Part shown: positions 1 to 64,000 of the stretch, piece by piece
Layout: every line of letters begins with the position of its first letter
Position numbering within the stretch: the stretch's first letter is position 1
From: Acetomicrobium flavidum
Lineage (GTDB): Bacteria; Synergistota; Synergistia; Synergistales; Acetomicrobiaceae
Assembly: GCF_900129645.1 (NCBI RefSeq)
Contig: NZ_FSQZ01000001.1
Span: forward strand, 1,240,001-1,304,000
Length of the DNA: 64,000 bases
Direction: 5' to 3'
The notes under the pieces: generated by a model
Databases searched by the model: none
The model's input: the letters and a program-made list of their open reading frames with translations, nothing else
Told to the model about the DNA's origin: nothing
Made by a program: the position numbers and the translations under genes

Positions 1-104
1 AGTCCTCCCTTTATCACGGTATCTGCCTTTATTTTGCCTTGGGCTGCAAGCGTTAGGTCGCGTGTAACCTCGTAAAGAGCATTTCTTCCCAAAAACCTCG
101 GCAT
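1..104 (-). CDS. Adenine deaminase-like amidohydrolase, N-terminus only
   Basis: The gene runs off the left edge; only the first 34 codons are present. It starts at ATG (104-102) preceded by a GGGGTGA ribosome binding site. The readable N-terminus begins MPRFLGRNALYEVTRD and ends with ADTVIKGG, the first beta strand typical of the composite domain of amidohydrolases. The leading helix before that strand resembles adenine deaminases (adenine to hypoxanthine). No catalytic residues are inside the window, so the substrate is inferred from a short N-terminal resemblance and another amidohydrolase is possible. It is divergent from the FMN oxidase gene starting at 180, with an AT-rich 75-base spacer that must carry both promoters. 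Confidence 0.5.
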   Translation of the reverse strand, partial: MPRFLGRNALYEVTRDLTLAAQGKIKADTVIKGG

Positions 105-179
105 ATTGTCACCCCTTTTCGGTTCCTTAGTTTAAAATAATTAATACTATTATAAGACAAGCAGAAGGCACGGTGATTT

Positions 180-1193
180 TTGTTGAGATGGGAAGATGTC
201 TTAGAAAGGGCCAGGGAATCGTTGAAGGGGATATGTCATCTGTGTCCCGTCTGTGATATGAAGGCCTGTGCCGGAAAAGTGCCGGGCATAGGCGGCATAG
301 GCACTGGAAGCAGCGCGAAGAACAATTACGAGGCACTTCGAGGGCTAAAGTTTAAGATGAAGCTGCTTCATGACGTTGACAAGCCCGATATGGGAGTTGA
401 GCTTTTTGGACAAAAATTGGCGTTGCCGGTCATTGGGGCGGCCGTCGCCGGCGCCAAGGTCAACTTCGCCGCCAAGATAGCCGAAAAGGAGTTCGCGCAG
501 GCTCAACTGGTTGGTGCCATGGAGGCGGGCACGATCGCCATGATAGGAGACGGCCCGGGAGATCTTTATGACGATACCATAGCGGCCTTAAGGGAAGCAG
601 GTAAAGGCATTGCCATAATAAAGCCAAGGGAATTTGACGAAATAATGAGACGAATCAAGATGGCTGAAGAAGCGGGAGCTTTGGCCGTGGGCATCGATGT
701 AGATGCAGCCGGGTTGGTCAACATGAGGAGATCGGGCGAGTTGGTTCGTCCTTTAAATCCGAACATCCTTAAAAGGATATGCGAAAGTTCAAATCTGCCG
801 GTGATAGTTAAGGGCATAATGGCCGAAGAGGAAGCTGTGATGGCTTGCGATGCAGGTGCCAGCGCCATAGTGGTGTCCAACCATGGCGGAAGGGTATTAG
901 ACGACCTGCCGGGCACGATATCCGTTCTTCCCGGAATAGCCTCAAGGGTTAGGGGTCGATGTATCGTATTGGCCGATGGAGGCGTAAGGACTGGGTCCGA
1001 TGTGTTGAAATTTTTGGCCTGTGGGGCCAGCGCAGTGTTGGTGGGACGCCCAGTCGTTTGGGGTGTCTTTGGAGGTGGCAAGGAAGGAGTCAGGCTCCTT
1101 TACGAGAGATTGGCACAGGAGCTGTCCGTCGCGATGATGCTAACATCCTGTCCAAGCGTAAGGGAAGTCTCTCATTGTATATCGGGAAACTGA
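180..1193 (+). CDS. FMN-dependent alpha-hydroxy-acid oxidizing protein
   Basis: A 337-residue TIM-barrel flavoprotein of the lactate oxidase/glycolate oxidase family. The SNHGGR motif (His235 is the expected catalytic base) and the C-terminal LADGGVRTGSDVLKFLACGA segment with VLVGRP form the FMN phosphate site. The N-terminus is unusual for classical members: Cys19, Cys22, Cys25 and Cys30 make a tight CxxCxxCxxxxC cluster, followed by the family's GIGTGSS segment. This variant is familiar from anaerobes, where the natural oxidant and substrate are not established. The start is TTG at 180 or 183, with AGAAGG upstream at 163-168; no in-frame ATG fits. The next gene follows after 28 bases, so co-transcription is likely. 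The substrate cannot be read from the sequence. Confidence 0.8.
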   Translation: MLRWEDVLERARESLKGICHLCPVCDMKACAGKVPGIGGIGTGSSAKNNYEALRGLKFKMKLLHDVDKPDMGVELFGQKLALPVIGAAVAGAKVNFAAKIAEKEFAQAQLVGAMEAGTIAMIGDGPGDLYDDTIAALREAGKGIAIIKPREFDEIMRRIKMAEEAGALAVGIDVDAAGLVNMRRSGELVRPLNPNILKRICESSNLPVIVKGIMAEEEAVMACDAGASAIVVSNHGGRVLDDLPGTISVLPGIASRVRGRCIVLADGGVRTGSDVLKFLACGASAVLVGRPVVWGVFGGGKEGVRLLYERLAQELSVAMMLTSCPSVREVSHCISGN

Positions 1194-1221
1194 AGATTAA
1201 AACTGGAGGACTGATGCCGTC

Positions 1222-3417
1222 ATGGTTATGAAGCGTTGGTGCTTTTTTATGAGATTTGCCCTGTTCGCGGTCATTATGGCCCTTGTGGCAAATTGCCCGT
1301 ATATGGCCCAGGCCGCAGAGGAGGGAGACTACGATGTCATAGTGGTAGGCGCAGGTACCGGGGGTGTAGCAGCAGCGGTTCAGGCGGGTCGATTGGGGGC
1401 AAGGGTGGCCTTGTTTGAGGAAACGAACGTCCTTGGCGGCCAAATGGTGGCCTCCGCTGTCTCCACTATGGATGACATGTACGGCGTTAGGTGGGGAATT
1501 TACGGCGAGTTTCTGGATGCCATATTAAAACATTACGCTTCCTTGGGCAAATCGGTGGGTACGTGCTACTGGACGCCCATAACTGTGGCCTTCGAGCCCA
1601 CAGTTGCAGACTACGTCTTAGCTCAGATGATAAAAGATGTTCGAGATGGCAAGACAACCCGCGACGGCAAGCCGGGCCGGTTAGATGTGTTCTTCAAGGC
1701 AAAGGTACAAAAAGTGCTCAAATCAAGCGACGGCAAAAGCGTTACGGGCATTGTGGCTGACGTCAATGGCAAAAAGGTTGTGTGCAACAGTAAGATATTG
1801 ATAGATGCGACCGAATACGGCGATCTGCTTCCCCTTGCAGGCGCTGGCTACAGGGTTGGCCGTAACGTCGTCGACGGTGAGTTTAGCAAACTTGACGAAG
1901 ACGCCAGGGTGCAGGACATCACATGGGTAGCCGTGATCAAACACTACCCCGGTGGCGTTCCGGATGAGCTTAAAGTAAAGACCCCTCCTCCAGGCTACAA
2001 TGACATGAGGGAGACCTTCAAGTCCTACGTGGCAAGGGACGGCTTTACGTTCAAGAAATACCCCCTCAAGTTTCCGGTAGATCTGCCCACACATCATGCC
2101 TATAGAGGTTTGCCCGACAGTTCGGCACCGGGAAACGCAGATGCATCAAGCCCATTTAGTTGGTTATTACTCACTAAGACCGAGGTCAATTGGGCCAACG
2201 ACTATCCCGGAAAGGCAGGTTACAAGGGAAAAAGCGGCCTTCCGGTTGCATATCTTGAAGACCCTACTTTCAGGAAACAAGCCGATGCCAAGGCGATGCT
2301 GGTGACGATTGGCTTCATTTACTACCTACAAAATGAGCTTGGTTGCGATTGGTCCGTGGCATCGGACATCTTTGAGTCAGACGAAACATATCAGGGGCTA
2401 AAGGACTACGTTCCCTTGGAATATGCTTCTATCGTCAGGCATTTTCCGCCTCGCCCTTACGTGCGGGAAAGCAGAAGGCTCATAGGAGTTAAGACTTTGA
2501 CATCTCGGGAGTTGCGGGAAAACTCCGAGAGCTACATAAGAAACGAGGGCAGGGAGTTGCGCAACTCTGTGGCGGTGGGCCGTTACGTGTTGGATCTACA
2601 TGGAGCAGACGAAACGGAACAGTTTGAGGCCGAATTTGGCGAGACCAAGGAATCAATAGCAAAAAATAAACCCCTGGGCCCCTTTCAGGTGCCTTTTGAA
2701 ATTTTCATACCTCAAAAGCTGGACGGATTTTTAGTGGCCGAAAAGAACCTGTCGATGAGCCGTTTGGCCTCAGGTGCGCTTAGGCTGCAGCCGATAACCA
2801 TGCTTACAGGGCAGGCCGTGGGCACGATAGCGGCCCTGGCCGTCAAGGAAGGCGTCCAACCCAGGGATGTGAGCGTATTAAAGGTGCAGAGATTGCTTCT
2901 GGAATCGGGGGACAGGTTGGCCTTATGCGTTTACAAAGACGTCCCGTCCGATCACCCCTTTTGGGCTGCCGTTCAGTTGGCAACTATAAGGGGTTGGATG
3001 GAGCCAAAAAATTTGCCCACCTTTGCCGCGCAAAGGGTCGATAACTACAATGATATGCTGCAGGCCTCAAAGAAAGGCAGGACCAAGGGCATATTTGGAG
3101 TGGATGAACCCTTGAGCTGGAGAGTTGCAAACGGAATGATTAGTGATATACTGGATGACCTAGGCAGTCAGCGCAAGGTCGTTTTACACAGTGGTATGAG
3201 CGATGAACCGATCCCCAGAGGAAAGTTTATACTTGCTTTGTCCGAAGCCCTTTATCCCTCGGAAGCTCCCAAACCCATCACCACCGATAAGGAAAAGATA
3301 GCTTGGGCTTACAGGAAGCTATCCCCGTTTTTGAAGGACCCGTGTGGTGATCCGACCGGAGCGATTACAAGGGGAGAGGCCTTAGAGATAGCGATGAGGG
3401 CTTTGACGGGCTGGTAA
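1222..3417 (+). CDS. Exported FAD-dependent oxidoreductase with SLH-like C-terminus
   Basis: 731 residues. Residues 1-31 form a Sec signal peptide (basic start, hydrophobic core, AQA cleavage site). The dinucleotide-binding motif VVGAGTGG lies at about 41-48, followed by the glycine-rich LGGQM segment typical of the FAD_oxidored (pfam12831) group. The FAD domain closes near residue 560 with the GALRLQPITMLTGQAVG segment. The last 160 residues contain HPFWAAVQLATIRGWM, FGVDEPLSWRVANGM and ITRGEALEIAMRAL, which resemble S-layer-homology repeats and could anchor it to the cell surface. Start at ATG 1222, with GGAGGA at 1205-1210. It lies 34 bases before the ATPase operon on the same strand. Substrate and electron acceptor are unknown. 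Confidence 0.75.
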   Translation: MVMKRWCFFMRFALFAVIMALVANCPYMAQAAEEGDYDVIVVGAGTGGVAAAVQAGRLGARVALFEETNVLGGQMVASAVSTMDDMYGVRWGIYGEFLDAILKHYASLGKSVGTCYWTPITVAFEPTVADYVLAQMIKDVRDGKTTRDGKPGRLDVFFKAKVQKVLKSSDGKSVTGIVADVNGKKVVCNSKILIDATEYGDLLPLAGAGYRVGRNVVDGEFSKLDEDARVQDITWVAVIKHYPGGVPDELKVKTPPPGYNDMRETFKSYVARDGFTFKKYPLKFPVDLPTHHAYRGLPDSSAPGNADASSPFSWLLLTKTEVNWANDYPGKAGYKGKSGLPVAYLEDPTFRKQADAKAMLVTIGFIYYLQNELGCDWSVASDIFESDETYQGLKDYVPLEYASIVRHFPPRPYVRESRRLIGVKTLTSRELRENSESYIRNEGRELRNSVAVGRYVLDLHGADETEQFEAEFGETKESIAKNKPLGPFQVPFEIFIPQKLDGFLVAEKNLSMSRLASGALRLQPITMLTGQAVGTIAALAVKEGVQPRDVSVLKVQRLLLESGDRLALCVYKDVPSDHPFWAAVQLATIRGWMEPKNLPTFAAQRVDNYNDMLQASKKGRTKGIFGVDEPLSWRVANGMISDILDDLGSQRKVVLHSGMSDEPIPRGKFILALSEALYPSEAPKPITTDKEKIAWAYRKLSPFLKDPCGDPTGAITRGEALEIAMRALTGW

Positions 3418-3451
3418 GAGTGGTAAGGTAGTTAAAGGAGCGGGATAGACG

Positions 3452-4075
3452 ATGGCTTCTAAGGTGGCGCCCACCAGGGGCGTTTTGATGAGAATGGTTC
3501 GTGCCGCAGCCTTGGCAGAGAAGGGGCACGATCTGCTTGAAAGAAAAAGGCAAATCCTCATGATGGAGTTGGTCAAACACATCGACGATGCCAAGGAACT
3601 GCAAAAGGAGATGGCATCAGTGTTTTCCGATGCCTATAAGGCCCTGGGGAAGGCGAACATATCCATGGGCATAGATGTCGTCGAGGATATTGCCATGGCC
3701 GTGCCCGAGGAGAAGGACTTCATAATAAGGCTCAAATCGATCATGGGGGTAGAGATTCCCGAAATCGATCCCATCAACGCCGGCTTAAAACCAAGCTATT
3801 CATTCTACGGCACGACCGGGTCGCTGGACATCGCCTATAGTGCCTTTAGAAGGGTGCTGGAGCTCATCTCCCGCCTGGCTGCCGTGGAGACAAGCGTGTA
3901 CAGGTTGGCGGTGCAAATCAAAAAGACCCACAAGAGGGTGAACGCCCTGGAAAAGGTGGCCATACCCTTCTACAAATCCTCCATCGCGTATATAGAAAAT
4001 GTGTTGGAGGAAGGGGAAAGGGAAGATATTGTACGAATGAAAAAGGCAAAGGAAAACTTGGGAGAGAAACGGTGA
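3452..4075 (+). CDS. atpD: V/A-type ATP synthase subunit D
   Basis: 207 residues, the normal length for the central-stalk subunit D, which rotates inside the A3B3 head and couples it to the membrane ring. The N-terminal APTRGVLMRM segment and the two long terminal helices (including the Lys-rich KKTHKRVNALEKVAIP stretch near residue 155) are hallmarks of the family. Start at ATG 3452 with AAAGGAG about ten bases upstream. Here it is the first gene of the ATPase operon, whereas in many bacteria it is the last or comes after B. The spacing to the next gene is 18 bases. Confidence 0.92.
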   Translation: MASKVAPTRGVLMRMVRAAALAEKGHDLLERKRQILMMELVKHIDDAKELQKEMASVFSDAYKALGKANISMGIDVVEDIAMAVPEEKDFIIRLKSIMGVEIPEIDPINAGLKPSYSFYGTTGSLDIAYSAFRRVLELISRLAAVETSVYRLAVQIKKTHKRVNALEKVAIPFYKSSIAYIENVLEEGEREDIVRMKKAKENLGEKR

Positions 4076-4093
4076 GGGAAGGGAGCATGAAAG

Positions 4094-4438
4094 ATGGCTT
4101 CTATACAGGAAGCTTTGGCGATACTTTTAGGCGCAGACGCTGAGGCGAAAAACGTAATAGAGGAAGCTAAAAAAAGGGCTGAAGAAATAGTGGGCGAGGC
4201 CAAGCGAAAAGGGGCTTCCGAGAGGGAGACAAGGTTAAAGGCAGCTAAGGAGCAGGCAAAGGCCATAGTCGATTCCGCCAGAGCATCCGCTCAAGCGGAA
4301 GCCCAACAGATCGAGGCTTTGGGACGTCAGGAGCTGGAACGTATGGAAAGCAGATTTAACGAGAACGCTCCGGCCATAATACAGGGCCTCGTGGCTGAAT
4401 TGGTGAATAAATACCTGCAGAAGGCGACCGGTAAATGA
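4094..4438 (+). CDS. V/A-type ATPase peripheral-stalk subunit G/H
   Basis: 114 residues, almost entirely alpha helical and rich in Ala, Glu, Lys and Arg, with a heptad-like coiled coil across residues 10-85 and a short hydrophobic C-terminal segment. This matches subunit G/H, the partner of subunit E in the peripheral stalks. Position decides the assignment, because coiled-coil sequences alone are poor evidence. The stop codon overlaps the ATG of the subunit C gene (ATGA), which implies translational coupling. RBS GAAGGGAG lies upstream of ATG 4094. Confidence 0.8.
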   Translation: MASIQEALAILLGADAEAKNVIEEAKKRAEEIVGEAKRKGASERETRLKAAKEQAKAIVDSARASAQAEAQQIEALGRQELERMESRFNENAPAIIQGLVAELVNKYLQKATGK

Positions 4439-5529
4439 GCTACTCCCCCATATCCGCTGGCGAATGCGTATCCACCGGAGCGAAGGCCCATGTGTTGTTT
4501 GGCAGGATGTTGGATGACAACGATTTTTGGGCTTTGCTTGAGTGTGATTCTCCACAGGAGATAGCGGGGTACCTCAAGAGGACGGAAGGGTATGCCAAGT
4601 ATCTCGAGGCAGTTATGGCTGCCACCGTGCATAGGGCAGAGCTTGAGCATGCCTTACTTGCCGTTCCTCTCTACGCTGTAGCTTCATTTTTGCCCTACTA
4701 TGGGGGCGCAAGAAAAAGATTTCTGAGGGCATGGGTGGAGAGGTTTCAGGCAGGTTTGTTAAAGCAGGTCATGCGATGGCTCTTTGCCGGTCGAGGCGAG
4801 AGGGAATCGCTCAGATCCGGCTATGAGGGGTTACCCTTCGTGACCTTGCCCTTTGAGGCCTTGATCTCCTGCAAGGATTTCGAGGAATTCATAAAGACGT
4901 TAAGGGGCACGAAGTATTATGCGGTCTTGAGGGAGCCCGTAGACTGGCTGCTAAAGGGAAGAGGAAACCTATATTCATGCGAGACGGCCATAGATGCTTA
5001 CGTTATATCTAACATCTATCGCTCGGCCTTAAGCTTGCCGATGCTCGAGCGGCCGGAGGTCTTAAATTTGCTTGGAAGCATGGTCGATGTGCTTAACGTT
5101 TACTTTTGTTACAGGGCTAAGCGCTTTTACGCCATGAGTCGCGAGGAGATCGTAAACCGTTTGCTGCCGGTGCGCTTCAAGGTTAAGGGGCCGACCATAA
5201 ACAGGCTTGCTTCCTGCGACGACATGGAGGCCTTTTGGTCCGTCTTATCTACTACTAATTACTTGCGAGCGTTCGGCACGGAGCCGCCCAACGACGAGCT
5301 TGCCTTGGAAAGGGATATGAAGAGGTTCTTGCGCGAAAGGGCTTTATCCACCTTTCGCAAGGGATCTCCTTCTTTTCATACCGTGATCGCCTATTTGATG
5401 TTGCTGGAATTTGAGGTGAGGGATATCATCACCATCATCGAGGACGTGAGATACGATTATAACAGGCGAATTGCTGCAGCCTTTTTAACGCGCCCTCTGA
5501 TACCGGGAGGTGCTTTGTCTTGGCGATAA
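4435..5529 (+). CDS. atpC: V/A-type ATPase subunit C (d-like)
   Basis: 364 residues, close to the family length of 320-360. It forms the funnel-shaped socket that joins the D/F central stalk to the c ring. The sequence is helical without membrane segments and shows the family features of the start (YSPISAG.., then a DDNDFWALLECDSPQEIAGYL segment) and a C-terminal repeated helical unit. It overlaps the G gene by four bases upstream. The subunit I gene begins at TTG 5520 inside its last codons. Confidence 0.85.
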   Translation: MSYSPISAGECVSTGAKAHVLFGRMLDDNDFWALLECDSPQEIAGYLKRTEGYAKYLEAVMAATVHRAELEHALLAVPLYAVASFLPYYGGARKRFLRAWVERFQAGLLKQVMRWLFAGRGERESLRSGYEGLPFVTLPFEALISCKDFEEFIKTLRGTKYYAVLREPVDWLLKGRGNLYSCETAIDAYVISNIYRSALSLPMLERPEVLNLLGSMVDVLNVYFCYRAKRFYAMSREEIVNRLLPVRFKVKGPTINRLASCDDMEAFWSVLSTTNYLRAFGTEPPNDELALERDMKRFLRERALSTFRKGSPSFHTVIAYLMLLEFEVRDIITIIEDVRYDYNRRIAAAFLTRPLIPGGALSWR

Positions 5530-7484
5530 TGAAGATGTTGGCCGTGACTCTCATCGGTCCCAAGGACGAAATGGAGTATGTAGCCAACCAGATGATCTTA
5601 CTAGGCGGTTTTCAGCCCCTGTCGCTTGACCTCATTTTGGGCGATAGGACCCTGAGGTCCAAGGTCAAGACAGCTACCGACAATCCCTACGACGAGCTGC
5701 TGTCAGAGATGGGATACGTCTGGCAAGCTGCCGGCGAAAGCTTGCCTGAACCGTATCCTGTTCCCGTGACTAAGGAACAGACATACGAGAAGATGAGGGC
5801 AGAAGTGCGCAGGGTAACCGAAAAGCTGCGCCTCTGGGCAGAGCGCAAATCTTCCCTTCAGGAGGAAGTGGACAAGCTCAGGGCAATATTGGTCTGTGCC
5901 GATGCTTTGGTCAAGAACAAGATGGACCCCAAAGAGCTTCTGGATACGGAAAATTTAATCATGTATTTTGGCAAGTTGTCCGACGACAACTTCAAGCGCC
6001 TTGAAGAAAGCATACAATCCGTTCCCATGTTAGTCATGAAGCTTGACAGTTGGCACCAGGAGACGTGGATGTTGGCCTTCGCCATACCCGAATACAGGGA
6101 AGGGGCCGAAAAGCTCTTGGACTCCGTATACTTCAAGGGTTATTCCATCGAGGAAGTGCTAAAGACTATTTCGGACAACCCAATGGAGGCCCTGCAAAGA
6201 AGGATAGGAAACAAGCTCAAGGCCATAGAAGGTTTATCGATGGCAGCAAAAAAATTCCTGGACGAACAGAGGAAGGAGCTCGAAAGGCTTTACTCCTCCG
6301 TTTATACCATGCAGCGTATATATGACCTATGTAGGGGAAGGGGAGAGATAGGCGATATTTACGTGCTCTCGGGATGGATTCCCGAGGACATGTTAGCGCA
6401 GCTTAAAGGCTTGATCGAGCATCAGGCTCCGAAGACGACGATAATGATCGAGGAGGAAAAGAACCTTCCCTATAGCGAGATCAGGGTCCCTACGTATCTG
6501 CGAAACCTGCCCTTGGTAAGGGCCTTTCAGCACGTTGTGGCCATGTACAGTTTGCCCTCCTACGGCGAGATCGACCCCTCCTTCTTCGTTGCCGTTACCT
6601 TCTGTTTGTTTTTCGGCTTCATGTTCGGGGATGTGGGCCATGGCTTGGTGCTGGGTTTGGTTGCCCATCTGCTTCAAAAGAAGCGCAAGATGAGCAAGTC
6701 CTTGGCTACCGTGCTCAAGGCTGCCGGCTGCAGTTCGGTGTTGTTCGGCTTCCTTTACGGAAGCATTTTTGGCTTCGAGGACATAATACCGGCCATCTGG
6801 ATGTCTCCAATGAAGGATATGGGGAAGATGCTTTCGCTTTCTTTGATAATAGGGGTTTCAATAGTTACCTTCGGGATGATATTAAACATGATAGTTTGTT
6901 ACAGACAGCGCGACTTTGGCCGAATGCTCTTCGACGGAAGGGGCATGGCGGGGTTGTTTTTTTATTTGACCGCTGCCTGGGCCATATATGCGGTGATGAC
7001 TCATAAGCCATTGCCGGTTCCCGGCTGGTTGTTAGCGCTTCTTCTTTGCATCTTGCTTGGATGTATGGTATTGAGAGATTTGCTGGCAAGGATCCTGCTC
7101 AAGGAAAGGGTATCGGCTTCGGAGAACGAGCGCGGGGGGTTGTACATATTCGAGGTATTTCACAACTTGCTCAGTTTTTTGAGCAATACCATTTCCTTTT
7201 TGCGTTTGGCCGCCTTTGCCTTGAACCACGTGGGGTTGTCGCTGGCCGTGTTCATGCTGTCCGATATGGTTACTGCATTGCCGGGAGGATTCTTTGCAAA
7301 GATAGCCATATTGGTTATAGGCAACGTCGTGATAATTGGCCTGGAAGGACTTATCGTGTTCATTCAGACTTTGAGGTTGGAATACTACGAGTTCTTCAGC
7401 AAGTTCTATAAGGGTGGCGGCGTTTCTTTCAAGCCCGTCAGATGGGAAAAGACCGGCGAGTCTGTCAGCCGTAGTCAAATGTAA
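5520..7484 (+). CDS. atpI: V/A-type ATPase membrane subunit I (a)
   Basis: 654 residues: a cytoplasmic N-terminal half with coiled coils (about 80-135 and 225-285) that binds the peripheral stalks, and a membrane half from about residue 350 with seven to eight hydrophobic helices. The SFLRLAAFALNHVG segment carries the conserved Arg that opposes the c-ring carboxylate. The C-terminus has the family motif LRLEYYEFFSKFYKGGG. Start TTG 5520 is chosen because GGGAGGTG at 5506-5513 has ideal spacing; ATG 5529 would have a 15-base gap. It provides the ion half-channels. Confidence 0.92.
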   Translation: MAIMKMLAVTLIGPKDEMEYVANQMILLGGFQPLSLDLILGDRTLRSKVKTATDNPYDELLSEMGYVWQAAGESLPEPYPVPVTKEQTYEKMRAEVRRVTEKLRLWAERKSSLQEEVDKLRAILVCADALVKNKMDPKELLDTENLIMYFGKLSDDNFKRLEESIQSVPMLVMKLDSWHQETWMLAFAIPEYREGAEKLLDSVYFKGYSIEEVLKTISDNPMEALQRRIGNKLKAIEGLSMAAKKFLDEQRKELERLYSSVYTMQRIYDLCRGRGEIGDIYVLSGWIPEDMLAQLKGLIEHQAPKTTIMIEEEKNLPYSEIRVPTYLRNLPLVRAFQHVVAMYSLPSYGEIDPSFFVAVTFCLFFGFMFGDVGHGLVLGLVAHLLQKKRKMSKSLATVLKAAGCSSVLFGFLYGSIFGFEDIIPAIWMSPMKDMGKMLSLSLIIGVSIVTFGMILNMIVCYRQRDFGRMLFDGRGMAGLFFYLTAAWAIYAVMTHKPLPVPGWLLALLLCILLGCMVLRDLLARILLKERVSASENERGGLYIFEVFHNLLSFLSNTISFLRLAAFALNHVGLSLAVFMLSDMVTALPGGFFAKIAILVIGNVVIIGLEGLIVFIQTLRLEYYEFFSKFYKGGGVSFKPVRWEKTGESVSRSQM

Positions 7485-7508
7485 TCTTTCAAGAAGGGGA
7501 TGAACGTT

Positions 7509-7913
7509 ATGGGAGTTAAGTTGGTCGTTATGGCGGTTGTCCTTTTGGTCTGCACAGGAGCAATCATGGGCAAAAGAAAGGCAAGGAATAGCAAAGGGCT
7601 TTTGAGGGCTTTCGTATTTTTGACGGCATTGGCCATGGGCATTGGCTTTTGTTTGACCATATTTCCGGCGGTAAGCTACGCCCAGGGTGATGCAGCGAGC
7701 GTTTCAGGGTGGGGGTATCTTGGAGCTGCTCTGTCAGCCGGCCTTGGATGTCTGGGGGCAGGCATTGCAGTGGCCATCGTGGGCTCCTCGGCCTTGGGCG
7801 TGGTCGGCGAGAAGCCGGAAATGCTTGGCTCAACCTTGATCTTCTTGGGACTGGCAGAAGGGATTGCCATTTACGGGCTTATCATCGCCCTGCTCATATT
7901 GGGAAGGATGTGA
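7509..7913 (+). CDS. atpK: V/A-type ATPase proteolipid subunit K (c ring)
   Basis: 134 residues from ATG 7509 (RBS GAAGGGG nine bases upstream; ATG 7500 is in frame but overlaps that site). Two N-terminal hydrophobic helices precede one canonical c-type hairpin, helices at about 68-98 and 107-132. The ion-binding carboxylate is Glu117 in LGLAEGIAIYG. The hairpin is single, not the duplicated 16-kDa form. The first hairpin helix has no Gln or Thr of the kind that coordinates Na+ in NtpK-type rings, and the residue after Glu117 is Gly, so proton coupling is the better guess. The N-terminal helices could be a membrane anchor or a cleaved leader (AVSYAQG). Confidence 0.85.
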   Translation: MGVKLVVMAVVLLVCTGAIMGKRKARNSKGLLRAFVFLTALAMGIGFCLTIFPAVSYAQGDAASVSGWGYLGAALSAGLGCLGAGIAVAIVGSSALGVVGEKPEMLGSTLIFLGLAEGIAIYGLIIALLILGRM

Positions 7914-7914
7914 A

Positions 7915-8226
7915 ATGAGGGCGCATTTGATCAGCGACAATCACGACTCCCTCGTCGGGATGCGCTTGGCCGGAGTGGCAGGTGAGGAAGCTCACGGGCC
8001 CGAAGAGACTGCAAGGGCAGTACAGGAAGCGCTGCAGATGGAAGATGTGGGCATACTTCTCATCACCGAAAAGGCAGCGGCGACCATACCCGATCTGATA
8101 AGAGACCTAAGGGAAAAGGCAAAGCTTCCGCTTGTGGTCGAGATCCCCGATAGGCACGGAACGACGAGAGAGGCCGATTTTCTAACCAAATACCTCCATG
8201 AGGCGATCGGGGTGAAGATAGAGTGA
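7915..8226 (+). CDS. atpF: V/A-type ATPase subunit F
   Basis: 103 residues from ATG 7915, the usual size of this Rossmann-like central-stalk subunit, which binds D and modulates activity. The LISDNHDSLVGMRLAG start, the GILLITEKAA strand-helix and the PLVVEIPDRHG segment are characteristic. The RBS is GGAAGGA at 7902-7908, inside the end of the K gene; the K stop and this ATG are one base apart. Longer in-frame starts further upstream would run over subunit K and are rejected. Its stop overlaps the GTG start of subunit E. Confidence 0.9.
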   Translation: MRAHLISDNHDSLVGMRLAGVAGEEAHGPEETARAVQEALQMEDVGILLITEKAAATIPDLIRDLREKAKLPLVVEIPDRHGTTREADFLTKYLHEAIGVKIE

Positions 8227-8840
8227 GCGAAGTCGACACGCAAAAGTTGAGCGCTTTAAGGGACCTCATCTTGGACAAAGCTGAAGCCGAGGCCATGAAG
8301 ATCACACAAAAGGCCCAGCAGGAAGCTGACGAGTGGCTTTCCCAAGAGCTGGTCAAGATAGAGCAGGAAGTAGATCTGATAATAAACGACGCACGCCGTA
8401 GGGCCGAAGAGATAAGGCGTCGCGAGTTGTTGGCTGCCGAAAGGGAGGTCTCCAGAGAAAGGCTGCGCCTTCAAAACAGGTTGATAACTCAGGCCAGGGC
8501 CATGTTCTTGGACGAGCTTGTGGCTTTAAGGTCCAGGGAGGATCATTGGATGATACTTTTAGGCCTCCTTTTTGAGGCACAGGAGGCGATTGTCGATCTC
8601 AAACAAGGCTCCCTAAAGCTTGCAGCGATCGACTCTCCGCTTGGAGAGACGATCGTGGCAAAAAGCCATGAGCTTCGACCTCACATCGACATGAAGTTCG
8701 ATCCTGCGCCGGCTCCCATCCTGGGAGGACTTTGGTTGATCGACGATATAGGAAAAAGGCAGGTCAACTCCGACTGGCAAACGAAGGTCGCGGAGCTAAG
8801 CGATACGTTGACCGAAAGGCTGATGGCAATTTGGCAATAG
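8223..8840 (+). CDS. atpE: V/A-type ATPase subunit E (peripheral stalk)
   Basis: 205 residues. The N-terminal half (residues 8-100) is a long charged helix that pairs with subunit G/H; the C-terminal half is a globular domain with the family GGLWLIDDIGKRQVNSDW-type strand pair near residues 175-195. The start is GTG 8223, overlapping the F stop as GTGA, which suggests coupled translation. The gene order and size fit subunit E; similarity to other coiled-coil proteins is otherwise uninformative. Confidence 0.85.
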   Translation: MSEVDTQKLSALRDLILDKAEAEAMKITQKAQQEADEWLSQELVKIEQEVDLIINDARRRAEEIRRRELLAAEREVSRERLRLQNRLITQARAMFLDELVALRSREDHWMILLGLLFEAQEAIVDLKQGSLKLAAIDSPLGETIVAKSHELRPHIDMKFDPAPAPILGGLWLIDDIGKRQVNSDWQTKVAELSDTLTERLMAIWQ

Positions 8841-8853
8841 GGGAGGAACAAAA

Positions 8854-10632
8854 TTGGAAAAACAGGGCGTAATTACCTTAATAAACGGTCCTGTGGTTAC
8901 GGCCAGGGGCATGCGAGAGTTCGCCATGCACGAGATGGTTTACGTCGGCGACTTGCGATTGATGGGCGAGATCATACGCATAGATGAAGACGAAGCGACC
9001 ATACAGGTTTACGAGGATACTCAGGGACTTAAGGTGGCTGAACCGGTATTTGGCAGGGGAGAACCGCTTTCCATCGCCTTGGGGCCGGGATTGCTCGGCA
9101 ATATCTTTGATGGAGTGGGAAGGCCACTGGGAGCCGTTTATGAAAAGGGCGGCATTTTTATCCCCAGGGGGATAAAGGTGCCCCAAATAGATCCGGATAA
9201 ATTATGGGAGTTGGAACCTGCCGTCAAGATAGGAGATGTAGCAACGCCGGGTACGGTCGTGGCTACCGTTAAGGAAACGCCTTTGGTCGTCCACAAGATC
9301 ATGGTACCGCCTGCCGTCGAGGGGGAATTTACCTTTGTGTTGCCCAAGGGCACCTATAAGGCCGATGTTGTCGTGGCCAAGGTCAGGGATAACCGAGGTC
9401 AGGAGATCGAGATCACAATGGTTCAGCGTTGGCCCGTCAGGGTCCCACGGCCCTGCAGGGAGCACTTGACGCCTAAGGAGCCTTTGATAACCGGACAGCG
9501 CGTCATAGACGGATTTTTCCCGATCGCAAAGGGCGGCGTTGCCGCGATTCCCGGAGGCTTTGGCACGGGAAAGACCGTTACCCAGCACCAATTGGCCAAG
9601 TGGAGCGAGGCTACGGTCGTGGTGTACATAGGTTGCGGAGAACGGGGCAACGAGATGACCGAAGTCCTGGAGGAATTTCCGGAGCTGGAGGACCCTCGCT
9701 CGGGCAGGCCATTGATGGAGAGGACCATCTTGGTGGCAAATACGTCCAACATGCCTGTGGCAGCCAGGGAAGCGTCGATCTACACGGGAATTACCTTGGC
9801 TGAATATTACAGGGACATGGGCTATGACGTCGCAGTCATGGCCGATTCTACTTCCAGATGGGCAGAAGCCCTGAGGGAGATCTCCGGAAGGATGGAAGAA
9901 ATACCGGCAGAGGAGGGGTTTCCGGCCTATTTACCCAGCCGACTTGCCGAATTTTATGAGCGTGCCGGTAGGGTCGTGACATTGAACGGTGACATGGGAA
10001 GCGTAACTATAATTGGTGCCGTATCGCCTCCTGGAGGCGACTTCACTGAGCCCGTTACCAGGCACACGAAGAGATTCGTAAGATGCTTCTGGGCATTGGA
10101 TAAGAGTTTGGCAAACGCCAGGCATTTCCCAGCGATCAACTGGGTGGATTCCTATAGCGAATACGTAGGCGAAGTCGAGGATTGGTTTTCGTTGAACGTG
10201 GATTCCGGTTGGGGCGCGCTTCGAAACAGGGCAAAGGAGCTGTTGGCAGAGGACGAAAGGATCCAGCAGGTGGTGCGCCTCGTGGGAGAAGACGTCCTGC
10301 CGGACGGCGAAAGGCTCATAACCTTTACGGCCTATTTGATAAAAAACGGCTACCTGCAGCAGGGCGCCTTTGGTCCTGATTCCTATTCACCGCCCTCCAA
10401 GGGCTTTGCCATCCTTTCCTTGATCATGTACTTCTACGATAAGGCCTTGGCTTTGGTGAGGCAGGGAGTTCCCTTCTCGCTATTGCGAAGCGGAGATGTG
10501 GTCACCAACCTCGTGCACCTCAAGGAACTGTCTGCGGAGGAGCTGGAAGTTCAGTTGCCCAAGATACGACAGGACCTGGATACATTTTTGGAAAAGACCG
10601 GCAGCGAACGTCTTGCAGCGAGGGGAAGGTGA
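8854..10632 (+). CDS. atpA: V/A-type ATPase catalytic subunit A
   Basis: 592 residues, the expected length. It hydrolyses or makes ATP at the A/B interfaces. The P-loop GGFGTGKT is at residues 234-241, and the arginine/Glu-finger region follows with GCGERGNEM. The non-homologous bulge domain specific to A subunits lies between about 110 and 190. Start TTG 8854 is preceded by GGGGAGGA with good spacing, so the non-ATG start looks genuine. The C-terminal residues overlap the start region of subunit B. Confidence 0.96.
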
Positions 10633-10637
10633 TACAG

Positions 10638-12008
10638 ATGCCCTTTATAGATCATATAGGAGTGGACCAAATATACGGGCCATTTGTCCTGCTAAAAGGG
10701 GCGACAGACGTGGGCTTCGGGGAGCTGGCCCAAATCAGGATGGGAAACGGCAGCTTTAGGTTGGGCCAGGTCGTCTTGACCAGCGAAGATGCGACCCTCG
10801 TGCAGGTCTTCAGCGGCACTTCTGACCTTGTGCCAGAAAGCACGGCCGTGCGCTTCTTGGGGATGCCGCTTGAGATGAAGCTGTCTCCCTCTATCATCGG
10901 GAGGGTTTTTTCGGGACTTGGGGAGCCCAGGGACGGTTGCGGGCCCGTTTATTCTTCCCTTAGCAGAGATGTGAACGGCTCTCCCCTAAACCCCATGGCA
11001 AGGATATATCCCAGAAACTTCATCCAGACGGGCATATCGGCCATAGACGTATTGGCCACCTTGATCAGAGGCCAAAAGCTTCCCATCTTTTCCGGAAACG
11101 GGTTGCCGCACAACAGGCTTGCCGTGCAGATTGCAAACCAGTCCCAACTGGTGGGCGAGGAGAATTTCGCCGTCGTCTTTGCGGGAATAGGGGTGAAACG
11201 AGACGATGCCGCCTACTTCATGGAGGAGCTCTTCGAGAAGGGCCGCGCCAAAAACATGGTGGTCTTCTTGAACTTGGCCGACGACCCCGTCATAGAGCGA
11301 ATAGCCACGCCGCGCTTTGCCCTGACAGTGGGAGAGTATCTGGCCTTTGAGCTCAATATGCACGTATTGGTGATAATGACCGACATCACGAATTACTGTG
11401 AGGCCTTAAGGGAGGTAGGCGTCGCCAAAGGCGAGGTGCCAAGCCGTAAGGGCTATCCTGGCTACATGTATAGCGACCTGGCATCGCTCTATGAAAGGGC
11501 CGGAGTCCTGCGTGGGATCCAGGGAAGCCTGACACAAATTCCGATCCTCACGATGCCCAACGACGACATCACGCACCCCATACCGGACCTCACGGGCTTC
11601 ATAACGGAAGGTCAGATAGTTTTGTCGAGGGAGCTCGATTCCAGGGGCATATATCCGCCAATAGACGTCTTAGCCAGCCTTTCGCGGCTCATGAAGGACG
11701 GCATAGGAAAGGGCTACACCAGGGAAGATCACCCCAACCTTGCAAGCCAGCTGTATGCTTCCTACAGCAGGGTCCAAGACGTCAGGGCCTTGGCAAGCGT
11801 CATCGGGGAAGATGAGCTTAGCCAAATAGACATCTCCTACATGGACTTTGGGAAGTCCTTCGAGAATACCTTTATAAAACAAAGCTACGATGAGGACAGG
11901 GATATAGGCGAATCTCTGGATATAGGATGGAAGCTGCTCAAGATGCTTCCTCGAAGCGAGCTGACGAGGGTAACCGTAAAGGAAGTCGAGGAAAGATTGT
12001 CGCGGTAA
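10638..12008 (+). CDS. atpB: V/A-type ATPase regulatory subunit B
   Basis: 456 residues from ATG 10638, preferred because GGGAAGG at 10623-10629 is spaced eight bases upstream; GTG 10629 (overlapping the A stop as GTGA) is the alternative. The nucleotide-binding fold is intact, but the P-loop position reads [11 protein letters not shown], the non-catalytic form typical of B subunits. The family segment [11 protein letters not shown] and the C-terminal helical domain are present. It is the last gene of the operon; a weak hairpin (TAAGGG/CCCTTA) follows directly. Confidence 0.96.
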
Positions 12009-12074
12009 GGGTTTGCCATCCCTTATTATATGCCCGTTGTTGGTGCCGTAAGGCGAGGAATCTCTGTGTAGTCG

Positions 12075-12103
12075 TTAAAAATGTGATTTTGCTTTGTTAT
12101 AAT
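12075..12103 (+). promoter_or_regulatory. Candidate promoter of the gcv operon
   Basis: TATAAT at 12098-12103 with TTAAAA at 12075-12080, 17 bases apart. It lies 70 bases before gcvT in the only sizeable gap of this strand between the ATPase and gcv operons. The -10 matches consensus fully; the -35 matches four of six. No glycine-riboswitch-like aptamer pair is recognisable in the short leader. Confidence 0.5.
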
Positions 12104-12174
12104 AATTAAGAGATCTTCAAATGATGCAGGAACTGGGGAAGGCCAAATATGGAGGGTAGGAGGGGAACGGAAAA

Positions 12175-13272
12175 ATGAGAAAGACGCCTCTTTATGATAA
12201 GCATGTCGCACTGGGCGGTCGAATCGTCGATTTCTCCGGCTGGGCTCTTCCGGTGCAGTACAGCGGAATAGTCGAGGAACATCTGGCCACCAGAAACGCC
12301 GCCGGCCTATTTGATGTATCCCACATGGGCGAAATAACGGTCGAGGGCAAAGATGCCTTGAAGTTCATCGATTACCTGGTTACCAACGATGTGACTAAGT
12401 TAGTGCCACAGAAGGTCATGTATTCCCCCATGTGCTACGAACATGGGGGAGCAGTAGACGACTTGCTGATATACATGCACGACGAAAGCCACTTTCTATT
12501 GGTGGTGAACGCAGCCAACAAGGACAAGGATTATCAGTGGATCTTGGACAAATCGAAGAAGTTCGACGTAAAGGTCGAAGACGTATCGGACAGCTACGCT
12601 CAAATTGCCCTGCAGGGGCCCAAGGCAGAAGCCATTTTACAAAAGCTGACGGATGTTCCTTTGAGCGACATGAAGTTTTACACCTTTAAGGATAACGCCT
12701 CAGTCGGTGGCGCAAGGCTTTTGCTTTCGCGAACCGGGTACACGGGCGAGGACGGATTTGAGCTTTATCTCTCTCCAGCCGATGCCTGCAGCATTTGGGA
12801 CAAGTTGCTTGAGGCGGGCAAGGACGAAGGCCTGCTTCCGGCGGGACTTGGCGCCAGGGATACGTTGCGCTTTGAGGCCTGCCTGCCGCTTTACGGGCAG
12901 GAGTTGTCCGAGGAGATAACGCCGCTTGAAGCCGGGCTGGGCTTTTTCGTCAAATTGACAAAGGAGGATTTCATAGGGAAGGCCAAGCTGCTTGAGCAGA
13001 AGGAAAAGGGCTTGAAGCGCAAGATTGCAGGCCTTGAGATGGTCGAAAAGGGAGTACCAAGGCATGGTTACGAGGTGAGATTGCAGGGTAAAAGGATAGG
13101 CACCATCACTTCCGGATCGTTTGCTCCTTACCTCGAAAAATATCTGGCCTTGGCCTTACTTGACATGGGCTATACGGAGATCGGCCAAGAGGTTTATGTG
13201 GATATAAGGGGAAAGGAAAAGCTTGCCAAAGTAGTGGAAACTCCTTTCTATAAGAGACGCTACAAACGCTAG
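12175..13272 (+). CDS. gcvT: Aminomethyltransferase, glycine cleavage T protein
   Basis: 365 residues. It transfers the aminomethyl group from lipoylated GcvH to tetrahydrofolate, releasing ammonia and giving methylene-THF. The N-terminal segment TPLYDKHVALGGRIVDFSGW, the VDDLLIYMHD strand with the folate-site Asp, and the later RTGYTGEDGFELY and GLGARDTLRFEA motifs are all present. Start ATG 12175 with an extended GGAGGG..GGAGGGG purine tract upstream. First gene of gcvT-gcvH-gcvPA-gcvPB. Confidence 0.97.
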   Translation: MRKTPLYDKHVALGGRIVDFSGWALPVQYSGIVEEHLATRNAAGLFDVSHMGEITVEGKDALKFIDYLVTNDVTKLVPQKVMYSPMCYEHGGAVDDLLIYMHDESHFLLVVNAANKDKDYQWILDKSKKFDVKVEDVSDSYAQIALQGPKAEAILQKLTDVPLSDMKFYTFKDNASVGGARLLLSRTGYTGEDGFELYLSPADACSIWDKLLEAGKDEGLLPAGLGARDTLRFEACLPLYGQELSEEITPLEAGLGFFVKLTKEDFIGKAKLLEQKEKGLKRKIAGLEMVEKGVPRHGYEVRLQGKRIGTITSGSFAPYLEKYLALALLDMGYTEIGQEVYVDIRGKEKLAKVVETPFYKRRYKR

Positions 13273-13301
13273 CAAAATTTAAACAGGAGGTGTCATGGGA
13301 A

Positions 13302-13697
13302 ATGAACATTCCGAAGGATCTGAAGTATACGAAGACGCACGAGTGGGTTAGGGTAGAGGGCAAAAACGCTTACGTCGGCATAACCGATTTCGCCCAAAGG
13401 CACTTGGGAGACATAGTTTACGTCGAGCTTCCCGAGGTCGGCTCGGATGTGGAAGTCGGAGACGCGCTGTGTTCCATCGAGTCAGTCAAGGCAGCCTCTG
13501 ACGTTTATTCGCCGGTCTCTGGCAAGGTGGTAGATGCCAACGAGTCCTTGGAAGAGGAACCGGGATTGCTCAACCAGGACCCCTACAAAAACTGGATCGC
13601 CTTAATCGAAATGGCCAACCCCGAGGAGGTGGACGCACTTCTTGACGCCGAAAGCTACGCCAAGCATTGCGAGCAAGAGAAGGAGGCGATGGCCTAA
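13302..13697 (+). CDS. gcvH: Glycine cleavage system H protein
   Basis: 131 residues from ATG 13302, which has the near-perfect SD AGGAGGTG (13285-13292) nine bases upstream; the in-frame GTG at 13290 lies inside that SD and is rejected. The lipoyl-carrying lysine is Lys63 in ESVKAASD. The flanking segments THEWV, YVELPEVG and NQDPYKNWI are family hallmarks. It shuttles the methylamine intermediate among P, T and L proteins. The stop codon TAA shares its last base with the ATG of gcvPA. Confidence 0.97.
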   Translation: MNIPKDLKYTKTHEWVRVEGKNAYVGITDFAQRHLGDIVYVELPEVGSDVEVGDALCSIESVKAASDVYSPVSGKVVDANESLEEEPGLLNQDPYKNWIALIEMANPEEVDALLDAESYAKHCEQEKEAMA

Positions 13698-15040
13698 TGT
13701 GGAATTACATTCCCCATACGCCGGAAGATAAACAAAAGATGCTCGAGGCATTGGGCGTCAAGTCCGTTGACGAGCTCTTTGAAGATATACCCAAGGAAGT
13801 ACGGATGAAGGGCATCTACGACATTCCCGGCCCCATGTCAGAAGATGAGCTGGTAAAGCACATGGAGGGTTTGGCCGGCAAGAATTTGAACCTCGACAGC
13901 TGCGCCTGTTTTTTGGGAGCGGGCGTCTACGATCACTTCGTTCCGTCAGTGGTCGATGCCGTAGCGTCAAGGGGAGAGTTCTACACGGCCTACACCCCCT
14001 ACCAGCCCGAGATTAGCCAAGGAACCTTGCAGGCCATCTTCGAATATCAATCCATGATATGCGAGCTCACGGGCATGTACGTCACAAACGCCTCCATGTA
14101 CGACGGAGCTTCGGCATTTGCAGAGTCGGCCTTCATGGCCTGCACTGCCACCAAGAGAGAAAAGGTGCTTTGCTCTAAGGCGGTGAATCCGGAATACAGG
14201 GCGGTGCTAAGGACTTACACCCGCTTTAGGGGCGTCCAAGTAGAAGAGTTCGGCTACGAAGACGGACAGGTAGACATTAAGGACCTCGAAGGCAAATTGG
14301 GCGACGAAATAGCTGCCGTCATGATACAAAGCCCCAACTTCTTTGGAGTAATCGAGGACATAGCCCGCATAGCCGAGGCAGCCCACTCCAAAGGTGCCAT
14401 GATGATCGTGAGCGCAGACCCCATTTCCCTTGCCATGCTTGAGGCTCCTGGCCATTTAGGTGCCGACATCGTCACCGGCGAAGGCCAGGCCCTGGGCAAC
14501 CAGCCGTCCTTTGGAGGGCCCCATTTCGGCTTTTTGGCTGCGACGGAAAAGCTGCTTCGCAGGATGCCGGGAAGAATCGTCGGGCAGACCGTGGACACCC
14601 AGGGTCGCCGCGGCTTCGTTTTGACCTTGCAGGCGAGGGAACAGCACATACGCCGCGAGAAGGCGACTTCTAACATATGCACCAACCAGAGCCTGTGTGC
14701 CCTCATGGGCGCCGTCTACATGGTGGCGATGGGCAAAGAGGGCCTGAAGGAAGTGGCAAGCCTTTGCTACAATAAAGCCCACTACACCATGGAAGGGCTT
14801 GTCAAGCGCGGGTTTAAGCGAGCCTTTAGCGCGCCGTTTTTTAAGGAATTCGTCGTCCTTTCGCCTAAGCCCGTGAAGGAGCTTAACGACGCGCTCCTAA
14901 AGCAGGGGTTCATCGGAGGTTACGACCTGTCGTGTCATTACCCGGAGATCGGTCAAGGATGGCTTATCGCGGTTACGGAGCGCAGGACGAAGGAAGAGAT
15001 AGACAGGTTTGTGGATATCGCAGGGGGTGAAGCGCTATGA
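13697..15040 (+). CDS. gcvPA: Glycine dehydrogenase (decarboxylating) subunit 1
   Basis: 447 residues from ATG 13697, the start set by the one-base overlap with gcvH. It is the N-terminal half of the split P protein, which with GcvPB decarboxylates glycine. Characteristic segments are [28 protein letters not shown] and the [15 protein letters not shown]-type region. It lacks the PLP lysine, as expected for this half. It overlaps gcvPB by four bases (ATGA), fitting an obligate heteromer. Confidence 0.96.
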
Positions 15041-16494
15041 AAAAGCCCGTAGAGCTCATATTCGAACTCTCCAAAGCAGGCAGAAAGGCCTACTCTCTTC
15101 CCGCTTGCGATGTGCCTGAAGCCGACGAAAAGATCCCGGAAAAGTTTGCGAGGAAGGTCGACGCGAGGTTGCCCGAAGTATTTGAGGTAGACGTGGTTCG
15201 ACATTTCACCAGGCTGTCTCAGCTCAACTACGCCGTCGACTTAGGCTTTTACCCGCTCGGGTCGTGTACGATGAAGTATAACCCGAAGGTGAACGAATCC
15301 GTCTCGCGCCTGCCGGGTTTCCTCAAGCTACATCCTTATCAGCCTGAAGAAAGCGTCCAGGGGGCCCTGAAGCTCATCTACGACCTGGAAGGGATGTTGT
15401 GCGAGATCACCGGAATGGATAGGGCCACGCTGCAGCCCGCCGCCGGTGCGCACGGCGAGATGACGGGCTTGATGATCATAAAGGCTGCCCTCGAGCACAG
15501 AGGCGAGGGCAAGAGAAACAAGATCATAATACCTGATTCCGCCCACGGCACGAACCCGGCTTCAGCCAGCATGGTCGGCTTCGAGGTGCTGGAAGTCAAG
15601 TCCGACGAGCGCGGCAACGTCGACGTGGAGGACTTGAAGAAGCTCATGAGCGACGAAGTAGCCGGCATCATGTTGACGAACCCCAACACCCTGGGGTTGT
15701 TCGAGGAAAGGATAACGGAGATCGCAAGGATAATACATGACGCAGGCGGGCTTTTGTACTACGATGGCGCCAACCTCAACGCAAATCTGGGCAAGGCGCG
15801 TCCGGGCGACATGGGATTTGACGTGGTGCACTTGAACCTCCATAAGACCTTCAGCACCCCTCACGGAGGCGGAGGCCCGGGGTCTGGCCCCATCGCCGTC
15901 AAGAAAGAGCTTGTACCCTTCCTGCCCGTCCCCGTGGTAGAACGGGATGGCGATCGCTACTACCTGGATTACGATAGGCCACTTTCCATAGGAAAGGTGA
16001 GGTCCTTCTACGGAAACTTCAACGTGATGGTAAAGGCCTACGCCTACATACTGACCATGGGTCCCGAGGGCTTGAAAGAAGCGGCAGAATGCGCCGTGCT
16101 TAACGCCAATTACCTAATGAAACGCCTTCGCGATTACTTCGACTTACCCTTCGATCGCTGGTGCAAGCATGAGTTCGTCATCTCCGGCAATAAACAGAAG
16201 AAGGCCACAGGCGTCACTACGCTTGACATGGTCAAGAGGCTGATAGATTACGGCTTCCATCCGCCTACTGTGTACTTCCCGCTCATCGTCCCCGAGGCGA
16301 TGATGGTGGAACCCACGGAGACGGAAAGCCTTGAGACACTGGATGCCTTCGCGGAGTGCATGATCAAGATAGCGAAGGAAGCAGAAGAAGCTCCTGAGGT
16401 CGTAAAGGATTCGCCGAAGACCACGCCCATCAGCCGCCTGGACGAGGTCACGGCGGCAAAGAGGCCCATCGTAAAGTGGGATTTCGATAAGTAA
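15037..16494 (+). CDS. gcvPB: Glycine dehydrogenase (decarboxylating) subunit 2
   Basis: 485 residues. The PLP-binding lysine is Lys270 in [17 protein letters not shown]. Other marks are [14 protein letters not shown] near residue 70 and the AGAHGEMTG segment. It pairs with GcvPA to form the active P protein. It ends 16 bases before a 14-bp perfect terminator hairpin, so the operon appears to close here and lpd is expressed separately or by read-through. Confidence 0.97.
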
Positions 16495-16510
16495 TAATAC
16501 GTAACTATTT

Positions 16511-16560
16511 GCAAAGCGTTCGCCGTTTCTTGGTTTTACGGGCGAACGCTTTGCGTTTTT
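16511..16560 (+). terminator. Rho-independent terminator of the gcv operon
   Basis: A perfect 14-bp stem GCAAAGCGTTCGCC / GGCGAACGCTTTGC (16511-16524 with 16541-16554), a 16-base loop, and GTTTTT directly after. It lies 16 bases after the gcvPB stop and 28 before the lpd ATG. Confidence 0.92.
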
Positions 16561-16581
16561 AAATGAAAGGAGATTATCTCA

Positions 16582-17979
16582 ATGGCAGAAAACGATCTCA
16601 TCGTGATCGGAAGCGGCCCCGGGGGGTATGTGGCGGCCATCAGGGCCGCTCAGCTTGGAGCAAGGGTTACCGTCATCGAGGAAGACAAAGTTGGCGGTAC
16701 CTGTCTTAATTACGGCTGCATTCCCACGAAGGCATTGTATCAAAGCGCTGCCACCGCGCTTTTGGCGGCCAGAATGGAGGACTTTGGCGTAGTTGCGGGC
16801 AAGCCTGCAATAGACATGGCAAAGGTACATTCCTGGAAGCGCAGGGCTGTCGACAAGCTTACCGGCGGGGTCAGCCAACTGCTTAAAGGCTACAAGATAA
16901 ACGTCGTAAACGGCAGGGCAAGGCTTGCGGGCAATGGTAAGGTCATCGTGAAGCGCAATGACGGAGAGTCGCTTGAGCTTGAGTCCAAAAACGTCCTAAT
17001 AGCTACAGGTTCGAAGCAAGCCGTTCCTGAAGTTTGCGGTATAAACTTGAAGGGCGTCATGACCAGCAAGGAGTTATTGGGCTACGAGGGCCTCCCCGGC
17101 AGGCTTTTGGTATACGGCGGTGGTTACATAGCCATGGAATTTGCAAGCATTTACAATGCCCTGGGGTCTAAAGTTACGGTCATGGTAAGAAGCAAGGTGC
17201 TTCGCCTCATGGACGGCGAGATATCGAAGCGCTTGACGCTGCTTTTGAAGAAAAGGGGCATAACCTTCTACGAGGGAACCCTCCTCGATCGCATCGAGGA
17301 GGGCGAAAAGGGCTTGACGGTCCACGCCTTGAAAGGCGAGGAGGCCGTGACCTTAGATGCCGACCTTGTGCTCGTCGCCACGGGAAACGTCCCGAATACG
17401 GACGGCCTTGGCTTGGAAGAGGCAGGAGTCAAGACTGGGCCCAAGGGCATAGTCGTCGATGAGTTCTACAGGACCTCGGCTGAAGGGGTGTATGCCATAG
17501 GTGACGTAATTGGGCCGCCCTACCTCGCCCATGTGGCCTCGGAGGAGGGCAAGGCTGCCGTTGAGGCCATCTTTGGCAGGCCAGGCAAGGTCAACTACGG
17601 CGTTATACCGGCGGCAGTGTTTACCATCCCTGAAGTGGCCACAGCAGGAAAGACCGAGGAGGAGCTTCAAGGGGAAAAGGTTAGCTATAAGGTCAGCAAG
17701 TTTCTCTTTGGAGGTAACGGCAAGGCTGTCGCCATGGGCGAGGAGGAGGGCTTGGTCAAAGTGCTGGCTTATGACGATGGACATTTGGCCGGCGTTCACA
17801 TCGTTGGCCCTCACGCAAGCGATTTAATTCACGAGGCTGCCATTGCTATGCATGCCGGCGTTTCGGTGGAGGAGCTTATCTCCTGCATTCATGCCCACCC
17901 CACTTTGGCGGAGGTCTTTCACGAAGCGGTCATGGCATTAAACGAAGAGGCCATTCATCAGTTGCCCAAGAAGCGTTAA
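16582..17979 (+). CDS. lpdA: Dihydrolipoyl dehydrogenase (glycine cleavage L protein)
   Basis: 465 residues. It reoxidises the dihydrolipoyl group of GcvH with NAD+. FAD motif GSGPGGY at 10-16, redox disulphide Cys41-Cys46 in GGTCLNYGCIPTK, a central NAD motif VYGGGYIAMEFA, and the C-terminal HAHPTLAEVFHEAV dimer segment with the catalytic His. There are no 2-oxoacid dehydrogenase genes nearby, so the gcv operon is the obvious partner despite the terminator in between. RBS AAAGGAG is upstream of ATG 16582. Confidence 0.95.
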   Translation: MAENDLIVIGSGPGGYVAAIRAAQLGARVTVIEEDKVGGTCLNYGCIPTKALYQSAATALLAARMEDFGVVAGKPAIDMAKVHSWKRRAVDKLTGGVSQLLKGYKINVVNGRARLAGNGKVIVKRNDGESLELESKNVLIATGSKQAVPEVCGINLKGVMTSKELLGYEGLPGRLLVYGGGYIAMEFASIYNALGSKVTVMVRSKVLRLMDGEISKRLTLLLKKRGITFYEGTLLDRIEEGEKGLTVHALKGEEAVTLDADLVLVATGNVPNTDGLGLEEAGVKTGPKGIVVDEFYRTSAEGVYAIGDVIGPPYLAHVASEEGKAAVEAIFGRPGKVNYGVIPAAVFTIPEVATAGKTEEELQGEKVSYKVSKFLFGGNGKAVAMGEEEGLVKVLAYDDGHLAGVHIVGPHASDLIHEAAIAMHAGVSVEELISCIHAHPTLAEVFHEAVMALNEEAIHQLPKKR

Positions 17980-17983
17980 AGGG

Positions 17984-18025
17984 CAGTTAATCCCTCCTCA
18001 CATGAAGTCGAGGAGGGATTAACTG
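17984..18025. terminator. Intergenic hairpin between convergent genes
   Basis: A perfect 16-bp inverted repeat CAGTTAATCCCTCCTC / GAGGAGGGATTAACTG with a 10-base loop, placed between lpd (plus) and the zinc protein gene (minus). Neither side has a long T run (minus side continues CCCTTTAAC), so termination is inferred from position and stem strength. Confidence 0.65.
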
Positions 18026-18032
18026 TAAAGCG

Positions 18033-18401
18033 CTATCCGACCTCCACGGGATATGCGTTGTTGAAGGAGTCGTAAAAGATGGCCGTGATCTTGTCGTTTT
18101 CGCCTCGCCTCAGCGTTATGAAATGAGTGCAATTGGTCTTCACGTAATATTGATGTGCTCCCATGGTGGCGCAGGCCTCGATGTTCTCACTGCAAATAGG
18201 ACACGTAAATTTATAGCAAGCTTGGCCTACGTCGTCGAGCCTTACCGGGATTTCCTCCCCAAGATCGTTGTAGTAAATGACGAGCGACTGCTCAGGCACA
18301 AATCTGCCAAAGTGGGAACATTCGACTTTGAGCCCTTCCTCCTTTGAGGACATGGTCTCGGCTCCGCAAACCGGACATTTGATCTTCCAGTAGTGTCCCA
18401 T
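18033..18401 (-). CDS. Small duplicated zinc-ribbon-like protein, function unknown
   Basis: 122 residues from ATG 18401 (SD AGAGGTGAGG just upstream; GTG 18410 overlaps the SD). The protein has two similar halves. Each has a CxxC pair (CPVC, CPIC), then about 15-20 residues later a C-S/T-H-F motif (ECSHF, NCTHF), then a beta-rich stretch ending in IYY or IFY with acidic turns. The pattern suggests two metal-binding modules of CxxC...C.H type produced by internal duplication. No named family is recognised. It is monocistronic, next to the 16-bp hairpin; the nearest upstream gene on its strand is the EamA gene 45 bases away. Confidence 0.65.
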   Translation of the reverse strand: MGHYWKIKCPVCGAETMSSKEEGLKVECSHFGRFVPEQSLVIYYNDLGEEIPVRLDDVGQACYKFTCPICSENIEACATMGAHQYYVKTNCTHFITLRRGENDKITAIFYDSFNNAYPVEVG

Positions 18402-18445
18402 ATCCCTCACCTCTTTTGCACTCGAAGTTACATATAATATAACAT

Positions 18446-19360
18446 TTATCGATTATCCCTGCAATAAAATAAAGGCTCTAGCGACAGCAATATGACGGCA
18501 ATGCATATGAAGATGCCGCCAAAAATGGCGCTTTTTTCTGGCCTCTCGCCTAGCAATATAAAGGCCCACATCATGGACAGCGGGACCTCGCTCATGGATA
18601 TGACAGACGCTATGGAGCTGGACATGTACTTAAGGGCCCTTGAGACCATCCCGAAGGCCAGCGTTGAGGTGCAAAGCGCCATGTACAGAAGGCCAATGTA
18701 GGCCTTTAAGGGGGCTTTAAACAATGTCGATACCTCTCCTGAGCAGATCGCTGCGATCCAGCAAATTACGGAAGCCCACATGAAGTTTTGCAAATAGGCC
18801 TTAAAGGGCGACACTTTTCCCAATCCGAACCTGCCGTTGAGCAAGTACAGGGCATACCCCGCTCCGGCTGCAAGGGCACAGGCTATACCCATGAGGTCGA
18901 ATCTCAATCCCTCCCCAGGGTCCCAGACGGCGAAGCAGACTCCCGATAAAGATGTGATTAAGGCCAGAATTTGGACCACGGTGGGACGTTCCCGAGCTAT
19001 GATCCAGGCTCCTATCATGGCCCAAATTGGGGCAGTATAGTATAGGATCAAAGTTAAGCCGACGGATATCCTTAAGAAAGCCATGCTCAAGCCAAGATTT
19101 GAGCTGATCAGTCCCAGAGAGCTCAGCCAAAACAGGGGCTTGGTGATCTCCTCCCTGCGCGGAATTATAAGCTGGGCACGCGGCCTGGGGCAGATCGACA
19201 TGATTATGCAAGTGCTTACGGTGATGCGAAAAAGCGTGATCAAAAGGGGACCAACCCCGAAGCTGTTAATGAAACGAATGACGGGGCCGTTCGTTCCCCA
19301 TATGAGCGTTGCACCAAGGACCAAAAGTACTCCATGCATGGGGCTTGATGTGTTCTTCAT
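18446..19360 (-). CDS. DMT-superfamily (EamA) transporter
   Basis: 304 residues with about ten hydrophobic helices forming two EamA repeats (roughly 8-140 and 155-295); the first repeat ends with the typical ILYYTAPIWAMIGAW segment. Such proteins export amino acids or other metabolites; the substrate cannot be told. The ATG at 19360 is 14 bases after the exonuclease III stop and no clear SD is visible, so translation may be coupled to that gene. Confidence 0.85.
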   Translation of the reverse strand: MKNTSSPMHGVLLVLGATLIWGTNGPVIRFINSFGVGPLLITLFRITVSTCIIMSICPRPRAQLIIPRREEITKPLFWLSSLGLISSNLGLSMAFLRISVGLTLILYYTAPIWAMIGAWIIARERPTVVQILALITSLSGVCFAVWDPGEGLRFDLMGIACALAAGAGYALYLLNGRFGLGKVSPFKAYLQNFMWASVICWIAAICSGEVSTLFKAPLKAYIGLLYMALCTSTLAFGMVSRALKYMSSSIASVISMSEVPLSMMWAFILLGERPEKSAIFGGIFICIAVILLSLEPLFYCRDNR

Positions 19361-19374
19361 GGCATTAACGTGTT

Positions 19375-20163
19375 TTATTGAATATCAAAGATGCCCACGA
19401 GGAAGGTATGATCCGACGGCCTTTCCCAACCGCGTGGTTCCCTGTCTATGTAGCAGTCTACCGATCGCTCGGCAACGGGATTTGTGGCCAATATGTGATC
19501 TACGCGCCATCCTATGTTTCGCTCCAGGGCATTTTTAACGCGATAGTCCCAGAAGGTGAACTGTCCTTCCTCGGGATGATGTTTCCTAAATACGTCTACG
19601 AAACCCCATGATTTGACAGTGTCGAAGAGGTCTCTGATCTCCTCGTGGAAACAGACGTGATTTCTCTTGGTCTCGGGGTTGGTCACGTCCTTGTCCTCGG
19701 GAGCTACGTTCATATCGCCTACCCAAAGTATCTTGTCGTCGTCCTTGAAACCGGATTCTAACATGTCCAGGAATCGCCTGAAGAAATTTTTTTTGTACTG
19801 ATAATCGGGGTGGTCTATGGATTTCCCCTGCGGAACGTAGGTGTTTATGACCCACAGGTCATCGAAGCGGGCCATGATCAGCCGATCGTCGTCTTTGCCG
19901 TCGTGGCCATCGGGAAAGCCGTAGATAACCTCGCTGGGCTCGTCCTGGCATGCTATGGCAACGCCTGCATATGCCTTCCTGCCCCTAAAAAACACGTTGT
20001 ATCCCCAAGAATCGAAGGCCCCTACGGGAAATTGATCGTCGGTCACCTTGGTTTCCTGAAGGCAAAGCACGTTTACCGGATTTTTTTGAAGCCACCTTTC
20101 CAATATGTGAAGCCTGCTTCTGATGGAATTCACATTAAACGTAGCAATCGTAAAAAAGGACAT
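19375..20163 (-). CDS. xth: Exonuclease III family AP endonuclease
   Basis: 262 residues. Catalytic elements are all present: FNVNSIRSR at the N-terminus (Asn), LCLQETKV with the metal-binding Glu, GDMNVAPEDKDV with the catalytic Asp-Asn pair, and the C-terminal PSDHTFLV with Asp-His. It repairs abasic sites and digests duplex DNA from 3' ends. Good SD AAGGAGG before ATG 20163. It is followed by the EamA gene and preceded by the metallophosphoesterase gene on the same strand. Confidence 0.95.
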   Translation of the reverse strand: MSFFTIATFNVNSIRSRLHILERWLQKNPVNVLCLQETKVTDDQFPVGAFDSWGYNVFFRGRKAYAGVAIACQDEPSEVIYGFPDGHDGKDDDRLIMARFDDLWVINTYVPQGKSIDHPDYQYKKNFFRRFLDMLESGFKDDDKILWVGDMNVAPEDKDVTNPETKRNHVCFHEEIRDLFDTVKSWGFVDVFRKHHPEEGQFTFWDYRVKNALERNIGWRVDHILATNPVAERSVDCYIDREPRGWERPSDHTFLVGIFDIQ

Positions 20164-20186
20164 CTTATTACCTCCTTATCTAGTTT

Positions 20187-21347
20187 TTACCGGTCCCTTA
20201 GGCCGAACTTCAAGTTTAGCAATATGATTTCCGGCACGGATCCCAGGCGCACTGGAGGTCCCCATGTACCATAACCGCATGATACATAAAAAATGGTGTT
20301 GCCTTTACGTAAAATACCCCAACTTTTTTCAAATACCAATCCCGTGATGAGGTTAAAGGGCCAAATCTGGCCATTGTGCGTATGGCCCGAAAGCTGCAGG
20401 GCCACATTTAAAGAGGCCGCCTCATCTAAGCCAACGGGGGTGTGGTCCAAGACGATTACGGGATAATCCTTTGGGGCGTTTTTTAGGATGCTCGAAAGCG
20501 GCTGGCGCGTGCTGCCGTCAAATCTGCTCGCCGTGGCATCTTCGCGGCCCACGAGCAAAAACGCATTTCCCACTACGGAAAATTCATCCCTGAGCATTCT
20601 TGCTCCTGCTTGTCCTAGCGCCTTTTCTACGGCATCAATTCCGGCGTAATGGTCGTGATTGCCGGCAGAAGCGTAAACTCCCAAGGGAGCTTTTATATTT
20701 CTAAGCTCATCGGCGAGCCCCTCCTCAATGGCTGCCGATACGCTTTCGTCCACTATGTCTCCCACAAAAAAGACCACGTCGGGGGACAGCGAATTTATCC
20801 TGTCCACCAGTTCCCTGATCCTGGAATTTCTCATGAAGGGCCCCACATGCATGTCGGATACCGCCACTGCGCGAAGAGATCTTGAGCTTGTGCCGTTACA
20901 TGGCATTTCGATATCTAGCGTGACGACCCTTGGCCTTTTGGCATTTATGCCGCCAAAGACCACGAGTGTAATTATTATGCAGATGCCAAACTTCCAAAGG
21001 GCGGCCCTTGACGTACTGTCCAGCAAGGGAAGAAATGAGAATAGCGATGCAAAGAATCTGTAGATATCCTCAAATAAGGCCAGGAAGAAGGCATAGGTCA
21101 TGAAGGCGAGGTAGTAGGAGCCGATCGCCGTAAGTCCTGCAGATATCTCAGTCAAAGCCCCCGTCGATCCTATAGCCTGAAGTATGCGGCTACAAGGATA
21201 TGCGATAATATGCAAAATCAATAGCACGGCAACCGCCTTGCCGGCAGGAGTATGGCATAAAGGGGCGATATGGATGAAAATATAGTAGTTCGTTAAAGAG
21301 TAAATCGAAAGCACCACAGTGATAAAAAATATTAAACCAAGCCCCAT
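20187..21347 (-). CDS. Membrane-anchored metallophosphoesterase (YkuE-like)
   Basis: 386 residues. The first 140 residues hold four hydrophobic helices; the rest is a calcineurin-like phosphoesterase domain with all metal motifs: SDMHVG, GDIVDE, GNHDHY and GHTHNGQIWPF. YkuE-type enzymes act on lipid-linked or cyclic phosphodiesters at the membrane; the substrate here is not known. SD AAGGGGGAG is seven bases before ATG 21347. It runs divergent from the dihydropyrimidinase gene; the 102-base spacer holds TATACT (minus) and TATAAT (plus) around 21369-21376. Confidence 0.87.
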   Translation of the reverse strand: MGLGLIFFITVVLSIYSLTNYYIFIHIAPLCHTPAGKAVAVLLILHIIAYPCSRILQAIGSTGALTEISAGLTAIGSYYLAFMTYAFFLALFEDIYRFFASLFSFLPLLDSTSRAALWKFGICIIITLVVFGGINAKRPRVVTLDIEMPCNGTSSRSLRAVAVSDMHVGPFMRNSRIRELVDRINSLSPDVVFFVGDIVDESVSAAIEEGLADELRNIKAPLGVYASAGNHDHYAGIDAVEKALGQAGARMLRDEFSVVGNAFLLVGREDATASRFDGSTRQPLSSILKNAPKDYPVIVLDHTPVGLDEAASLNVALQLSGHTHNGQIWPFNLITGLVFEKSWGILRKGNTIFYVSCGYGTWGPPVRLGSVPEIILLNLKFGLRDR

Positions 21348-21449
21348 GTAACTCCCCCTTTACGTGATAGTATAATGCCAATAAGAAAGATAAGCAGCGG
21401 CATTAAAACTATTAAGCATCTGCTTTAGTCAACGAATGGAGGTTTTGAA

Positions 21450-22808
21450 ATGTATGACGTGGTGATAAAGGGGGGTCTAATAGTAGGAGGGCCGATGGGG
21501 ACATCCAAGGCAGACCTAGCCATAAGCGGCGAAAGGGTTGCAGCAATAGGGCAGGACTTAAAGGGCAAGCGCGTGATCGACGCCTCGGGAATGCTCGTCC
21601 TGCCGGGTGCCATAGATGCCCATGTTCACATGGAGCTTCCCGTCTCCGGTACCCGTTCAAGCGACACCTTTGCCTCGGGCACCAAGGCCGCAGCCTGCGG
21701 CGGCGTGACCACTGTCATTGATTTCACCGTCGGCAGCAGTCAGTCTTCCATACCGGAGGATATAGAAAGAAGGCTCGTCGATGCAAAGAGATCTTACATA
21801 GATTATGCCCTTCATGCCGAGGTCATCGGTTGGCGAAAGTCGAGGGCATGGGAGATGCTCAAGGCGATCCAATTGGGCGTCACGAGCTTCAAGTTTTTCA
21901 CCGCCTACGGCTCTTCCGGCAGGAGGACCGACAGAGGGGCGCTCTTTGAGGCATTTCAGGTGATCGGAGAGCTTGGTGCTTTGGCCATCGTGCACGCCGA
22001 GGACGAAGAGATCATCAACTGCATCATGAGCTCCCTCCGGGACGATGAATTTAGCGATATGGCTACTCTGGCGAAGGCGAGGCCACCTCTTTGTGAGGCG
22101 ACGGCCGTAAGCGACGTGGTCTATTTGGCCGAAAAGGCGGGGGCAAGGGTACATATCGTGCACCTTTCTTCAGCTCTAGGCTTGGAAGCCCTTAGGAGGG
22201 CAAAAAGCTTTTATCGAAATGCGACGGCAGAAACTTGCCCCCAATATCTGCTGCTCACCAAGGACGTCTATGACGGTGTTGACGGCTACCTCTATTCTGC
22301 CTCTCCGGCCTTGAGATCATCGCACGACACGCAGGTCCTTTGGGATGCCTTGATAGAGGAAGAAATTTCCATGATAGCGACGGACCACTGCCCGTTCACC
22401 AGGGAGCAAAAGGCCTGGAAGGGTAGATTTACCGATTTGCCCTACGGGTTGCCCGGAGTGGAGACGGCGTTGCCCCTGATCTTTAGCGAGGGGGTATCGA
22501 AAAGGGGCCTTTCGGTCGATGCCTTAGTCAGGCTTTTTGCAGAAAACCCGGCCAAGATATACGGGCTTTTCCCTCAGAAGGGAGCGCTTCATATAGGTTC
22601 CGACGCGGATGTAGTCATATTTGATCCCGACGAGGAGTGGACCATGAGCGTTGACAACCTCCACATGAACGTCGATTTTTGTCCCTACGAGGGCATGGCC
22701 GTAAAGGGCAAGGTGCGCACGACCCTGTCGCGTGGAGAGGTAATCTACAACGACGGCGTTTTTACCGGAACCGAAGGAAGGGGAAGGTTTTTGGCAAGGC
22801 GCGTTTGA
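21450..22808 (+). CDS. Dihydropyrimidinase / hydantoinase-family amidohydrolase
   Basis: 452 residues. Metal ligands His58 and His60 lie in DAHVHMEL, and the carboxylated bridging lysine lies in GVTSFKFFTAYG, with further His ligands in AIVHAEDEE and VHIVHLSS and the Asp in ATDHCPF. The C-terminal composite domain follows (IGSDADVVIFDPDEEW). This pattern fits dihydropyrimidinase/D-hydantoinase, which opens cyclic diamides; allantoinase is a less likely alternative. SD GGAGG precedes ATG 21450. No other pyrimidine-degradation gene is adjacent. Confidence 0.88.
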   Translation: MYDVVIKGGLIVGGPMGTSKADLAISGERVAAIGQDLKGKRVIDASGMLVLPGAIDAHVHMELPVSGTRSSDTFASGTKAAACGGVTTVIDFTVGSSQSSIPEDIERRLVDAKRSYIDYALHAEVIGWRKSRAWEMLKAIQLGVTSFKFFTAYGSSGRRTDRGALFEAFQVIGELGALAIVHAEDEEIINCIMSSLRDDEFSDMATLAKARPPLCEATAVSDVVYLAEKAGARVHIVHLSSALGLEALRRAKSFYRNATAETCPQYLLLTKDVYDGVDGYLYSASPALRSSHDTQVLWDALIEEEISMIATDHCPFTREQKAWKGRFTDLPYGLPGVETALPLIFSEGVSKRGLSVDALVRLFAENPAKIYGLFPQKGALHIGSDADVVIFDPDEEWTMSVDNLHMNVDFCPYEGMAVKGKVRTTLSRGEVIYNDGVFTGTEGRGRFLARRV

Positions 22809-22949
22809 AACGTAAATTGCAAAGGGGCAGTTCGTGATCGAGGGCTTCAAAGAAGTACCCAAAAGGCCCTTTCCCCAAAGCAGGCGCGTCAGTAGATTGC
22901 TTGCGCAACAATCGCGATTCTGCCCCTATTTGCTCTTCCATTCATGGTT

Positions 22950-23798
22950 TTATCTGGGCGGCTCCCATTTCTTCGCGATGGACTGAGTCACCCTATCGAT
23001 GACTATAGCCATAACGACAACTGATAGTCCCGCTTCAAATCCTCTGCCTATGTCTATCCTGTTTATGGAGAGTAACACCTCCTGCCCCAATCCCCTGGCT
23101 CCAATCATCGAGGCAACGACAACCATGGCTAAAGCCATCATCGTTGTTTGGTTAACTCCAGTTAGTATGGAGGGCATGGCCAATGGAATTCTCACTTCCT
23201 TGAGCAGTTGCCACTTCGTTGCGCCATAAGCCAACGCAGCCTCTTCAATGTTTTTAGGTACGTGCCTCAAACCCATATTCGTCAGCCTTATGACCGGTGG
23301 AAGCGAATATATCAAGGTGGCCAATACCGCAGGCACCTTGCCAAGGCCAAAGAGCATCATGGCCGGTATTAAGTACACAAAGCTTGGCATAGTCTGCATG
23401 CCGTCCAAGATCGGCCTGAGAATAACTGCAAAGCAGTCGATCTCCGCCATCAGTATCCCCACGGGGACGCCTATCAGCAGTGAAATTATGACCGCCGTCA
23501 GCACGACGGACAGAGATTCCATCGCCAATGCCCATAATCCGAAGGCACCAATCAACAAAGGCAAGATGGCCAGGGTCAACGAAGCAACAACCTTTCTTGT
23601 GGCCGTAAAGAGCACCACGAAAACTATGACCATGTACAGCCACCAAGGGACCATCAGCAGTATTTCGTTTATCCTTAGCAACATAGTGAGGATACCGGTA
23701 GAAATGGCGTCAAAGACAGGTGCGTATGAGTCTAACAGCCAATCTACGAAATTATTGACCTGTTCCGCTACATGAAAAGTAAAATGCTCAGGAAACAT
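22950..23798 (-). CDS. proW: Glycine betaine/proline-type ABC transporter permease
   Basis: 282 residues with six to seven helices and the binding-protein-dependent permease loop (EAALAYGATKWQLLKEVRIPLA, the EAA motif contacting the ATPase). The N-terminal region before the first helix, FVDWLLDSYAPVFDAI, resembles ProW/OpuAB. SD GAGGAGGTGA precedes ATG 23798. It is the last gene of the three-gene importer; a spaced inverted repeat (22827-22838 with 22920-22933) lies beyond its stop. Confidence 0.92.
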   Translation of the reverse strand: MFPEHFTFHVAEQVNNFVDWLLDSYAPVFDAISTGILTMLLRINEILLMVPWWLYMVIVFVVLFTATRKVVASLTLAILPLLIGAFGLWALAMESLSVVLTAVIISLLIGVPVGILMAEIDCFAVILRPILDGMQTMPSFVYLIPAMMLFGLGKVPAVLATLIYSLPPVIRLTNMGLRHVPKNIEEAALAYGATKWQLLKEVRIPLAMPSILTGVNQTTMMALAMVVVASMIGARGLGQEVLLSINRIDIGRGFEAGLSVVVMAIVIDRVTQSIAKKWEPPR

Positions 23799-23816
23799 AT
23801 TATCTTCACCTCCTCG

Positions 23817-24731
23817 TCACGAGCTTGCAGGCGCACTTGCCAATTTGCTTCCCAGGCTCAATTTAGTCTTTTCCAGCGTCCGTCTTTCGTCGGCAACGAA
23901 GGCAGCTACGTAATCATCAGCCGGATTTGAAACGATCTCATCGGGCGTCCCGATTTGAACTATGCTTCCCTTTCTCATGATGGCCATTCTGTTGCCCAAC
24001 CTCAAAGCTTCGGACAAATCATGGGTAACAAACATTATGCTTTTTTTCATTTCCTCCTGCAGCCTCAACAGTTCGTCCTGCAATTGCCTGCTGATAAGAG
24101 GATCTAAACCGCTAAAGGGCTCGTCCATCAGCAGGACAGGGGCATCCATGACCAGTGCGCGGGCTATTCCTACCCTTTGCTGCATTCCTCCAGACAATGC
24201 GGCAGGATAATAATTCTCCCATCCCTCCAAGCCCACTCTTTCTATTGCAGCTTTGGCCTTTCGATATCTCTCCTCTTTCAGTTCGCCTCGAAGCTTTAAG
24301 CCGAAGGCAACGTTATCCAGCACTGTCTTGTGGGGAAGCAAACCGTAGTGCTGAAAAACCATGGCGGCTTGATACCTTCTGTGTTTCACCAGTTCTTTTT
24401 TGCTTAAGGAAGTTACATCCAGGCCATTAATTTTAACTGTACCTGCCGTGACTTCTATCAATCTCATTAGGCAGCGTATGAGGGTTGACTTTCCGCTGCC
24501 GGACAACCCCATGACGATGAAAATCTCTCCAGGATATATTTCGAAAGAGACATCCCTCACGGCCACCACAAGTTTGCCGTCTTTTTCCATCTGCGAAATC
24601 GTAACGTGATCGTGAACGTCGATGTTTAATGTCTTCTTCCCCTTTGAACGTTGTCCTTTGGGAAACACCTTCCACAGGTTTTTTACTTCAAGGACCGGAG
24701 AAATGGCATTTATAGATTTAATCTTGTTCAT
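23817..24731 (-). CDS. proV: Glycine betaine-type ABC transporter ATPase lacking CBS domains
   Basis: 304 residues from ATG 24731, chosen because GGAGGG sits six bases upstream; the longer ATG 24746 start covers that SD. Walker A GLSGSGKS, Q-loop MVFQHYGLLPH, signature LSGGMQQRVG, Walker B VLLMDEPF and the switch His are present. About 40 residues precede the domain, including the VTISQMEKDGKLVVAVRDV insertion typical of ProV/OpuAA. The protein stops soon after the ATPase core, so the two C-terminal CBS domains that sense ionic strength in OpuA are absent. Confidence 0.92.
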   Translation of the reverse strand: MNKIKSINAISPVLEVKNLWKVFPKGQRSKGKKTLNIDVHDHVTISQMEKDGKLVVAVRDVSFEIYPGEIFIVMGLSGSGKSTLIRCLMRLIEVTAGTVKINGLDVTSLSKKELVKHRRYQAAMVFQHYGLLPHKTVLDNVAFGLKLRGELKEERYRKAKAAIERVGLEGWENYYPAALSGGMQQRVGIARALVMDAPVLLMDEPFSGLDPLISRQLQDELLRLQEEMKKSIMFVTHDLSEALRLGNRMAIMRKGSIVQIGTPDEIVSNPADDYVAAFVADERRTLEKTKLSLGSKLASAPASS

Positions 24732-24773
24732 CCACATCCCTCCCATTTTCGTGGACTTTCAAAAAAACAAATA

Positions 24774-24814
24774 GGGATAAAATTTGATCAAAATAACCGA
24801 TCAAACTTTATCCC
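24774..24814 (-). terminator. Terminator-like hairpin between proX and proV
   Basis: Arms GGGATAAAATTTGATC and GATCAAACTTTATCCC pair over 15 of 16 positions (one A-C mismatch) around a nine-base loop. On the minus transcript the stem is followed by TATTTGTTTTTTTG. Its place between the binding-protein gene and the ATPase gene suggests partial termination, which would give more binding protein than membrane components. Confidence 0.75.
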
Positions 24815-24936
24815 ACCCAAACCACCCAAGTATCTTTATAATATTTTCATATTGTATTGAGCTATCAAATCCGCCTCTTACGACGGGAATTTAAGTTCAT
24901 AAACTAAAATCTAGCTCGATCAACGAATTTTAAGAT

Positions 24937-25968
24937 CTATTCCTTAACGATCTCTTTGTCCAATGCCTCTTTCAGCTTGTCTATATGAGGATCACCAGAA
25001 ATCGGAAACCACTGCTCCCATTGCTCGGGAAACTTTTTCAAAAACCATATGGCAGCATCCTTAGGTTGCAGCTCATTCTGCCACATGTAGGCAAGTGCTT
25101 CGTTTGTCTGTTCGATCGTCGCTTCATAATTTGCTAAAAACGATATGACGAAGGGATCTTTCTGCAATAATTTTGCACTCGCTCCTACATGTACTTTCGA
25201 TTGGGGAAAGTCGCATCTGTAGCCGTTTTTTTCGTTCCATAACTTGATATCATATGGCGGTTCCTCGATTTTAGTCATGTCAAAAAGGCCAAGGATCGGA
25301 GTAGGCTCCCAATAGTAGAAGAATATGGGCTCACCTTTTCTATAGGCGCTTAATATTGCAGTGGAGAGAGCTGCGTCGGAGCCTGGCTCAAAAGATTGAT
25401 AATACTTGTCCAATCCATATGATTGCAGTTTTTTTATATTTATAGAGCTAACCACCCAACCTGTGGGGCCATTGTAAAACCTACCTTTATCAGGATTTTC
25501 CGGATCCTTGAAAAGTTCCCAATATTTCGAAAGATCCTCAATGCTTTTTAGGTCCGGTGCCATTGGCTCTATGCCTCTTTCGGGATCGCCCTTAATGACA
25601 TATGTGGGCACATACCAACCCTGGCCGGCATCCGGATAGGTCGGACCTAAATCCAAACATTCGCCGCTTTCCACATATTTGCCCCATGCCTCAATATTGT
25701 CCGACCATATTTCCATGGATACATCCACATCGCCTCGTGCCATTCCAAGCAACAGGGGAAGACTTTCGCCAAAGCTATAGGAAACGCGGTATCCATAGGC
25801 CTTTTCCAATACATAACCGGCAATGCGATTATGAATTTGCACGCTATCCCAGCTAAAATCGCCAAAGGTAATGCTCTTCGTTTTGGCAGGCGATGTTGCC
25901 GGAAAAGAGAGAACAAAGAAAAAGCACATCGCCACTAGAGCTAGTACGGCAACGGCCTTTTTTGACAT
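24937..25968 (-). CDS. proX: Glycine betaine-type substrate-binding protein
   Basis: 343 residues. Residues 1-28 form a signal peptide (Lys-rich start, hydrophobic core, SPAKT). There is no lipobox Cys, so the protein is periplasmic rather than a lipoprotein, which fits a two-membrane cell. The OpuAC-type domain (pfam04069) shows aromatic-rich segments that could form the quaternary-amine box: GQGWYVPTYV, GPTGWVVSS and FFYYWEPTPI. SD AAGGGGG is well spaced from ATG 25968. First gene of the operon. Confidence 0.9.
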   Translation of the reverse strand: MSKKAVAVLALVAMCFFFVLSFPATSPAKTKSITFGDFSWDSVQIHNRIAGYVLEKAYGYRVSYSFGESLPLLLGMARGDVDVSMEIWSDNIEAWGKYVESGECLDLGPTYPDAGQGWYVPTYVIKGDPERGIEPMAPDLKSIEDLSKYWELFKDPENPDKGRFYNGPTGWVVSSINIKKLQSYGLDKYYQSFEPGSDAALSTAILSAYRKGEPIFFYYWEPTPILGLFDMTKIEEPPYDIKLWNEKNGYRCDFPQSKVHVGASAKLLQKDPFVISFLANYEATIEQTNEALAYMWQNELQPKDAAIWFLKKFPEQWEQWFPISGDPHIDKLKEALDKEIVKE

Positions 25969-26132
25969 GCAAATACCCCCTTAATTCATGACAAAAGTTT
26001 ATGTTCTTTAATTAAGAAGTGACGGATAAAAAATTGCCGATAATTGGATTTTTATTACGTTCACTGTAATATATGCGGTTTATGACTGACCAGATTCAAT
26101 TGAAAGTGGATTTGATTGTGATCACACATTTT

Positions 26133-26160
26133 AAAATACAATAATATCAATATTTGTCAA
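26133..26160 (-). promoter_or_regulatory. Candidate promoter of the betaine transporter operon
   Basis: On the minus strand TTGACA (26160-26155, full match), a 16-base spacer, then TATTTT (26138-26133). It leaves a leader of about 160 bases before proX. The palindrome TGTGATCACA lies just downstream at about 26118-26127 and could be an operator; no regulator is identified. Confidence 0.5.
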
Positions 26161-26171
26161 GTTAATCGTAC

Positions 26172-26208
26172 ACAATAGGTGGCCTTCTATTCAGAGGCCA
26201 CCTATTGT
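26172..26208. terminator. Strong hairpin after the fru operon
   Basis: A perfect 14-bp stem ACAATAGGTGGCCT / AGGCCACCTATTGT with a nine-base loop, 29 bases beyond the stop of the EIIBC gene and just before the proX promoter. No U tract follows on either strand, so it is a presumed terminator or 3' stabiliser rather than a certain one. Confidence 0.6.
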
Positions 26209-26237
26209 AAGAAGTATGCTACGTAACCTCGCGCTTT

Positions 26238-27629
26238 TTACTTTGCATTTACGACGTTAACGTTCTTATTGGGCTTTAACAAGCTTACAAGCAAGGCCGT
26301 TACGATCGAGCCGGCAAGTATGGCTATGATGTAAAACCCGAGGTTTTCGACGGCGTTAGGGATGGGAAGGACGAATATACCCCCGTGGGGAGCCCTCAAG
26401 GCGCAGTGAAAGGACATGGACAAAGCTCCCGCTACGGTCGAGCCGGCTATTATGGAAGGTATTACCCTCAAGGGGTCGGCTGCCGCAAAGGGAATGGCAC
26501 CCTCAGTTATGAAGGACATCCCCAAGACCAATGCGGCCTTGCCTGCCTCTCTTTCCTCCTTTGTGTATTTGTTCTTCGCGATGAAGGTGGATAAGGCTAT
26601 CCCCAAGGGAGGCGTCATGCCTGCAGCCATTACGGCGGCCATGGGCTCAAAGGTGTTGCTTCCAAGCAATCCAACGGCGAAGGCGTAAGCCACCTTGTTG
26701 ACCGGCCCTCCCATGTCAACGGCCATCATCGCTCCCAATGCCAACCCCAATATCGCGGCGTTGGTCGTGCTCATGGTGTTTAACCTAAAGGTCAGCCAGT
26801 CCATGATGCCCTTTACGGGAGTTCCTATCACGTAAATCATCAAAAGTCCGGTTATTAAGGAAGAAATAAGCGGCAGGACTAAGACGGGCATCAACCCTTC
26901 GAGGCTTTTTGGAAGCTTTATGGATTTCTTCAGGCCAAGCGCTACGTAACCTGCTATGAATCCAGCAATGATCCCGCCCAAAAACCCGGCTCCTATCTGG
27001 CTTGCGAGCATACCGCCTATGAGGCCCGGAGTAAGACCTGGCCTATCGGCTATGGAGTAGGCGATATAACCGGCAAGGACCGGGACCATGAGGGCAAACG
27101 CCGCTCCGCCGCCTATCCTCATGAGCGCAGCTGCCAAGCTGCCTTCCTGCTCTGCGGCATGTATTCCAAAGGCAAACGACAAGGCGATGCACAAACCTCC
27201 CGCCACCACGACGGGTATTATGTAGGAAACGCCCGTCATGAGGTGCTTGTACACGCCTGACCTTTGCGCCGATCTTTGGGCCTTTATCTCCTCTATCTTG
27301 GCTACTTCCTTTGCTACGGTAACCTTAGCTTTGCTTAAGGCCTCGTTGATGACGGCGCCGCCGTCCTTTATGGCCAATCCCGTAGACGTCATATATATGG
27401 GCTTTCCTGCGAACCTATCCGTATCCACGTTCGTGTCTGCCGCTATGATGACAACATCTGCCTGGCTTATGTCGTCATCGGTCAGCCTGTTTTCGACGCC
27501 CGCAGAGCCCATCGTCTCGATCTTTATCTCGTGTCCCAACTTTTGCGCTCCCACCTTCAGCGATTCGGCCGCCATGTAGGTATGGGCAATCCCCGTGGGG
27601 CAAGCCGTCACGGCTACTATCTTTGCCAT
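26238..27629 (-). CDS. fruA: PTS fructose-specific EIIBC component
   Basis: 463 residues. Residues 1-100 are the EIIB domain with phosphorylated Cys10 in [11 protein letters not shown]; residues 130-455 are the EIIC membrane channel with about ten helices and the family segment [13 protein letters not shown]. It transports fructose and releases fructose 1-phosphate. The EIIA domain is a separate protein encoded just upstream, 19 bases away, so this is the IIBC rather than the fused IIABC layout. Confidence 0.95.
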
Positions 27630-27648
27630 GTCATGTCCCTCCTTTGGG

Positions 27649-28113
27649 CTAACTTATTTTTTCTTCCATCTTTTCGATGGTGTCGATTACTTCCCCGGAG
27701 TCCTGGGCCTTCCTTAAAGATTCCCTGAACTCTTCGTGCATAAGCAGCCTTGCTAGCTTTGAAAGCGTCTGAAGGTAAATTTTGTCGGCGTCCTTTGGGG
27801 CAGCGATCAGGAAAAATACATCGGCAAGCGTTCCGTCCAAAGACCCGACGTCTATGCCCTTTGTCGTCCTTGCCATCGCAAGACCTGCTTGCCTTACGGC
27901 ATCAGATTTTGCATGGGGGATGGCCACGCCAAAGCCAACGCCGGTTGTCCCCTGCTTTTCCCTTGAGGCCACATCATCCAGGTAAGCCTGCACGTCCTCC
28001 ACTATGCCTTCTTCGTGCATCCTTTCGGCCATAGCCTTCCAGACCTCTTCCTTCGTGCCGGCATTTAAACCAAGCAATATCCTTTTTTCTGACAATAAAT
28101 CCTTTATGTTCAT
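27649..28113 (-). CDS. PTS fructose-specific EIIA component
   Basis: 154 residues, a full-length EIIA(fru) domain. The phospho-accepting histidine is His67 in [10 protein letters not shown], and GTTGVGFG precedes it. It passes phosphate from HPr to EIIB of the adjacent gene product. The ATG overlaps the FruK stop (ATGA). No HPr-like FPr domain is fused. Confidence 0.94.
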
Positions 28114-29054
28114 ATCCTTACCTCCTCTATCGTTATGTCCTTCATGATCGAGCTGACCCGTTCCCGCGTGGTGCGCCCGGGTCCCATTTTGGTCAGCGCG
28201 CAGGCGGAAAAGGCCGTAGACAGCTTTGCCCGTTCCGTCAAGGATTGCCCCGACAGCGCTCCTGCTATGAGGCCTGCCACCATGGCATCTCCTGCCCCTA
28301 CGGTGCTTAAGACGTCAATCTTTGGCGGCCTTGCCAAAATGACTTTGCCGTCTTCAGCAAAAAGCGCACCCCTTTCTCCGGCGGACAGGCAGACCGTCTT
28401 GATGCCCGAAGATGCCAATGCCATTAATCCTTGAACTATCTCGTCGAAGGAAGGATTTTGTAAGCCCAAAATCTCGCAAAATTCTGAAATGTTGGGCTTT
28501 ATGAGATCAGGCTTTGCCTCGATGGCCTCCTTTAAGGCCTGGCCGCTGGTATCCAGAGCCACAAATTTGCCCATGGATTTAAGCATGCTTACAGTGTGGG
28601 CAAAGTAGTCGTCTGGAAGGCCTGGCGGAAGGCTGCCGCACAAGACGAACCATTGATTGGTGAGAGCAAGCTTTCCAAGCATGCGCTTTAGGGCATCGCC
28701 GCTTTGTCTGTTGCAAAATAGGCCAGGGAAATTGATGTCGGTTATCTCCTGCTTTTCTTCGTCCACGATCTTGATGTTGGTGCGCGTCTTCCCGTCGAGG
28801 TACACAAAATCTGCCTCGATCTGCCTTTCCGCTAGGAATCCTTCGAAGAAATCACTGTTTTCCTTTCCCAAGAAGCCTGTGGCTACCACGTCGTCGATGC
28901 CGTAGTCCTTGAGGAAGGAGGCCACGTTAAATCCCTTGCCTCCGACGTCCATTCGTTCATTCTTGACCCTGTTGACCTTCCCGGCAGTGAAGTTGGGGAT
29001 GAATATCGTATGGTCTATGGCCGGATTCGGGGTAACCGTTACAATCGATGTCAC
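28110..29054 (-). CDS. fruK: 1-phosphofructokinase
   Basis: 314 residues, PfkB/ribokinase fold. TVTPNPAIDHT at the N-terminus, VGGKGFNVA (GG-containing PfkB signature) and the C-terminal STVGAGDAMVAG with the catalytic Asp mark the family and the fru branch. It makes fructose 1,6-bisphosphate. The start is read as GTG 29054, served by AGGAGGTG at 29069-29062; an ATT codon nine bases later after the second AGGAGG copy would also fit the usual FruK N-terminus (MIVTVTPNP-like). The gene overlaps fruR by four bases. Confidence 0.93.
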   Translation of the reverse strand: MTSIVTVTPNPAIDHTIFIPNFTAGKVNRVKNERMDVGGKGFNVASFLKDYGIDDVVATGFLGKENSDFFEGFLAERQIEADFVYLDGKTRTNIKIVDEEKQEITDINFPGLFCNRQSGDALKRMLGKLALTNQWFVLCGSLPPGLPDDYFAHTVSMLKSMGKFVALDTSGQALKEAIEAKPDLIKPNISEFCEILGLQNPSFDEIVQGLMALASSGIKTVCLSAGERGALFAEDGKVILARPPKIDVLSTVGAGDAMVAGLIAGALSGQSLTERAKLSTAFSACALTKMGPGRTTRERVSSIMKDITIEEVRI

Positions 29055-29824
29055 CTCCTGTCACCTCCTTCGAAAGCGATCATTACCCTTACCTTTTTCT
29101 TGAGTTGCTCTATTTGCCTTTCCTCTGCCCCTGCATCGGTTATGAGCAGGTCAAGCTCGTTTAAGTCGCATATCTTACACAGGCCCTGCATGTCTAGTTT
29201 TGAGTGATCTACCACAAGGATCTTTTCCTTGCCGGCAAGTAGCATCTGTCGTTTTGTCTCGGCTTCTGTCATGTTGGGCGTGGTCACGCCGAACTCGATG
29301 TCAACGGCGTTTGCGGCCAGAAAGGCCTTGTCGAAGCGCAACTTGTGCAGCGACTCATTCGTCAAAAAACCTACAAGGGAACGAGGTCCCTTTCGAAGTA
29401 TTCCCCCAAGCAGCCAGACCTCTACGTGTGGGTCGTCTAAAAATACATTTGCCACGTCTATGCAGTTGGTGGCCACGGTTATCCTTCGTCCGCGAAGGTT
29501 TGAGGCGAGCTGCAGGGTGGTGGTGCCAGCATCAAGCAATATGGTTTCTCCGTCTTTCACCAGGGAAGCGGCCAGCTTGCCGATGGCGGCCTTAAGATTG
29601 AGGTTTTGTATTTCCTTCTCTTGAAAGGTGGGTTCAAGGCTGTAATTGGGAGGAGCGGCCCCGCCGTGAGTTCGCTTGAGCAGGTTCATCTTCTCGAGCA
29701 CTGCCAGGTCCCTGCGTATCGTGGCCTCGGAGACGCCGAACTCTTGAACCAGGTCTGCCACGTATATTGGAGCACCCGATTTGATCTTGCTTACTATGGC
29801 GGCCCTTCTTTCCTCTGCGAACAT
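29051..29824 (-). CDS. fruR: DeoR-family transcriptional regulator of the fru operon
   Basis: 257 residues from ATG 29824, which has AAGG eight bases upstream (GTG 29833 and ATG 29830 are too close to it). The N-terminal helix-turn-helix reads FAEERRAAIVSKI..VADLVQEFGVSEATIRRDLAVLE; the C-terminal sugar-phosphate sensing domain has LLDAGTTTLQLA. It probably responds to fructose 1-phosphate. It is the first gene of its own regulon operon and four 10-bp operator-like repeats overlap its promoter. Confidence 0.9.
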   Translation of the reverse strand: MFAEERRAAIVSKIKSGAPIYVADLVQEFGVSEATIRRDLAVLEKMNLLKRTHGGAAPPNYSLEPTFQEKEIQNLNLKAAIGKLAASLVKDGETILLDAGTTTLQLASNLRGRRITVATNCIDVANVFLDDPHVEVWLLGGILRKGPRSLVGFLTNESLHKLRFDKAFLAANAVDIEFGVTTPNMTEAETKRQMLLAGKEKILVVDHSKLDMQGLCKICDLNELDLLITDAGAEERQIEQLKKKVRVMIAFEGGDRR

Positions 29825-29834
29825 CGCCATCACC

Positions 29835-29874
29835 TTGATTGTTTTTGATTATTTATGATCGTTTGTGATCATTA
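29835..29874. promoter_or_regulatory. Four tandem 10-bp operator-like repeats
   Basis: Plus strand repeats TTGATTGTTT, TTGATTATTT, ATGATCGTTT and GTGATCATTA (29835, 29845, 29855, 29865), consensus nTGATYRTTT with exact helical-turn periodicity. They lie between the fruR promoter -10 and its RBS, so bound FruR would block initiation or clearance: autoregulation. Confidence 0.75.
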
Positions 29875-29899
29875 TATTACGCCTCTTTCAAAAAGGCAA
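29871..29899 (-). promoter_or_regulatory. fruR-fruK-EIIA-fruA promoter
   Basis: Minus strand TTGCCT (29899-29894), 17-base spacer, TATAAT (29876-29871). The -10 box overlaps the last of the four repeats. Confidence 0.65.
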
Positions 29900-29924
29900 T
29901 ACCCTTTTATAGAAAGTTGATGAA

Positions 29925-29971
29925 AAATAAAAAGCAGGACAGATGTCTTAAGTATCGTCTGTCCTGCTTTT
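29925..29971 (-). terminator. Terminator of the glycan operon
   Basis: Stem AAAAGCAGGACAGA / TCTGTCCTGCTTTT (29930-29943 with 29958-29971), 14-base loop. On the minus transcript the stem is followed by TATTTTTC, a U-rich tail. It lies 36 bases beyond the stop of the GT39 gene. Confidence 0.85.
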
Positions 29972-30007
29972 AGCGTTTTAATTAATGGTAGTTTCGTTAT
30001 TGCTCGA

Positions 30008-31495
30008 TTACGATCGTTGCTCACATGTGATGAGCATCCAACCTCCATACAGGTCCTTTACGGTAACGGGTATTCCCGATCGCCTCAATGCATCCGATAC
30101 CAAGTCTACATTGTCTGCCCGAAGCAACACTGCCGGCGTTTTGCCATTGCGAAACGCTGCAATGACCTTTTCTGACAGCTGCTCCGACATGCCGGGGTTT
30201 ATGTGATCCAATATCTCATCTCTATAGAAGGCAAGGCCGTTCAGTTTTTTATCGTAGACTACAAGAAGCTGAAAACTCCTGGCGGCGACGGCTTCATCAA
30301 TGCACGCGCTAAGCCTTTTCATGTCGTGGGGTGAGGAGACGACGGAAGTGCCCGAAAGGGCCTTGAGCGCCACGATGAAGATGCAACCGGATATGGCAAG
30401 GATTCGTATTGTGCTTCTTTTTTTTATCACGTTGAGATCTAAAAAAGCCGCCAGTGCCCGTCCCATGGTCAAGGACAGGGGAAGAAAAAGCGGCAATATG
30501 TAAAGCTGAAGCTTGGACTTAGCCATGAAAAACAGGACCAGCGACAGCAGCGGGTAAGAAAAAAGAAACAGGTTTTGAGGATTTTTGAACAATGCATTTT
30601 TCGACAGTGCCGATTTAACGATGTCCTTTGTGGCCTTAAATTTACATGCTAACAACGCGCTCCATGGCAAAGTGCCGAATATCAACGTGGGAATGTATAT
30701 CTCAAAGGCCTGGTAAAAGTGAGGATTATGAAATTCACTTTCTTCGGAAAAACGACCGACCACTTCGTAGCCCAACCAATAGGGCACCAGGTATGGGTGC
30801 TTTATGGCTTCAAAGATATACCATCCTAACCCAACCGCTATGAAAGTGAGCATTCCACTTGCGATCAGAAGACGAGGGACTTGGGCGCCCCTAGTCTTCC
30901 TAAGGTAAATTTGTGTAGGAATCATTCCCAAAAGCGGAAGAAGTCCCGGATAACCCTTGGTCATAAAGGACATTCCCAAAAAAAGCCATACCAGGACGGT
31001 CCATCTTTTGCTTTGAGTCCTAACGGCCTTCCAAAAGGCGAAGATCGCTAAAGCTTCCCACAGGGCAAGCAGCGTATCCGTAGAGACGACGTTTGAGGAG
31101 ACCAGGGGCATTAAGCTGCTTGTATATACCAGTGCGCTCAAGTAAGCGCTTTTTTTATCCCACAAGGTTTGCGCTATCTTCCATACGCATATAACAGTCA
31201 ATACGAATGAGATGACCAGGTAAAAGCGCGCGCCCCAGGTATTGACGCCAAAGATCTTCAACCCGAGAGCTATGGCCCAATAGGTCAGCGGAGGCTTACT
31301 CCAGTGCGGAAGGCCAAGCAGTGTCGGCTCAAGGTAATTTCCGCTGCGCAACATCTCGCGGGCCACTTCAGCGTACCTTCCTTCGGTGGTCTCGTATAAG
31401 CCTCTGCTTCCCTGAAAGGCTATGGAGGCAAGCAATGCCAAAAGGACTACGAAGAGGAATTGCCTGCGTGAGGAAGTTTTACTTTGCGTGGACAA
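30008..31495 (-). CDS. GT39-family membrane glycosyltransferase (ArnT/PMT-like)
   Basis: 495 residues with about eleven hydrophobic helices. The first periplasmic loop carries ETTEGRYAEVAREML, the Asp/Glu-containing motif of ArnT/PMT enzymes, which use polyprenyl-phosphate sugars as donors and modify lipid A, glycans or proteins on the outer face of the inner membrane. The start is TTG 31495, overlapping the preceding gene by 17 bases; no strong SD is seen. Last gene of the operon, after a GT2 that probably makes its polyprenyl-phosphate donor. Confidence 0.82.
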   Translation of the reverse strand: MSTQSKTSSRRQFLFVVLLALLASIAFQGSRGLYETTEGRYAEVAREMLRSGNYLEPTLLGLPHWSKPPLTYWAIALGLKIFGVNTWGARFYLVISFVLTVICVWKIAQTLWDKKSAYLSALVYTSSLMPLVSSNVVSTDTLLALWEALAIFAFWKAVRTQSKRWTVLVWLFLGMSFMTKGYPGLLPLLGMIPTQIYLRKTRGAQVPRLLIASGMLTFIAVGLGWYIFEAIKHPYLVPYWLGYEVVGRFSEESEFHNPHFYQAFEIYIPTLIFGTLPWSALLACKFKATKDIVKSALSKNALFKNPQNLFLFSYPLLSLVLFFMAKSKLQLYILPLFLPLSLTMGRALAAFLDLNVIKKRSTIRILAISGCIFIVALKALSGTSVVSSPHDMKRLSACIDEAVAARSFQLLVVYDKKLNGLAFYRDEILDHINPGMSEQLSEKVIAAFRNGKTPAVLLRADNVDLVSDALRRSGIPVTVKDLYGGWMLITCEQRS

Positions 31496-31757
31496 TTTCT
31501 TTACGTTCTCTTAGGATGAAGTATATGTTTCGTATGTAGATGAATACCCCACTGGCCTGCCCAACCATGAAAACGGGGTCATGCCTTGCTGCAGCATATA
31601 TGAAAAGCAATATCCCCCCTACGAGGCTCAATATCCAAAAGGAAAAGGGAACGACGCTTCGTTTTTCCTTCTCGCTTGCAAGCCACTGCACGAAAAACCT
31701 TGCCCCGAAAAGCCCCTGGGCGACGAAGCCCAGGATCAACAGACCGTTCATGTGCAT
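31479..31757 (-). CDS. Lipid-A-disaccharide-synthase N-terminal-domain (LABN) protein
   Basis: 92 residues with three hydrophobic helices. FGARFFVQWLASEKEKRSVVPFSFWILSLVG is the recognised LAB_N signature, here as a free-standing protein. Such small proteins occur with GT2 polyprenyl-phosphate transferases and ArnT-like enzymes and may act in flipping or presenting the lipid-linked sugar (inference). SD AAGGTGA lies six bases before ATG 31757. It is sandwiched between the GT2 and GT39 genes. Confidence 0.82.
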   Translation of the reverse strand: MHMNGLLILGFVAQGLFGARFFVQWLASEKEKRSVVPFSFWILSLVGGILLFIYAAARHDPVFMVGQASGVFIYIRNIYFILRERKEIVHAK

Positions 31758-31768
31758 TAACTATCACC

Positions 31769-32509
31769 TTACTTGTCTTCTCGTAATTTAACCCTAAATG
31801 CGCGCTTTCTTATCCACAAAATCCCAAAAGTGTCGAATATCCCCACCCATAACCTGTTCCATATGGAGTACTTCGTCTTTCCCCTCGTCCTGGGGCGATG
31901 ATTTACCGGCACTTCGGCGATAGTAAAACCATAAATCATCGCAAGGGTGGGTATAAAACGATGCATCCCCTTGAAGGGGAGGAAATACGGAACACACTCT
32001 TTTCTGAACGCCCTCGTAGAGCAGCCGACGTCTCTTACGGTCTTTCCCGTCATTGCATTTCGAAAGCCGTTGGCTATGCGGGACGATATGCGCCTGACCC
32101 AATTGTCCTTCCTGTTTTGCCTGTAGCCGTTTGCCATGTCGCATTTGCCGCTTGCCACTAACGCCACCAACTTTGGTATGTCGTGGGGATCGTTTTGTCC
32201 GTCGCCGTCTAAGGTGGCTATTATGTCTCCCTTTGCTGCACGGCATCCGCACCAAAGGGCAGCAGATTGTCCAGCATTTGCTGCGAAGGATATGACGCGA
32301 TGGCGCGGCCTGTCGTTGGACAATTTTCTTAAGACTTGAACACTTCCATCCACCGAGCCGTCATCTACCCACAGGCATTCCCAGTTCCACTTTACGTCGC
32401 TAAACACCTCTTCGATCTCATCGGCCAGGGGCAGGATGTTAGGCTCCTCGTCCTTTATGGGGATGACGATCGATATTAAATTACCCCAAACTTTCTTGTC
32501 GTTTGTCAC
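31769..32509 (-). CDS. GT2 polyprenyl-phosphate sugar transferase (DPM1/ArnC-like)
   Basis: 246 residues from GTG 32509 (AGGAG 11 bases upstream; a TTG at 32533 has no SD). GT-A fold motifs VDDGSVDGS and the DGDGQNDPHDI donor-metal motif, then ARG-rich C-terminal region NHRPRTRGKTKYS typical of DPM1-like enzymes. No C-terminal helices, so it is a soluble or peripheral form. It probably loads a sugar onto undecaprenyl phosphate for the GT39 enzyme two genes on. Confidence 0.87.
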   Translation of the reverse strand: MTNDKKVWGNLISIVIPIKDEEPNILPLADEIEEVFSDVKWNWECLWVDDGSVDGSVQVLRKLSNDRPRHRVISFAANAGQSAALWCGCRAAKGDIIATLDGDGQNDPHDIPKLVALVASGKCDMANGYRQNRKDNWVRRISSRIANGFRNAMTGKTVRDVGCSTRAFRKECVPYFLPFKGMHRFIPTLAMIYGFTIAEVPVNHRPRTRGKTKYSIWNRLWVGIFDTFGILWIRKRAFRVKLREDK

Positions 32510-32562
32510 AGCACATCTATCTCCTGATACCAATTATAGTTGGAGCACTTTTAAGGAAAAAC

Positions 32563-32592
32563 ATTATATACCGAATATACTAAATGTACCAA
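32563..32592 (-). promoter_or_regulatory. Candidate internal promoter for GT2-LABN-GT39
   Basis: Minus strand TTGGTA (32592-32587), 18-base spacer, TATAAT (32568-32563), in the 114-base gap between the epimerase gene and the GT2 gene, the only gap in this cluster. Confidence 0.45.
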
Positions 32593-32623
32593 CAAATTTG
32601 AGGAGAGCTTAACCATGGTTCCC

Positions 32624-33631
32624 TTAATGTGCAAGCACAGGCTTTAATTTGTTGCTGTCAAGGCCCGCCTGTAGCTTTTGGCGCCAATACTGAAGCATAT
32701 CCCTTACAGTGGCGGCAAGGTCATGTTTGGGCCTCCAGCCTGTGGCTAATATGAGCTTTGACGAATCCCCCAGTATTATGGGTTCGTCTTTAGGCCGCAG
32801 CAGCGTCGAGTCTATTTGCACATCGAAGGAAGCATTCAGCTCTTTCTCAATGATTTCTATAATCTCATCAACTCCATATGCTTTCTGGGCACTGATGTTG
32901 TAAGCTTCGCCGGGCATGCCCCTTTGGGCAAGCAGGATAAGGGCGGAAACCAAGTCCCTGACGTCAAGTATGGCCCTGCGGCTTTTTGTGTTTCCTGCCC
33001 GAAGCATGGGTGGGATGCTGCCCTTTTCTATTTGGACTGCTCTAAAGGTAAGATCTGAACATACGTCGCCTGTCTTTCTCGGACCCGTTGTGTTAAATAT
33101 CCTGGCCCTTATGCCTTTGATGCCATATGTGGCCCAATATTGATATGTAAGGAGATCTTGGGCGGCCTTGCTTACTCCGTACGGATGCAGGGGAAGTAAG
33201 GCGTGATCTTCCTTTATTGGGACTTCTTGCTCGCTTACGTAGCCGTAAGCGGCGCTGGAGCATGCCACGACCACAGTAGGGTCGTAGAAATCTTTGGCTC
33301 GTATGAGCTTTATCGCCTCGAATAAATTTGCAGTGCCTATGACGTTTGTCTCCAAGGTCTCTTGCGGCCTGTCCCACGAGAGGGCAGGGAAGCTTTGGGC
33401 TGCCAGATGATATATGAAATTTGGCCTATATCGTTCGACAATTCTGTAGAGATCCTCGAAGTAGCGTACGTCCGTCTCCACAAATATGGCCTTACCCTCG
33501 ATTTCTTTCATATCAATCGTAGGTTTGTAATAAGAAGCTATGATATTGTCTTTTCCCACAAGGCAAGAGAGCCTGTCTATGAGATGACTTCCTATCATTC
33601 CGCCGGCTCCTGTTATTAAGATCAAGATCAT
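32624..33631 (-). CDS. NAD-dependent sugar epimerase/dehydratase (GDP-mannose dehydratase/RMD-like)
   Basis: 335 residues, extended short-chain dehydrogenase. NAD motif TGAGGMIGSH at the start, catalytic YGVSK with the upstream Ser pair (ACSSAAYG), and an ARIFNTTGPRKTGDV segment as in GDP-mannose 4,6-dehydratase and GDP-4-keto-6-deoxymannose reductase. Its overlap (ATGA) with the heptose-kinase-like gene suggests it acts on an activated heptose or mannose derivative. The exact reaction is open. Confidence 0.82.
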   Translation of the reverse strand: MILILITGAGGMIGSHLIDRLSCLVGKDNIIASYYKPTIDMKEIEGKAIFVETDVRYFEDLYRIVERYRPNFIYHLAAQSFPALSWDRPQETLETNVIGTANLFEAIKLIRAKDFYDPTVVVACSSAAYGYVSEQEVPIKEDHALLPLHPYGVSKAAQDLLTYQYWATYGIKGIRARIFNTTGPRKTGDVCSDLTFRAVQIEKGSIPPMLRAGNTKSRRAILDVRDLVSALILLAQRGMPGEAYNISAQKAYGVDEIIEIIEKELNASFDVQIDSTLLRPKDEPIILGDSSKLILATGWRPKHDLAATVRDMLQYWRQKLQAGLDSNKLKPVLAH

Positions 33632-34662
33632 CGCACCTCCCAGCTGTATAATCCCATATCAGTGAAGGAATAATTGACTGTTTTTACCCCTTCATCCTGA
33701 AGCGCTTTAGTTATTGCATATCTCTTGTCCGGTTTGGCGAAAAAGAACATGAACCCGCCGCCACCAGCTCCCGAGACTTTTCCTCCCAAAGCACCGGCCG
33801 ATTTGGCCTTTTCGTAGATGGCGTCGATCTTCGGGGTCGTTATGCCTGCGGTAAAACGTTTCTTTGATTCCCATGCCTCATCTAAGAGAAGGCCGAAATC
33901 GTCGAGATTATCAGTGAGCAGCGCAGCCTTCATGGCTATGGCAAGCTCTTTGGCTCTGTCAAGTGATTTTAATGTCTCCTCGTTGCCCGAGGCCATATCC
34001 TTTATCTGAGAACTCAGGATCTTCGACGAATCGTGAGAGCCTCCCACGTAGGCCAGGATCAGCCTATGATTGAGCTCGCAGACCACGTCATTTCGCAGCC
34101 TCAAGGGGTTGACTATCGTCTTCGTGCCGTTGAACTCTATGAAGTTAAAGCCGCCGAAGGCAGCAGCGTATTGGTCCTGCCTGCCGCCTTTAATGCCCAG
34201 TTCATGTCTTTCGATTTGGTAAGCCATCTCAGCTACCTCGTAGGGCGTCATGGGAAGGTTGAGCCAATGTCTAAATGCCCCGACGACTGCGACGCAAACA
34301 GCAGAAGATGATCCCAAACCTGAACCGGGAGGAGCATCGTTATGTATCCTTAACCTAAAACCATGGCTGACGTTGTAAGCTTTTCTCATGAAGTTAACTA
34401 CGCCCTTTATCAAGTCGAGATGTCCGTCGTAAGCCAAAAATTGATCCACGTCGTATTTCAGGGCCGCATCGTAATCTATGCTTTCTATCTCTATGGTCTT
34501 ATCGACGAGCGGAGACAGGCTCACGGTAGCGTATCGATCGATAGTGGCATTCATGACAACGCCTCCGCGTCTCTCGCAGTACGGGGAGACGTCAGTCCCT
34601 CCGCCGCCAAAGCTTATCCTCAAAGGAACCCTTGATCTTATCAACATGTCTTCCAGCCTCAC
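33628..34662 (-). CDS. GHMP-family sugar kinase (heptose 7-phosphate kinase-like)
   Basis: 344 residues. SRVPLRISFGGGGTDVSPY at the N-terminus and the ATP loop PPGSGLGSSSAVCVAVV mark the HddA/FKP branch of GHMP kinases; GGKVSGAGGGGFMFFF is the third motif. HddA phosphorylates D-glycero-D-manno-heptose 7-phosphate in GDP-heptose synthesis, but no isomerase, phosphatase or guanylyltransferase gene is in the window, so the substrate is inferred. GTG 34662 overlaps the upstream stop as GTGA. Confidence 0.8.
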   Translation of the reverse strand: MRLEDMLIRSRVPLRISFGGGGTDVSPYCERRGGVVMNATIDRYATVSLSPLVDKTIEIESIDYDAALKYDVDQFLAYDGHLDLIKGVVNFMRKAYNVSHGFRLRIHNDAPPGSGLGSSSAVCVAVVGAFRHWLNLPMTPYEVAEMAYQIERHELGIKGGRQDQYAAAFGGFNFIEFNGTKTIVNPLRLRNDVVCELNHRLILAYVGGSHDSSKILSSQIKDMASGNEETLKSLDRAKELAIAMKAALLTDNLDDFGLLLDEAWESKKRFTAGITTPKIDAIYEKAKSAGALGGKVSGAGGGGFMFFFAKPDKRYAITKALQDEGVKTVNYSFTDMGLYSWEVR

Positions 34663-37259
34663 TTTAAAGCACCTATAAAATTAGCGCTCGTCGATCGTGC
34701 TATGGCATAGTAGTACCATCCAGCAGGAATGCCGTTTTTTCGTACGATCAGCTCTTTTACGCTTCCTACGTTCCAGCCATCTTCGACCAATTCATCCAAA
34801 CATAGACTCTTGGGATCCGGACCGACCAGCACAATCACGTCACTATAAGCACGTAAACCTTTGTCTTTGGGAAACCAGTATTTGAACATCAGGCTTTCGT
34901 GCCCGAAGAAGTTGGGACCGGCCGTGTATCTTACGCCCTCACCGCGGTCACGGCTTTTGCCTGCCAACTTCGTCCTGTAAAAGGAAAGTTCGCTTGCAAT
35001 CTTGTGCTTGTCCATGCCCAACACCAGGGGCTCGTGTCCCGTAGACAGCTCAAGCTCGTCTTCTATGGCCTCAACCTGCCTGGCCAGATCGCTCCATCCA
35101 AGTAAGGGCAGATCACGGGGGTAAGCAGCAAAGGGTAGACCTAAAACGAAGTAGTGCAAAGCTGCTCCAAAGATAAGGTAGACAACTACGATGGTAGGGA
35201 TCCAGGCCTTTCTTAGAAAATTAATAATTCGAGATGGAGTATCACTTTCCATAATCTGGTATGCCATTAAAGGAATTAGGCAAATCCAGGCAGGTCCCGT
35301 CCAGTTCAGCCTGACTTCTCGAAACAAACTGAAGGTCAAAAAGAAACATGAAGGAAAGAGCGCCATTATCATGCAAAACCGAGATCTTCGGTCGCCCTTT
35401 TTGCCCAAAAAGGTGCCAGAAACAGCGACCAAACCGACAGGCGTAAGGAGCGCGGCTACGTAACCCAGAAATTGGAGCAGACAGAACCTAAAGGAACCGT
35501 TAAACCTGCCAGATCCCTGATAGACGAAAGATGCCCATCCATGTTTGGCGTTCCAGACGATGACAGGCGAAAAGATCAAAAGAGCAAGGATGGCAGCTAA
35601 ATACGGCTCCTTTTTCTTTAACCATTGGCGAGACATCGGGTCTATGGCCATGAACAACAAACTTGCCGGTGCCAGAAGGACGATGGTGTATTTGGAAAGC
35701 AGTCCCAGCCCGCCACAAATGCCGACGCCCCACCAGGATGAACGTCGTTTGTCAAAAAATGCCTTGGCCAAGAAGTAAAGCGTCCCCGCCCAGCAGGCAG
35801 CAAGGGGAGCGTCAGGCGTCATAAGCATGCCTATCCCAAAGAAAAAGGGGAGTCCTGCCACTAAGAAGAGAGAGACGAAGGCAATTCCCCTACCGTAGAG
35901 TTTTCGCGTGAGGGCAAAGACGAACGTCCCCATGACTGCCCAGGAAAGGAGTGCTCCTATCCTTACGGCAAATTCAGCGTTGCCGAAGACGGACGTAAAA
36001 AGGGCTATGATCCAGGCCACCATGGGAGGGTGGTCGAGGTAGCCTATGTCCAGGTGCTGAGCGTAATTCCAGTAGTATGCTTCCTCATAAATCAGCTCCA
36101 TCACTCCCATATAAAACAGGCGCAACACTATGGCATAAATCAGAAATATGACAGATACAGCCCGCCAGCGAAGCCCTTTATGTTTAGGTTTCAGAGGAAA
36201 CACGAAGAAGGCATTCCCCACGCAATTTGAGACGGCGGCAGCAAAGATCCCTCCAATCACGGCTAATAAGGGTGGCCATCCCAACAATTGATTTAAGGTA
36301 GCAAGCACTCCTCCCCGCAAAAACAGAGACGCCAAGGCCAAAAGCAGGAAACGTCCGAAGCCGGCGAAAGAAAGCCTTTGTGTATTGTCTTGCGCAAAGG
36401 ACCATCTGGCGTTGCACGTGAAGTTAAATACAGTCGAGGCAAAAAAGCTAATCACGTGAGATTGTCCAATGGGAAATTTTAAGGCGATAAGAACAGAAAA
36501 TACAAAAAGATCGAGGACCATGGCAAGAAGGCCTACAATCCCAAAGCGAATGCCGCTTTTTGCCGACATGTTGCCTCCGGCTAAGGCAGTCAGCCGACAC
36601 AGATAAGACCATCCCATCTTTATGAGATTGATCTTTGAATATCCGCTTGCCCTGTCCTTGAAAGTTATGGGAACCTCAATTACCCTTAAGGATGGACCTC
36701 CTGCTATGAGCGCCTCCATGCACACCTTAAAGCAAGCTTTCTCAGGATCGAGCGAGCGAAGCAGTTGGGGACGTACGGCAAAAAAGCCGGACATGGGGTC
36801 ACATACGTCGACGAAGATCCTTGCTATGGCAGTGGCGATAAAGGACGCCAGCCTCCTGCAGAAGGGCCATCCGGGCGTGGATCCTCCCTTTATGTAACGG
36901 CTTGCTATGGTCATATCGCATGTGCCTTCCAATAAGGGCTTGACCAGGTCGGGTATGGCCTCTGGCGGATGGCTCAAGTCGGCGTCCATGACCACCAGGA
37001 TATCACCGGTGGCTGCACGGGCTCCCGCTATTACCGATTTGGCCACGCCTTTGTCGTCGTCGCGGGCAATGAGGCGTACGGGGCGATGTTCTTGCCATTT
37101 CAGGACGTGTTCGCGCGTGCCGTCGGTAGAACCGTCGTCTACTACCAATATTTCAAGGTCGTATGAAATCTTATCCTTAAGCGCGAAAATGCGGCAAAGG
37201 AGATCATCGATATTTCCGACCTCATTTATGGTGGGAACGATGACCGATACCTTAGACAA
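34659..37259 (-). CDS. Fused GT2-GtrA-GT39 glycosyltransferase
   Basis: About 866 residues. Residues 1-230: DPM1-like GT2 domain (VDDGSTDGT, DADLSHPPEAIP). About 235-365: GtrA-type four-helix membrane domain with FASTVFNFTCNARWSF. From about 370: GT39/ArnT-like domain, IYEEAYYWNYAQHLDIGYLDHPPMVAW, about ten helices, then a soluble C-terminal part. The three activities (charge the polyprenyl phosphate with sugar, flip it, transfer the sugar) would sit on one chain. Start TTG 37259 is chosen for GGAGGG seven bases upstream; TTG 37274 and 37265 precede or touch that SD. First gene of the glycan operon. Confidence 0.88.
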   Translation of the reverse strand: MSKVSVIVPTINEVGNIDDLLCRIFALKDKISYDLEILVVDDGSTDGTREHVLKWQEHRPVRLIARDDDKGVAKSVIAGARAATGDILVVMDADLSHPPEAIPDLVKPLLEGTCDMTIASRYIKGGSTPGWPFCRRLASFIATAIARIFVDVCDPMSGFFAVRPQLLRSLDPEKACFKVCMEALIAGGPSLRVIEVPITFKDRASGYSKINLIKMGWSYLCRLTALAGGNMSAKSGIRFGIVGLLAMVLDLFVFSVLIALKFPIGQSHVISFFASTVFNFTCNARWSFAQDNTQRLSFAGFGRFLLLALASLFLRGGVLATLNQLLGWPPLLAVIGGIFAAAVSNCVGNAFFVFPLKPKHKGLRWRAVSVIFLIYAIVLRLFYMGVMELIYEEAYYWNYAQHLDIGYLDHPPMVAWIIALFTSVFGNAEFAVRIGALLSWAVMGTFVFALTRKLYGRGIAFVSLFLVAGLPFFFGIGMLMTPDAPLAACWAGTLYFLAKAFFDKRRSSWWGVGICGGLGLLSKYTIVLLAPASLLFMAIDPMSRQWLKKKEPYLAAILALLIFSPVIVWNAKHGWASFVYQGSGRFNGSFRFCLLQFLGYVAALLTPVGLVAVSGTFLGKKGDRRSRFCMIMALFPSCFFLTFSLFREVRLNWTGPAWICLIPLMAYQIMESDTPSRIINFLRKAWIPTIVVVYLIFGAALHYFVLGLPFAAYPRDLPLLGWSDLARQVEAIEDELELSTGHEPLVLGMDKHKIASELSFYRTKLAGKSRDRGEGVRYTAGPNFFGHESLMFKYWFPKDKGLRAYSDVIVLVGPDPKSLCLDELVEDGWNVGSVKELIVRKNGIPAGWYYYAIARSTSANFIGALK

Positions 37260-37278
37260 ATTCAATCCCTCCAAATAT

Positions 37279-37570
37279 TTATTCCAAAAAATACGAAGCT
37301 GATTTTAACTGCCCGATGATGAAGTTTTCGTGAAGATTGCCTTTGAGGGATCGCAAAACGGTTATCTTGACGCCTTGAGCCCATGAAAATTCCTGTGTCA
37401 GGGTGCTTTCGTTGCATTGCGCGCTTCGTTCAATCGGGTTGCCGTTGATATAAATATGGAAGGATGGCTCCCCTTGTCATTTTTTCGGTAACCCTCATAA
37501 CGATGCGGATGCTAAAAGGCCGACCGATAAGATCGAATTTTATGAAGTTGCGGTTGCGAATTGGGCAAAA
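37279..37570 (-). pseudogene. Frameshifted gene remnant upstream of the glycan operon
   Basis: Two open segments on the minus strand read in different frames and join near 37463-37480. The downstream one (37476 to the TAA at 37281-37279) contains SFHIYINGNPIERS and ends SASYFLE; the upstream one (37570 to 37463) contains FIKFDLIGRPFSIRIVMRV. Both look protein-like, and neither has a start codon with an RBS. A single-base change near the A6 and G4 runs at 37463-37486 would fuse them. No family is recognised. The remnant ends five bases before the first possible start of the GT2-GtrA-GT39 gene, so it was probably the preceding gene of that operon. It fills most of the 350-base gap here. Confidence 0.5.
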
Positions 37571-37591
37571 TTACCTGGCAAGTCGTTGGTA

Positions 37592-37610
37592 TATAATTAA
37601 CGTTAACATT
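37592..37610 (+). promoter_or_regulatory. Likely -10 box and palindrome upstream of the response regulator
   Basis: TATAAT at 37592-37597 followed at once by TTAACGTTAA, a perfect 10-base palindrome, 20 bases before the SD. The -35 is weak (TTACCT at 37571-37576, short spacing), as expected for an activator-dependent, possibly autoregulated promoter. Confidence 0.4.
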
Positions 37611-37626
37611 ACTCCAGGAGAGTGAC

Positions 37627-38313
37627 ATGATGAGGGTTTTGATAGCAGACGACGATACCTCTCTCCTCGAACAACTTCGAGAGATCTTGGCCAGCGAGCG
37701 CTACACGGTAGATACTGCAAGCAACGGAATCGAGGCCATGGATAAGCTTTATGATGCCGTCTTCGATTTGGTGATACTGGACGTCATGATGCCCCATATA
37801 GATGGGTTGAGTTTGCTTGAGCAAATGCGAAAAGGTGGGATCAATATTCCGGTGTTAATGCTTACGGCAAAGGGGGACGTGGAGGACAAGGTCAAAGGGC
37901 TTAATCTCGGAGCTGATGACTATCTGGCAAAACCTTTTTCTATCGACGAATTGCTTGCGCGCGTTCGCGCTTTATTGAGGAGATCCGAAGGCCGGCATAG
38001 TGCGATTTTGGATGCCAAAGGACTGAGGTTAGACACGGTAAGCCGTAAGGTCACGAAAGATGGAGAGCCGATAGATCTCACCCAAAAAGAGTTTTTAATC
38101 TTAGAATTTTTGCTTTACAACAAAAATAGGGTCGTATCACGTTTCAGTTTGGCTGAACATGTATGGGGGGACGCCTTTGATCCCTTTACCATGTCTAATT
38201 TCATAGATGTTCATATTAAAAATTTGCGCCGTAAACTCGGTGATGCCGGGAACGATAAAATCATTCAGACCGTACGCAGCGTTGGTTATATGATCGAAGA
38301 TGGTGAACAATGA
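37627..38313 (+). CDS. OmpR/PhoB-family response regulator
   Basis: 228 residues. Receiver domain 1-120 with acidic pocket ADDD, phospho-acceptor Asp52 in VILDVMMPH, and LTAKGD. Winged-helix DNA-binding domain from about 130 with LTQKEFLILEFLLYNKNRVVSR and the recognition-helix region NFIDVHIKNLRRKLG. SD AGGAGAG precedes ATG 37627. Its stop overlaps the kinase start (ATGA). Signal and targets are unknown; the adjacent exported HtrA-like protein is a plausible target or signal component. Confidence 0.93.
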   Translation: MMRVLIADDDTSLLEQLREILASERYTVDTASNGIEAMDKLYDAVFDLVILDVMMPHIDGLSLLEQMRKGGINIPVLMLTAKGDVEDKVKGLNLGADDYLAKPFSIDELLARVRALLRRSEGRHSAILDAKGLRLDTVSRKVTKDGEPIDLTQKEFLILEFLLYNKNRVVSRFSLAEHVWGDAFDPFTMSNFIDVHIKNLRRKLGDAGNDKIIQTVRSVGYMIEDGEQ

Positions 38314-39680
38314 CCGTAAGAAGAAGGATTATGCTTCTCATCGTCGGAACAGGTTTGGTGTCAGGCTTTCTCTTCTCCGGCGTGGTGTTTTATGAGCTTG
38401 TAGAGCAATCGTTCAGGCTTTTAGATTCCATGCTTGAGGAGGAAGCTTATAAGGTTATAGAGTTGTTGAAACACGAAAAAGGACAGCCCAATTTGCATAT
38501 AGATGACGGGTACTGGATCGTGATTTACGACCGACAAAGCAGCAAAGTCATCTTTCGCTCAAACCTGGCAGACTTCGTCAGGCTTCCTTCGGTAAAACCA
38601 AACTCTGCTGTCACCATAAGAGATGTAGTCGTAAACGATGCCTACGGTAAAAGCAAGGTCGAAGCGTTCAGGCTTAGGGCCTTTCCGATTTTCTTAGGCG
38701 ATAAAGATTACATCGTTCAAGTCGGTCGTTCCTTGGGAAAGGTTGAGGAAGAGATAAGAGAGCTGGTTTGGGGTATCCCACTTGGCCTCATTTTTTCTGT
38801 TTTAATTTTGATCCTCATCAGTCACTTTGTAACGGGCAAAATACTAAAACCCATAGGTCAAATGAAAGATTTGGCACGAGATATAAGCGAGAAGAATCTA
38901 GAACAGCGGCTTCCCGTAAATGAGCAAGGGGATGAGTTTAACGAACTGGCGCTGACGATAAATCAGATGCTTGACCGATTGCAGTATTCTTTCATGAGAC
39001 AGAGAAACTTTCTTTTCGATACATCTCATGAGCTTAAAACCCCGCTTGCTACCATAAGATTGGCCATCGGCGAAATCTGCTCTTCGGATATTGACAGCCT
39101 TTCTCCTTCGATAAGGGATAACCTTCTCAGATTGAACCATCAAGTGTTGCGAATGGAGCGGTTAGTCAAGGATCTTCTTGACATGTCATCACTGGAAACC
39201 CTTTCCGGCCTCGATCTAAAGCCGGTACATTTAACCGAATTGCTTTCGGCTTTAATAGAGGATTACCAACTTTTATCTGACGCACGCAGCATCACGATGG
39301 AGGTCAATCTCCCGGAAAATCTGTGGGTCAAAGGCGACGAGGAAAAATTACGTCGTGCCTTCTCAAATCTTTTAGACAACGCAATTAAATATAACGAGGA
39401 TGGCGGACAGATAGCGATAAGGGCTGAACGGGAGGTCGCAGAGACGGTAGTAATTATTGAAAATACCGGGCCGGGAGTGCCGGAAGAAGATCTGCCCAAG
39501 GTGTTTGATCAGTTTTACAGGGTCGAGAAATCGAGATCCTTAGATTATGGAGGATCTGGTTTGGGATTGCCCATTGTAAAAAGGATCGTTGAGCTTCATA
39601 GGGGAAAGGTCGATATTGAAAGCAAACCAGGTGTAAGGACGCGCGTTATTGTTCGACTGCCCGGATATAATGCGAGATAA
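38310..39680 (+). CDS. Sensor histidine kinase
   Basis: 456 residues. TM1 at about 8-30, a periplasmic sensor region of about 120 residues, TM2 at about 150-172, a HAMP linker, HisKA with phospho-His240 in FDTSHELKTPLA, and the catalytic domain with N box LLDNAIKYNEDGG, G1 NTGPGVPEEDLPKVFDQFYR and G2 GGSGLGLPIVKRI. All motifs are intact. It is coupled to the response regulator gene by a four-base overlap. Confidence 0.94.
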   Translation: MTVRRRIMLLIVGTGLVSGFLFSGVVFYELVEQSFRLLDSMLEEEAYKVIELLKHEKGQPNLHIDDGYWIVIYDRQSSKVIFRSNLADFVRLPSVKPNSAVTIRDVVVNDAYGKSKVEAFRLRAFPIFLGDKDYIVQVGRSLGKVEEEIRELVWGIPLGLIFSVLILILISHFVTGKILKPIGQMKDLARDISEKNLEQRLPVNEQGDEFNELALTINQMLDRLQYSFMRQRNFLFDTSHELKTPLATIRLAIGEICSSDIDSLSPSIRDNLLRLNHQVLRMERLVKDLLDMSSLETLSGLDLKPVHLTELLSALIEDYQLLSDARSITMEVNLPENLWVKGDEEKLRRAFSNLLDNAIKYNEDGGQIAIRAEREVAETVVIIENTGPGVPEEDLPKVFDQFYRVEKSRSLDYGGSGLGLPIVKRIVELHRGKVDIESKPGVRTRVIVRLPGYNAR

Positions 39681-39793
39681 TGGTTACTGATTGCTTTGCT
39701 TGATGTGATGTCAAGGCGCGAAGATAAAGACCAAGGTTCGAGTTTTTCAATGGAAAGAATTTAGACCTTAAATAGGATCGAGGAGGCGTTTCT

Positions 39794-41773
39794 ATGAAAC
39801 GGTTGATGGCCTTGGGGATTTTAATTGTTGCAATCTTTACCGGCATGTCAGCGGCACAGGAGATAACGGATTGGTCAGAGCTTACGGATAAGGCGTTGCC
39901 TGCAATCGTAACTGTCATGTCCGCCGGCGAAGAGGGGGCAGAAAACACGCCTCTAAGCTCAGGTTTCATCATAAGCGGAGACGGCAAGGTAGTGACCAGC
40001 TTTAATGCTATCGCCGGCAAAAGGAATCTGTTGGTACGACGCAGCGACGGGTCCTTTTTGACCGTTAAAGGCTTTATTGCAGCCGATGCCGACAAGGGTT
40101 TGATAATACTTCAGGCAGAGGGGAACAATTTGCCCTTTATATCCCTTGGCGATTCCGATAAGGTCAAGTTGGGAGAGGCAATTTGTGTCATCTCTTCAAT
40201 GCCGTCTGCGGCAGGCCAGATAAGCACCGGAGTCGTAAGTGCCTTTCGAGAGTTAAAGAGCGGACTTAAAACGTTACAAATCACCACACCCGTTACCAAA
40301 GAAAGCATCGGTGCACCGGTCTTTAACAAGAAGGCAGAGATCATAGGTATCGCCTCCTTTTGCCCCCTAGAGGGAGGGCAGGTCGTAAGCATAGCCATTC
40401 CTTCTAACGTCGCAAAGGAGCTTTTAAAAGGAGCCAAGGCAGAGGTGCAACCCTTGTCAGGGGATTCCTTTGCGCCCTTTGCGCTTGCCACCGCCCAGAC
40501 CGAGCTGTATAAGACTTACAAAGAGGCCATCCAAACGCCTCAACCTGGTGAAGACAATCTAGTGATAGCACTTTTGAGGATTGCTGAGGCGATGGCAAGG
40601 GCGGGACAGACCGATAGTGCCCTCGGAACTTTCAGCAAAGCTATGGATTTTTCTCAAAAAATTGGCGACAAGGAATCCCAGTCATGGGCGGTAATGGAGA
40701 TTGCCAAAAGCTTAGCGAGGGCAGGGCAGTTCGACAAGGCCTTGCAGGTTGCCAAAGGAATTTCGATCTCACCTCATGTTGATCGTCGTTCCTATGCAAT
40801 GGCTGAAATTGGCATATCGATGGCTAAAGCTGGGCAGCTTGACCAAGGGTTACAGGTTGTCCAGGAGGTCAGCGACTTACTCTATCGCTGTTATGGCCTT
40901 GTGGGCATCGCTGGAGTCATGGTTGAAGCCGGACAAAGGGAGCGCGCCAAGCATATTGCAGATCAAGCCCTGCAGGTGGCCAAAAGCCTAAAAGATAAAG
41001 ATGAACGTTCGGGGTGGATCGGCGAAGTTGCCAGAGTCATGGCAAAATCAGGCGATTTTGATAAGGCATTGCAAGTAGCCAAAGGCGGTGATAACAAGTA
41101 CCTTGCCTGGATTGCCGAGGAAATGGCAAAGGACGGACAGTTCGACAGAGCTCTGCAAACTGCCAAGGGGACCAAGGACGTGCGTTGGCGTGAATCAGCG
41201 CTTTTGAACATTATCAAGGAGATGGCGAAAGCAGGGCAATTCGACCAAGCCATAAAGGTTTCCCAGGAAATCAAAGACCCGTACAAACGTTGCCAAGGGC
41301 TTTCGTGCGTTGCGGCAGCCATGGCAATGGCCGGACAGCGGGAACCTGCAGAACAAATATATACCCTGGCCTTGCAAACGGCACAGGGCATAAAAGCCGG
41401 ATATGAACGCAATTTTTCGTTTTCCATTGCTGCTCAGGCCTTTGCACAGGCCAAACAGTTCGACAAGGCCTTACAAATAGCAGAAGGTATCGTTAACGAA
41501 AACAAAAGCGAACAATCCGGGAATTATGTGTTTTTCCTCCTTGCAGAAGCGATGGCATCGGCCGGGCAGTACGATCAGGCGCTGCAAGCAGCTCAAAGGA
41601 TTGCAGACGCCAGCGTTAGGTCAAATACGTTATCCGAGGTAGCAATGACTATGGCCCGGGCAGGACAGTTTGACGCGAGCCTAAAGGTCGCTCAAACGAT
41701 ACAAGACCCTCTGGCTCGCCTCGATGCCTTGGCAGGGATAATAAATGTCATAAAAGCGCAGAAACAACAATAA
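39794..41773 (+). CDS. Exported HtrA-like pseudoprotease with TPR-like repeats
   Basis: 659 residues. Signal peptide 1-21 (cleavage near SAAQ). Residues about 25-210 follow the trypsin/HtrA fold (SSGFIISGDGKVVTSFNAI, DADKGLIIL, KESIGAPVFN, AIPSNVAKELLKG), but the triad positions hold Asn, Gly and Ile instead of His, Asp and Ser, so hydrolysis is unlikely. Residues about 235-655 are some ten helix-pair repeats of about 31-40 residues with a core like MAKAGQFDKALQVAKGI. The architecture suggests a periplasmic binding or scaffold protein. It follows the two-component genes by 113 bases on the same strand, SD GAGGAGG at 39780-39786. Confidence 0.75.
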   Translation: MKRLMALGILIVAIFTGMSAAQEITDWSELTDKALPAIVTVMSAGEEGAENTPLSSGFIISGDGKVVTSFNAIAGKRNLLVRRSDGSFLTVKGFIAADADKGLIILQAEGNNLPFISLGDSDKVKLGEAICVISSMPSAAGQISTGVVSAFRELKSGLKTLQITTPVTKESIGAPVFNKKAEIIGIASFCPLEGGQVVSIAIPSNVAKELLKGAKAEVQPLSGDSFAPFALATAQTELYKTYKEAIQTPQPGEDNLVIALLRIAEAMARAGQTDSALGTFSKAMDFSQKIGDKESQSWAVMEIAKSLARAGQFDKALQVAKGISISPHVDRRSYAMAEIGISMAKAGQLDQGLQVVQEVSDLLYRCYGLVGIAGVMVEAGQRERAKHIADQALQVAKSLKDKDERSGWIGEVARVMAKSGDFDKALQVAKGGDNKYLAWIAEEMAKDGQFDRALQTAKGTKDVRWRESALLNIIKEMAKAGQFDQAIKVSQEIKDPYKRCQGLSCVAAAMAMAGQREPAEQIYTLALQTAQGIKAGYERNFSFSIAAQAFAQAKQFDKALQIAEGIVNENKSEQSGNYVFFLLAEAMASAGQYDQALQAAQRIADASVRSNTLSEVAMTMARAGQFDASLKVAQTIQDPLARLDALAGIINVIKAQKQQ

Positions 41774-41781
41774 ATTGCGCC

Positions 41782-42002
41782 TAATCAGGCTGCCATCACC
41801 GAAGGGACAAGAACAACTTCGCACGTTATGGATTTAACAATTCCGTAGCGATGAGAAAATTTTGGGGTTGACTGATAAAGTCGGGTGGTTATTTGATTAC
41901 ATAGATACACCATCAGTCATTATGCGAGGTGGACCGAAAAGCCATAAAAATATTTGGCAGGAACAGATCCCACTGCACGCACAAGATAAAATTCAATTCT
42001 AA
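41782..42002 (+). pseudogene. Possible short coding remnant left of the BREX locus
   Basis: Two protein-like segments lie in different frames: NNFARYGFNNSVAMRKFWG up to a TGA at about 41863, then GLTDKVGWLFDYIDTPSVI continuing to a TAA at 42000-42002. They meet at an AAAATTTTGGGG run, a likely frameshift site. No start codon with an RBS and no family are recognisable. It could equally be chance reading in an intergenic stretch. Confidence 0.3.
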
Positions 42003-42030
42003 TGTTCAGTTATTGCTTTTTTCTATCATC

Positions 42031-42059
42031 TTGACATTGGATGTAGGTGATTGTAAATT
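42031..42059 (+). promoter_or_regulatory. BREX operon promoter
   Basis: TTGACA at 42031-42036 (full match), exactly 17 bases, then TAAATT at 42054-42059. It is the best promoter match between 41774 and brxF and would give a leader of about 150 bases. Confidence 0.6.
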
Positions 42060-42187
42060 ACAATCAAGTGTGTATAGCAGTGCAAGGAATTATTGAAGGA
42101 AGATTTGTTTGCATTCAGGGAAATTATGCAGTTTCTGGATATTGTGAACTTAGCTCGCTAACTATAGGCGCCTACAACAATATGTAA
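42047..42187 (+). other. Short open frame in the BREX leader
   Basis: An uninterrupted frame from GTG 42047 (or GTG 42068) to TAA 42185-42187, 46 or 39 codons, with a composition like real protein (segment GRFVCIQGNYAVSGYCELSS). No convincing SD. It may be a leader peptide, a remnant or chance; the rest of the 42002-42216 stretch holds only the promoter, the operator, a TAGGCGCCTA palindrome and the brxF SD. Confidence 0.3.
42049..42065. promoter_or_regulatory. Palindromic operator overlapping the BREX -10 box
   Basis: GATTGTAA-A-TTACAATC, a perfect 8-bp inverted repeat with a one-base centre. It covers the -10 element, so a dimeric protein bound here would block RNA polymerase. No WYL-type BrxR or other regulator gene is in the locus. 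Confidence 0.6.
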
Positions 42188-42216
42188 TAACGTATGCTAT
42201 AAAGGAGTGAAGGGCG

Positions 42217-42681
42217 ATAGAATCAATAACGAGTCAAATCCTATCAAAGATTGACGAAGTTCATCAGCTCTATTATCGCTTAATCCTATTAGTAGGTCCC
42301 GCAGGTAGTGGCAAGACAAATATTATGAAACAAATTTCTATAAATAAATCCTCCCCGCTTATAAATGTAAACTTTAGCCTATCTCGCCGGTTACTTGATC
42401 TCTCCGAACGAAAGCGTATCCTCAAATTACCGGATTTTATTAGTGAAATAATAGATCTAACTAACGGAGATTTAGTTTTGCTTGATAATATAGAGCTTCT
42501 CTTTGATGTTCACTTGAAGCATGACCCTCTACGTTTACTTCAAGGGATATCTCGAAATGTCACTGTTGTGTCCACATGGAATGGATCGATTACAAGTGGT
42601 CATCTGATTTATGCTAGCCCTGGCCATCCGGAATATCATCGTTATCCTATTGAAAGCTTTCTAGTAGTCAATATGAGATAA
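42217..42681 (+). CDS. brxF: BREX type 3 protein BrxF (ATPase)
   Basis: 154 residues if read from ATA 42217. P-loop GPAGSGKT at 27-34 after the strand YRLILLV, and a Walker B-like strand LVLLDNIE with Asp90. Size, motifs and position before brxC match BrxF. The frame is open back to a TGA at 42208-42210, yet it holds no ATG, GTG or TTG before the P-loop. ATA 42217 is ideally spaced behind AAAGGAG (42201-42207); the first ATG, 42325, would remove the P-loop. Either a rare ATA start is used or the start codon is mutated and the gene is impaired. Confidence 0.75.
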   Translation: MESITSQILSKIDEVHQLYYRLILLVGPAGSGKTNIMKQISINKSSPLINVNFSLSRRLLDLSERKRILKLPDFISEIIDLTNGDLVLLDNIELLFDVHLKHDPLRLLQGISRNVTVVSTWNGSITSGHLIYASPGHPEYHRYPIESFLVVNMR

Positions 42682-42727
42682 CATGATGTAATTAAAAATA
42701 AAAACGAGTTTTAGGGGGCAATTGGAA

Positions 42728-45700
42728 ATGAAATATAGAGACCTAATTCAATTTGAGCCCATCGAAACTGTGATTCAGTTGCGTGATGCCAACGAATTTA
42801 CGAAGGCCCGGCAATTAGTCAGTACGTACGTCATATCAGATGAGATGGCAGAAAAGCTTACGAACATTGTGTTTCCCCAACTACAATTCGATAGCCCTTC
42901 GGATAACAAAGCTTTGTTGATTGTAGGCAATTACGGTACTGGCAAATCTCATTTGATGTCAGTAATATCCAGTATTGCCGAGCATGAAACCCTTCTTTCT
43001 GCTTTAAACAACGAAAAAGTTGCGACATCGGCGCAAACCATAGCCGGTAAATTCAAAGTGGTTCGCAGAGAGATAGGATCGACCAAGATGTCTTTGCGAG
43101 ATATTGTCACATTCTATTTAGAGGACGCTCTAAAGGATATGGGCATTACATATACATTCCCAGATGCTAGCCAAATACCAACCAACAAACAAGCTTTCGA
43201 GGAAATGATGGCTTCGTTCCAAACGGTGTTTCCGGACCATGGCCTTCTTTTAGTTGTAGATGAGCTTTTAGATTATTTACGTACCAGAAGGGACCAAGAA
43301 TTGATTTCAGATCTGAGCTTTTTACGCGAAATTGGCGAGGTATGCAAATATTTGCGTTTTCGTTTTATAGCTGGCGTGCAGGAAGCAATTTTTGATAACC
43401 CTCGTTTCGCTAATGTGGCTGAACAACTTAGTTGGGTAAAGAGTCGTTTTGAACAAATAGTCATATTTCGAAAGGATATTAAGTTTGTCGTGGCTGAACG
43501 ATTACTTAAAAAAACGGCAGAACAGCAGGTACGGATACGCAGTTATCTTACACCTTTCGCAAAATTTTATGGCCGCATGAACGAGCGGATGGATGAATTC
43601 GTGCGCCTTTTCCCTATTCATCCGGATTATATAGATGTATTTGAACAAATTAGGATAATAGAGAAGCGGCAAATCCTTAAGACTTTGTCTTATACCATAA
43701 AGAATCTTATTGCAGAAGAAGTACCTACGGACCGACCGGGAATTATAGCGTACGACAGCTATTGGGCTACCATTAAAAGCGATCCGTCCTTTCGTGCTAT
43801 ACCAGATGTTAGGGAAGTTATCGATGTTAGTCAAACTTTGGAGTCCAGGGTAGAACAGGCCTTCACGCGCCCACAATATAGACCATTGGCCATTAAGATA
43901 ATCCACGCTCTTTCCGTTCATCGACTAACGACTGGCGACATTTACGCACCTTTGGGTGCCACCGCCGAGGAACTGCGCGATACGCTTTGCCTCTATCAGC
44001 CAGGTATAGAAGAACTAGGAGGAGAGCCAGCGGACGACTTATTAACTCACATTAAAATGATACTTAACGAAATTAAAAAGACTGTCAGCGGTCAGTTCAT
44101 CTCATTTAACAAAGATAACAATCAATGGTATCTCGACCTTAAGAAATCAGAGGACTACGATGCGATCATTGAAAGGAGATCTGAGAGCATAGATGATAAT
44201 GCTTTGGATCGGGGCTACTACGATGCCCTTAAGAACTTGATGGAGAAGACAGACAATCCTACCTACGTGACTGGGTATAAAATATGGGAACATGAGCTGT
44301 TGTGGCCCGAGCGAAATGTCGCGAGGAAGGGTTATCTTTTCTTTGGAGCTCCCAATGAACGCTCGACTGCTGTGCCGCCGCGTGATTTTTACATTTACTT
44401 CATTCAACCATTTGATCCGCCATACTTTAAAGACGAAAAGAAGGCAGACGAAATATTTTTCCGTTTGACTAACGTGGATGAAAACTTTAAGGTAATGTTA
44501 GCTAGATATGCTGCAGCTTTGGATCTGGCCTCCATATCCAGCGGCAATGCCGTAAATATCTATAAATCCAAGGCCTTAGGATTTTGGAAAGAGATTGTCA
44601 TGTGGCTACAAAAAAATGCCATCAATGTCTTCAGCGTAGTTTACCGCGGTAGTACCAAAAGCTTTGATGAGGCATTACGCTATGTCTCCAATGCCTCAAG
44701 CGAATTAGGGGCGAGAGCTCACCAGGTTGCACATTATTTGCAAACGCCTGATACCTCCAGTTTTGGCTTTCGCGACTTGGTTAATGTCGTTGCTGGCACT
44801 ATGTTATCTGCGCATTTTCTAGATCAAGCCCCAGAGTATCCAAGATTTAGCGTACCGATCACAAGTCAAAACCGAGAACGGGCGGTACAAGACGCTCTGC
44901 GCGCGATAGCTGGGCAACGCACCAAGCAAGCAACTGCGGTGCTAGATGCCCTAGAGTTGTTAGATGGCGAAAGGCTTGATCCGGCCAAATCCAGATATGC
45001 AAAGCACATCTTGGATATCCTTGGTAAAAAAGGCCATGGCCAGGTGGTAAACCGTTCAGAGCTTATCCAGAGTTTTAACGATGTGGAGTATTTTGCCCTG
45101 GATAAAGGTTATCGCTTAGAACCCGAATGGGTCGTAGTGCTTTTGGCCGCTTTGGTTTACTCCGGAGATATTGTCCTTTCGATCCCCGGCAGGAAATTTG
45201 ATGCGACAGCTTTGTCCGAATTGGCCGCTGAACCAATAAGCGAACTGGTCAATTTTAAACACATAGAAAGACCAAAGGAGTGGAACTTGCCGGCCCTTGG
45301 AGCCTTATTTGAATTGCTAGATCTGACGCCGGGCATGGTTCGACTCATCGCTCTGGGCAAAGATGATCCGGTTGTCGAAATGCAAAAAAAGGTAAACGAG
45401 TATTTGGAGCGGATTGTTTTAGCCCAACAAACATTACGTCAAGGCATTACCTTTTGGGGTGAATATATTTTAGACGAATCGGCACAACGGGAATACTCCT
45501 CGGCACTTGAACAAATGAAAAGTTTTTTGGAAAGCTTACGAGCTTTTAATACGTCTGGCAAGCTCAAAAACTTTCATTACGACGAAGTGCAAGAAATTAA
45601 ACGTTACGAGGATAATTTAAAATCTCTTTTGCAGGTCGAATTTTTGCGGGATTTACTAAACGATCTGAAAGATATAGTTTCATATCTATCTAATGCCGAA

Positions 45701-46525
45701 AAGCTTATGCCAAAGGACCACGAATGGAACAAGAAGGCAAGAGAAATTCGAGCCCAAACAATAACTTCGATTAAGAGTAAATGGATGGATGCAGTAGGCG
45801 ATAGGCTGAATTGTGGGAGTGGTGATTTATTGCCAAAGCTATGGCGAGATTTGACCAACCTTAAAGAATCCTACATCAATGCTTATCTAGATATGCACAC
45901 CAAGGCTAGATTGGGCGTGAACGAGGACAGAAGAAAAAAAGAGCTGATGAATAATGACGAGCGGTTAAAAGCACTACGTGACTTAGCCAGCATAGATCTC
46001 ATGCCACAATCTCAACTGATAGAGCTTGAAGGACGTTTGATCAGCTTAAAAAGCTGCTTTAAGCTTACCGAACATGATCTTGTCGTAAAGCCGGAATGTC
46101 CATATTGTTCCTTCCGGCCGGCGGTAGAGACGCCCCTCAGATCTGCAGCTATTGAGCTTGAATCCCTAGATGAGAGACTAGATAATTTGTTTAACGAATG
46201 GACTGTTACGTTGCTAACCAACCTAGAAGACCCAACAGTTCAGAATAACCTCGATTTGCTGAAACCGGAGGATCGAAAACAAATTGAGAAATTTATGGAA
46301 GAAAGACGATTGCCCGACGTGCTGGGCAAGGATTTTATTCGCGCCATACAGGAAGTTTTGTCAGGTCTTGTGAAAATCGAAGTCAAGATAGAAGATTTGC
46401 ACCAAGCCCTCCTTGCAGGCGGTTCGCCGGTGACGTTGGATGAAATGAAGAAACGTTTTGAAGCCTATTTGACAGAGCTCGCCAGGGGTAAAGAGCCCAA
46501 CAAGGTTAGGATAGTATTAGAGTAA
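42728..46525 (+). CDS. brxC: BREX protein BrxC (large P-loop ATPase)
   Basis: 1265 residues from ATG 42728 (SD AGGGGG nine bases upstream; TTG 42722 is too close to it). Walker A GNYGTGKS at 67-74 and Walker [13 protein letters not shown] with Asp178-Glu179. The rest is largely helical, with a CPYCSF zinc-knuckle-like pair near the C-terminus. Size and features match the BrxC/PglY group, a large AAA+-like ATPase needed for both methylation and phage blocking. AT-rich codon use differs from the genes to the left. It follows brxF by 46 bases. Confidence 0.88.
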
Positions 46526-46570
46526 AGTCTATAAGTTATATGACTTTTCATGGAAGGTGGCATGATTTAA

Positions 46571-49500
46571 GTGAGCGAAAAAACAAGACAACATCGTCAA
46601 CAGATCTTGTTTGATTTAGAATCTATGCCCTCTGGCAAGGTGGACTTAGGTGCCTCTATAAGTTGCCTGGGTATTACATTTGAAAATGACGAAAAGCGGC
46701 GGGAATACTTCCTTGATCTGCTTCACAAAGGACTGGAAGAATTAAATGCCAAGCTTAAAGGCGTTCCTTTTACTACGTTAGATGACACCATATCTCGTTT
46801 GAAGTCGCTCGAACATTGGTCCGTTGGCGACGATGATTGCATAAATAAACTTGCCCTTTGCATGGCCGAAGCGGCACGAATTTCCCGCCGCGGAAGCCGG
46901 GATGTGGATCTTTTAACGCTTTATAAAGACGAGGTTGGCTTCCCTCGCGGCAAGATCGAGGATATCTTGCGCCTTTCCGACCCGCCTTATTATACGGCCT
47001 GCCCTAATCCATTCATCGAGGATTTCATCAGATGTCATGGCAAATCATATGATCCGCAAAGCAGTAATTACCATCGCGAGCCCTTCGCAGCCGATGTAAG
47101 CGAGGGCAAAAATGACCCGATCTATAACGCTCACTCCTATCACACAAAGGTGCCACATAAAGCAATCATGCGATATATACTGCACTACACTGAACCGGGC
47201 GATATTGTCTTTGATGGTTTTTGCGGCACGGGAATGACCGGCGTGGCGGCTCAACTTTGCGGTGACCGCAACACAGTGGAATCTCTTGGTTATATGGTGG
47301 ACGATCAGGGGATAGTGTACCAACAGGAAACAGAGGATAACGGAAAAAGCGCGTGGAAACCTTTTTCTAAACTTGGCGCTAGATACGCAGTGTTAAATGA
47401 TCTGTCGCCAGCTGCTACATTCATAGCTTATAACTATAACACTCCGGTAGACGTCAAAGCCTTTGAGCGTGAAGCTAAACGTATTCTACGTGAAGTTGAA
47501 GAAGAATGCGGCTGGATGTACGCTACATTGCCTCAGGGGGAGACTGACAAAGCAGAAATTTGGGCTGATGAGCTTAAAATGTGTAAAACCGCCGATGAAG
47601 CCAGAAAACTAATTCGTGCAATCCCAAACCTGGGACAGATCAACTATACGGTTTGGTCTGACGTGTTTATATGTCCAGAATGTACAAAGGAAGTCGTTTT
47701 CTGGGAATCTGCCGTGGACAAAAATGCCGGCAAAGTCTACAATGAGTTTCCTTGTCCACATTGCGGTGCTTTGCTCACCAAGCGCAACATGGATCGTGCC
47801 TGGGTGACCAAATATGATAGCGCCATTGGCAAGACCATCCGCCAGGCAAAGCAAGTTCCGGTGCTCATAAATTATAGGGTGGGCAAAAAGCGCTACGAGA
47901 AAGCGCCCGATGACTTTGATATAGCGCTTATTGACAAGATCGAACAGCTCGATATTCCCTATTGGTTCCCTACAGACCCAATCCCTAAAGGCGACAAAAC
48001 TGGCGAGCCACTTCGTATTGGTATTACCCACGTGCATCATTTCTATACGAAGCGAAATTTGTGGGTGCTGGGGGCCTTACGGCATCGAGTTAATATGATT
48101 AGTACCTTATCTTTACATTATTGGCTTAATTCTCTTGATCATGGGTTAGGTAAACGTGTGAAACATGGTAATTGGTCTTTTCCAATGAGCGTATTGTCAG
48201 GCACTTTATATATTCCTGCACTATCTAGAGAAAATAACCCTCTTTATTTTTTTGAAGCAAAAAGAAGGAAGCAAGCATGTGCCCTATCTGAAACAAAAGC
48301 ACATATTAATATTTTGGCAACTCATTCATCTTCAACTTTGATAATAAAAGATCAATATATAGATTATATTTTCACTGACCCTCCTTTTGGTGGAAATTTG
48401 ATGTATTCAGAGCTTAATTTCTTGTGGGAAGCATGGCTCAGAGTTTTCACCAACAACAAACCAGAGGCCATCGAAAATAAGGTTCAAGGAAAGGGACTAC
48501 CGGAATACCAACGACTTATGACGGAGTGCTTCAAAGAATATTATCGGGTGCTTAAGCCTGGTCGTTGGATGACGGTGGAATTTCATAACTCTAAAAACAG
48601 CGTATGGAACGCCATTCAAGAAGCCTTACAAGTGGCTGGGTTTGTGGTTGCAGATGTTCGCACACTTGACAAAAAACAAGGCTCTTTTAATCAGGTAACG
48701 CAAACAGGTTCAGTGAAGCAAGATATCATAATTTCATGTTATAAACCTAACGAAGGTTTGGAAGAACGTTTCAAAATTGAGGCTGGCAGCGAAGAAGGTG
48801 TCTGGGACTTCGTCCGCATGCATTTAAAAAAGCTTCCGGTATTCATCTCCAAGGACGGCAAGGCAGAGGTCATTGCCGAGCGTCAAAACTATTTACTCTT
48901 CGACAGAATGGTGGCTTTTCATGTCCAGCGTGGAGTTACTGTACCACTTTCTGCAGCCGAGTTTTACGAAGGCCTTGCCCAACGATTTCCGGAACGTGAT
49001 GGCATGTATTTCTTGCCTGACCAGGTAGTGGAATATGACAAAAAACGCATGAAAATCAAAGAGGTTATGCAGCTTGAGCTTGCCGTTACCGATGAATCCT
49101 CTGCAATTCAATGGCTTAAGATAAATCTCAACAGAAAGCCGCAAAGTTTCCAGGAACTACATCCGCAGTTCATAAAGGAGATTGGCGGCTGGCAAAAACA
49201 CGAAAAACCGCTTGAACTTTTGGAAATTTTGGAACAGAACTTTCTTCGCTATGACGGGAAAGGGCCAATTCCTGCGCAAATAGTTTCTTGGATGAAACAA
49301 AGCGCTGATTTGCGCAAAATCATACAAGAAGAGCTAGCAAGAGGTAGTTCGAGGGAAGAAAATGGCCAATTATACACTGAAAACCAAGAGCTTATAAAAC
49401 GTGCAAAGGATCGTTGGTATGTCCCCGATCCAAATAAAGCGAGCGATTTAGAGAGGCTTCGTGAGCGTGCCTTATTGCGCGAATTTGAGGAATACAGAGA

Positions 49501-49690
49501 TTCCAAACAGAAACGACTTAGGGTATTTAGACTCGAAGCTGTTCGTGCCGGCTTCAAGAAGGCTTGGCAAGAACGCGATTACGCAACCATCATCGCCATA
49601 GCGCGCAAAATCCCAGAAAGTGCACTTCAAGAAGACCCAAAATTGTTGATGTGGTACGATCAAGCGCGCATGCGCTTTGGAGTTGAATGA
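46571..49690 (+). CDS. pglX: BREX adenine-specific DNA methyltransferase PglX
   Basis: 1039 residues. AdoMet motif I VFDGFCGTGMTG starts at 213, after a YHTKVPHKAI segment, and the catalytic motif IV is TDPPFGGN with Asp603, giving the X-I-IV order of an N6-adenine methylase. A zinc ribbon (CPEC...CPHC) lies near 367-395. This is the shorter PglXI type of BREX type 3, not the 1200-residue type 1 form. It marks host DNA at a non-palindromic site. GTG 46571 has GGAAGGTGG ten bases upstream. Its TGA ends one base before the next gene's first start codon. Confidence 0.88.
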   Translation: MSEKTRQHRQQILFDLESMPSGKVDLGASISCLGITFENDEKRREYFLDLLHKGLEELNAKLKGVPFTTLDDTISRLKSLEHWSVGDDDCINKLALCMAEAARISRRGSRDVDLLTLYKDEVGFPRGKIEDILRLSDPPYYTACPNPFIEDFIRCHGKSYDPQSSNYHREPFAADVSEGKNDPIYNAHSYHTKVPHKAIMRYILHYTEPGDIVFDGFCGTGMTGVAAQLCGDRNTVESLGYMVDDQGIVYQQETEDNGKSAWKPFSKLGARYAVLNDLSPAATFIAYNYNTPVDVKAFEREAKRILREVEEECGWMYATLPQGETDKAEIWADELKMCKTADEARKLIRAIPNLGQINYTVWSDVFICPECTKEVVFWESAVDKNAGKVYNEFPCPHCGALLTKRNMDRAWVTKYDSAIGKTIRQAKQVPVLINYRVGKKRYEKAPDDFDIALIDKIEQLDIPYWFPTDPIPKGDKTGEPLRIGITHVHHFYTKRNLWVLGALRHRVNMISTLSLHYWLNSLDHGLGKRVKHGNWSFPMSVLSGTLYIPALSRENNPLYFFEAKRRKQACALSETKAHINILATHSSSTLIIKDQYIDYIFTDPPFGGNLMYSELNFLWEAWLRVFTNNKPEAIENKVQGKGLPEYQRLMTECFKEYYRVLKPGRWMTVEFHNSKNSVWNAIQEALQVAGFVVADVRTLDKKQGSFNQVTQTGSVKQDIIISCYKPNEGLEERFKIEAGSEEGVWDFVRMHLKKLPVFISKDGKAEVIAERQNYLLFDRMVAFHVQRGVTVPLSAAEFYEGLAQRFPERDGMYFLPDQVVEYDKKRMKIKEVMQLELAVTDESSAIQWLKINLNRKPQSFQELHPQFIKEIGGWQKHEKPLELLEILEQNFLRYDGKGPIPAQIVSWMKQSADLRKIIQEELARGSSREENGQLYTENQELIKRAKDRWYVPDPNKASDLERLRERALLREFEEYRDSKQKRLRVFRLEAVRAGFKKAWQERDYATIIAIARKIPESALQEDPKLLMWYDQARMRFGVE

Positions 49691-49693
49691 TTG

Positions 49694-51022
49694 ATGAACA
49701 CTAACATACCAACACTAGAACCTGCGTATGATTTTAACGCTGATGTGCATAGCATACAGTTATATTGTGGGCGGGTTGAGATATGTATTGATGGGAATAT
49801 CTATGTAGGTGATGGTGAAGTTCGTTTGGACTTTTTGCCGAAAGCTAGCGTTAACTTCTATGGCCATTTTCATAATGTACCATTTGAAGATAGATTAAAA
49901 GAAATTTCATTTTTTACCATTAATAACATCAAAGTTGAGTGTTTAAAGCTTTCAGGAGATTTAAATTTAACATCTGATGAATTCAACGTAAAGTGTTGTC
50001 CGAAGTTAGAGCCCATAAACTGTATCGGAAATGACTCGACCCAAATAAAATGGATTTTATTTCATTTATTTAATTTTGTTGACTTAATTGGTAACAGGAA
50101 AACCGTAGAACAAAGCGAAGAAAAAGGTTACTTGATTCAACGTATGGATTTATTTTGTGATGATTGGAAAGTTGAATTGAAATCTCTTATTTCTACAAAT
50201 GAGAACATTAAGTTGCTTAGAGAAGGAGGGGGATATCGTTTAACTCACATTGGCTGCATTACGAGAACCAATGATGCTCAATTTACGGGAAAAATGGCAA
50301 AAGAGTTTTTATATGCACTTCGATTTTTTCTTTCCTTTGCTAAGGGGGGATGGTGCGAGCCTATATGTGCTGTAGGATTTGACAATGCTGGGAATCGAGT
50401 TTGGGAATTGTGGTCTTCCCCCAAAGAGCCGTGGGTTGTACCAGTGACTTGGTTTGATCCATATAATTCTTATCAGTTGGTCGAGTTGTTTCCTAATTTT
50501 ATGAAAAGATGGGCTGATGACAGCTGGCAAGAAGCATTACGCGAAGTTGTTTATTGGTACCTGAACGCCAATAACCCATCTCGAGGAGTGGATGCAGGTA
50601 TCATTTTAACCCAAGCAGCTCTTGAAAGGCTATCCTATGAATATGTGGTGAAGGACAAAAAACTTCTGTCAGTAGATGGTTTTAAAAATATTTGGGCATC
50701 GGATAAGTTGCGCTTGTTGTTTTCGAGTTTAAGGATACCTCTTGATATACCAGTTGAAGCTCATAATTTGCAATGTTTTTCTCTTTCAAAACAGATAAAA
50801 TGGTTAGACGCTCCTCATGCTCTTACGGAGATTAGGAACTCACTTGTTCATCCAGAACATAAACATCGAGGCCGTTATGATACTGCTTACTATGAAGCGT
50901 GGAATTTAGGCTTGTGGTACCTAGAGATGAGCATTTTGGCAATTTGTAATTATACAAGCACCTATGGAAACAGATTAAAACAACGTTGGGTTGGAGAAAT
51001 TGAGGATGTGCCATGGAAATAA
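49694..51022 (+). CDS. HEPN-domain protein embedded in the BREX operon
   Basis: About 442 residues, no membrane segments. Residues 1-190 are rich in beta strands; from about 200 the protein is helical. The C-terminal region has two HEPN-like helices, GIILTQAALERLSYEYVV near 300 and LTEIRNSLVHPEH near 377-389, with Arg381-Asn-x3-His386, the RNxxxH (Rx4-6H) motif of HEPN ribonucleases. The order, a beta-rich N-terminus plus a C-terminal HEPN, resembles ApeA-type defence proteins. It begins three bases after pglX and its last ten bases overlap brxH, so it is translated with the BREX genes. It is not a standard type 3 gene. RNase action is inferred from the motif only. Confidence 0.65.
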   Translation: MNTNIPTLEPAYDFNADVHSIQLYCGRVEICIDGNIYVGDGEVRLDFLPKASVNFYGHFHNVPFEDRLKEISFFTINNIKVECLKLSGDLNLTSDEFNVKCCPKLEPINCIGNDSTQIKWILFHLFNFVDLIGNRKTVEQSEEKGYLIQRMDLFCDDWKVELKSLISTNENIKLLREGGGYRLTHIGCITRTNDAQFTGKMAKEFLYALRFFLSFAKGGWCEPICAVGFDNAGNRVWELWSSPKEPWVVPVTWFDPYNSYQLVELFPNFMKRWADDSWQEALREVVYWYLNANNPSRGVDAGIILTQAALERLSYEYVVKDKKLLSVDGFKNIWASDKLRLLFSSLRIPLDIPVEAHNLQCFSLSKQIKWLDAPHALTEIRNSLVHPEHKHRGRYDTAYYEAWNLGLWYLEMSILAICNYTSTYGNRLKQRWVGEIEDVPWK

Positions 51023-53814
51023 ACAATACAGAATGGTACTACAACTCGGATTATAACGGCCTTTGCCGTGTAATTGAAACCCAGACGCTTTGGGGCGAGA
51101 CTATTTGCCGTGTCTGGATGCCTAATAAAAATGCTGTTGTTCGTATATCAGCTTCACAGCTTAAACCGTTAAGTGAAATTACAATCGATAATAAACACCG
51201 GATAGCCTATCTTGCTTTCGCAGCGAAGGTTGTCGATGCTTTGACTCAAGATGTTTTGCTTGCGCCAATAGAATCACAGGTCATCCCATTGCCTCACCAA
51301 GTTAAAGCCCTGTCTAAAGCTGTTTCCTCGAATTGGGTTCGCTACCTTTTGGCGGACGAAGTTGGGCTTGGCAAGACCATTGAAGCAGGGCTCATAATGC
51401 GTGAGTTAAAGCTCCGTGGCTTAGTTAAGCGCACTTTGGTTGTTGTACCTAAAGGGTTAGTAGCCCAATGGATAGCCGAGATGCGCTTTCATTTTAAAGA
51501 AGAGTTTCGTTTTATCATACCAAGCGACTTTTCTGCTTATCGACGAATAGCTAGTCAAGAAAACCTGTGGCAAATTCATCCTCAAGTGATCTGTTCAATG
51601 GATTCAGTGAAACCCTTAGATAACCGACGCGGATGGTCGATGGAACAGGTTGCTGAGTATAATAAAGAACGCTTCGAGAATCTGATCTCTGCCGGATGGG
51701 ATCTGGTCATAGTAGACGAGGCACACCGTTTAAGCGGCAGCACGGATCAGGTGGCTCGTTATAAACTTGGTTTGGGACTTTCGAAAGCTGCTCCTTATTT
51801 GCTTTTGCTCTCCGCTACGCCGCATCAAGGTAAGACGGATGCTTTCCATAGGCTGCTTTCGCTCCTAGATGCCCAAGCATTTCCCGATGTAAATAGCGTA
51901 TCTAAAGATCGGGTGCAGCCGTATGTAATTCGAACGGAGAAGCGTAAAGCCATAGATGTGCAAGGTCAGCCGCTATTCAAGCCGCGATATACACATTTAG
52001 TGTCAGTTTCTTGGGAAAATTGTCACAGGCAGCAAAAATTGCTTTATGAAGAAGTAACTAAATATGTCCGCAAAGGCTATAACAGAGCGAAGCTTGAAAA
52101 GCGCAATTATATTGGATTTCTAATGATTTTAATGCAACGATTGGTAGTATCGAGTACGCGAGCTATTCGCACGTCGCTTGAAAGGCGTCTCGAAGTGCTT
52201 GAAGAGCCGCTTGAACAGTTATCATTATCCCCAGTTATTATAGAGGAAGATTGGGCCGATTTGGATGGTCAGGAGCAAATAGATATAGCCATTAGACTTC
52301 GGTCCGAAGCTTTAAAGGATGAAAAGACGGAGGTAAGCCGTCTTTTAGATTTAGCCAAAGATTGTGAAAGCCAAAGTTACGATGCTAAGGCTGAAGCGCT
52401 TGTTAGCTGGATTTACCGACTTCAGGCTGATGAAGGTGATCCTGGTCTTAAAGTGCTGGTTTTTACAGAGTTTGTGCCAACTCAGGAGATGCTTTACGAG
52501 TTTTTAACGGAGAGGGGCATCTCTGCGGCCTGCCTTAATGGCTCTATGGATATGGACGAGCGTGTTCGAGTGCAAAAAGCTTTTGCGGAAGATGTGCGTG
52601 TTCTAATTTCGACGGACGCTGGTGGCGAGGGCCTTAATCTCCAATTTTGTCACGTGGTGATAAATTACGATATCCCCTGGAACCCAATGCGCTTGGAACA
52701 GCGTATTGGCAGGGTAGATCGCATCGGCCAGTCGCGTATGGTTAGAGCTTTTAATTTTGTATTTGATGACTCCGTGGAAAAGCGAGTTCGGGAGGTGTTG
52801 GAAGAAAAGCTGGATGTCATATTTCAAGAATTTGGCATAGACAAGACTGCTGATGTACTTGATTCTGCCCAAGCAGGCCAGATGTTCGATGATCTTTACG
52901 TCGAAGCCATACTGAATCCAGAAAATGTGGAGACCAAGGTTGACGAGGTGGTAAAAAGCATTCGACAACAGGCTATGGAGTCAAAACAGAGTGCCTCTTT
53001 GCTTGGATCTGCTGAAGATTTAAACCCTCGGGAGGCACAACAGTTGTTGGCTCATCCCTTTCCATATTGGGTAGAACAAATGACGATAAACTATATTTTG
53101 GCCAATGGTGGCATGGCTGAGAAAAAAGATGGCGCATGGGATCTAACTTGGCCAGACAATGAGAAAATGGCTAATGTTGTATTTGACAAAGAAGAAATGA
53201 TAAAAAATCCGTCAAAATACTATCTCACCTTTGAGGACCCCAAGATAAGAGCTCTGACCATGAATCTTCCGCCATTTGTGCCAGGGCAACCAATACCGAT
53301 AATTGCTGTTCAAGGCCTTCCATTGGAGATAGTTGGTTTTTGGTCGCTATGGCGAATTTCAATCTCTACTGCTGACTGGAATCGTTATAGGGTCATGCCC
53401 TTATTCTTAGCTGATGGTGGTCAGATATTTATTCCCACCGCCAGGCATATTTGGGATCAATTATTAAGCACATATCCCCGGATAATTTGTCACATGGATG
53501 TTGACAGTTCTCGCCTGGTTTTTGAGCAACTTTGGAAGGCAGGAGAACAACAAGGCAAGTTTATCTATGATGAACTGCTCCAGGCCCATAAAAGACATCT
53601 TATCTGGGAGCAAGAAAAGGGCGAGTATGCCTTTGATGCACGACGTAGGATAATAATGCGAATTGGTCTAAAACAGGTACGTAATCACCGCCTGAAGATC
53701 TTGGAACGAGAGGAACGATATTTCCATGAGGAGCTTAAACTTAAAGCAAAGGTTATGCCGGAAATGGTTCCTGTGCTAATGGCTCGCATAGAAGGAGAAA
53801 CCGCCGATGGCTAG
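51013..53814 (+). CDS. brxHII: BREX SNF2-like helicase BrxH
   Basis: 933 residues. Helicase core in two lobes: motif I DEVGLGKT (115-122), motif II DEAH (235-238), LLLSATPHQG (motif III), and in the second lobe LKVLVFTEFVPTQ, STDAGGEGLNLQ and RIGRVDRIGQ (motif VI). This is the SF2 RapA/SNF2 type found in type 3 BREX as BrxHII. The ATG at 51013 lies inside the last codons of the HEPN gene; the stop overlaps pglZ by eight bases. Confidence 0.88.
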   Translation: MEINNTEWYYNSDYNGLCRVIETQTLWGETICRVWMPNKNAVVRISASQLKPLSEITIDNKHRIAYLAFAAKVVDALTQDVLLAPIESQVIPLPHQVKALSKAVSSNWVRYLLADEVGLGKTIEAGLIMRELKLRGLVKRTLVVVPKGLVAQWIAEMRFHFKEEFRFIIPSDFSAYRRIASQENLWQIHPQVICSMDSVKPLDNRRGWSMEQVAEYNKERFENLISAGWDLVIVDEAHRLSGSTDQVARYKLGLGLSKAAPYLLLLSATPHQGKTDAFHRLLSLLDAQAFPDVNSVSKDRVQPYVIRTEKRKAIDVQGQPLFKPRYTHLVSVSWENCHRQQKLLYEEVTKYVRKGYNRAKLEKRNYIGFLMILMQRLVVSSTRAIRTSLERRLEVLEEPLEQLSLSPVIIEEDWADLDGQEQIDIAIRLRSEALKDEKTEVSRLLDLAKDCESQSYDAKAEALVSWIYRLQADEGDPGLKVLVFTEFVPTQEMLYEFLTERGISAACLNGSMDMDERVRVQKAFAEDVRVLISTDAGGEGLNLQFCHVVINYDIPWNPMRLEQRIGRVDRIGQSRMVRAFNFVFDDSVEKRVREVLEEKLDVIFQEFGIDKTADVLDSAQAGQMFDDLYVEAILNPENVETKVDEVVKSIRQQAMESKQSASLLGSAEDLNPREAQQLLAHPFPYWVEQMTINYILANGGMAEKKDGAWDLTWPDNEKMANVVFDKEEMIKNPSKYYLTFEDPKIRALTMNLPPFVPGQPIPIIAVQGLPLEIVGFWSLWRISISTADWNRYRVMPLFLADGGQIFIPTARHIWDQLLSTYPRIICHMDVDSSRLVFEQLWKAGEQQGKFIYDELLQAHKRHLIWEQEKGEYAFDARRRIIMRIGLKQVRNHRLKILEREERYFHEELKLKAKVMPEMVPVLMARIEGETADG

Positions 53815-55801
53815 TTGGCGTGATATAATCCTTAGTGAGTTTCAGCCTCAAATCGCACGCCTAACATTAGTTGCAGATCCTGATGATTTGTTGCTTGAAG
53901 AGGACATCTTTGAAGAAATGCGCGCAAGGGGTTTTGATCTGATACCTTTTGATGATAATGTTGCATTTAGGTACATTTATGAATCCAAGTTCCGTTCTCG
54001 TTGGGACAATGGTGAAGAGACCGATTCAATGGCTGTTCTTAGGTTGACTTCAAATGAACTAGATTTATTGCCATATGACTTACTACAAGCTGGACGCAAG
54101 GTTTCGATTTCCTTGGCTGATATTTTCCCAAATTTAAGCTATCCAGTTGTTGCGACACTTGATTTCATTTACCTTGATGCTTTATTCCAAGCTCAAGATA
54201 AGTTTTCGCCAGGACGATTGGGGGATAACGCTACTAAAAGTTTCATACTTCGCTACGTATTTGAAATAATCCCGGAGTTTATTAAAGAGCCTAAGGATCT
54301 GCTTTTGGTGTTGCTTCGTCGACATTACCTCGGCATGAGAATTCCGCCGATCGTTGATGAGTACCTTATTCAGTTTCTTCAGCAGAATGAGATGTTCAAA
54401 GATTGGCCTTTAGATATTATCGTTTCGGATAGGCAGGCCTTTTTTGCATTTCTTCAAGAACGATGGCCTATATTTTTAAATACACTAGCATTAAAAGGCA
54501 ATGAAGTTTGTGAAGATCCTTCAAGATATGGATTAAGGTTTTCGGGCCCGGCCCTTTTGCCATTTGATCATGAGGAAATTCGCGTTTATATTGATGACCT
54601 ATTTCTTGAAGGCTTACTTCATCCTGTTCCTTGCAGAGAAGCGCAATTACCTAAAGAACACTGGATAAAATTTGGCGTAACAATTGACCCTGAAGAAAGC
54701 TATTATCGTCGCATTGTTGGATTGATGGATTCCGTCGAAGAAAACTTAAAGGATAATATGCGGCATGAGATGTGGCTTCACTTTGCCTATAAATGGGCTG
54801 AACTTTTAGCCTTAGAATTTACATCAGACTTTGGTTTACCTGATACGTGTAAAGAACGCATGGATGCACTAAAATCAAAGATCGATGGAATGTTTCAAGA
54901 TTGGATTTTGAAGCGTTATGCGAGCCTTATAAATCTTTCGCCGGCATCTCCAGTAATGTTACATCATATTCCTAGATTCCTTGCGCGAAATCTAGCAGGG
55001 GATAAGCGCACTAAAATAGCCCTTTTGTTAATTGATGGCCTTGCTTTAGATCAATGGATAACATTACGTAATGTCTTAAAAGAGTTGGATTCAAGATTGC
55101 AGTTTAGAGAGTCTGCGGTTTTTGCGTGGATACCAACTTTAACGTCAGTATCTCGACAAGCGGCATTTGCTGGGAAACCTCCCATGTTCTTTCCGACAAA
55201 CATTCGAACGACTGATAGGGAATCGAATCTTTGGGCTCAATTCTGGGCAGAGCAAGGACTTAGTGCCAATGATACAGCTTACATCAGAGGGTTAGGTAAT
55301 GAAATATCTAATAAACATTATGAGGTTCTAAAACAAGATCGATTACGAATAGCTGGTTTGGTCGTAGATAAGATTGATCGTATAATGCATGGAATGGAGT
55401 TAGGTACTGCTGGCATGCATAATCAGATTTGGCAATGGACTAAGCAGGGATTCATGAGAGACCTTTTAAGCATTTTAATAGATAATGATTTTAAAGTATA
55501 TATTACATCAGATCATGGGAACATCGAGGCCAAGGGAATTGGTTGTCCTAATGAAGGGGTAACTGCAGAATTGCGGGGAGAGCGTGTTCGTATATATTCC
55601 GATCTAAGTTTAAGAACAAAGTGCAAAATGTCATTTCCCGATTCACTGGAATGGCCGTCTATTGGCCTCCCAGAAGATTATTATGCTTTAATTGCACCAA
55701 GCAGGGCGGCCTTTATTCGTAAAGACGATGTGATTGTAAGTCATGGCGGCATTAGCATCGAGGAAGTTATAGCCCCATTTATCGAGGTTGAACGAGCATA
55801 A
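53807..55801 (+). CDS. pglZ: BREX phosphatase-domain protein PglZ
   Basis: 664 residues. PglZ domain (alkaline-phosphatase fold) in the C-terminal half: LLLIDGLALDQW with metal-site Asp410, and ITSDHGNIEAKG with Asp569-His570, then a late SHGG His. PglZ is the universal BREX signature gene and is needed for defence. The N-terminal 350 residues are helical. The start ATG 53807 overlaps brxH. Confidence 0.88.
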   Translation: MASWRDIILSEFQPQIARLTLVADPDDLLLEEDIFEEMRARGFDLIPFDDNVAFRYIYESKFRSRWDNGEETDSMAVLRLTSNELDLLPYDLLQAGRKVSISLADIFPNLSYPVVATLDFIYLDALFQAQDKFSPGRLGDNATKSFILRYVFEIIPEFIKEPKDLLLVLLRRHYLGMRIPPIVDEYLIQFLQQNEMFKDWPLDIIVSDRQAFFAFLQERWPIFLNTLALKGNEVCEDPSRYGLRFSGPALLPFDHEEIRVYIDDLFLEGLLHPVPCREAQLPKEHWIKFGVTIDPEESYYRRIVGLMDSVEENLKDNMRHEMWLHFAYKWAELLALEFTSDFGLPDTCKERMDALKSKIDGMFQDWILKRYASLINLSPASPVMLHHIPRFLARNLAGDKRTKIALLLIDGLALDQWITLRNVLKELDSRLQFRESAVFAWIPTLTSVSRQAAFAGKPPMFFPTNIRTTDRESNLWAQFWAEQGLSANDTAYIRGLGNEISNKHYEVLKQDRLRIAGLVVDKIDRIMHGMELGTAGMHNQIWQWTKQGFMRDLLSILIDNDFKVYITSDHGNIEAKGIGCPNEGVTAELRGERVRIYSDLSLRTKCKMSFPDSLEWPSIGLPEDYYALIAPSRAAFIRKDDVIVSHGGISIEEVIAPFIEVERA

Positions 55802-55832
55802 AACGAGCGGATCCTTTCATGGGGGTGAGTTT

Positions 55833-56612
55833 GTGCCACATAACGGCCAGCTAACGTCACAAAAAAGATTTTCACAAATTGGTTTTAGTAGGCTGATACG
55901 CCTAGAGTGGCTGGAAAGAACAGCTAATTTAGTCCTTGCCGGAAACGACGAGTCATCCATTTATGATGCCCTTCAAAGGTTACTAGACAATAAGCTCTAT
56001 GGTGGTAAAAACGTTAAAGGTGGCAGTAGGGAAAAAACAATTGCTATTTTAAGGAAAGTATGGGTTCGTCCTCCCATCCATCTGATTTGTCTTAGAGACG
56101 ATGGCCTGGAAATTTTATCGCATATCCCACGTGAAGAGCATGTAATAATTCATTGGGGTATGACCATGGCAGCATATCCTTTTTGGAGTGCTGTGGCAAT
56201 GCATATAGGAAGGCAGCTGAGACTTCAAGGTACAACGTCAGTCGGCCAAGTGCAACGTCGCATTAGCGAGCAATATGGAGAACGAGGTGCAGTATCTCTG
56301 GCTGTACAAAAGATATTTCTTAGCCTTGCCGATTGGGGTCTGCTTAGTAGAACTGCAAATAGGGGGATTTATGTCCCAGGACTTTCATTTGCCATTAATG
56401 ACATAAGGGTTATTGCTTGGCTGGTCGAGGCTTTTTTGCATGTCCACCAAGGGGGCCCGTTGATGTTGGATACCATACTTAACTCACCAAGTTTATTTCC
56501 CTTTCTTATTAACCCAGTGTCAGCTGGTCAATTGGTCAAGGCCTCAGGGCGCCTCGATGCTTTCTCAGTTGGAATTGGTCAAGATTTTTTGGTAATAGGC
56601 AAGGCTAACTAG
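55833..56612 (+). CDS. brxA: Probable BREX protein BrxA
   Basis: 259 residues from GTG 55833, chosen for the strong SD GGGGGTGAG just upstream; a TTG at 55788 in frame overlaps pglZ and has no SD. Small helical protein; the N-terminal segment FSRLIRLEWLERTANLVLAG and the following helix with a conserved-looking SREKTIAILRKVW resemble the BrxA (DUF1819) layout, a DNA-binding winged-helix protein. The assignment leans on position after pglZ, where type 3 loci can carry brxA, and similarity is modest. Confidence 0.55.
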   Translation: MPHNGQLTSQKRFSQIGFSRLIRLEWLERTANLVLAGNDESSIYDALQRLLDNKLYGGKNVKGGSREKTIAILRKVWVRPPIHLICLRDDGLEILSHIPREEHVIIHWGMTMAAYPFWSAVAMHIGRQLRLQGTTSVGQVQRRISEQYGERGAVSLAVQKIFLSLADWGLLSRTANRGIYVPGLSFAINDIRVIAWLVEAFLHVHQGGPLMLDTILNSPSLFPFLINPVSAGQLVKASGRLDAFSVGIGQDFLVIGKAN

Positions 56613-56641
56613 CAAAATTAATAAATAAAGGATGTGTCAAT

Positions 56642-58405
56642 ATGCCGGATGTTGTTTTTAAAAAGGTCGATTATACCCTCAAGAAGCTTGTGGAGGATAT
56701 TGATATAGGAGAGATTGGGCTACCCGATATCCAAAGACCGTTTGTTTGGCCAAGCAGCAAAGTGCGGGACTTGTTTGACTCAATGTATCGTGGTTATCCG
56801 ATAGGTTATTTTTTATTTTGGGAGAATGGCTTCCCCGGTGAGCATAAGGTCATAGGGACTGGCCAAAAGCAAAAAGCCCCTCGTTTGTTAATAGTAGACG
56901 GCCAACAACGATTGGCTTCATTATACACAGTAACTAAGGCAGTTCCTATTGTAAGTAAAGATTTTCGTCATGCTCGTATTCGTATTGCCTTTAACCCCAT
57001 AGAAGAAAGATTTGAAGTTACAAACCCTGTCATTGAAAGTGATGTGAAATGGATTTCCGATATAAGCGAGATATGGAAACCGGAAATGAGCAGTTATACG
57101 TTTATAAATAAATTCTTTTATCGTCTTGGAGCAAATCGTGAAATTGCCGATGAAGAAAGAACAAAAATAGCAAATTCAATCACACGGTTAGAAAAGCTCT
57201 TAGATTATCCCCTTACTGCGTTGGAAATATCTTCTTCTGTTGATGAAGATAGAGTTGCAGAAATATTTGTTCGCATCAATAGCAAGGGTACACCGCTTAA
57301 TCAGGCTGATTTTATTCTTACACTTATGTCGGTGTTTTGGGATGATGGTCGAAAACAGTTGGAGGAGTTTTGCCGTCAGGCTAAAAAACCACCAGTTGAT
57401 AATCGTCCATCACCATATAACCATTACCTTACTCCTAGCCCTGATCAGTTGTTAAGGCCTAGTGTTGCCCTTGGTTTTCGTCGAGCAAGGTTAGAGCACG
57501 TATATTCGCTACTGCGCGGGAAGGATTTGCAAACTCAGCAGTTTTCTGTAGAGCAGAGAGAAAAACAATTTGATACATTGAGAGAAGCTCAGGATTGTGT
57601 TTTGAACCTCCAAAATTGGCACGATTTCTTTAAGGTGCTAAAGCGTGCCGGTTATCAAAGCGGTAAGCTCATCTCCTCCGAAATGGCAATAGTCTATACA
57701 TATGCAATGTGGTTGATCGGTAAGATGGATTATTGCGTAGACCCTTATTACCTGAGAGAAGTTATGGCTCGCTGGTTTTTTATGGTAGCTCTTACGGGAC
57801 GTTACACCGGCTCTCCAGAAAGTCGTATGGAGCAGGATTTAGCGCTCTTACGGGCGATCGATACAGCTGAAGGGTTTGTGAAAGTGCTGGATCAACAAAT
57901 AAATGCCATTTTTACAAGAGACTATTGGGAAGTGACCCTGCCTAACGAATTAGAGACAGCTGCCGCTCGCAGTACTGGCCAATTTGCCTTTTATGCAGCG
58001 CTTTGCCTTCTTGATGCCAATGTGTTGTACTCTAAGATGAAGGTCTCTGAATTGTTGGATCCAACCATTAAAAGTAAAAAGAAAGCCCTGGAACGTCATC
58101 ATCTGTTTCCTCGGCGATATTTGCAGAAAATTGGCATTCGAGAGAAGCGTCTTATTTATCAGACGGCTAACTACGCCTTGGTGGAATGGCGTGACAATAT
58201 AGCCATATCGGATAAAGCACCCAAGGATTATGTGCCTCAAATTGAGGCCAGATTTACCGGTGAAGAACTGCAAAAAATGTATACGTTGCATGCGCTGCCC
58301 GAAAGATGGTATGAAATGGAACATACGACCTTCTTAAATGAGCGTAGAAAATTAATGGCTGATATCATTCGCAGGGGATTTATGAAATTGAAAGAAAATA
58401 TATAA
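56642..58405 (+). CDS. Fused GmrSD/BrxU-like DUF262-DUF1524 nuclease
   Basis: 587 residues. The N-terminal DUF262 (GmrS-like, ParB-type NTPase) part has PDIQRPFVW near 30, DGQQR at 86-90 and FVRINSKGTPLNQADFIL near 215. The C-terminal DUF1524/HNH (GmrD-like) part has RHHLFPRRYL with His486-His487, the metal-finger nuclease core. GmrSD and BrxU cut DNA with modified (e.g. glucosylated hydroxymethyl) cytosines. It is 29 bases after brxA, AT-rich like it, and probably the last gene of the operon. SD AAAGGATG precedes ATG 56642. Confidence 0.8.
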   Translation: MPDVVFKKVDYTLKKLVEDIDIGEIGLPDIQRPFVWPSSKVRDLFDSMYRGYPIGYFLFWENGFPGEHKVIGTGQKQKAPRLLIVDGQQRLASLYTVTKAVPIVSKDFRHARIRIAFNPIEERFEVTNPVIESDVKWISDISEIWKPEMSSYTFINKFFYRLGANREIADEERTKIANSITRLEKLLDYPLTALEISSSVDEDRVAEIFVRINSKGTPLNQADFILTLMSVFWDDGRKQLEEFCRQAKKPPVDNRPSPYNHYLTPSPDQLLRPSVALGFRRARLEHVYSLLRGKDLQTQQFSVEQREKQFDTLREAQDCVLNLQNWHDFFKVLKRAGYQSGKLISSEMAIVYTYAMWLIGKMDYCVDPYYLREVMARWFFMVALTGRYTGSPESRMEQDLALLRAIDTAEGFVKVLDQQINAIFTRDYWEVTLPNELETAAARSTGQFAFYAALCLLDANVLYSKMKVSELLDPTIKSKKKALERHHLFPRRYLQKIGIREKRLIYQTANYALVEWRDNIAISDKAPKDYVPQIEARFTGEELQKMYTLHALPERWYEMEHTTFLNERRKLMADIIRRGFMKLKENI

Positions 58406-58532
58406 GCAATGCTCTAGAGGGGCTTTTTACTCTATAGGGGATGCCATAAAATGGATACAAGACAATGAATTTGGCGATATCTCATGCTAATTTAAATGCA
58501 TACCTACATGCCCGTCTAATAGGTAATCATCC

Positions 58533-58964
58533 ATGAGAATCTGGTCGCTGCATCCTCGTTATCTTGACAGCAAAGGGCTGGTGGCGCTGTGGCGGGAGGG
58601 GCTGCTCGCCAAGGCGGTATTGGAAGGAAAGACTCGCGGTTACGTCCATCATCCCCAGCTTGCACGTTTTCGCGCTCAACCGGATCCTGTGGGCGCTATA
58701 AATGCCTATTTACATTTCGTGCTCCTTGAGGGTCGTGCGCGAAACTATTGCTTCGACGAGAATAAGCTGTTGCCCGTCGAAAGATGTCAGCTAATTTCCG
58801 TGACCGACGGGCAGATTTGCTACGAATGGAAGCATTTGTTGGCCAAGCTCAAGACAAGAGTTATAAGTCGGTATAGCTTGCTTTGTTCAATAAAAGTTCC
58901 TGACGTTCACCCTTTGATGAAGGTCGTTCCCGGTCCCGTTGAACCCTGGGAAGCGATAAGGTGA
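58533..58964 (+). CDS. Pyrimidine-dimer DNA glycosylase (endonuclease V-like)
   Basis: 143 residues. The start RIWSLHPRYLDSKGLVALWRE and the segment TRGYVHHPQLARFRAQPDP are the conserved core of the bacterial Pyr_excise proteins annotated as pyrimidine dimer glycosylase, related to T4 endonuclease V, which nicks DNA at UV lesions. Base composition returns to that of the left part of the window, so it marks the right edge of the BREX island. The 127 bases before it hold no clear promoter, and it is convergent with the RraA-like gene. Confidence 0.8.
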   Translation: MRIWSLHPRYLDSKGLVALWREGLLAKAVLEGKTRGYVHHPQLARFRAQPDPVGAINAYLHFVLLEGRARNYCFDENKLLPVERCQLISVTDGQICYEWKHLLAKLKTRVISRYSLLCSIKVPDVHPLMKVVPGPVEPWEAIR

Positions 58965-59028
58965 ATTGGCAAAATGTGTGACCTATTGAGTCATCCTGTG
59001 ACAATTATAAGTAAGACAATATGATAAG

Positions 59029-59733
59029 CTATTTTCTAACCAATTTTCTTACCTCTTCAGGCATTATAAGTCTTACATCTAAGCCTTTTCGATTAAATTG
59101 ATTATCTGCAAAAAAGTCATATATTTTCCTTTTGCGTTCGCTGTCAGCAAGGTGTTTCTTTTCAGATGCCATTAAAACTTCTTTTAATTTAATCCTTGGT
59201 ATTGCTACGACGCCATCACAATCTCCCACCAAGACGTCGCCCGGGGCCACGTCAATGCCGCCGCATGATATGGCAGCATTAATCTCGCCATCATCGAACT
59301 TCGATGGTTTGCATGGCATAAATCCTCTGCAGAACACTGTGTAATCCATTTGCATAATCGCATCAGAATCTCTTATGAAACCGTCTATCACTACGGCGAC
59401 AAGGCCAATGTTTTTTGCAACGGTGGCCATAAGTTCACCCAGATAAGGACCATCTCGATATTCCCCCGTATCCACTAATAGTACATATCCAGGTTTGCCA
59501 TTATAAATGGCATATTGCACTGGAAATGTGTTTCCGCCAACGGCTCTTACCGTATAAGCAACGCCAACGAAGTGTCTATTCTTGCTGACAGGTGTAATAC
59601 CTGCGTCTATACTTCCGCAACGAGTCACATTAAATTCAGACATTCCATCGCAAATTTCAGCAGTAGAGAGTATGTTTAATCGATTTAATATATCATGCTC
59701 TAACGGTTCACCGAAATTTTTTACCTTTAACAT
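59029..59733 (-). CDS. RraA-like aldolase/decarboxylase
   Basis: 234 residues. The family core includes GVAYTVRA, VLLVDTGEYRDGPYLGELMATVAKN and VVIDGFIRDSDAIMQMDYTVF, with the Arg and Asp of the substrate and metal site, and PGDVLVGDCDGVVAIPR. RraA-fold enzymes are mostly class II aldolases (4-hydroxy-4-methyl-2-oxoglutarate or 4-carboxy-4-hydroxy-2-oxoadipate) or oxaloacetate decarboxylases rather than RNase E inhibitors. The extra C-terminal helices (KKHLADSERKRKIYDF) fit the metabolic group. Last gene of the minus-strand catabolic cluster; SD GGAGG before ATG 59733. Confidence 0.85.
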   Translation of the reverse strand: MLKVKNFGEPLEHDILNRLNILSTAEICDGMSEFNVTRCGSIDAGITPVSKNRHFVGVAYTVRAVGGNTFPVQYAIYNGKPGYVLLVDTGEYRDGPYLGELMATVAKNIGLVAVVIDGFIRDSDAIMQMDYTVFCRGFMPCKPSKFDDGEINAAISCGGIDVAPGDVLVGDCDGVVAIPRIKLKEVLMASEKKHLADSERKRKIYDFFADNQFNRKGLDVRLIMPEEVRKLVRK

Positions 59734-59747
59734 TATATATCTGCCTC

Positions 59748-61013
59748 CTACAGAAAAATTTTATAAACCCCTAACAGGGCAAGGATGACCAGAACCACAA
59801 GCGCTACAACAGACCATGCAAATAGTTCGATAAAAAGCTTCATATTATCGAATTTGCCGACCTTTTCATCAAGCGCCAGCATCATAGCAATGATAAGGGC
59901 TCCTGTTGTTGACAAAGGGCTTACCCCTGTTACTGTACCCCCAATTACCACCATAGAGGCCAGCTCAATGGGATTAACATTGCCTACTACTTGTGCTACG
60001 TTGGTGACCGTTGGAATAAGTGTTGGGAAAACGACACCTAATCCTGAAGAAAACCACGACATGATTCCCGCTGTAGCTCCCATAATTGCAGGAGATGTGT
60101 TTGGGGTCATTATGGCAGCCAAAGCTGTTGTTAGAGTCTTAATTCCGCCAGTTTCTACAACCATACCCATCATCGAACTAACCCCCGAAATCATAAGAAG
60201 GGTGCCCCAGGGAATACCACCTACGCTTTCTTTTTCGCCACCAGCTTTTAAGGTAAGTAGCACCGCAGAAACTGCAAATGAAGTTAGTCCCGCGTTCCAC
60301 TTTCCAAAAATTACCAGAATAACCATTACTATTAGTCCAACCAATGATAAAAATTGTTGTTTATTAAGCTTTTGTTCTTGTTCTTTATCATTGTCCTCAC
60401 GCAAAATTTTTACACTAAATCCTTTGTAGTAAATAAAAGCTATTATGTATAAAACAATACCAGTAATAATCATGTTCATATACATCGGCTTTATTGCCTG
60501 TGTAATGTCTATGCCTTGACTTGAAAGCAAATTATATACCAAAATGCCTTCAGGAGTGATTGTAGACATGCGGCCGCTGAATATGCCAAATGAGCCGATC
60601 AGCGCAAGCATTACCGGGTTATACCCCTTAGCGATGGCTATGGGAATGGAAAAAGCTGGCATAATGGCCAACATGGGAATGGCGCCTGGACCTATGGTTG
60701 TAAGTATAAAACCCACCAAGTAGACCATAACTGGGATTAAATATTTGTTATTACCAGCAAGCGATACGATCTTTTTAGCCATTATGTCGATAGTTCCGTT
60801 TGTCTTGAGTATGCTAAATAGTAAAGTCAGGCCCATCAATGTGATAAATAAGTTGACATTAAACCCTTGAATTACTGTTTTTTCTGGTATGCCGGCATAT
60901 TTGCTTAAGGCTAAGGCAAATAGTAACGCAACCAACCCGATGTTAACTTTACGAACGAAGCCAATAACAATAGCCGCACACAGCAAAACTATCGAAAGCA
61001 ATCCCACATTCAT
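59748..61013 (-). CDS. MatC/SLC13-like dicarboxylate permease
   Basis: 421 residues from ATG 61013, served by GGAGGA seven bases upstream; ATG 61031 would overlap that SD. About eleven hydrophobic helices. The N-terminal pattern (IGLVALLFALAL..KTVIQGFNVNLFITLMG) matches the MatC_N domain of malonate/dicarboxylate carriers, and GPGAIPMLAIMPAFSIPIA and the later TPNTSPAIMGATAG helical hairpins match the ion transporter fold. It probably imports the organic acid degraded by the neighbouring enzymes. Spaced 14 bases before the RraA-like gene. Confidence 0.82.
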   Translation of the reverse strand: MNVGLLSIVLLCAAIVIGFVRKVNIGLVALLFALALSKYAGIPEKTVIQGFNVNLFITLMGLTLLFSILKTNGTIDIMAKKIVSLAGNNKYLIPVMVYLVGFILTTIGPGAIPMLAIMPAFSIPIAIAKGYNPVMLALIGSFGIFSGRMSTITPEGILVYNLLSSQGIDITQAIKPMYMNMIITGIVLYIIAFIYYKGFSVKILREDNDKEQEQKLNKQQFLSLVGLIVMVILVIFGKWNAGLTSFAVSAVLLTLKAGGEKESVGGIPWGTLLMISGVSSMMGMVVETGGIKTLTTALAAIMTPNTSPAIMGATAGIMSWFSSGLGVVFPTLIPTVTNVAQVVGNVNPIELASMVVIGGTVTGVSPLSTTGALIIAMMLALDEKVGKFDNMKLFIELFAWSVVALVVLVILALLGVYKIFL

Positions 61014-61043
61014 AAACAACTCCTCCTTCATTGCGGTATTATT

Positions 61044-62087
61044 CTATTTAAAAACGATACACGTAGGGCTTCCGGTGGCAATTGAATGGCCAGTGTAAAC
61101 TAGTTCCCCTGTTTTTGAGTTAACATCGAATATCCTGATCGTATCGCTGTCCTCATTTGCAACAAGCAATTTGTTGCCGTCCTCGTTGAAGGTCATGAAG
61201 CGCGGTGTCTTGCCTAGGGTGGGTGTGAAATGAATAGTTGCAAGAAACCCAGTCTGTCTGTTGATTCTGTAACATACAACGCTGTCGTGAATCCTGTTGG
61301 AAGCGTAAAGAAATTTTCCGTTAGGATGAACCAATATAGCACTTGCCTGTCCTTCTCCGGTGTATGTTTCCGGCAGTGATGTAATAATTTGTAGTGGCTC
61401 GATTTTCCTTGATTTGTCGTCGAAATCGTAGTAAGTGACTGAGTTTCCTTTTTCATTGATTAGATAAACTTTTGTATTATCAGAGTGGATAGCAACATGT
61501 CTGGGTTCCGAGAACTTTCTGGCATCTATAAAGCAAACAGGAGATAATCTTCCAGTTTCATCATTTACTTCAAAAACCCAAAGCCGTTCGAACCCAACAT
61601 TACGCCCCTGGGTAGGTACGAAAAGAAATCTCTCGCTTTTATCTAATAAACACTGATGAGCATGCGAAACGCTCGTTTCGGTAAGGCCTTGCAAATGTTC
61701 TACGTATACAGCCTCTCCCAAGCTACCATCACTGTTTATCGGTAAGCTAGTCACTGTGCCACCTTGGAGGGTAGCTACAAAAAGAAATTTGTTTGTTCTG
61801 TTCGGCGTTATGAATACGGGATTCTTGCCTTGAGAGCTAACTGTATTAATGTATTGTAATTTACCTTCATTGTCTATTTTAAAGGCACTTACTGCATTAA
61901 GGTCTCCATGGACCGTGTAAAGATAATTTTTAGTCTTATCCATAGTTAAATAGGAAGGATTTTCCAAAATTGGAGTGATCTCTACCAGCTTCCAGGTCTT
62001 GTTATCTTGAACTTGATATAGCGAAATGCCCCTTCCTCTGGCATTACGAGTCTTAGTAGTCCTGCAACCGACATACACATATTTCAT
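61044..62087 (-). CDS. Beta-propeller lactonase (6-phosphogluconolactonase-like family)
   Basis: 347 residues made of seven repeated blades with motifs such as NYLYTVHGD, KFLFVATLQ, KFLYASNRIHDSVVCYRI and NKLLVANEDSDTIRIF, the lactonase family (pfam10282). Members include 6-phosphogluconolactonase and muconate-cycloisomerase-like proteins. In this cluster it could open a lactone intermediate. SD AGGGGGAG lies just before ATG 62087, five bases after the aconitase-family stop. Confidence 0.85.
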   Translation of the reverse strand: MKYVYVGCRTTKTRNARGRGISLYQVQDNKTWKLVEITPILENPSYLTMDKTKNYLYTVHGDLNAVSAFKIDNEGKLQYINTVSSQGKNPVFITPNRTNKFLFVATLQGGTVTSLPINSDGSLGEAVYVEHLQGLTETSVSHAHQCLLDKSERFLFVPTQGRNVGFERLWVFEVNDETGRLSPVCFIDARKFSEPRHVAIHSDNTKVYLINEKGNSVTYYDFDDKSRKIEPLQIITSLPETYTGEGQASAILVHPNGKFLYASNRIHDSVVCYRINRQTGFLATIHFTPTLGKTPRFMTFNEDGNKLLVANEDSDTIRIFDVNSKTGELVYTGHSIATGSPTCIVFK

Positions 62088-62091
62088 GGAA

Positions 62092-64000
62092 TTACTCCCC
62101 CTCGCGCAATTGAGCCTTTATGAACAACAGTAAGCCACCGTGTAGCAAAATATCTACATAATAATCTGATATATCTAAATTTACAGCAAAATTCCTTCTC
62201 TTTGTCAGATTGTTAATTGTAATTTTTTTATTTTTTATCTGTTGTAGCAAATTTTCAATATTTAATTCATCTTCTTGGTCTATAAAATCATAATCACTTG
62301 GATCTTCAAAAACAGTCGGAATAACGCCATGATTTATGAGATTGCTTTTATGAATTCGCGCGAAGGATTTTGCAATGACCATCTTGACACCCAAAAACAT
62401 ACAGGTGATGGCAGCGTGTTCACGCGACGATCCCTGTCCGTAGTTGACGCCACCGACTATAATGCTTTGTCCATAAGCTTTAGCGCGTGATACAAAGTCA
62501 GGAGCATATCTGTTAAAGGCGAACTCTGCCAGGGCCGGTATGTTTGAGCGCATTGACGAAAACTCGGCACTTGCTGGGGTTATGTCATCCGTGGAGACAT
62601 TATCGCCAGCTTTTAGGCTAACCTTGCAGGTAAGGTTATTGCTGGGTGGGGTATTGACCGGAAGAGGCTTAATGTTTGGACCGCGCGTAATTTCAACTTC
62701 ACTTCCATCTTTCGCAAAAGGAATCAGCAAATTATCGTTAACGGGGTATTCGTTCGGTTCATGTACATATGCAAGAACAGAAAGATCTCCCATAACCTCG
62801 TCCGGGGTAGCAAGTGTTCCCTTAATAGCTGTAGCTGCAGCCACCTCCGGGCTTACCAAATATAGCTCTGCGTCGGAGGTGCCACTTCGACCCTTGAAGT
62901 TACGATTACATGTCCTGACGGAGATTCCCTTGGATGGAGGCGCTATGCCTATACCGCAACAGGGGCCACAGGCAAATTCTGTGAAACGAGCCCCTGCGTT
63001 CAGCAATTCTGATATGTATCCATCCTCCAGCAACTTTAAGTAAATCTGACGGGAAGTTATGCCGAAGACCAGGCTGACGTTTTCGTCGACCTTTTCCTCT
63101 CTCAATACCAGTGCAGCTTTCTTGAAGTCACTATATGAGCCATTCGTACAACTCCCTATAAATACCTGTTGAACGGGTTTTTTCTCCGCTTCGCGGACAG
63201 TTTTTACATTATCTGGAAGATGAGGGCAGGCCACAAGGGGTACAAGGGCCCTTAAATCGATGGTTATCTCCTCATCGTACTTGCAACCACTATCGGGCAA
63301 TATTTCTTTATAGTCGGTTTCCCTTTTCTGTGCTTTCAGGAATTCCCTTACTGTTTCGTCTGCCGGGAAAATGGCTGTGGTTGCGCCCAATTCTGCACTC
63401 ATGTTGGCTATGGTCACGCGCTCCGGGACGGAAAGTGTTTTGACGCCGTCGCCAGTAAACTCAAATATCTTACCTATTCCGCCTTTGACGGTAAGCCTTC
63501 TGAGCATTTCTAAAATTACATCCTTAGCCGAAACGCCTGGATTAAGGTTGCCCTCTAGGTTAACCTTAACTATTGCCGGCATCTCTAGTCTAAAAGGGAA
63601 CCCTGCCATGGCTGTGGTGATGTCCATCCCCCCTACGCCTATAGCCAACATTCCTAAAGCCCCACAGCTAGGAGTGTGACTATCTCCTCCTAAAAGAAAC
63701 TCACCAGGTTTGCCAAGTCGGGTGTAATGGATAGTATGGCAAATGCCATTACCTGCCTTCGAAAGGTATACTCCAAACTTTTTGGCGACAGATTGTAAAT
63801 AGATGTGATCATCCGGGGTCTTATTATCGATTTGAAGTAAGTTATGATCGATGTAGCTGACGGATAGTTTAGTTCGCACCCTTGGCAAATCCAGGGATTC
63901 AAAAGCCAGATAGGTCATGACGGCATTTATATCGTGCGTAAGCGTTTGGTCAACTTTCAGCAATAGCTCCTGTCCAATAATCAAATCTGCTGGTCTGCAC
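62092..64000 (-). CDS. Aconitase-family hydratase, N-terminus outside window
   Basis: About 635 residues are present; the frame stays open to the right edge (the residues before 63984 read CRPAD), and comparison with the VDQTLTQD-type start of this group suggests some 15-20 residues are missing, so the TTG at 63984 is not the true start. The 4Fe-4S ligands are in GSCTNGSYSDF and ACGPCCGIG; substrate-site GGDSHTPSCGALGM and swivel-domain GGVNYGQGSSREHAA are present. This is the single-chain, mitochondrial-type aconitase or homoaconitase group (about 640-650 residues). Its placement with lactonase, permease and RraA-like genes suggests a dedicated catabolic role rather than the citrate cycle alone. 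Confidence 0.88.
   Translation of the reverse strand, partial: CRPADLIIGQELLLKVDQTLTHDINAVMTYLAFESLDLPRVRTKLSVSYIDHNLLQIDNKTPDDHIYLQSVAKKFGVYLSKAGNGICHTIHYTRLGKPGEFLLGGDSHTPSCGALGMLAIGVGGMDITTAMAGFPFRLEMPAIVKVNLEGNLNPGVSAKDVILEMLRRLTVKGGIGKIFEFTGDGVKTLSVPERVTIANMSAELGATTAIFPADETVREFLKAQKRETDYKEILPDSGCKYDEEITIDLRALVPLVACPHLPDNVKTVREAEKKPVQQVFIGSCTNGSYSDFKKAALVLREEKVDENVSLVFGITSRQIYLKLLEDGYISELLNAGARFTEFACGPCCGIGIAPPSKGISVRTCNRNFKGRSGTSDAELYLVSPEVAAATAIKGTLATPDEVMGDLSVLAYVHEPNEYPVNDNLLIPFAKDGSEVEITRGPNIKPLPVNTPPSNNLTCKVSLKAGDNVSTDDITPASAEFSSMRSNIPALAEFAFNRYAPDFVSRAKAYGQSIIVGGVNYGQGSSREHAAITCMFLGVKMVIAKSFARIHKSNLINHGVIPTVFEDPSDYDFIDQEDELNIENLLQQIKNKKITINNLTKRRNFAVNLDISDYYVDILLHGGLLLFIKAQLREGE

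Follow-up and report, generated by a model that had tools for sequence, protein, structure and literature searches.

A type 3 BREX operon in Acetomicrobium flavidum contains, between pglX and brxH, a gene for a 442-residue protein, and the position of this gene raises the question of whether the protein is part of the BREX machinery, a regulator of it, or a defense effector carried within the operon. We analyzed this gene, here called the slot gene, within a stretch of 64,000 nucleotides (the window), together with its homologs and with other type 3 BREX loci.

The slot gene lies in a complete type 3 BREX operon

The core set of brxF, brxC, pglX, brxH, pglZ and brxA is present in the window, which identifies the system as type 3 BREX. 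The gene order is brxF, brxC, pglXI, slot gene, SNF2-type helicase, pglZ and brxA, followed by a GmrSD-type gene:

42325..42681, + strand: brxF (NF033453, 3e-44; also PADLOC)
42722..46525, + strand: brxC (DUF6079; PADLOC BrxC, 1892 bits)
46571..49690, + strand: pglX, PglXI methyltransferase and specificity factor (pglXI, 1487 bits)
49679..49682, + strand: GGAG, Shine-Dalgarno-like, within the end of pglX and 11 nt before the slot gene ATG (sequence read directly)
49694..51022, + strand: slot gene, ApeA-like HEPN protein gene, 442 aa
51013..53814, + strand: brxH, SNF2-type helicase (PADLOC BrxHI/BrxHII, 1515 bits)
53807..55801, + strand: pglZ, BREX-3 type (NF033449, 1e-252)
55788..56612, + strand: brxA (1e-88)
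56642..58405, + strand: GmrSD-type (BrxU-like) gene (PF03235), 30 bp after brxA

The name brxHII, given to the helicase gene in an earlier note on this DNA, matches usage in a recent BREX survey (PMC12839542). The GmrSD-type gene is a second accessory defense gene of the operon, and 95% identity is retained in a congener.

Direct reading of the sequence places the ATG of the slot gene at 49694, three bases beyond the end of pglX at 49690, and gives 442 residues and a TAA stop; brxH starts at 51013 and thereby overlaps the last bases of the slot gene by 10 bp. The length, position, spacing and overlap reported in the earlier note, and its R381-N382-x3-H386 motif, are thus all correct. A promoter scan of 49000-51400 returned six candidates against 5.9 expected, which is chance level, and a terminator scan of the same interval found none; the scan thus speaks neither for nor against a promoter of the gene's own. 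The operon layout suggests that BREX may provide both transcription and translational coupling for the slot gene.

Invariant residues point to a HEPN RNase

The slot protein itself has no match in Pfam, PADLOC or NCBIfam and no sequence relative in the PDB. No database family passes its cut-off for it, the best single match being HEPN_Apea at E=0.071 in one homolog, and three scans of viral contigs returned no relative. A scan with each species represented by one genome nonetheless recovered homologs at 22 loci, spanning Pseudomonadota, Planctomycetota, Chloroflexota, Cyanobacteriota, Synergistota and methanogenic archaea. Others were found in seven plasmid records and in three genomes of the window's phylum, including its own; of the copies in these three genomes, one is broken by a stop. 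Among the plasmid matches, H17 and H18 are further E. coli records whose match is confined to the first part of the gene.

The 27 aligned homologs, from bacteria and archaea, share a mean pairwise identity of 34%, and only 11 columns are invariant. Four of these, without exception, are E311, R381, N382 and H386:

50624..50626, + strand: codon of E311, invariant acidic residue (27 homologs), aligned with ApeA E319
50834..50851, + strand: R381-N382-x3-H386, RNase motif Rx4H, invariant in 27 homologs, aligned with TRNYLTH of ApeA proteins

The active site of HEPN RNases is defined by an acid, an arginine, the polar residue after it and a histidine (PMC3710099). Across the superfamily this takes the form Rx4-6H with N, D or H right after the arginine and an upstream acid, often as Ex3[KR], and the RNA cleavage is metal-independent (PMC3710099). 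In all 27 homologs the slot family shows R381-x4-H386, with an invariant N382 as the polar residue and an invariant E311 as the second, upstream conserved acid; with Y at +4 from E311, the Ex3[KR] pattern is incomplete. Shared invariance of these four residues is, as judged from the alignment, more than chance. The earlier note would have given up its HEPN assignment had R381 and H386 varied among homologs, and neither does.

Predicted fold and relation to ApeA

An AlphaFold2 model of the full-length protein, built with 21 homologs (pLDDT 90.9, pTM 0.90), contains two domains:

49751..50263, + strand: N-terminal beta-rich domain, residues 20-190 (AlphaFold2 strands, pLDDT mostly >85)
50471..50944, + strand: C-terminal helical domain, residues 260-417 (AlphaFold2, full length and domain alone; ApeA profile match)

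The first is presumed to act as sensor or regulator, and the second is the presumed HEPN RNase. Modeled alone, the C-terminal domain is all-helical (pLDDT 91.9), and the HEPN fold is an all-helical bundle with four core helices (PMC3710099); R381 and H386 sit at the end of the modeled helix 373-385. Foldseek searches of the whole chain against the PDB and viral structures returned no meaningful match, and the helical domain alone had no significant match in the PDB. The list for the helical domain is headed by the HEPN-containing Csm6, then by an entry named 'HEPN domain protein', and holds about a dozen HEPN structures in its first 50 entries (among them HEPN-MNT toxins, Csx1-Crn2 and RNase L), none of them significant, so that it lends the predicted fold weak support and not proof. 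The beta-rich and helical halves described in the earlier note therefore reappear in the model, whereas the HEPN fold match itself is not statistically significant. The same note took a missing HEPN fold around residues 300-440 as grounds for rejection, and an all-helical domain is predicted there, with non-significant Foldseek matches.

Remote homology was examined by aligning the profile of the slot family with that of 12 HEPN_Apea-type proteins (hhalign). The profiles align over residues 180-423 with a score of 45.0 and a probability of 62.6, in a register that places R381-N382-H386 on TRNYLTH and E311 on a conserved E of ApeA. The controls (30 column shuffles, one reversal, six unrelated BREX families) all stay at or below 22.4. 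The similarity is visible by profiles only: BLASTP of the slot protein against one ApeA-type protein gave nothing, and the Pfam gathering threshold of ApeA (PF18739) is not reached. As in ApeA (ApeA-NTD1 plus HEPN, PMC3710099), a beta-rich N-terminal half precedes a C-terminal helical domain, and the upstream conserved E and RNxxxH follow in the same order; unlike ApeA, the slot protein falls below Pfam detection, has an N-terminal domain that profiles do not align, and is embedded in BREX-3. The model and the profile comparison both bear out the ApeA-like layout proposed earlier. Together, the invariant motif, the two-domain model and the in-register profile match indicate that the slot protein is most probably an RNase belonging to a new ApeA-like family. 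Its layout and motif are those of ApeA, but we do not class it within ApeA itself, because a comparison of the C-terminal domains by themselves scores a weak 19.5 and the N-terminal domains show no match.

The position between pglX and brxH is an exchangeable slot

Type 3 BREX loci were gathered through PglZ or the helicase, blind to the slot gene, giving 25 loci, the window's own not among them, in which both pglX and brxH are in place. The slot family is absent from this position in all 25; nine slots are empty and 16 hold something else. These contents are strongly skewed to known defense effectors and include OLD-type ABC ATPases with TOPRIM-like partners, Schlafen, PHP-ABC, STAND and HATPase genes, a candidate PIN toxin-antitoxin pair (from our own reading of the sequence), a RecD-like helicase, one 248-aa protein without a name and, twice, DUF3644, which is counted as another HEPN family (PMC3710099). 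In several loci, Schlafen genes occupy the adjoining gap between brxC and pglX. Besides the window, one BREX-3 locus alone has the slot family, Sedimenticola L014, which was found through the homolog search and so stands outside the 25; there the HEPN gene follows pglX and is followed by an AAA_21 and DUF4276 pair.

Several slots merit separate mention. An archaeal-phylum BREX-3 locus (L085:8884-12529) carries an entire Thoeris pair (ThsA macro, ThsB TIR) together with an AAA_21/DUF4276 pair between pglX and brxH, and at L084:7537-11225 an OLD-TOPRIM gene and a UvrD helicase gene (Gabija-like) are nested in the slot. The slot proteins of L062:10685-12184 and L063:10076-11605 (499 and 509 aa) have no Pfam match; by our own reading, each has RCLYGH in a helical-looking N-terminal stretch, possibly marking a further HEPN family.

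Absence from 25 independently gathered loci identifies the slot protein as cargo and not as a type 3 BREX component, and we rejected it as a conserved subunit. Membership in the BREX machinery is likewise at odds with the different gene found in a near-identical congeneric operon and with homologs elsewhere. The position is thus an exchangeable slot, in which related operons carry other defense genes or nothing. The earlier note had described the gene as tied into BREX expression and no passenger; its integration into the operon stands, but it is an operon-integrated yet exchangeable passenger.

Joint exchange of pglX and cargo in a congener

The BREX locus of a congener (genome G004, locus L048) is mostly 92-97% identical to the window on both sides of a diverged segment:

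47325..51061, + strand: segment exchanged relative to L048, the 3' two-thirds of pglX plus the slot gene (BLASTN, sliding identity; L048 base composition)

Within pglX, at about 47325, identity drops from >92% to 44-77%; it stays low through the end of that gene and is back at 97% by 51061, 48 bp inside brxH (BLASTN, sliding identity). At the protein level, PglX diverges most at residues 301-350 and 501-600. In place of the slot gene, L048 carries a gene for a 1209-aa RecD-like helicase (L048:8582-12211; GC 0.60 versus about 0.42 around it), and along the L048 locus GC starts at about 0.41-0.51, climbs to 0.54-0.64 across most of the exchanged segment and drops back to about 0.47. Since the identity drop, the changed slot gene and the GC shift share one segment, the cargo has been exchanged in one piece with the specificity-bearing part of pglX, at least in this congeneric pair. 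The C-terminal end of the RecD-like helicase resembles a PD-(D/E)XK nuclease (KSEV...YLPDF...).

Homologs beside other modification systems

Twelve of the 27 homolog loci lie in or beside a DNA-modification system, a lower bound because several loci end at contig ends. The partners are BREX-3 (two loci), MmeI-type (four), Eco57I/TaqI_C (two), type I R-M (L008, L030 and L032) and an N6/N4 methyltransferase-Mrr fusion (L026). At nine of the 12 the HEPN gene comes after the gene with the target-recognition domain, often with an overlap of a few bases. In L022-L025 an MmeI-type methyltransferase gene is followed by the HEPN gene (4-bp overlap) and then by YhcG, helicase and GIY-YIG genes; in L032 the HEPN gene overlaps HsdS by 4 bp; and in L005 and L006, which pair an Eco57I/TaqI_C methyltransferase with an SNF2 helicase, one small ORF separates methyltransferase and HEPN gene. 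Other homologs are solo or stand beside a Ser/Thr kinase gene (L007, L028), and L004 and L018 are examples without any modification gene nearby.

Some of these neighborhoods are of interest in themselves. L022-L025, from betaproteobacteria and Stenotrophomonas, share a conserved module of MmeI-type methyltransferase, ApeA-like HEPN protein, YhcG nuclease, DEAD helicase and T5orf172, with one or another gene absent in two loci, which looks like an undescribed defense system. The HsdS ORF immediately before the HEPN gene at L032:4108-5826 has an N-terminal Pol-beta nucleotidyltransferase domain and recalls MNT-HEPN toxin-antitoxin pairs. The family copy at L008 is on an E. coli IncY plasmid. L015, the nearest relative by tree, was considered as a broken BREX locus and rejected, as no pglX or brxH sequence adjoins it; its upstream side is the contig end.

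Discussion

We consider it likely that the slot gene encodes an ApeA-like HEPN RNase that serves as a second-line, growth-stopping effector and rides as exchangeable cargo in the pglX-brxH slot of type 3 BREX. Judging from the motif and the remote homology, the C-terminal helical domain would cut RNA through R381, N382 and H386 with help from E311. The N-terminal beta-rich domain would keep the enzyme silent and sense infection, and the protein would arrest growth of the cell. Cargo would be exchanged by recombination, at least once (in the one congeneric pair) jointly with the specificity-bearing part of pglX. The RNA-cleaving, abortive layer suggested in the earlier note is likely as a predicted activity.

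How such an enzyme would relate to BREX divides the alternatives. It could be a pure passenger, a defense gene trapped in the operon by recombination that gains a promoter and is otherwise functionally unrelated to BREX; the variety of unrelated genes in the slot, its emptiness in nine of 25 loci and a congener swap that BREX evidently tolerates all fit, but the bias of slot contents to known defense effectors and the recurrence of the family beside modification genes make this rather unlikely. Still somewhat less probable, in our estimate, is a guard like PrrC, with PglX or another BREX subunit binding and silencing the HEPN RNase until a phage inhibits BREX and so sets the RNase free. PrrC inside EcoprrI and PARIS beside BREX are precedents (PMC12707154, PMC11341690), and we keep a guard in view because homologs repeatedly stand directly or almost directly after target-recognition genes, in four kinds of system (pglX in the window and L014, MmeI-type, HsdS, Eco57I/TaqI_C), and because the swap took the slot gene along with the specificity region of pglX. 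Against it, the partners share no sequence and some copies have no modification gene nearby, so that no common silencing subunit is evident; family scan and AlphaFold2 model find no ABC ATPase like that of PrrC; and most type 3 BREX operons manage without the slot family. Because of the unrelated partners and the solo copies, self-contained sensing, as in stand-alone ApeA, is somewhat likelier than a guard and would be the most likely mode for the effector that we propose.

Control of BREX was a further option in the earlier note. HEPN domains without catalytic activity exist (PMC3710099), and a regulatory or RNA-binding BREX subunit without nuclease activity could be imagined; an Rx4H motif and upstream acid that are invariant in 27 homologs, and absence from 25 other type 3 loci, make it very improbable, and control of BREX expression finds no support. 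A bolder extension of the guard would treat slot and pglX specificity region as one cassette, each PglX variant traveling with a matched guarding suicide effector and the HEPN family having evolved, across four or more unrelated modification systems, into the matched partner of target-recognition genes; we regard this as doubtful.

The class to which the putative effector belongs is known and not new, as a 2013 study already reported HEPN genes within Pgl and R-M operons, ApeA proteins inside R-M operons among them (PMC3710099), and a 2026 survey describes auxiliary or backup nuclease effectors of the same class across BREX loci, namely stand-alone HEPN, Schlafen and OLD/TOPRIM (PMC12839542). 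The PrrC anticodon nuclease of EcoprrI (PMC12707154, PMC2610378) is likewise a HEPN RNase encoded in a DNA-modification operon with second-line logic; the slot protein differs from it in unrelated sequence and in lacking a fused SbcC/Rad50-like ABC ATPase. A PrrC-type guard is kept silent by its linked modification enzyme and freed by an anti-restriction protein, a mode that would be hypothetical for the slot protein. PARIS inside Salmonella type 1 BREX (PMC11341690) is similarly an abortive tRNase module nested in a BREX locus, but consists of OLD ATPase and TOPRIM, not HEPN, in another BREX type. As far as could be seen, what is new is an ApeA-like family without a database model that is used by at least four kinds of modification system, along with the counted pglX-brxH slot and the exchange of pglX with its cargo. 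Family, fixed slot and joint exchange are not described in the consulted sections of the 2026 survey, whose supplement may hold part of the slot data (PMC12839542).

If this reading is correct, the second layer of BREX immunity would be modular, with a fixed operon position loaded with whichever abortive effector fits, and BREX loci would therefore be worth searching for new effectors. The two congeneric operons amount to a natural experiment, with different cargo and specificity in the same BREX background. A guard role of HEPN effectors beside target-recognition genes, like that of PrrC for EcoprrI, would also become testable.
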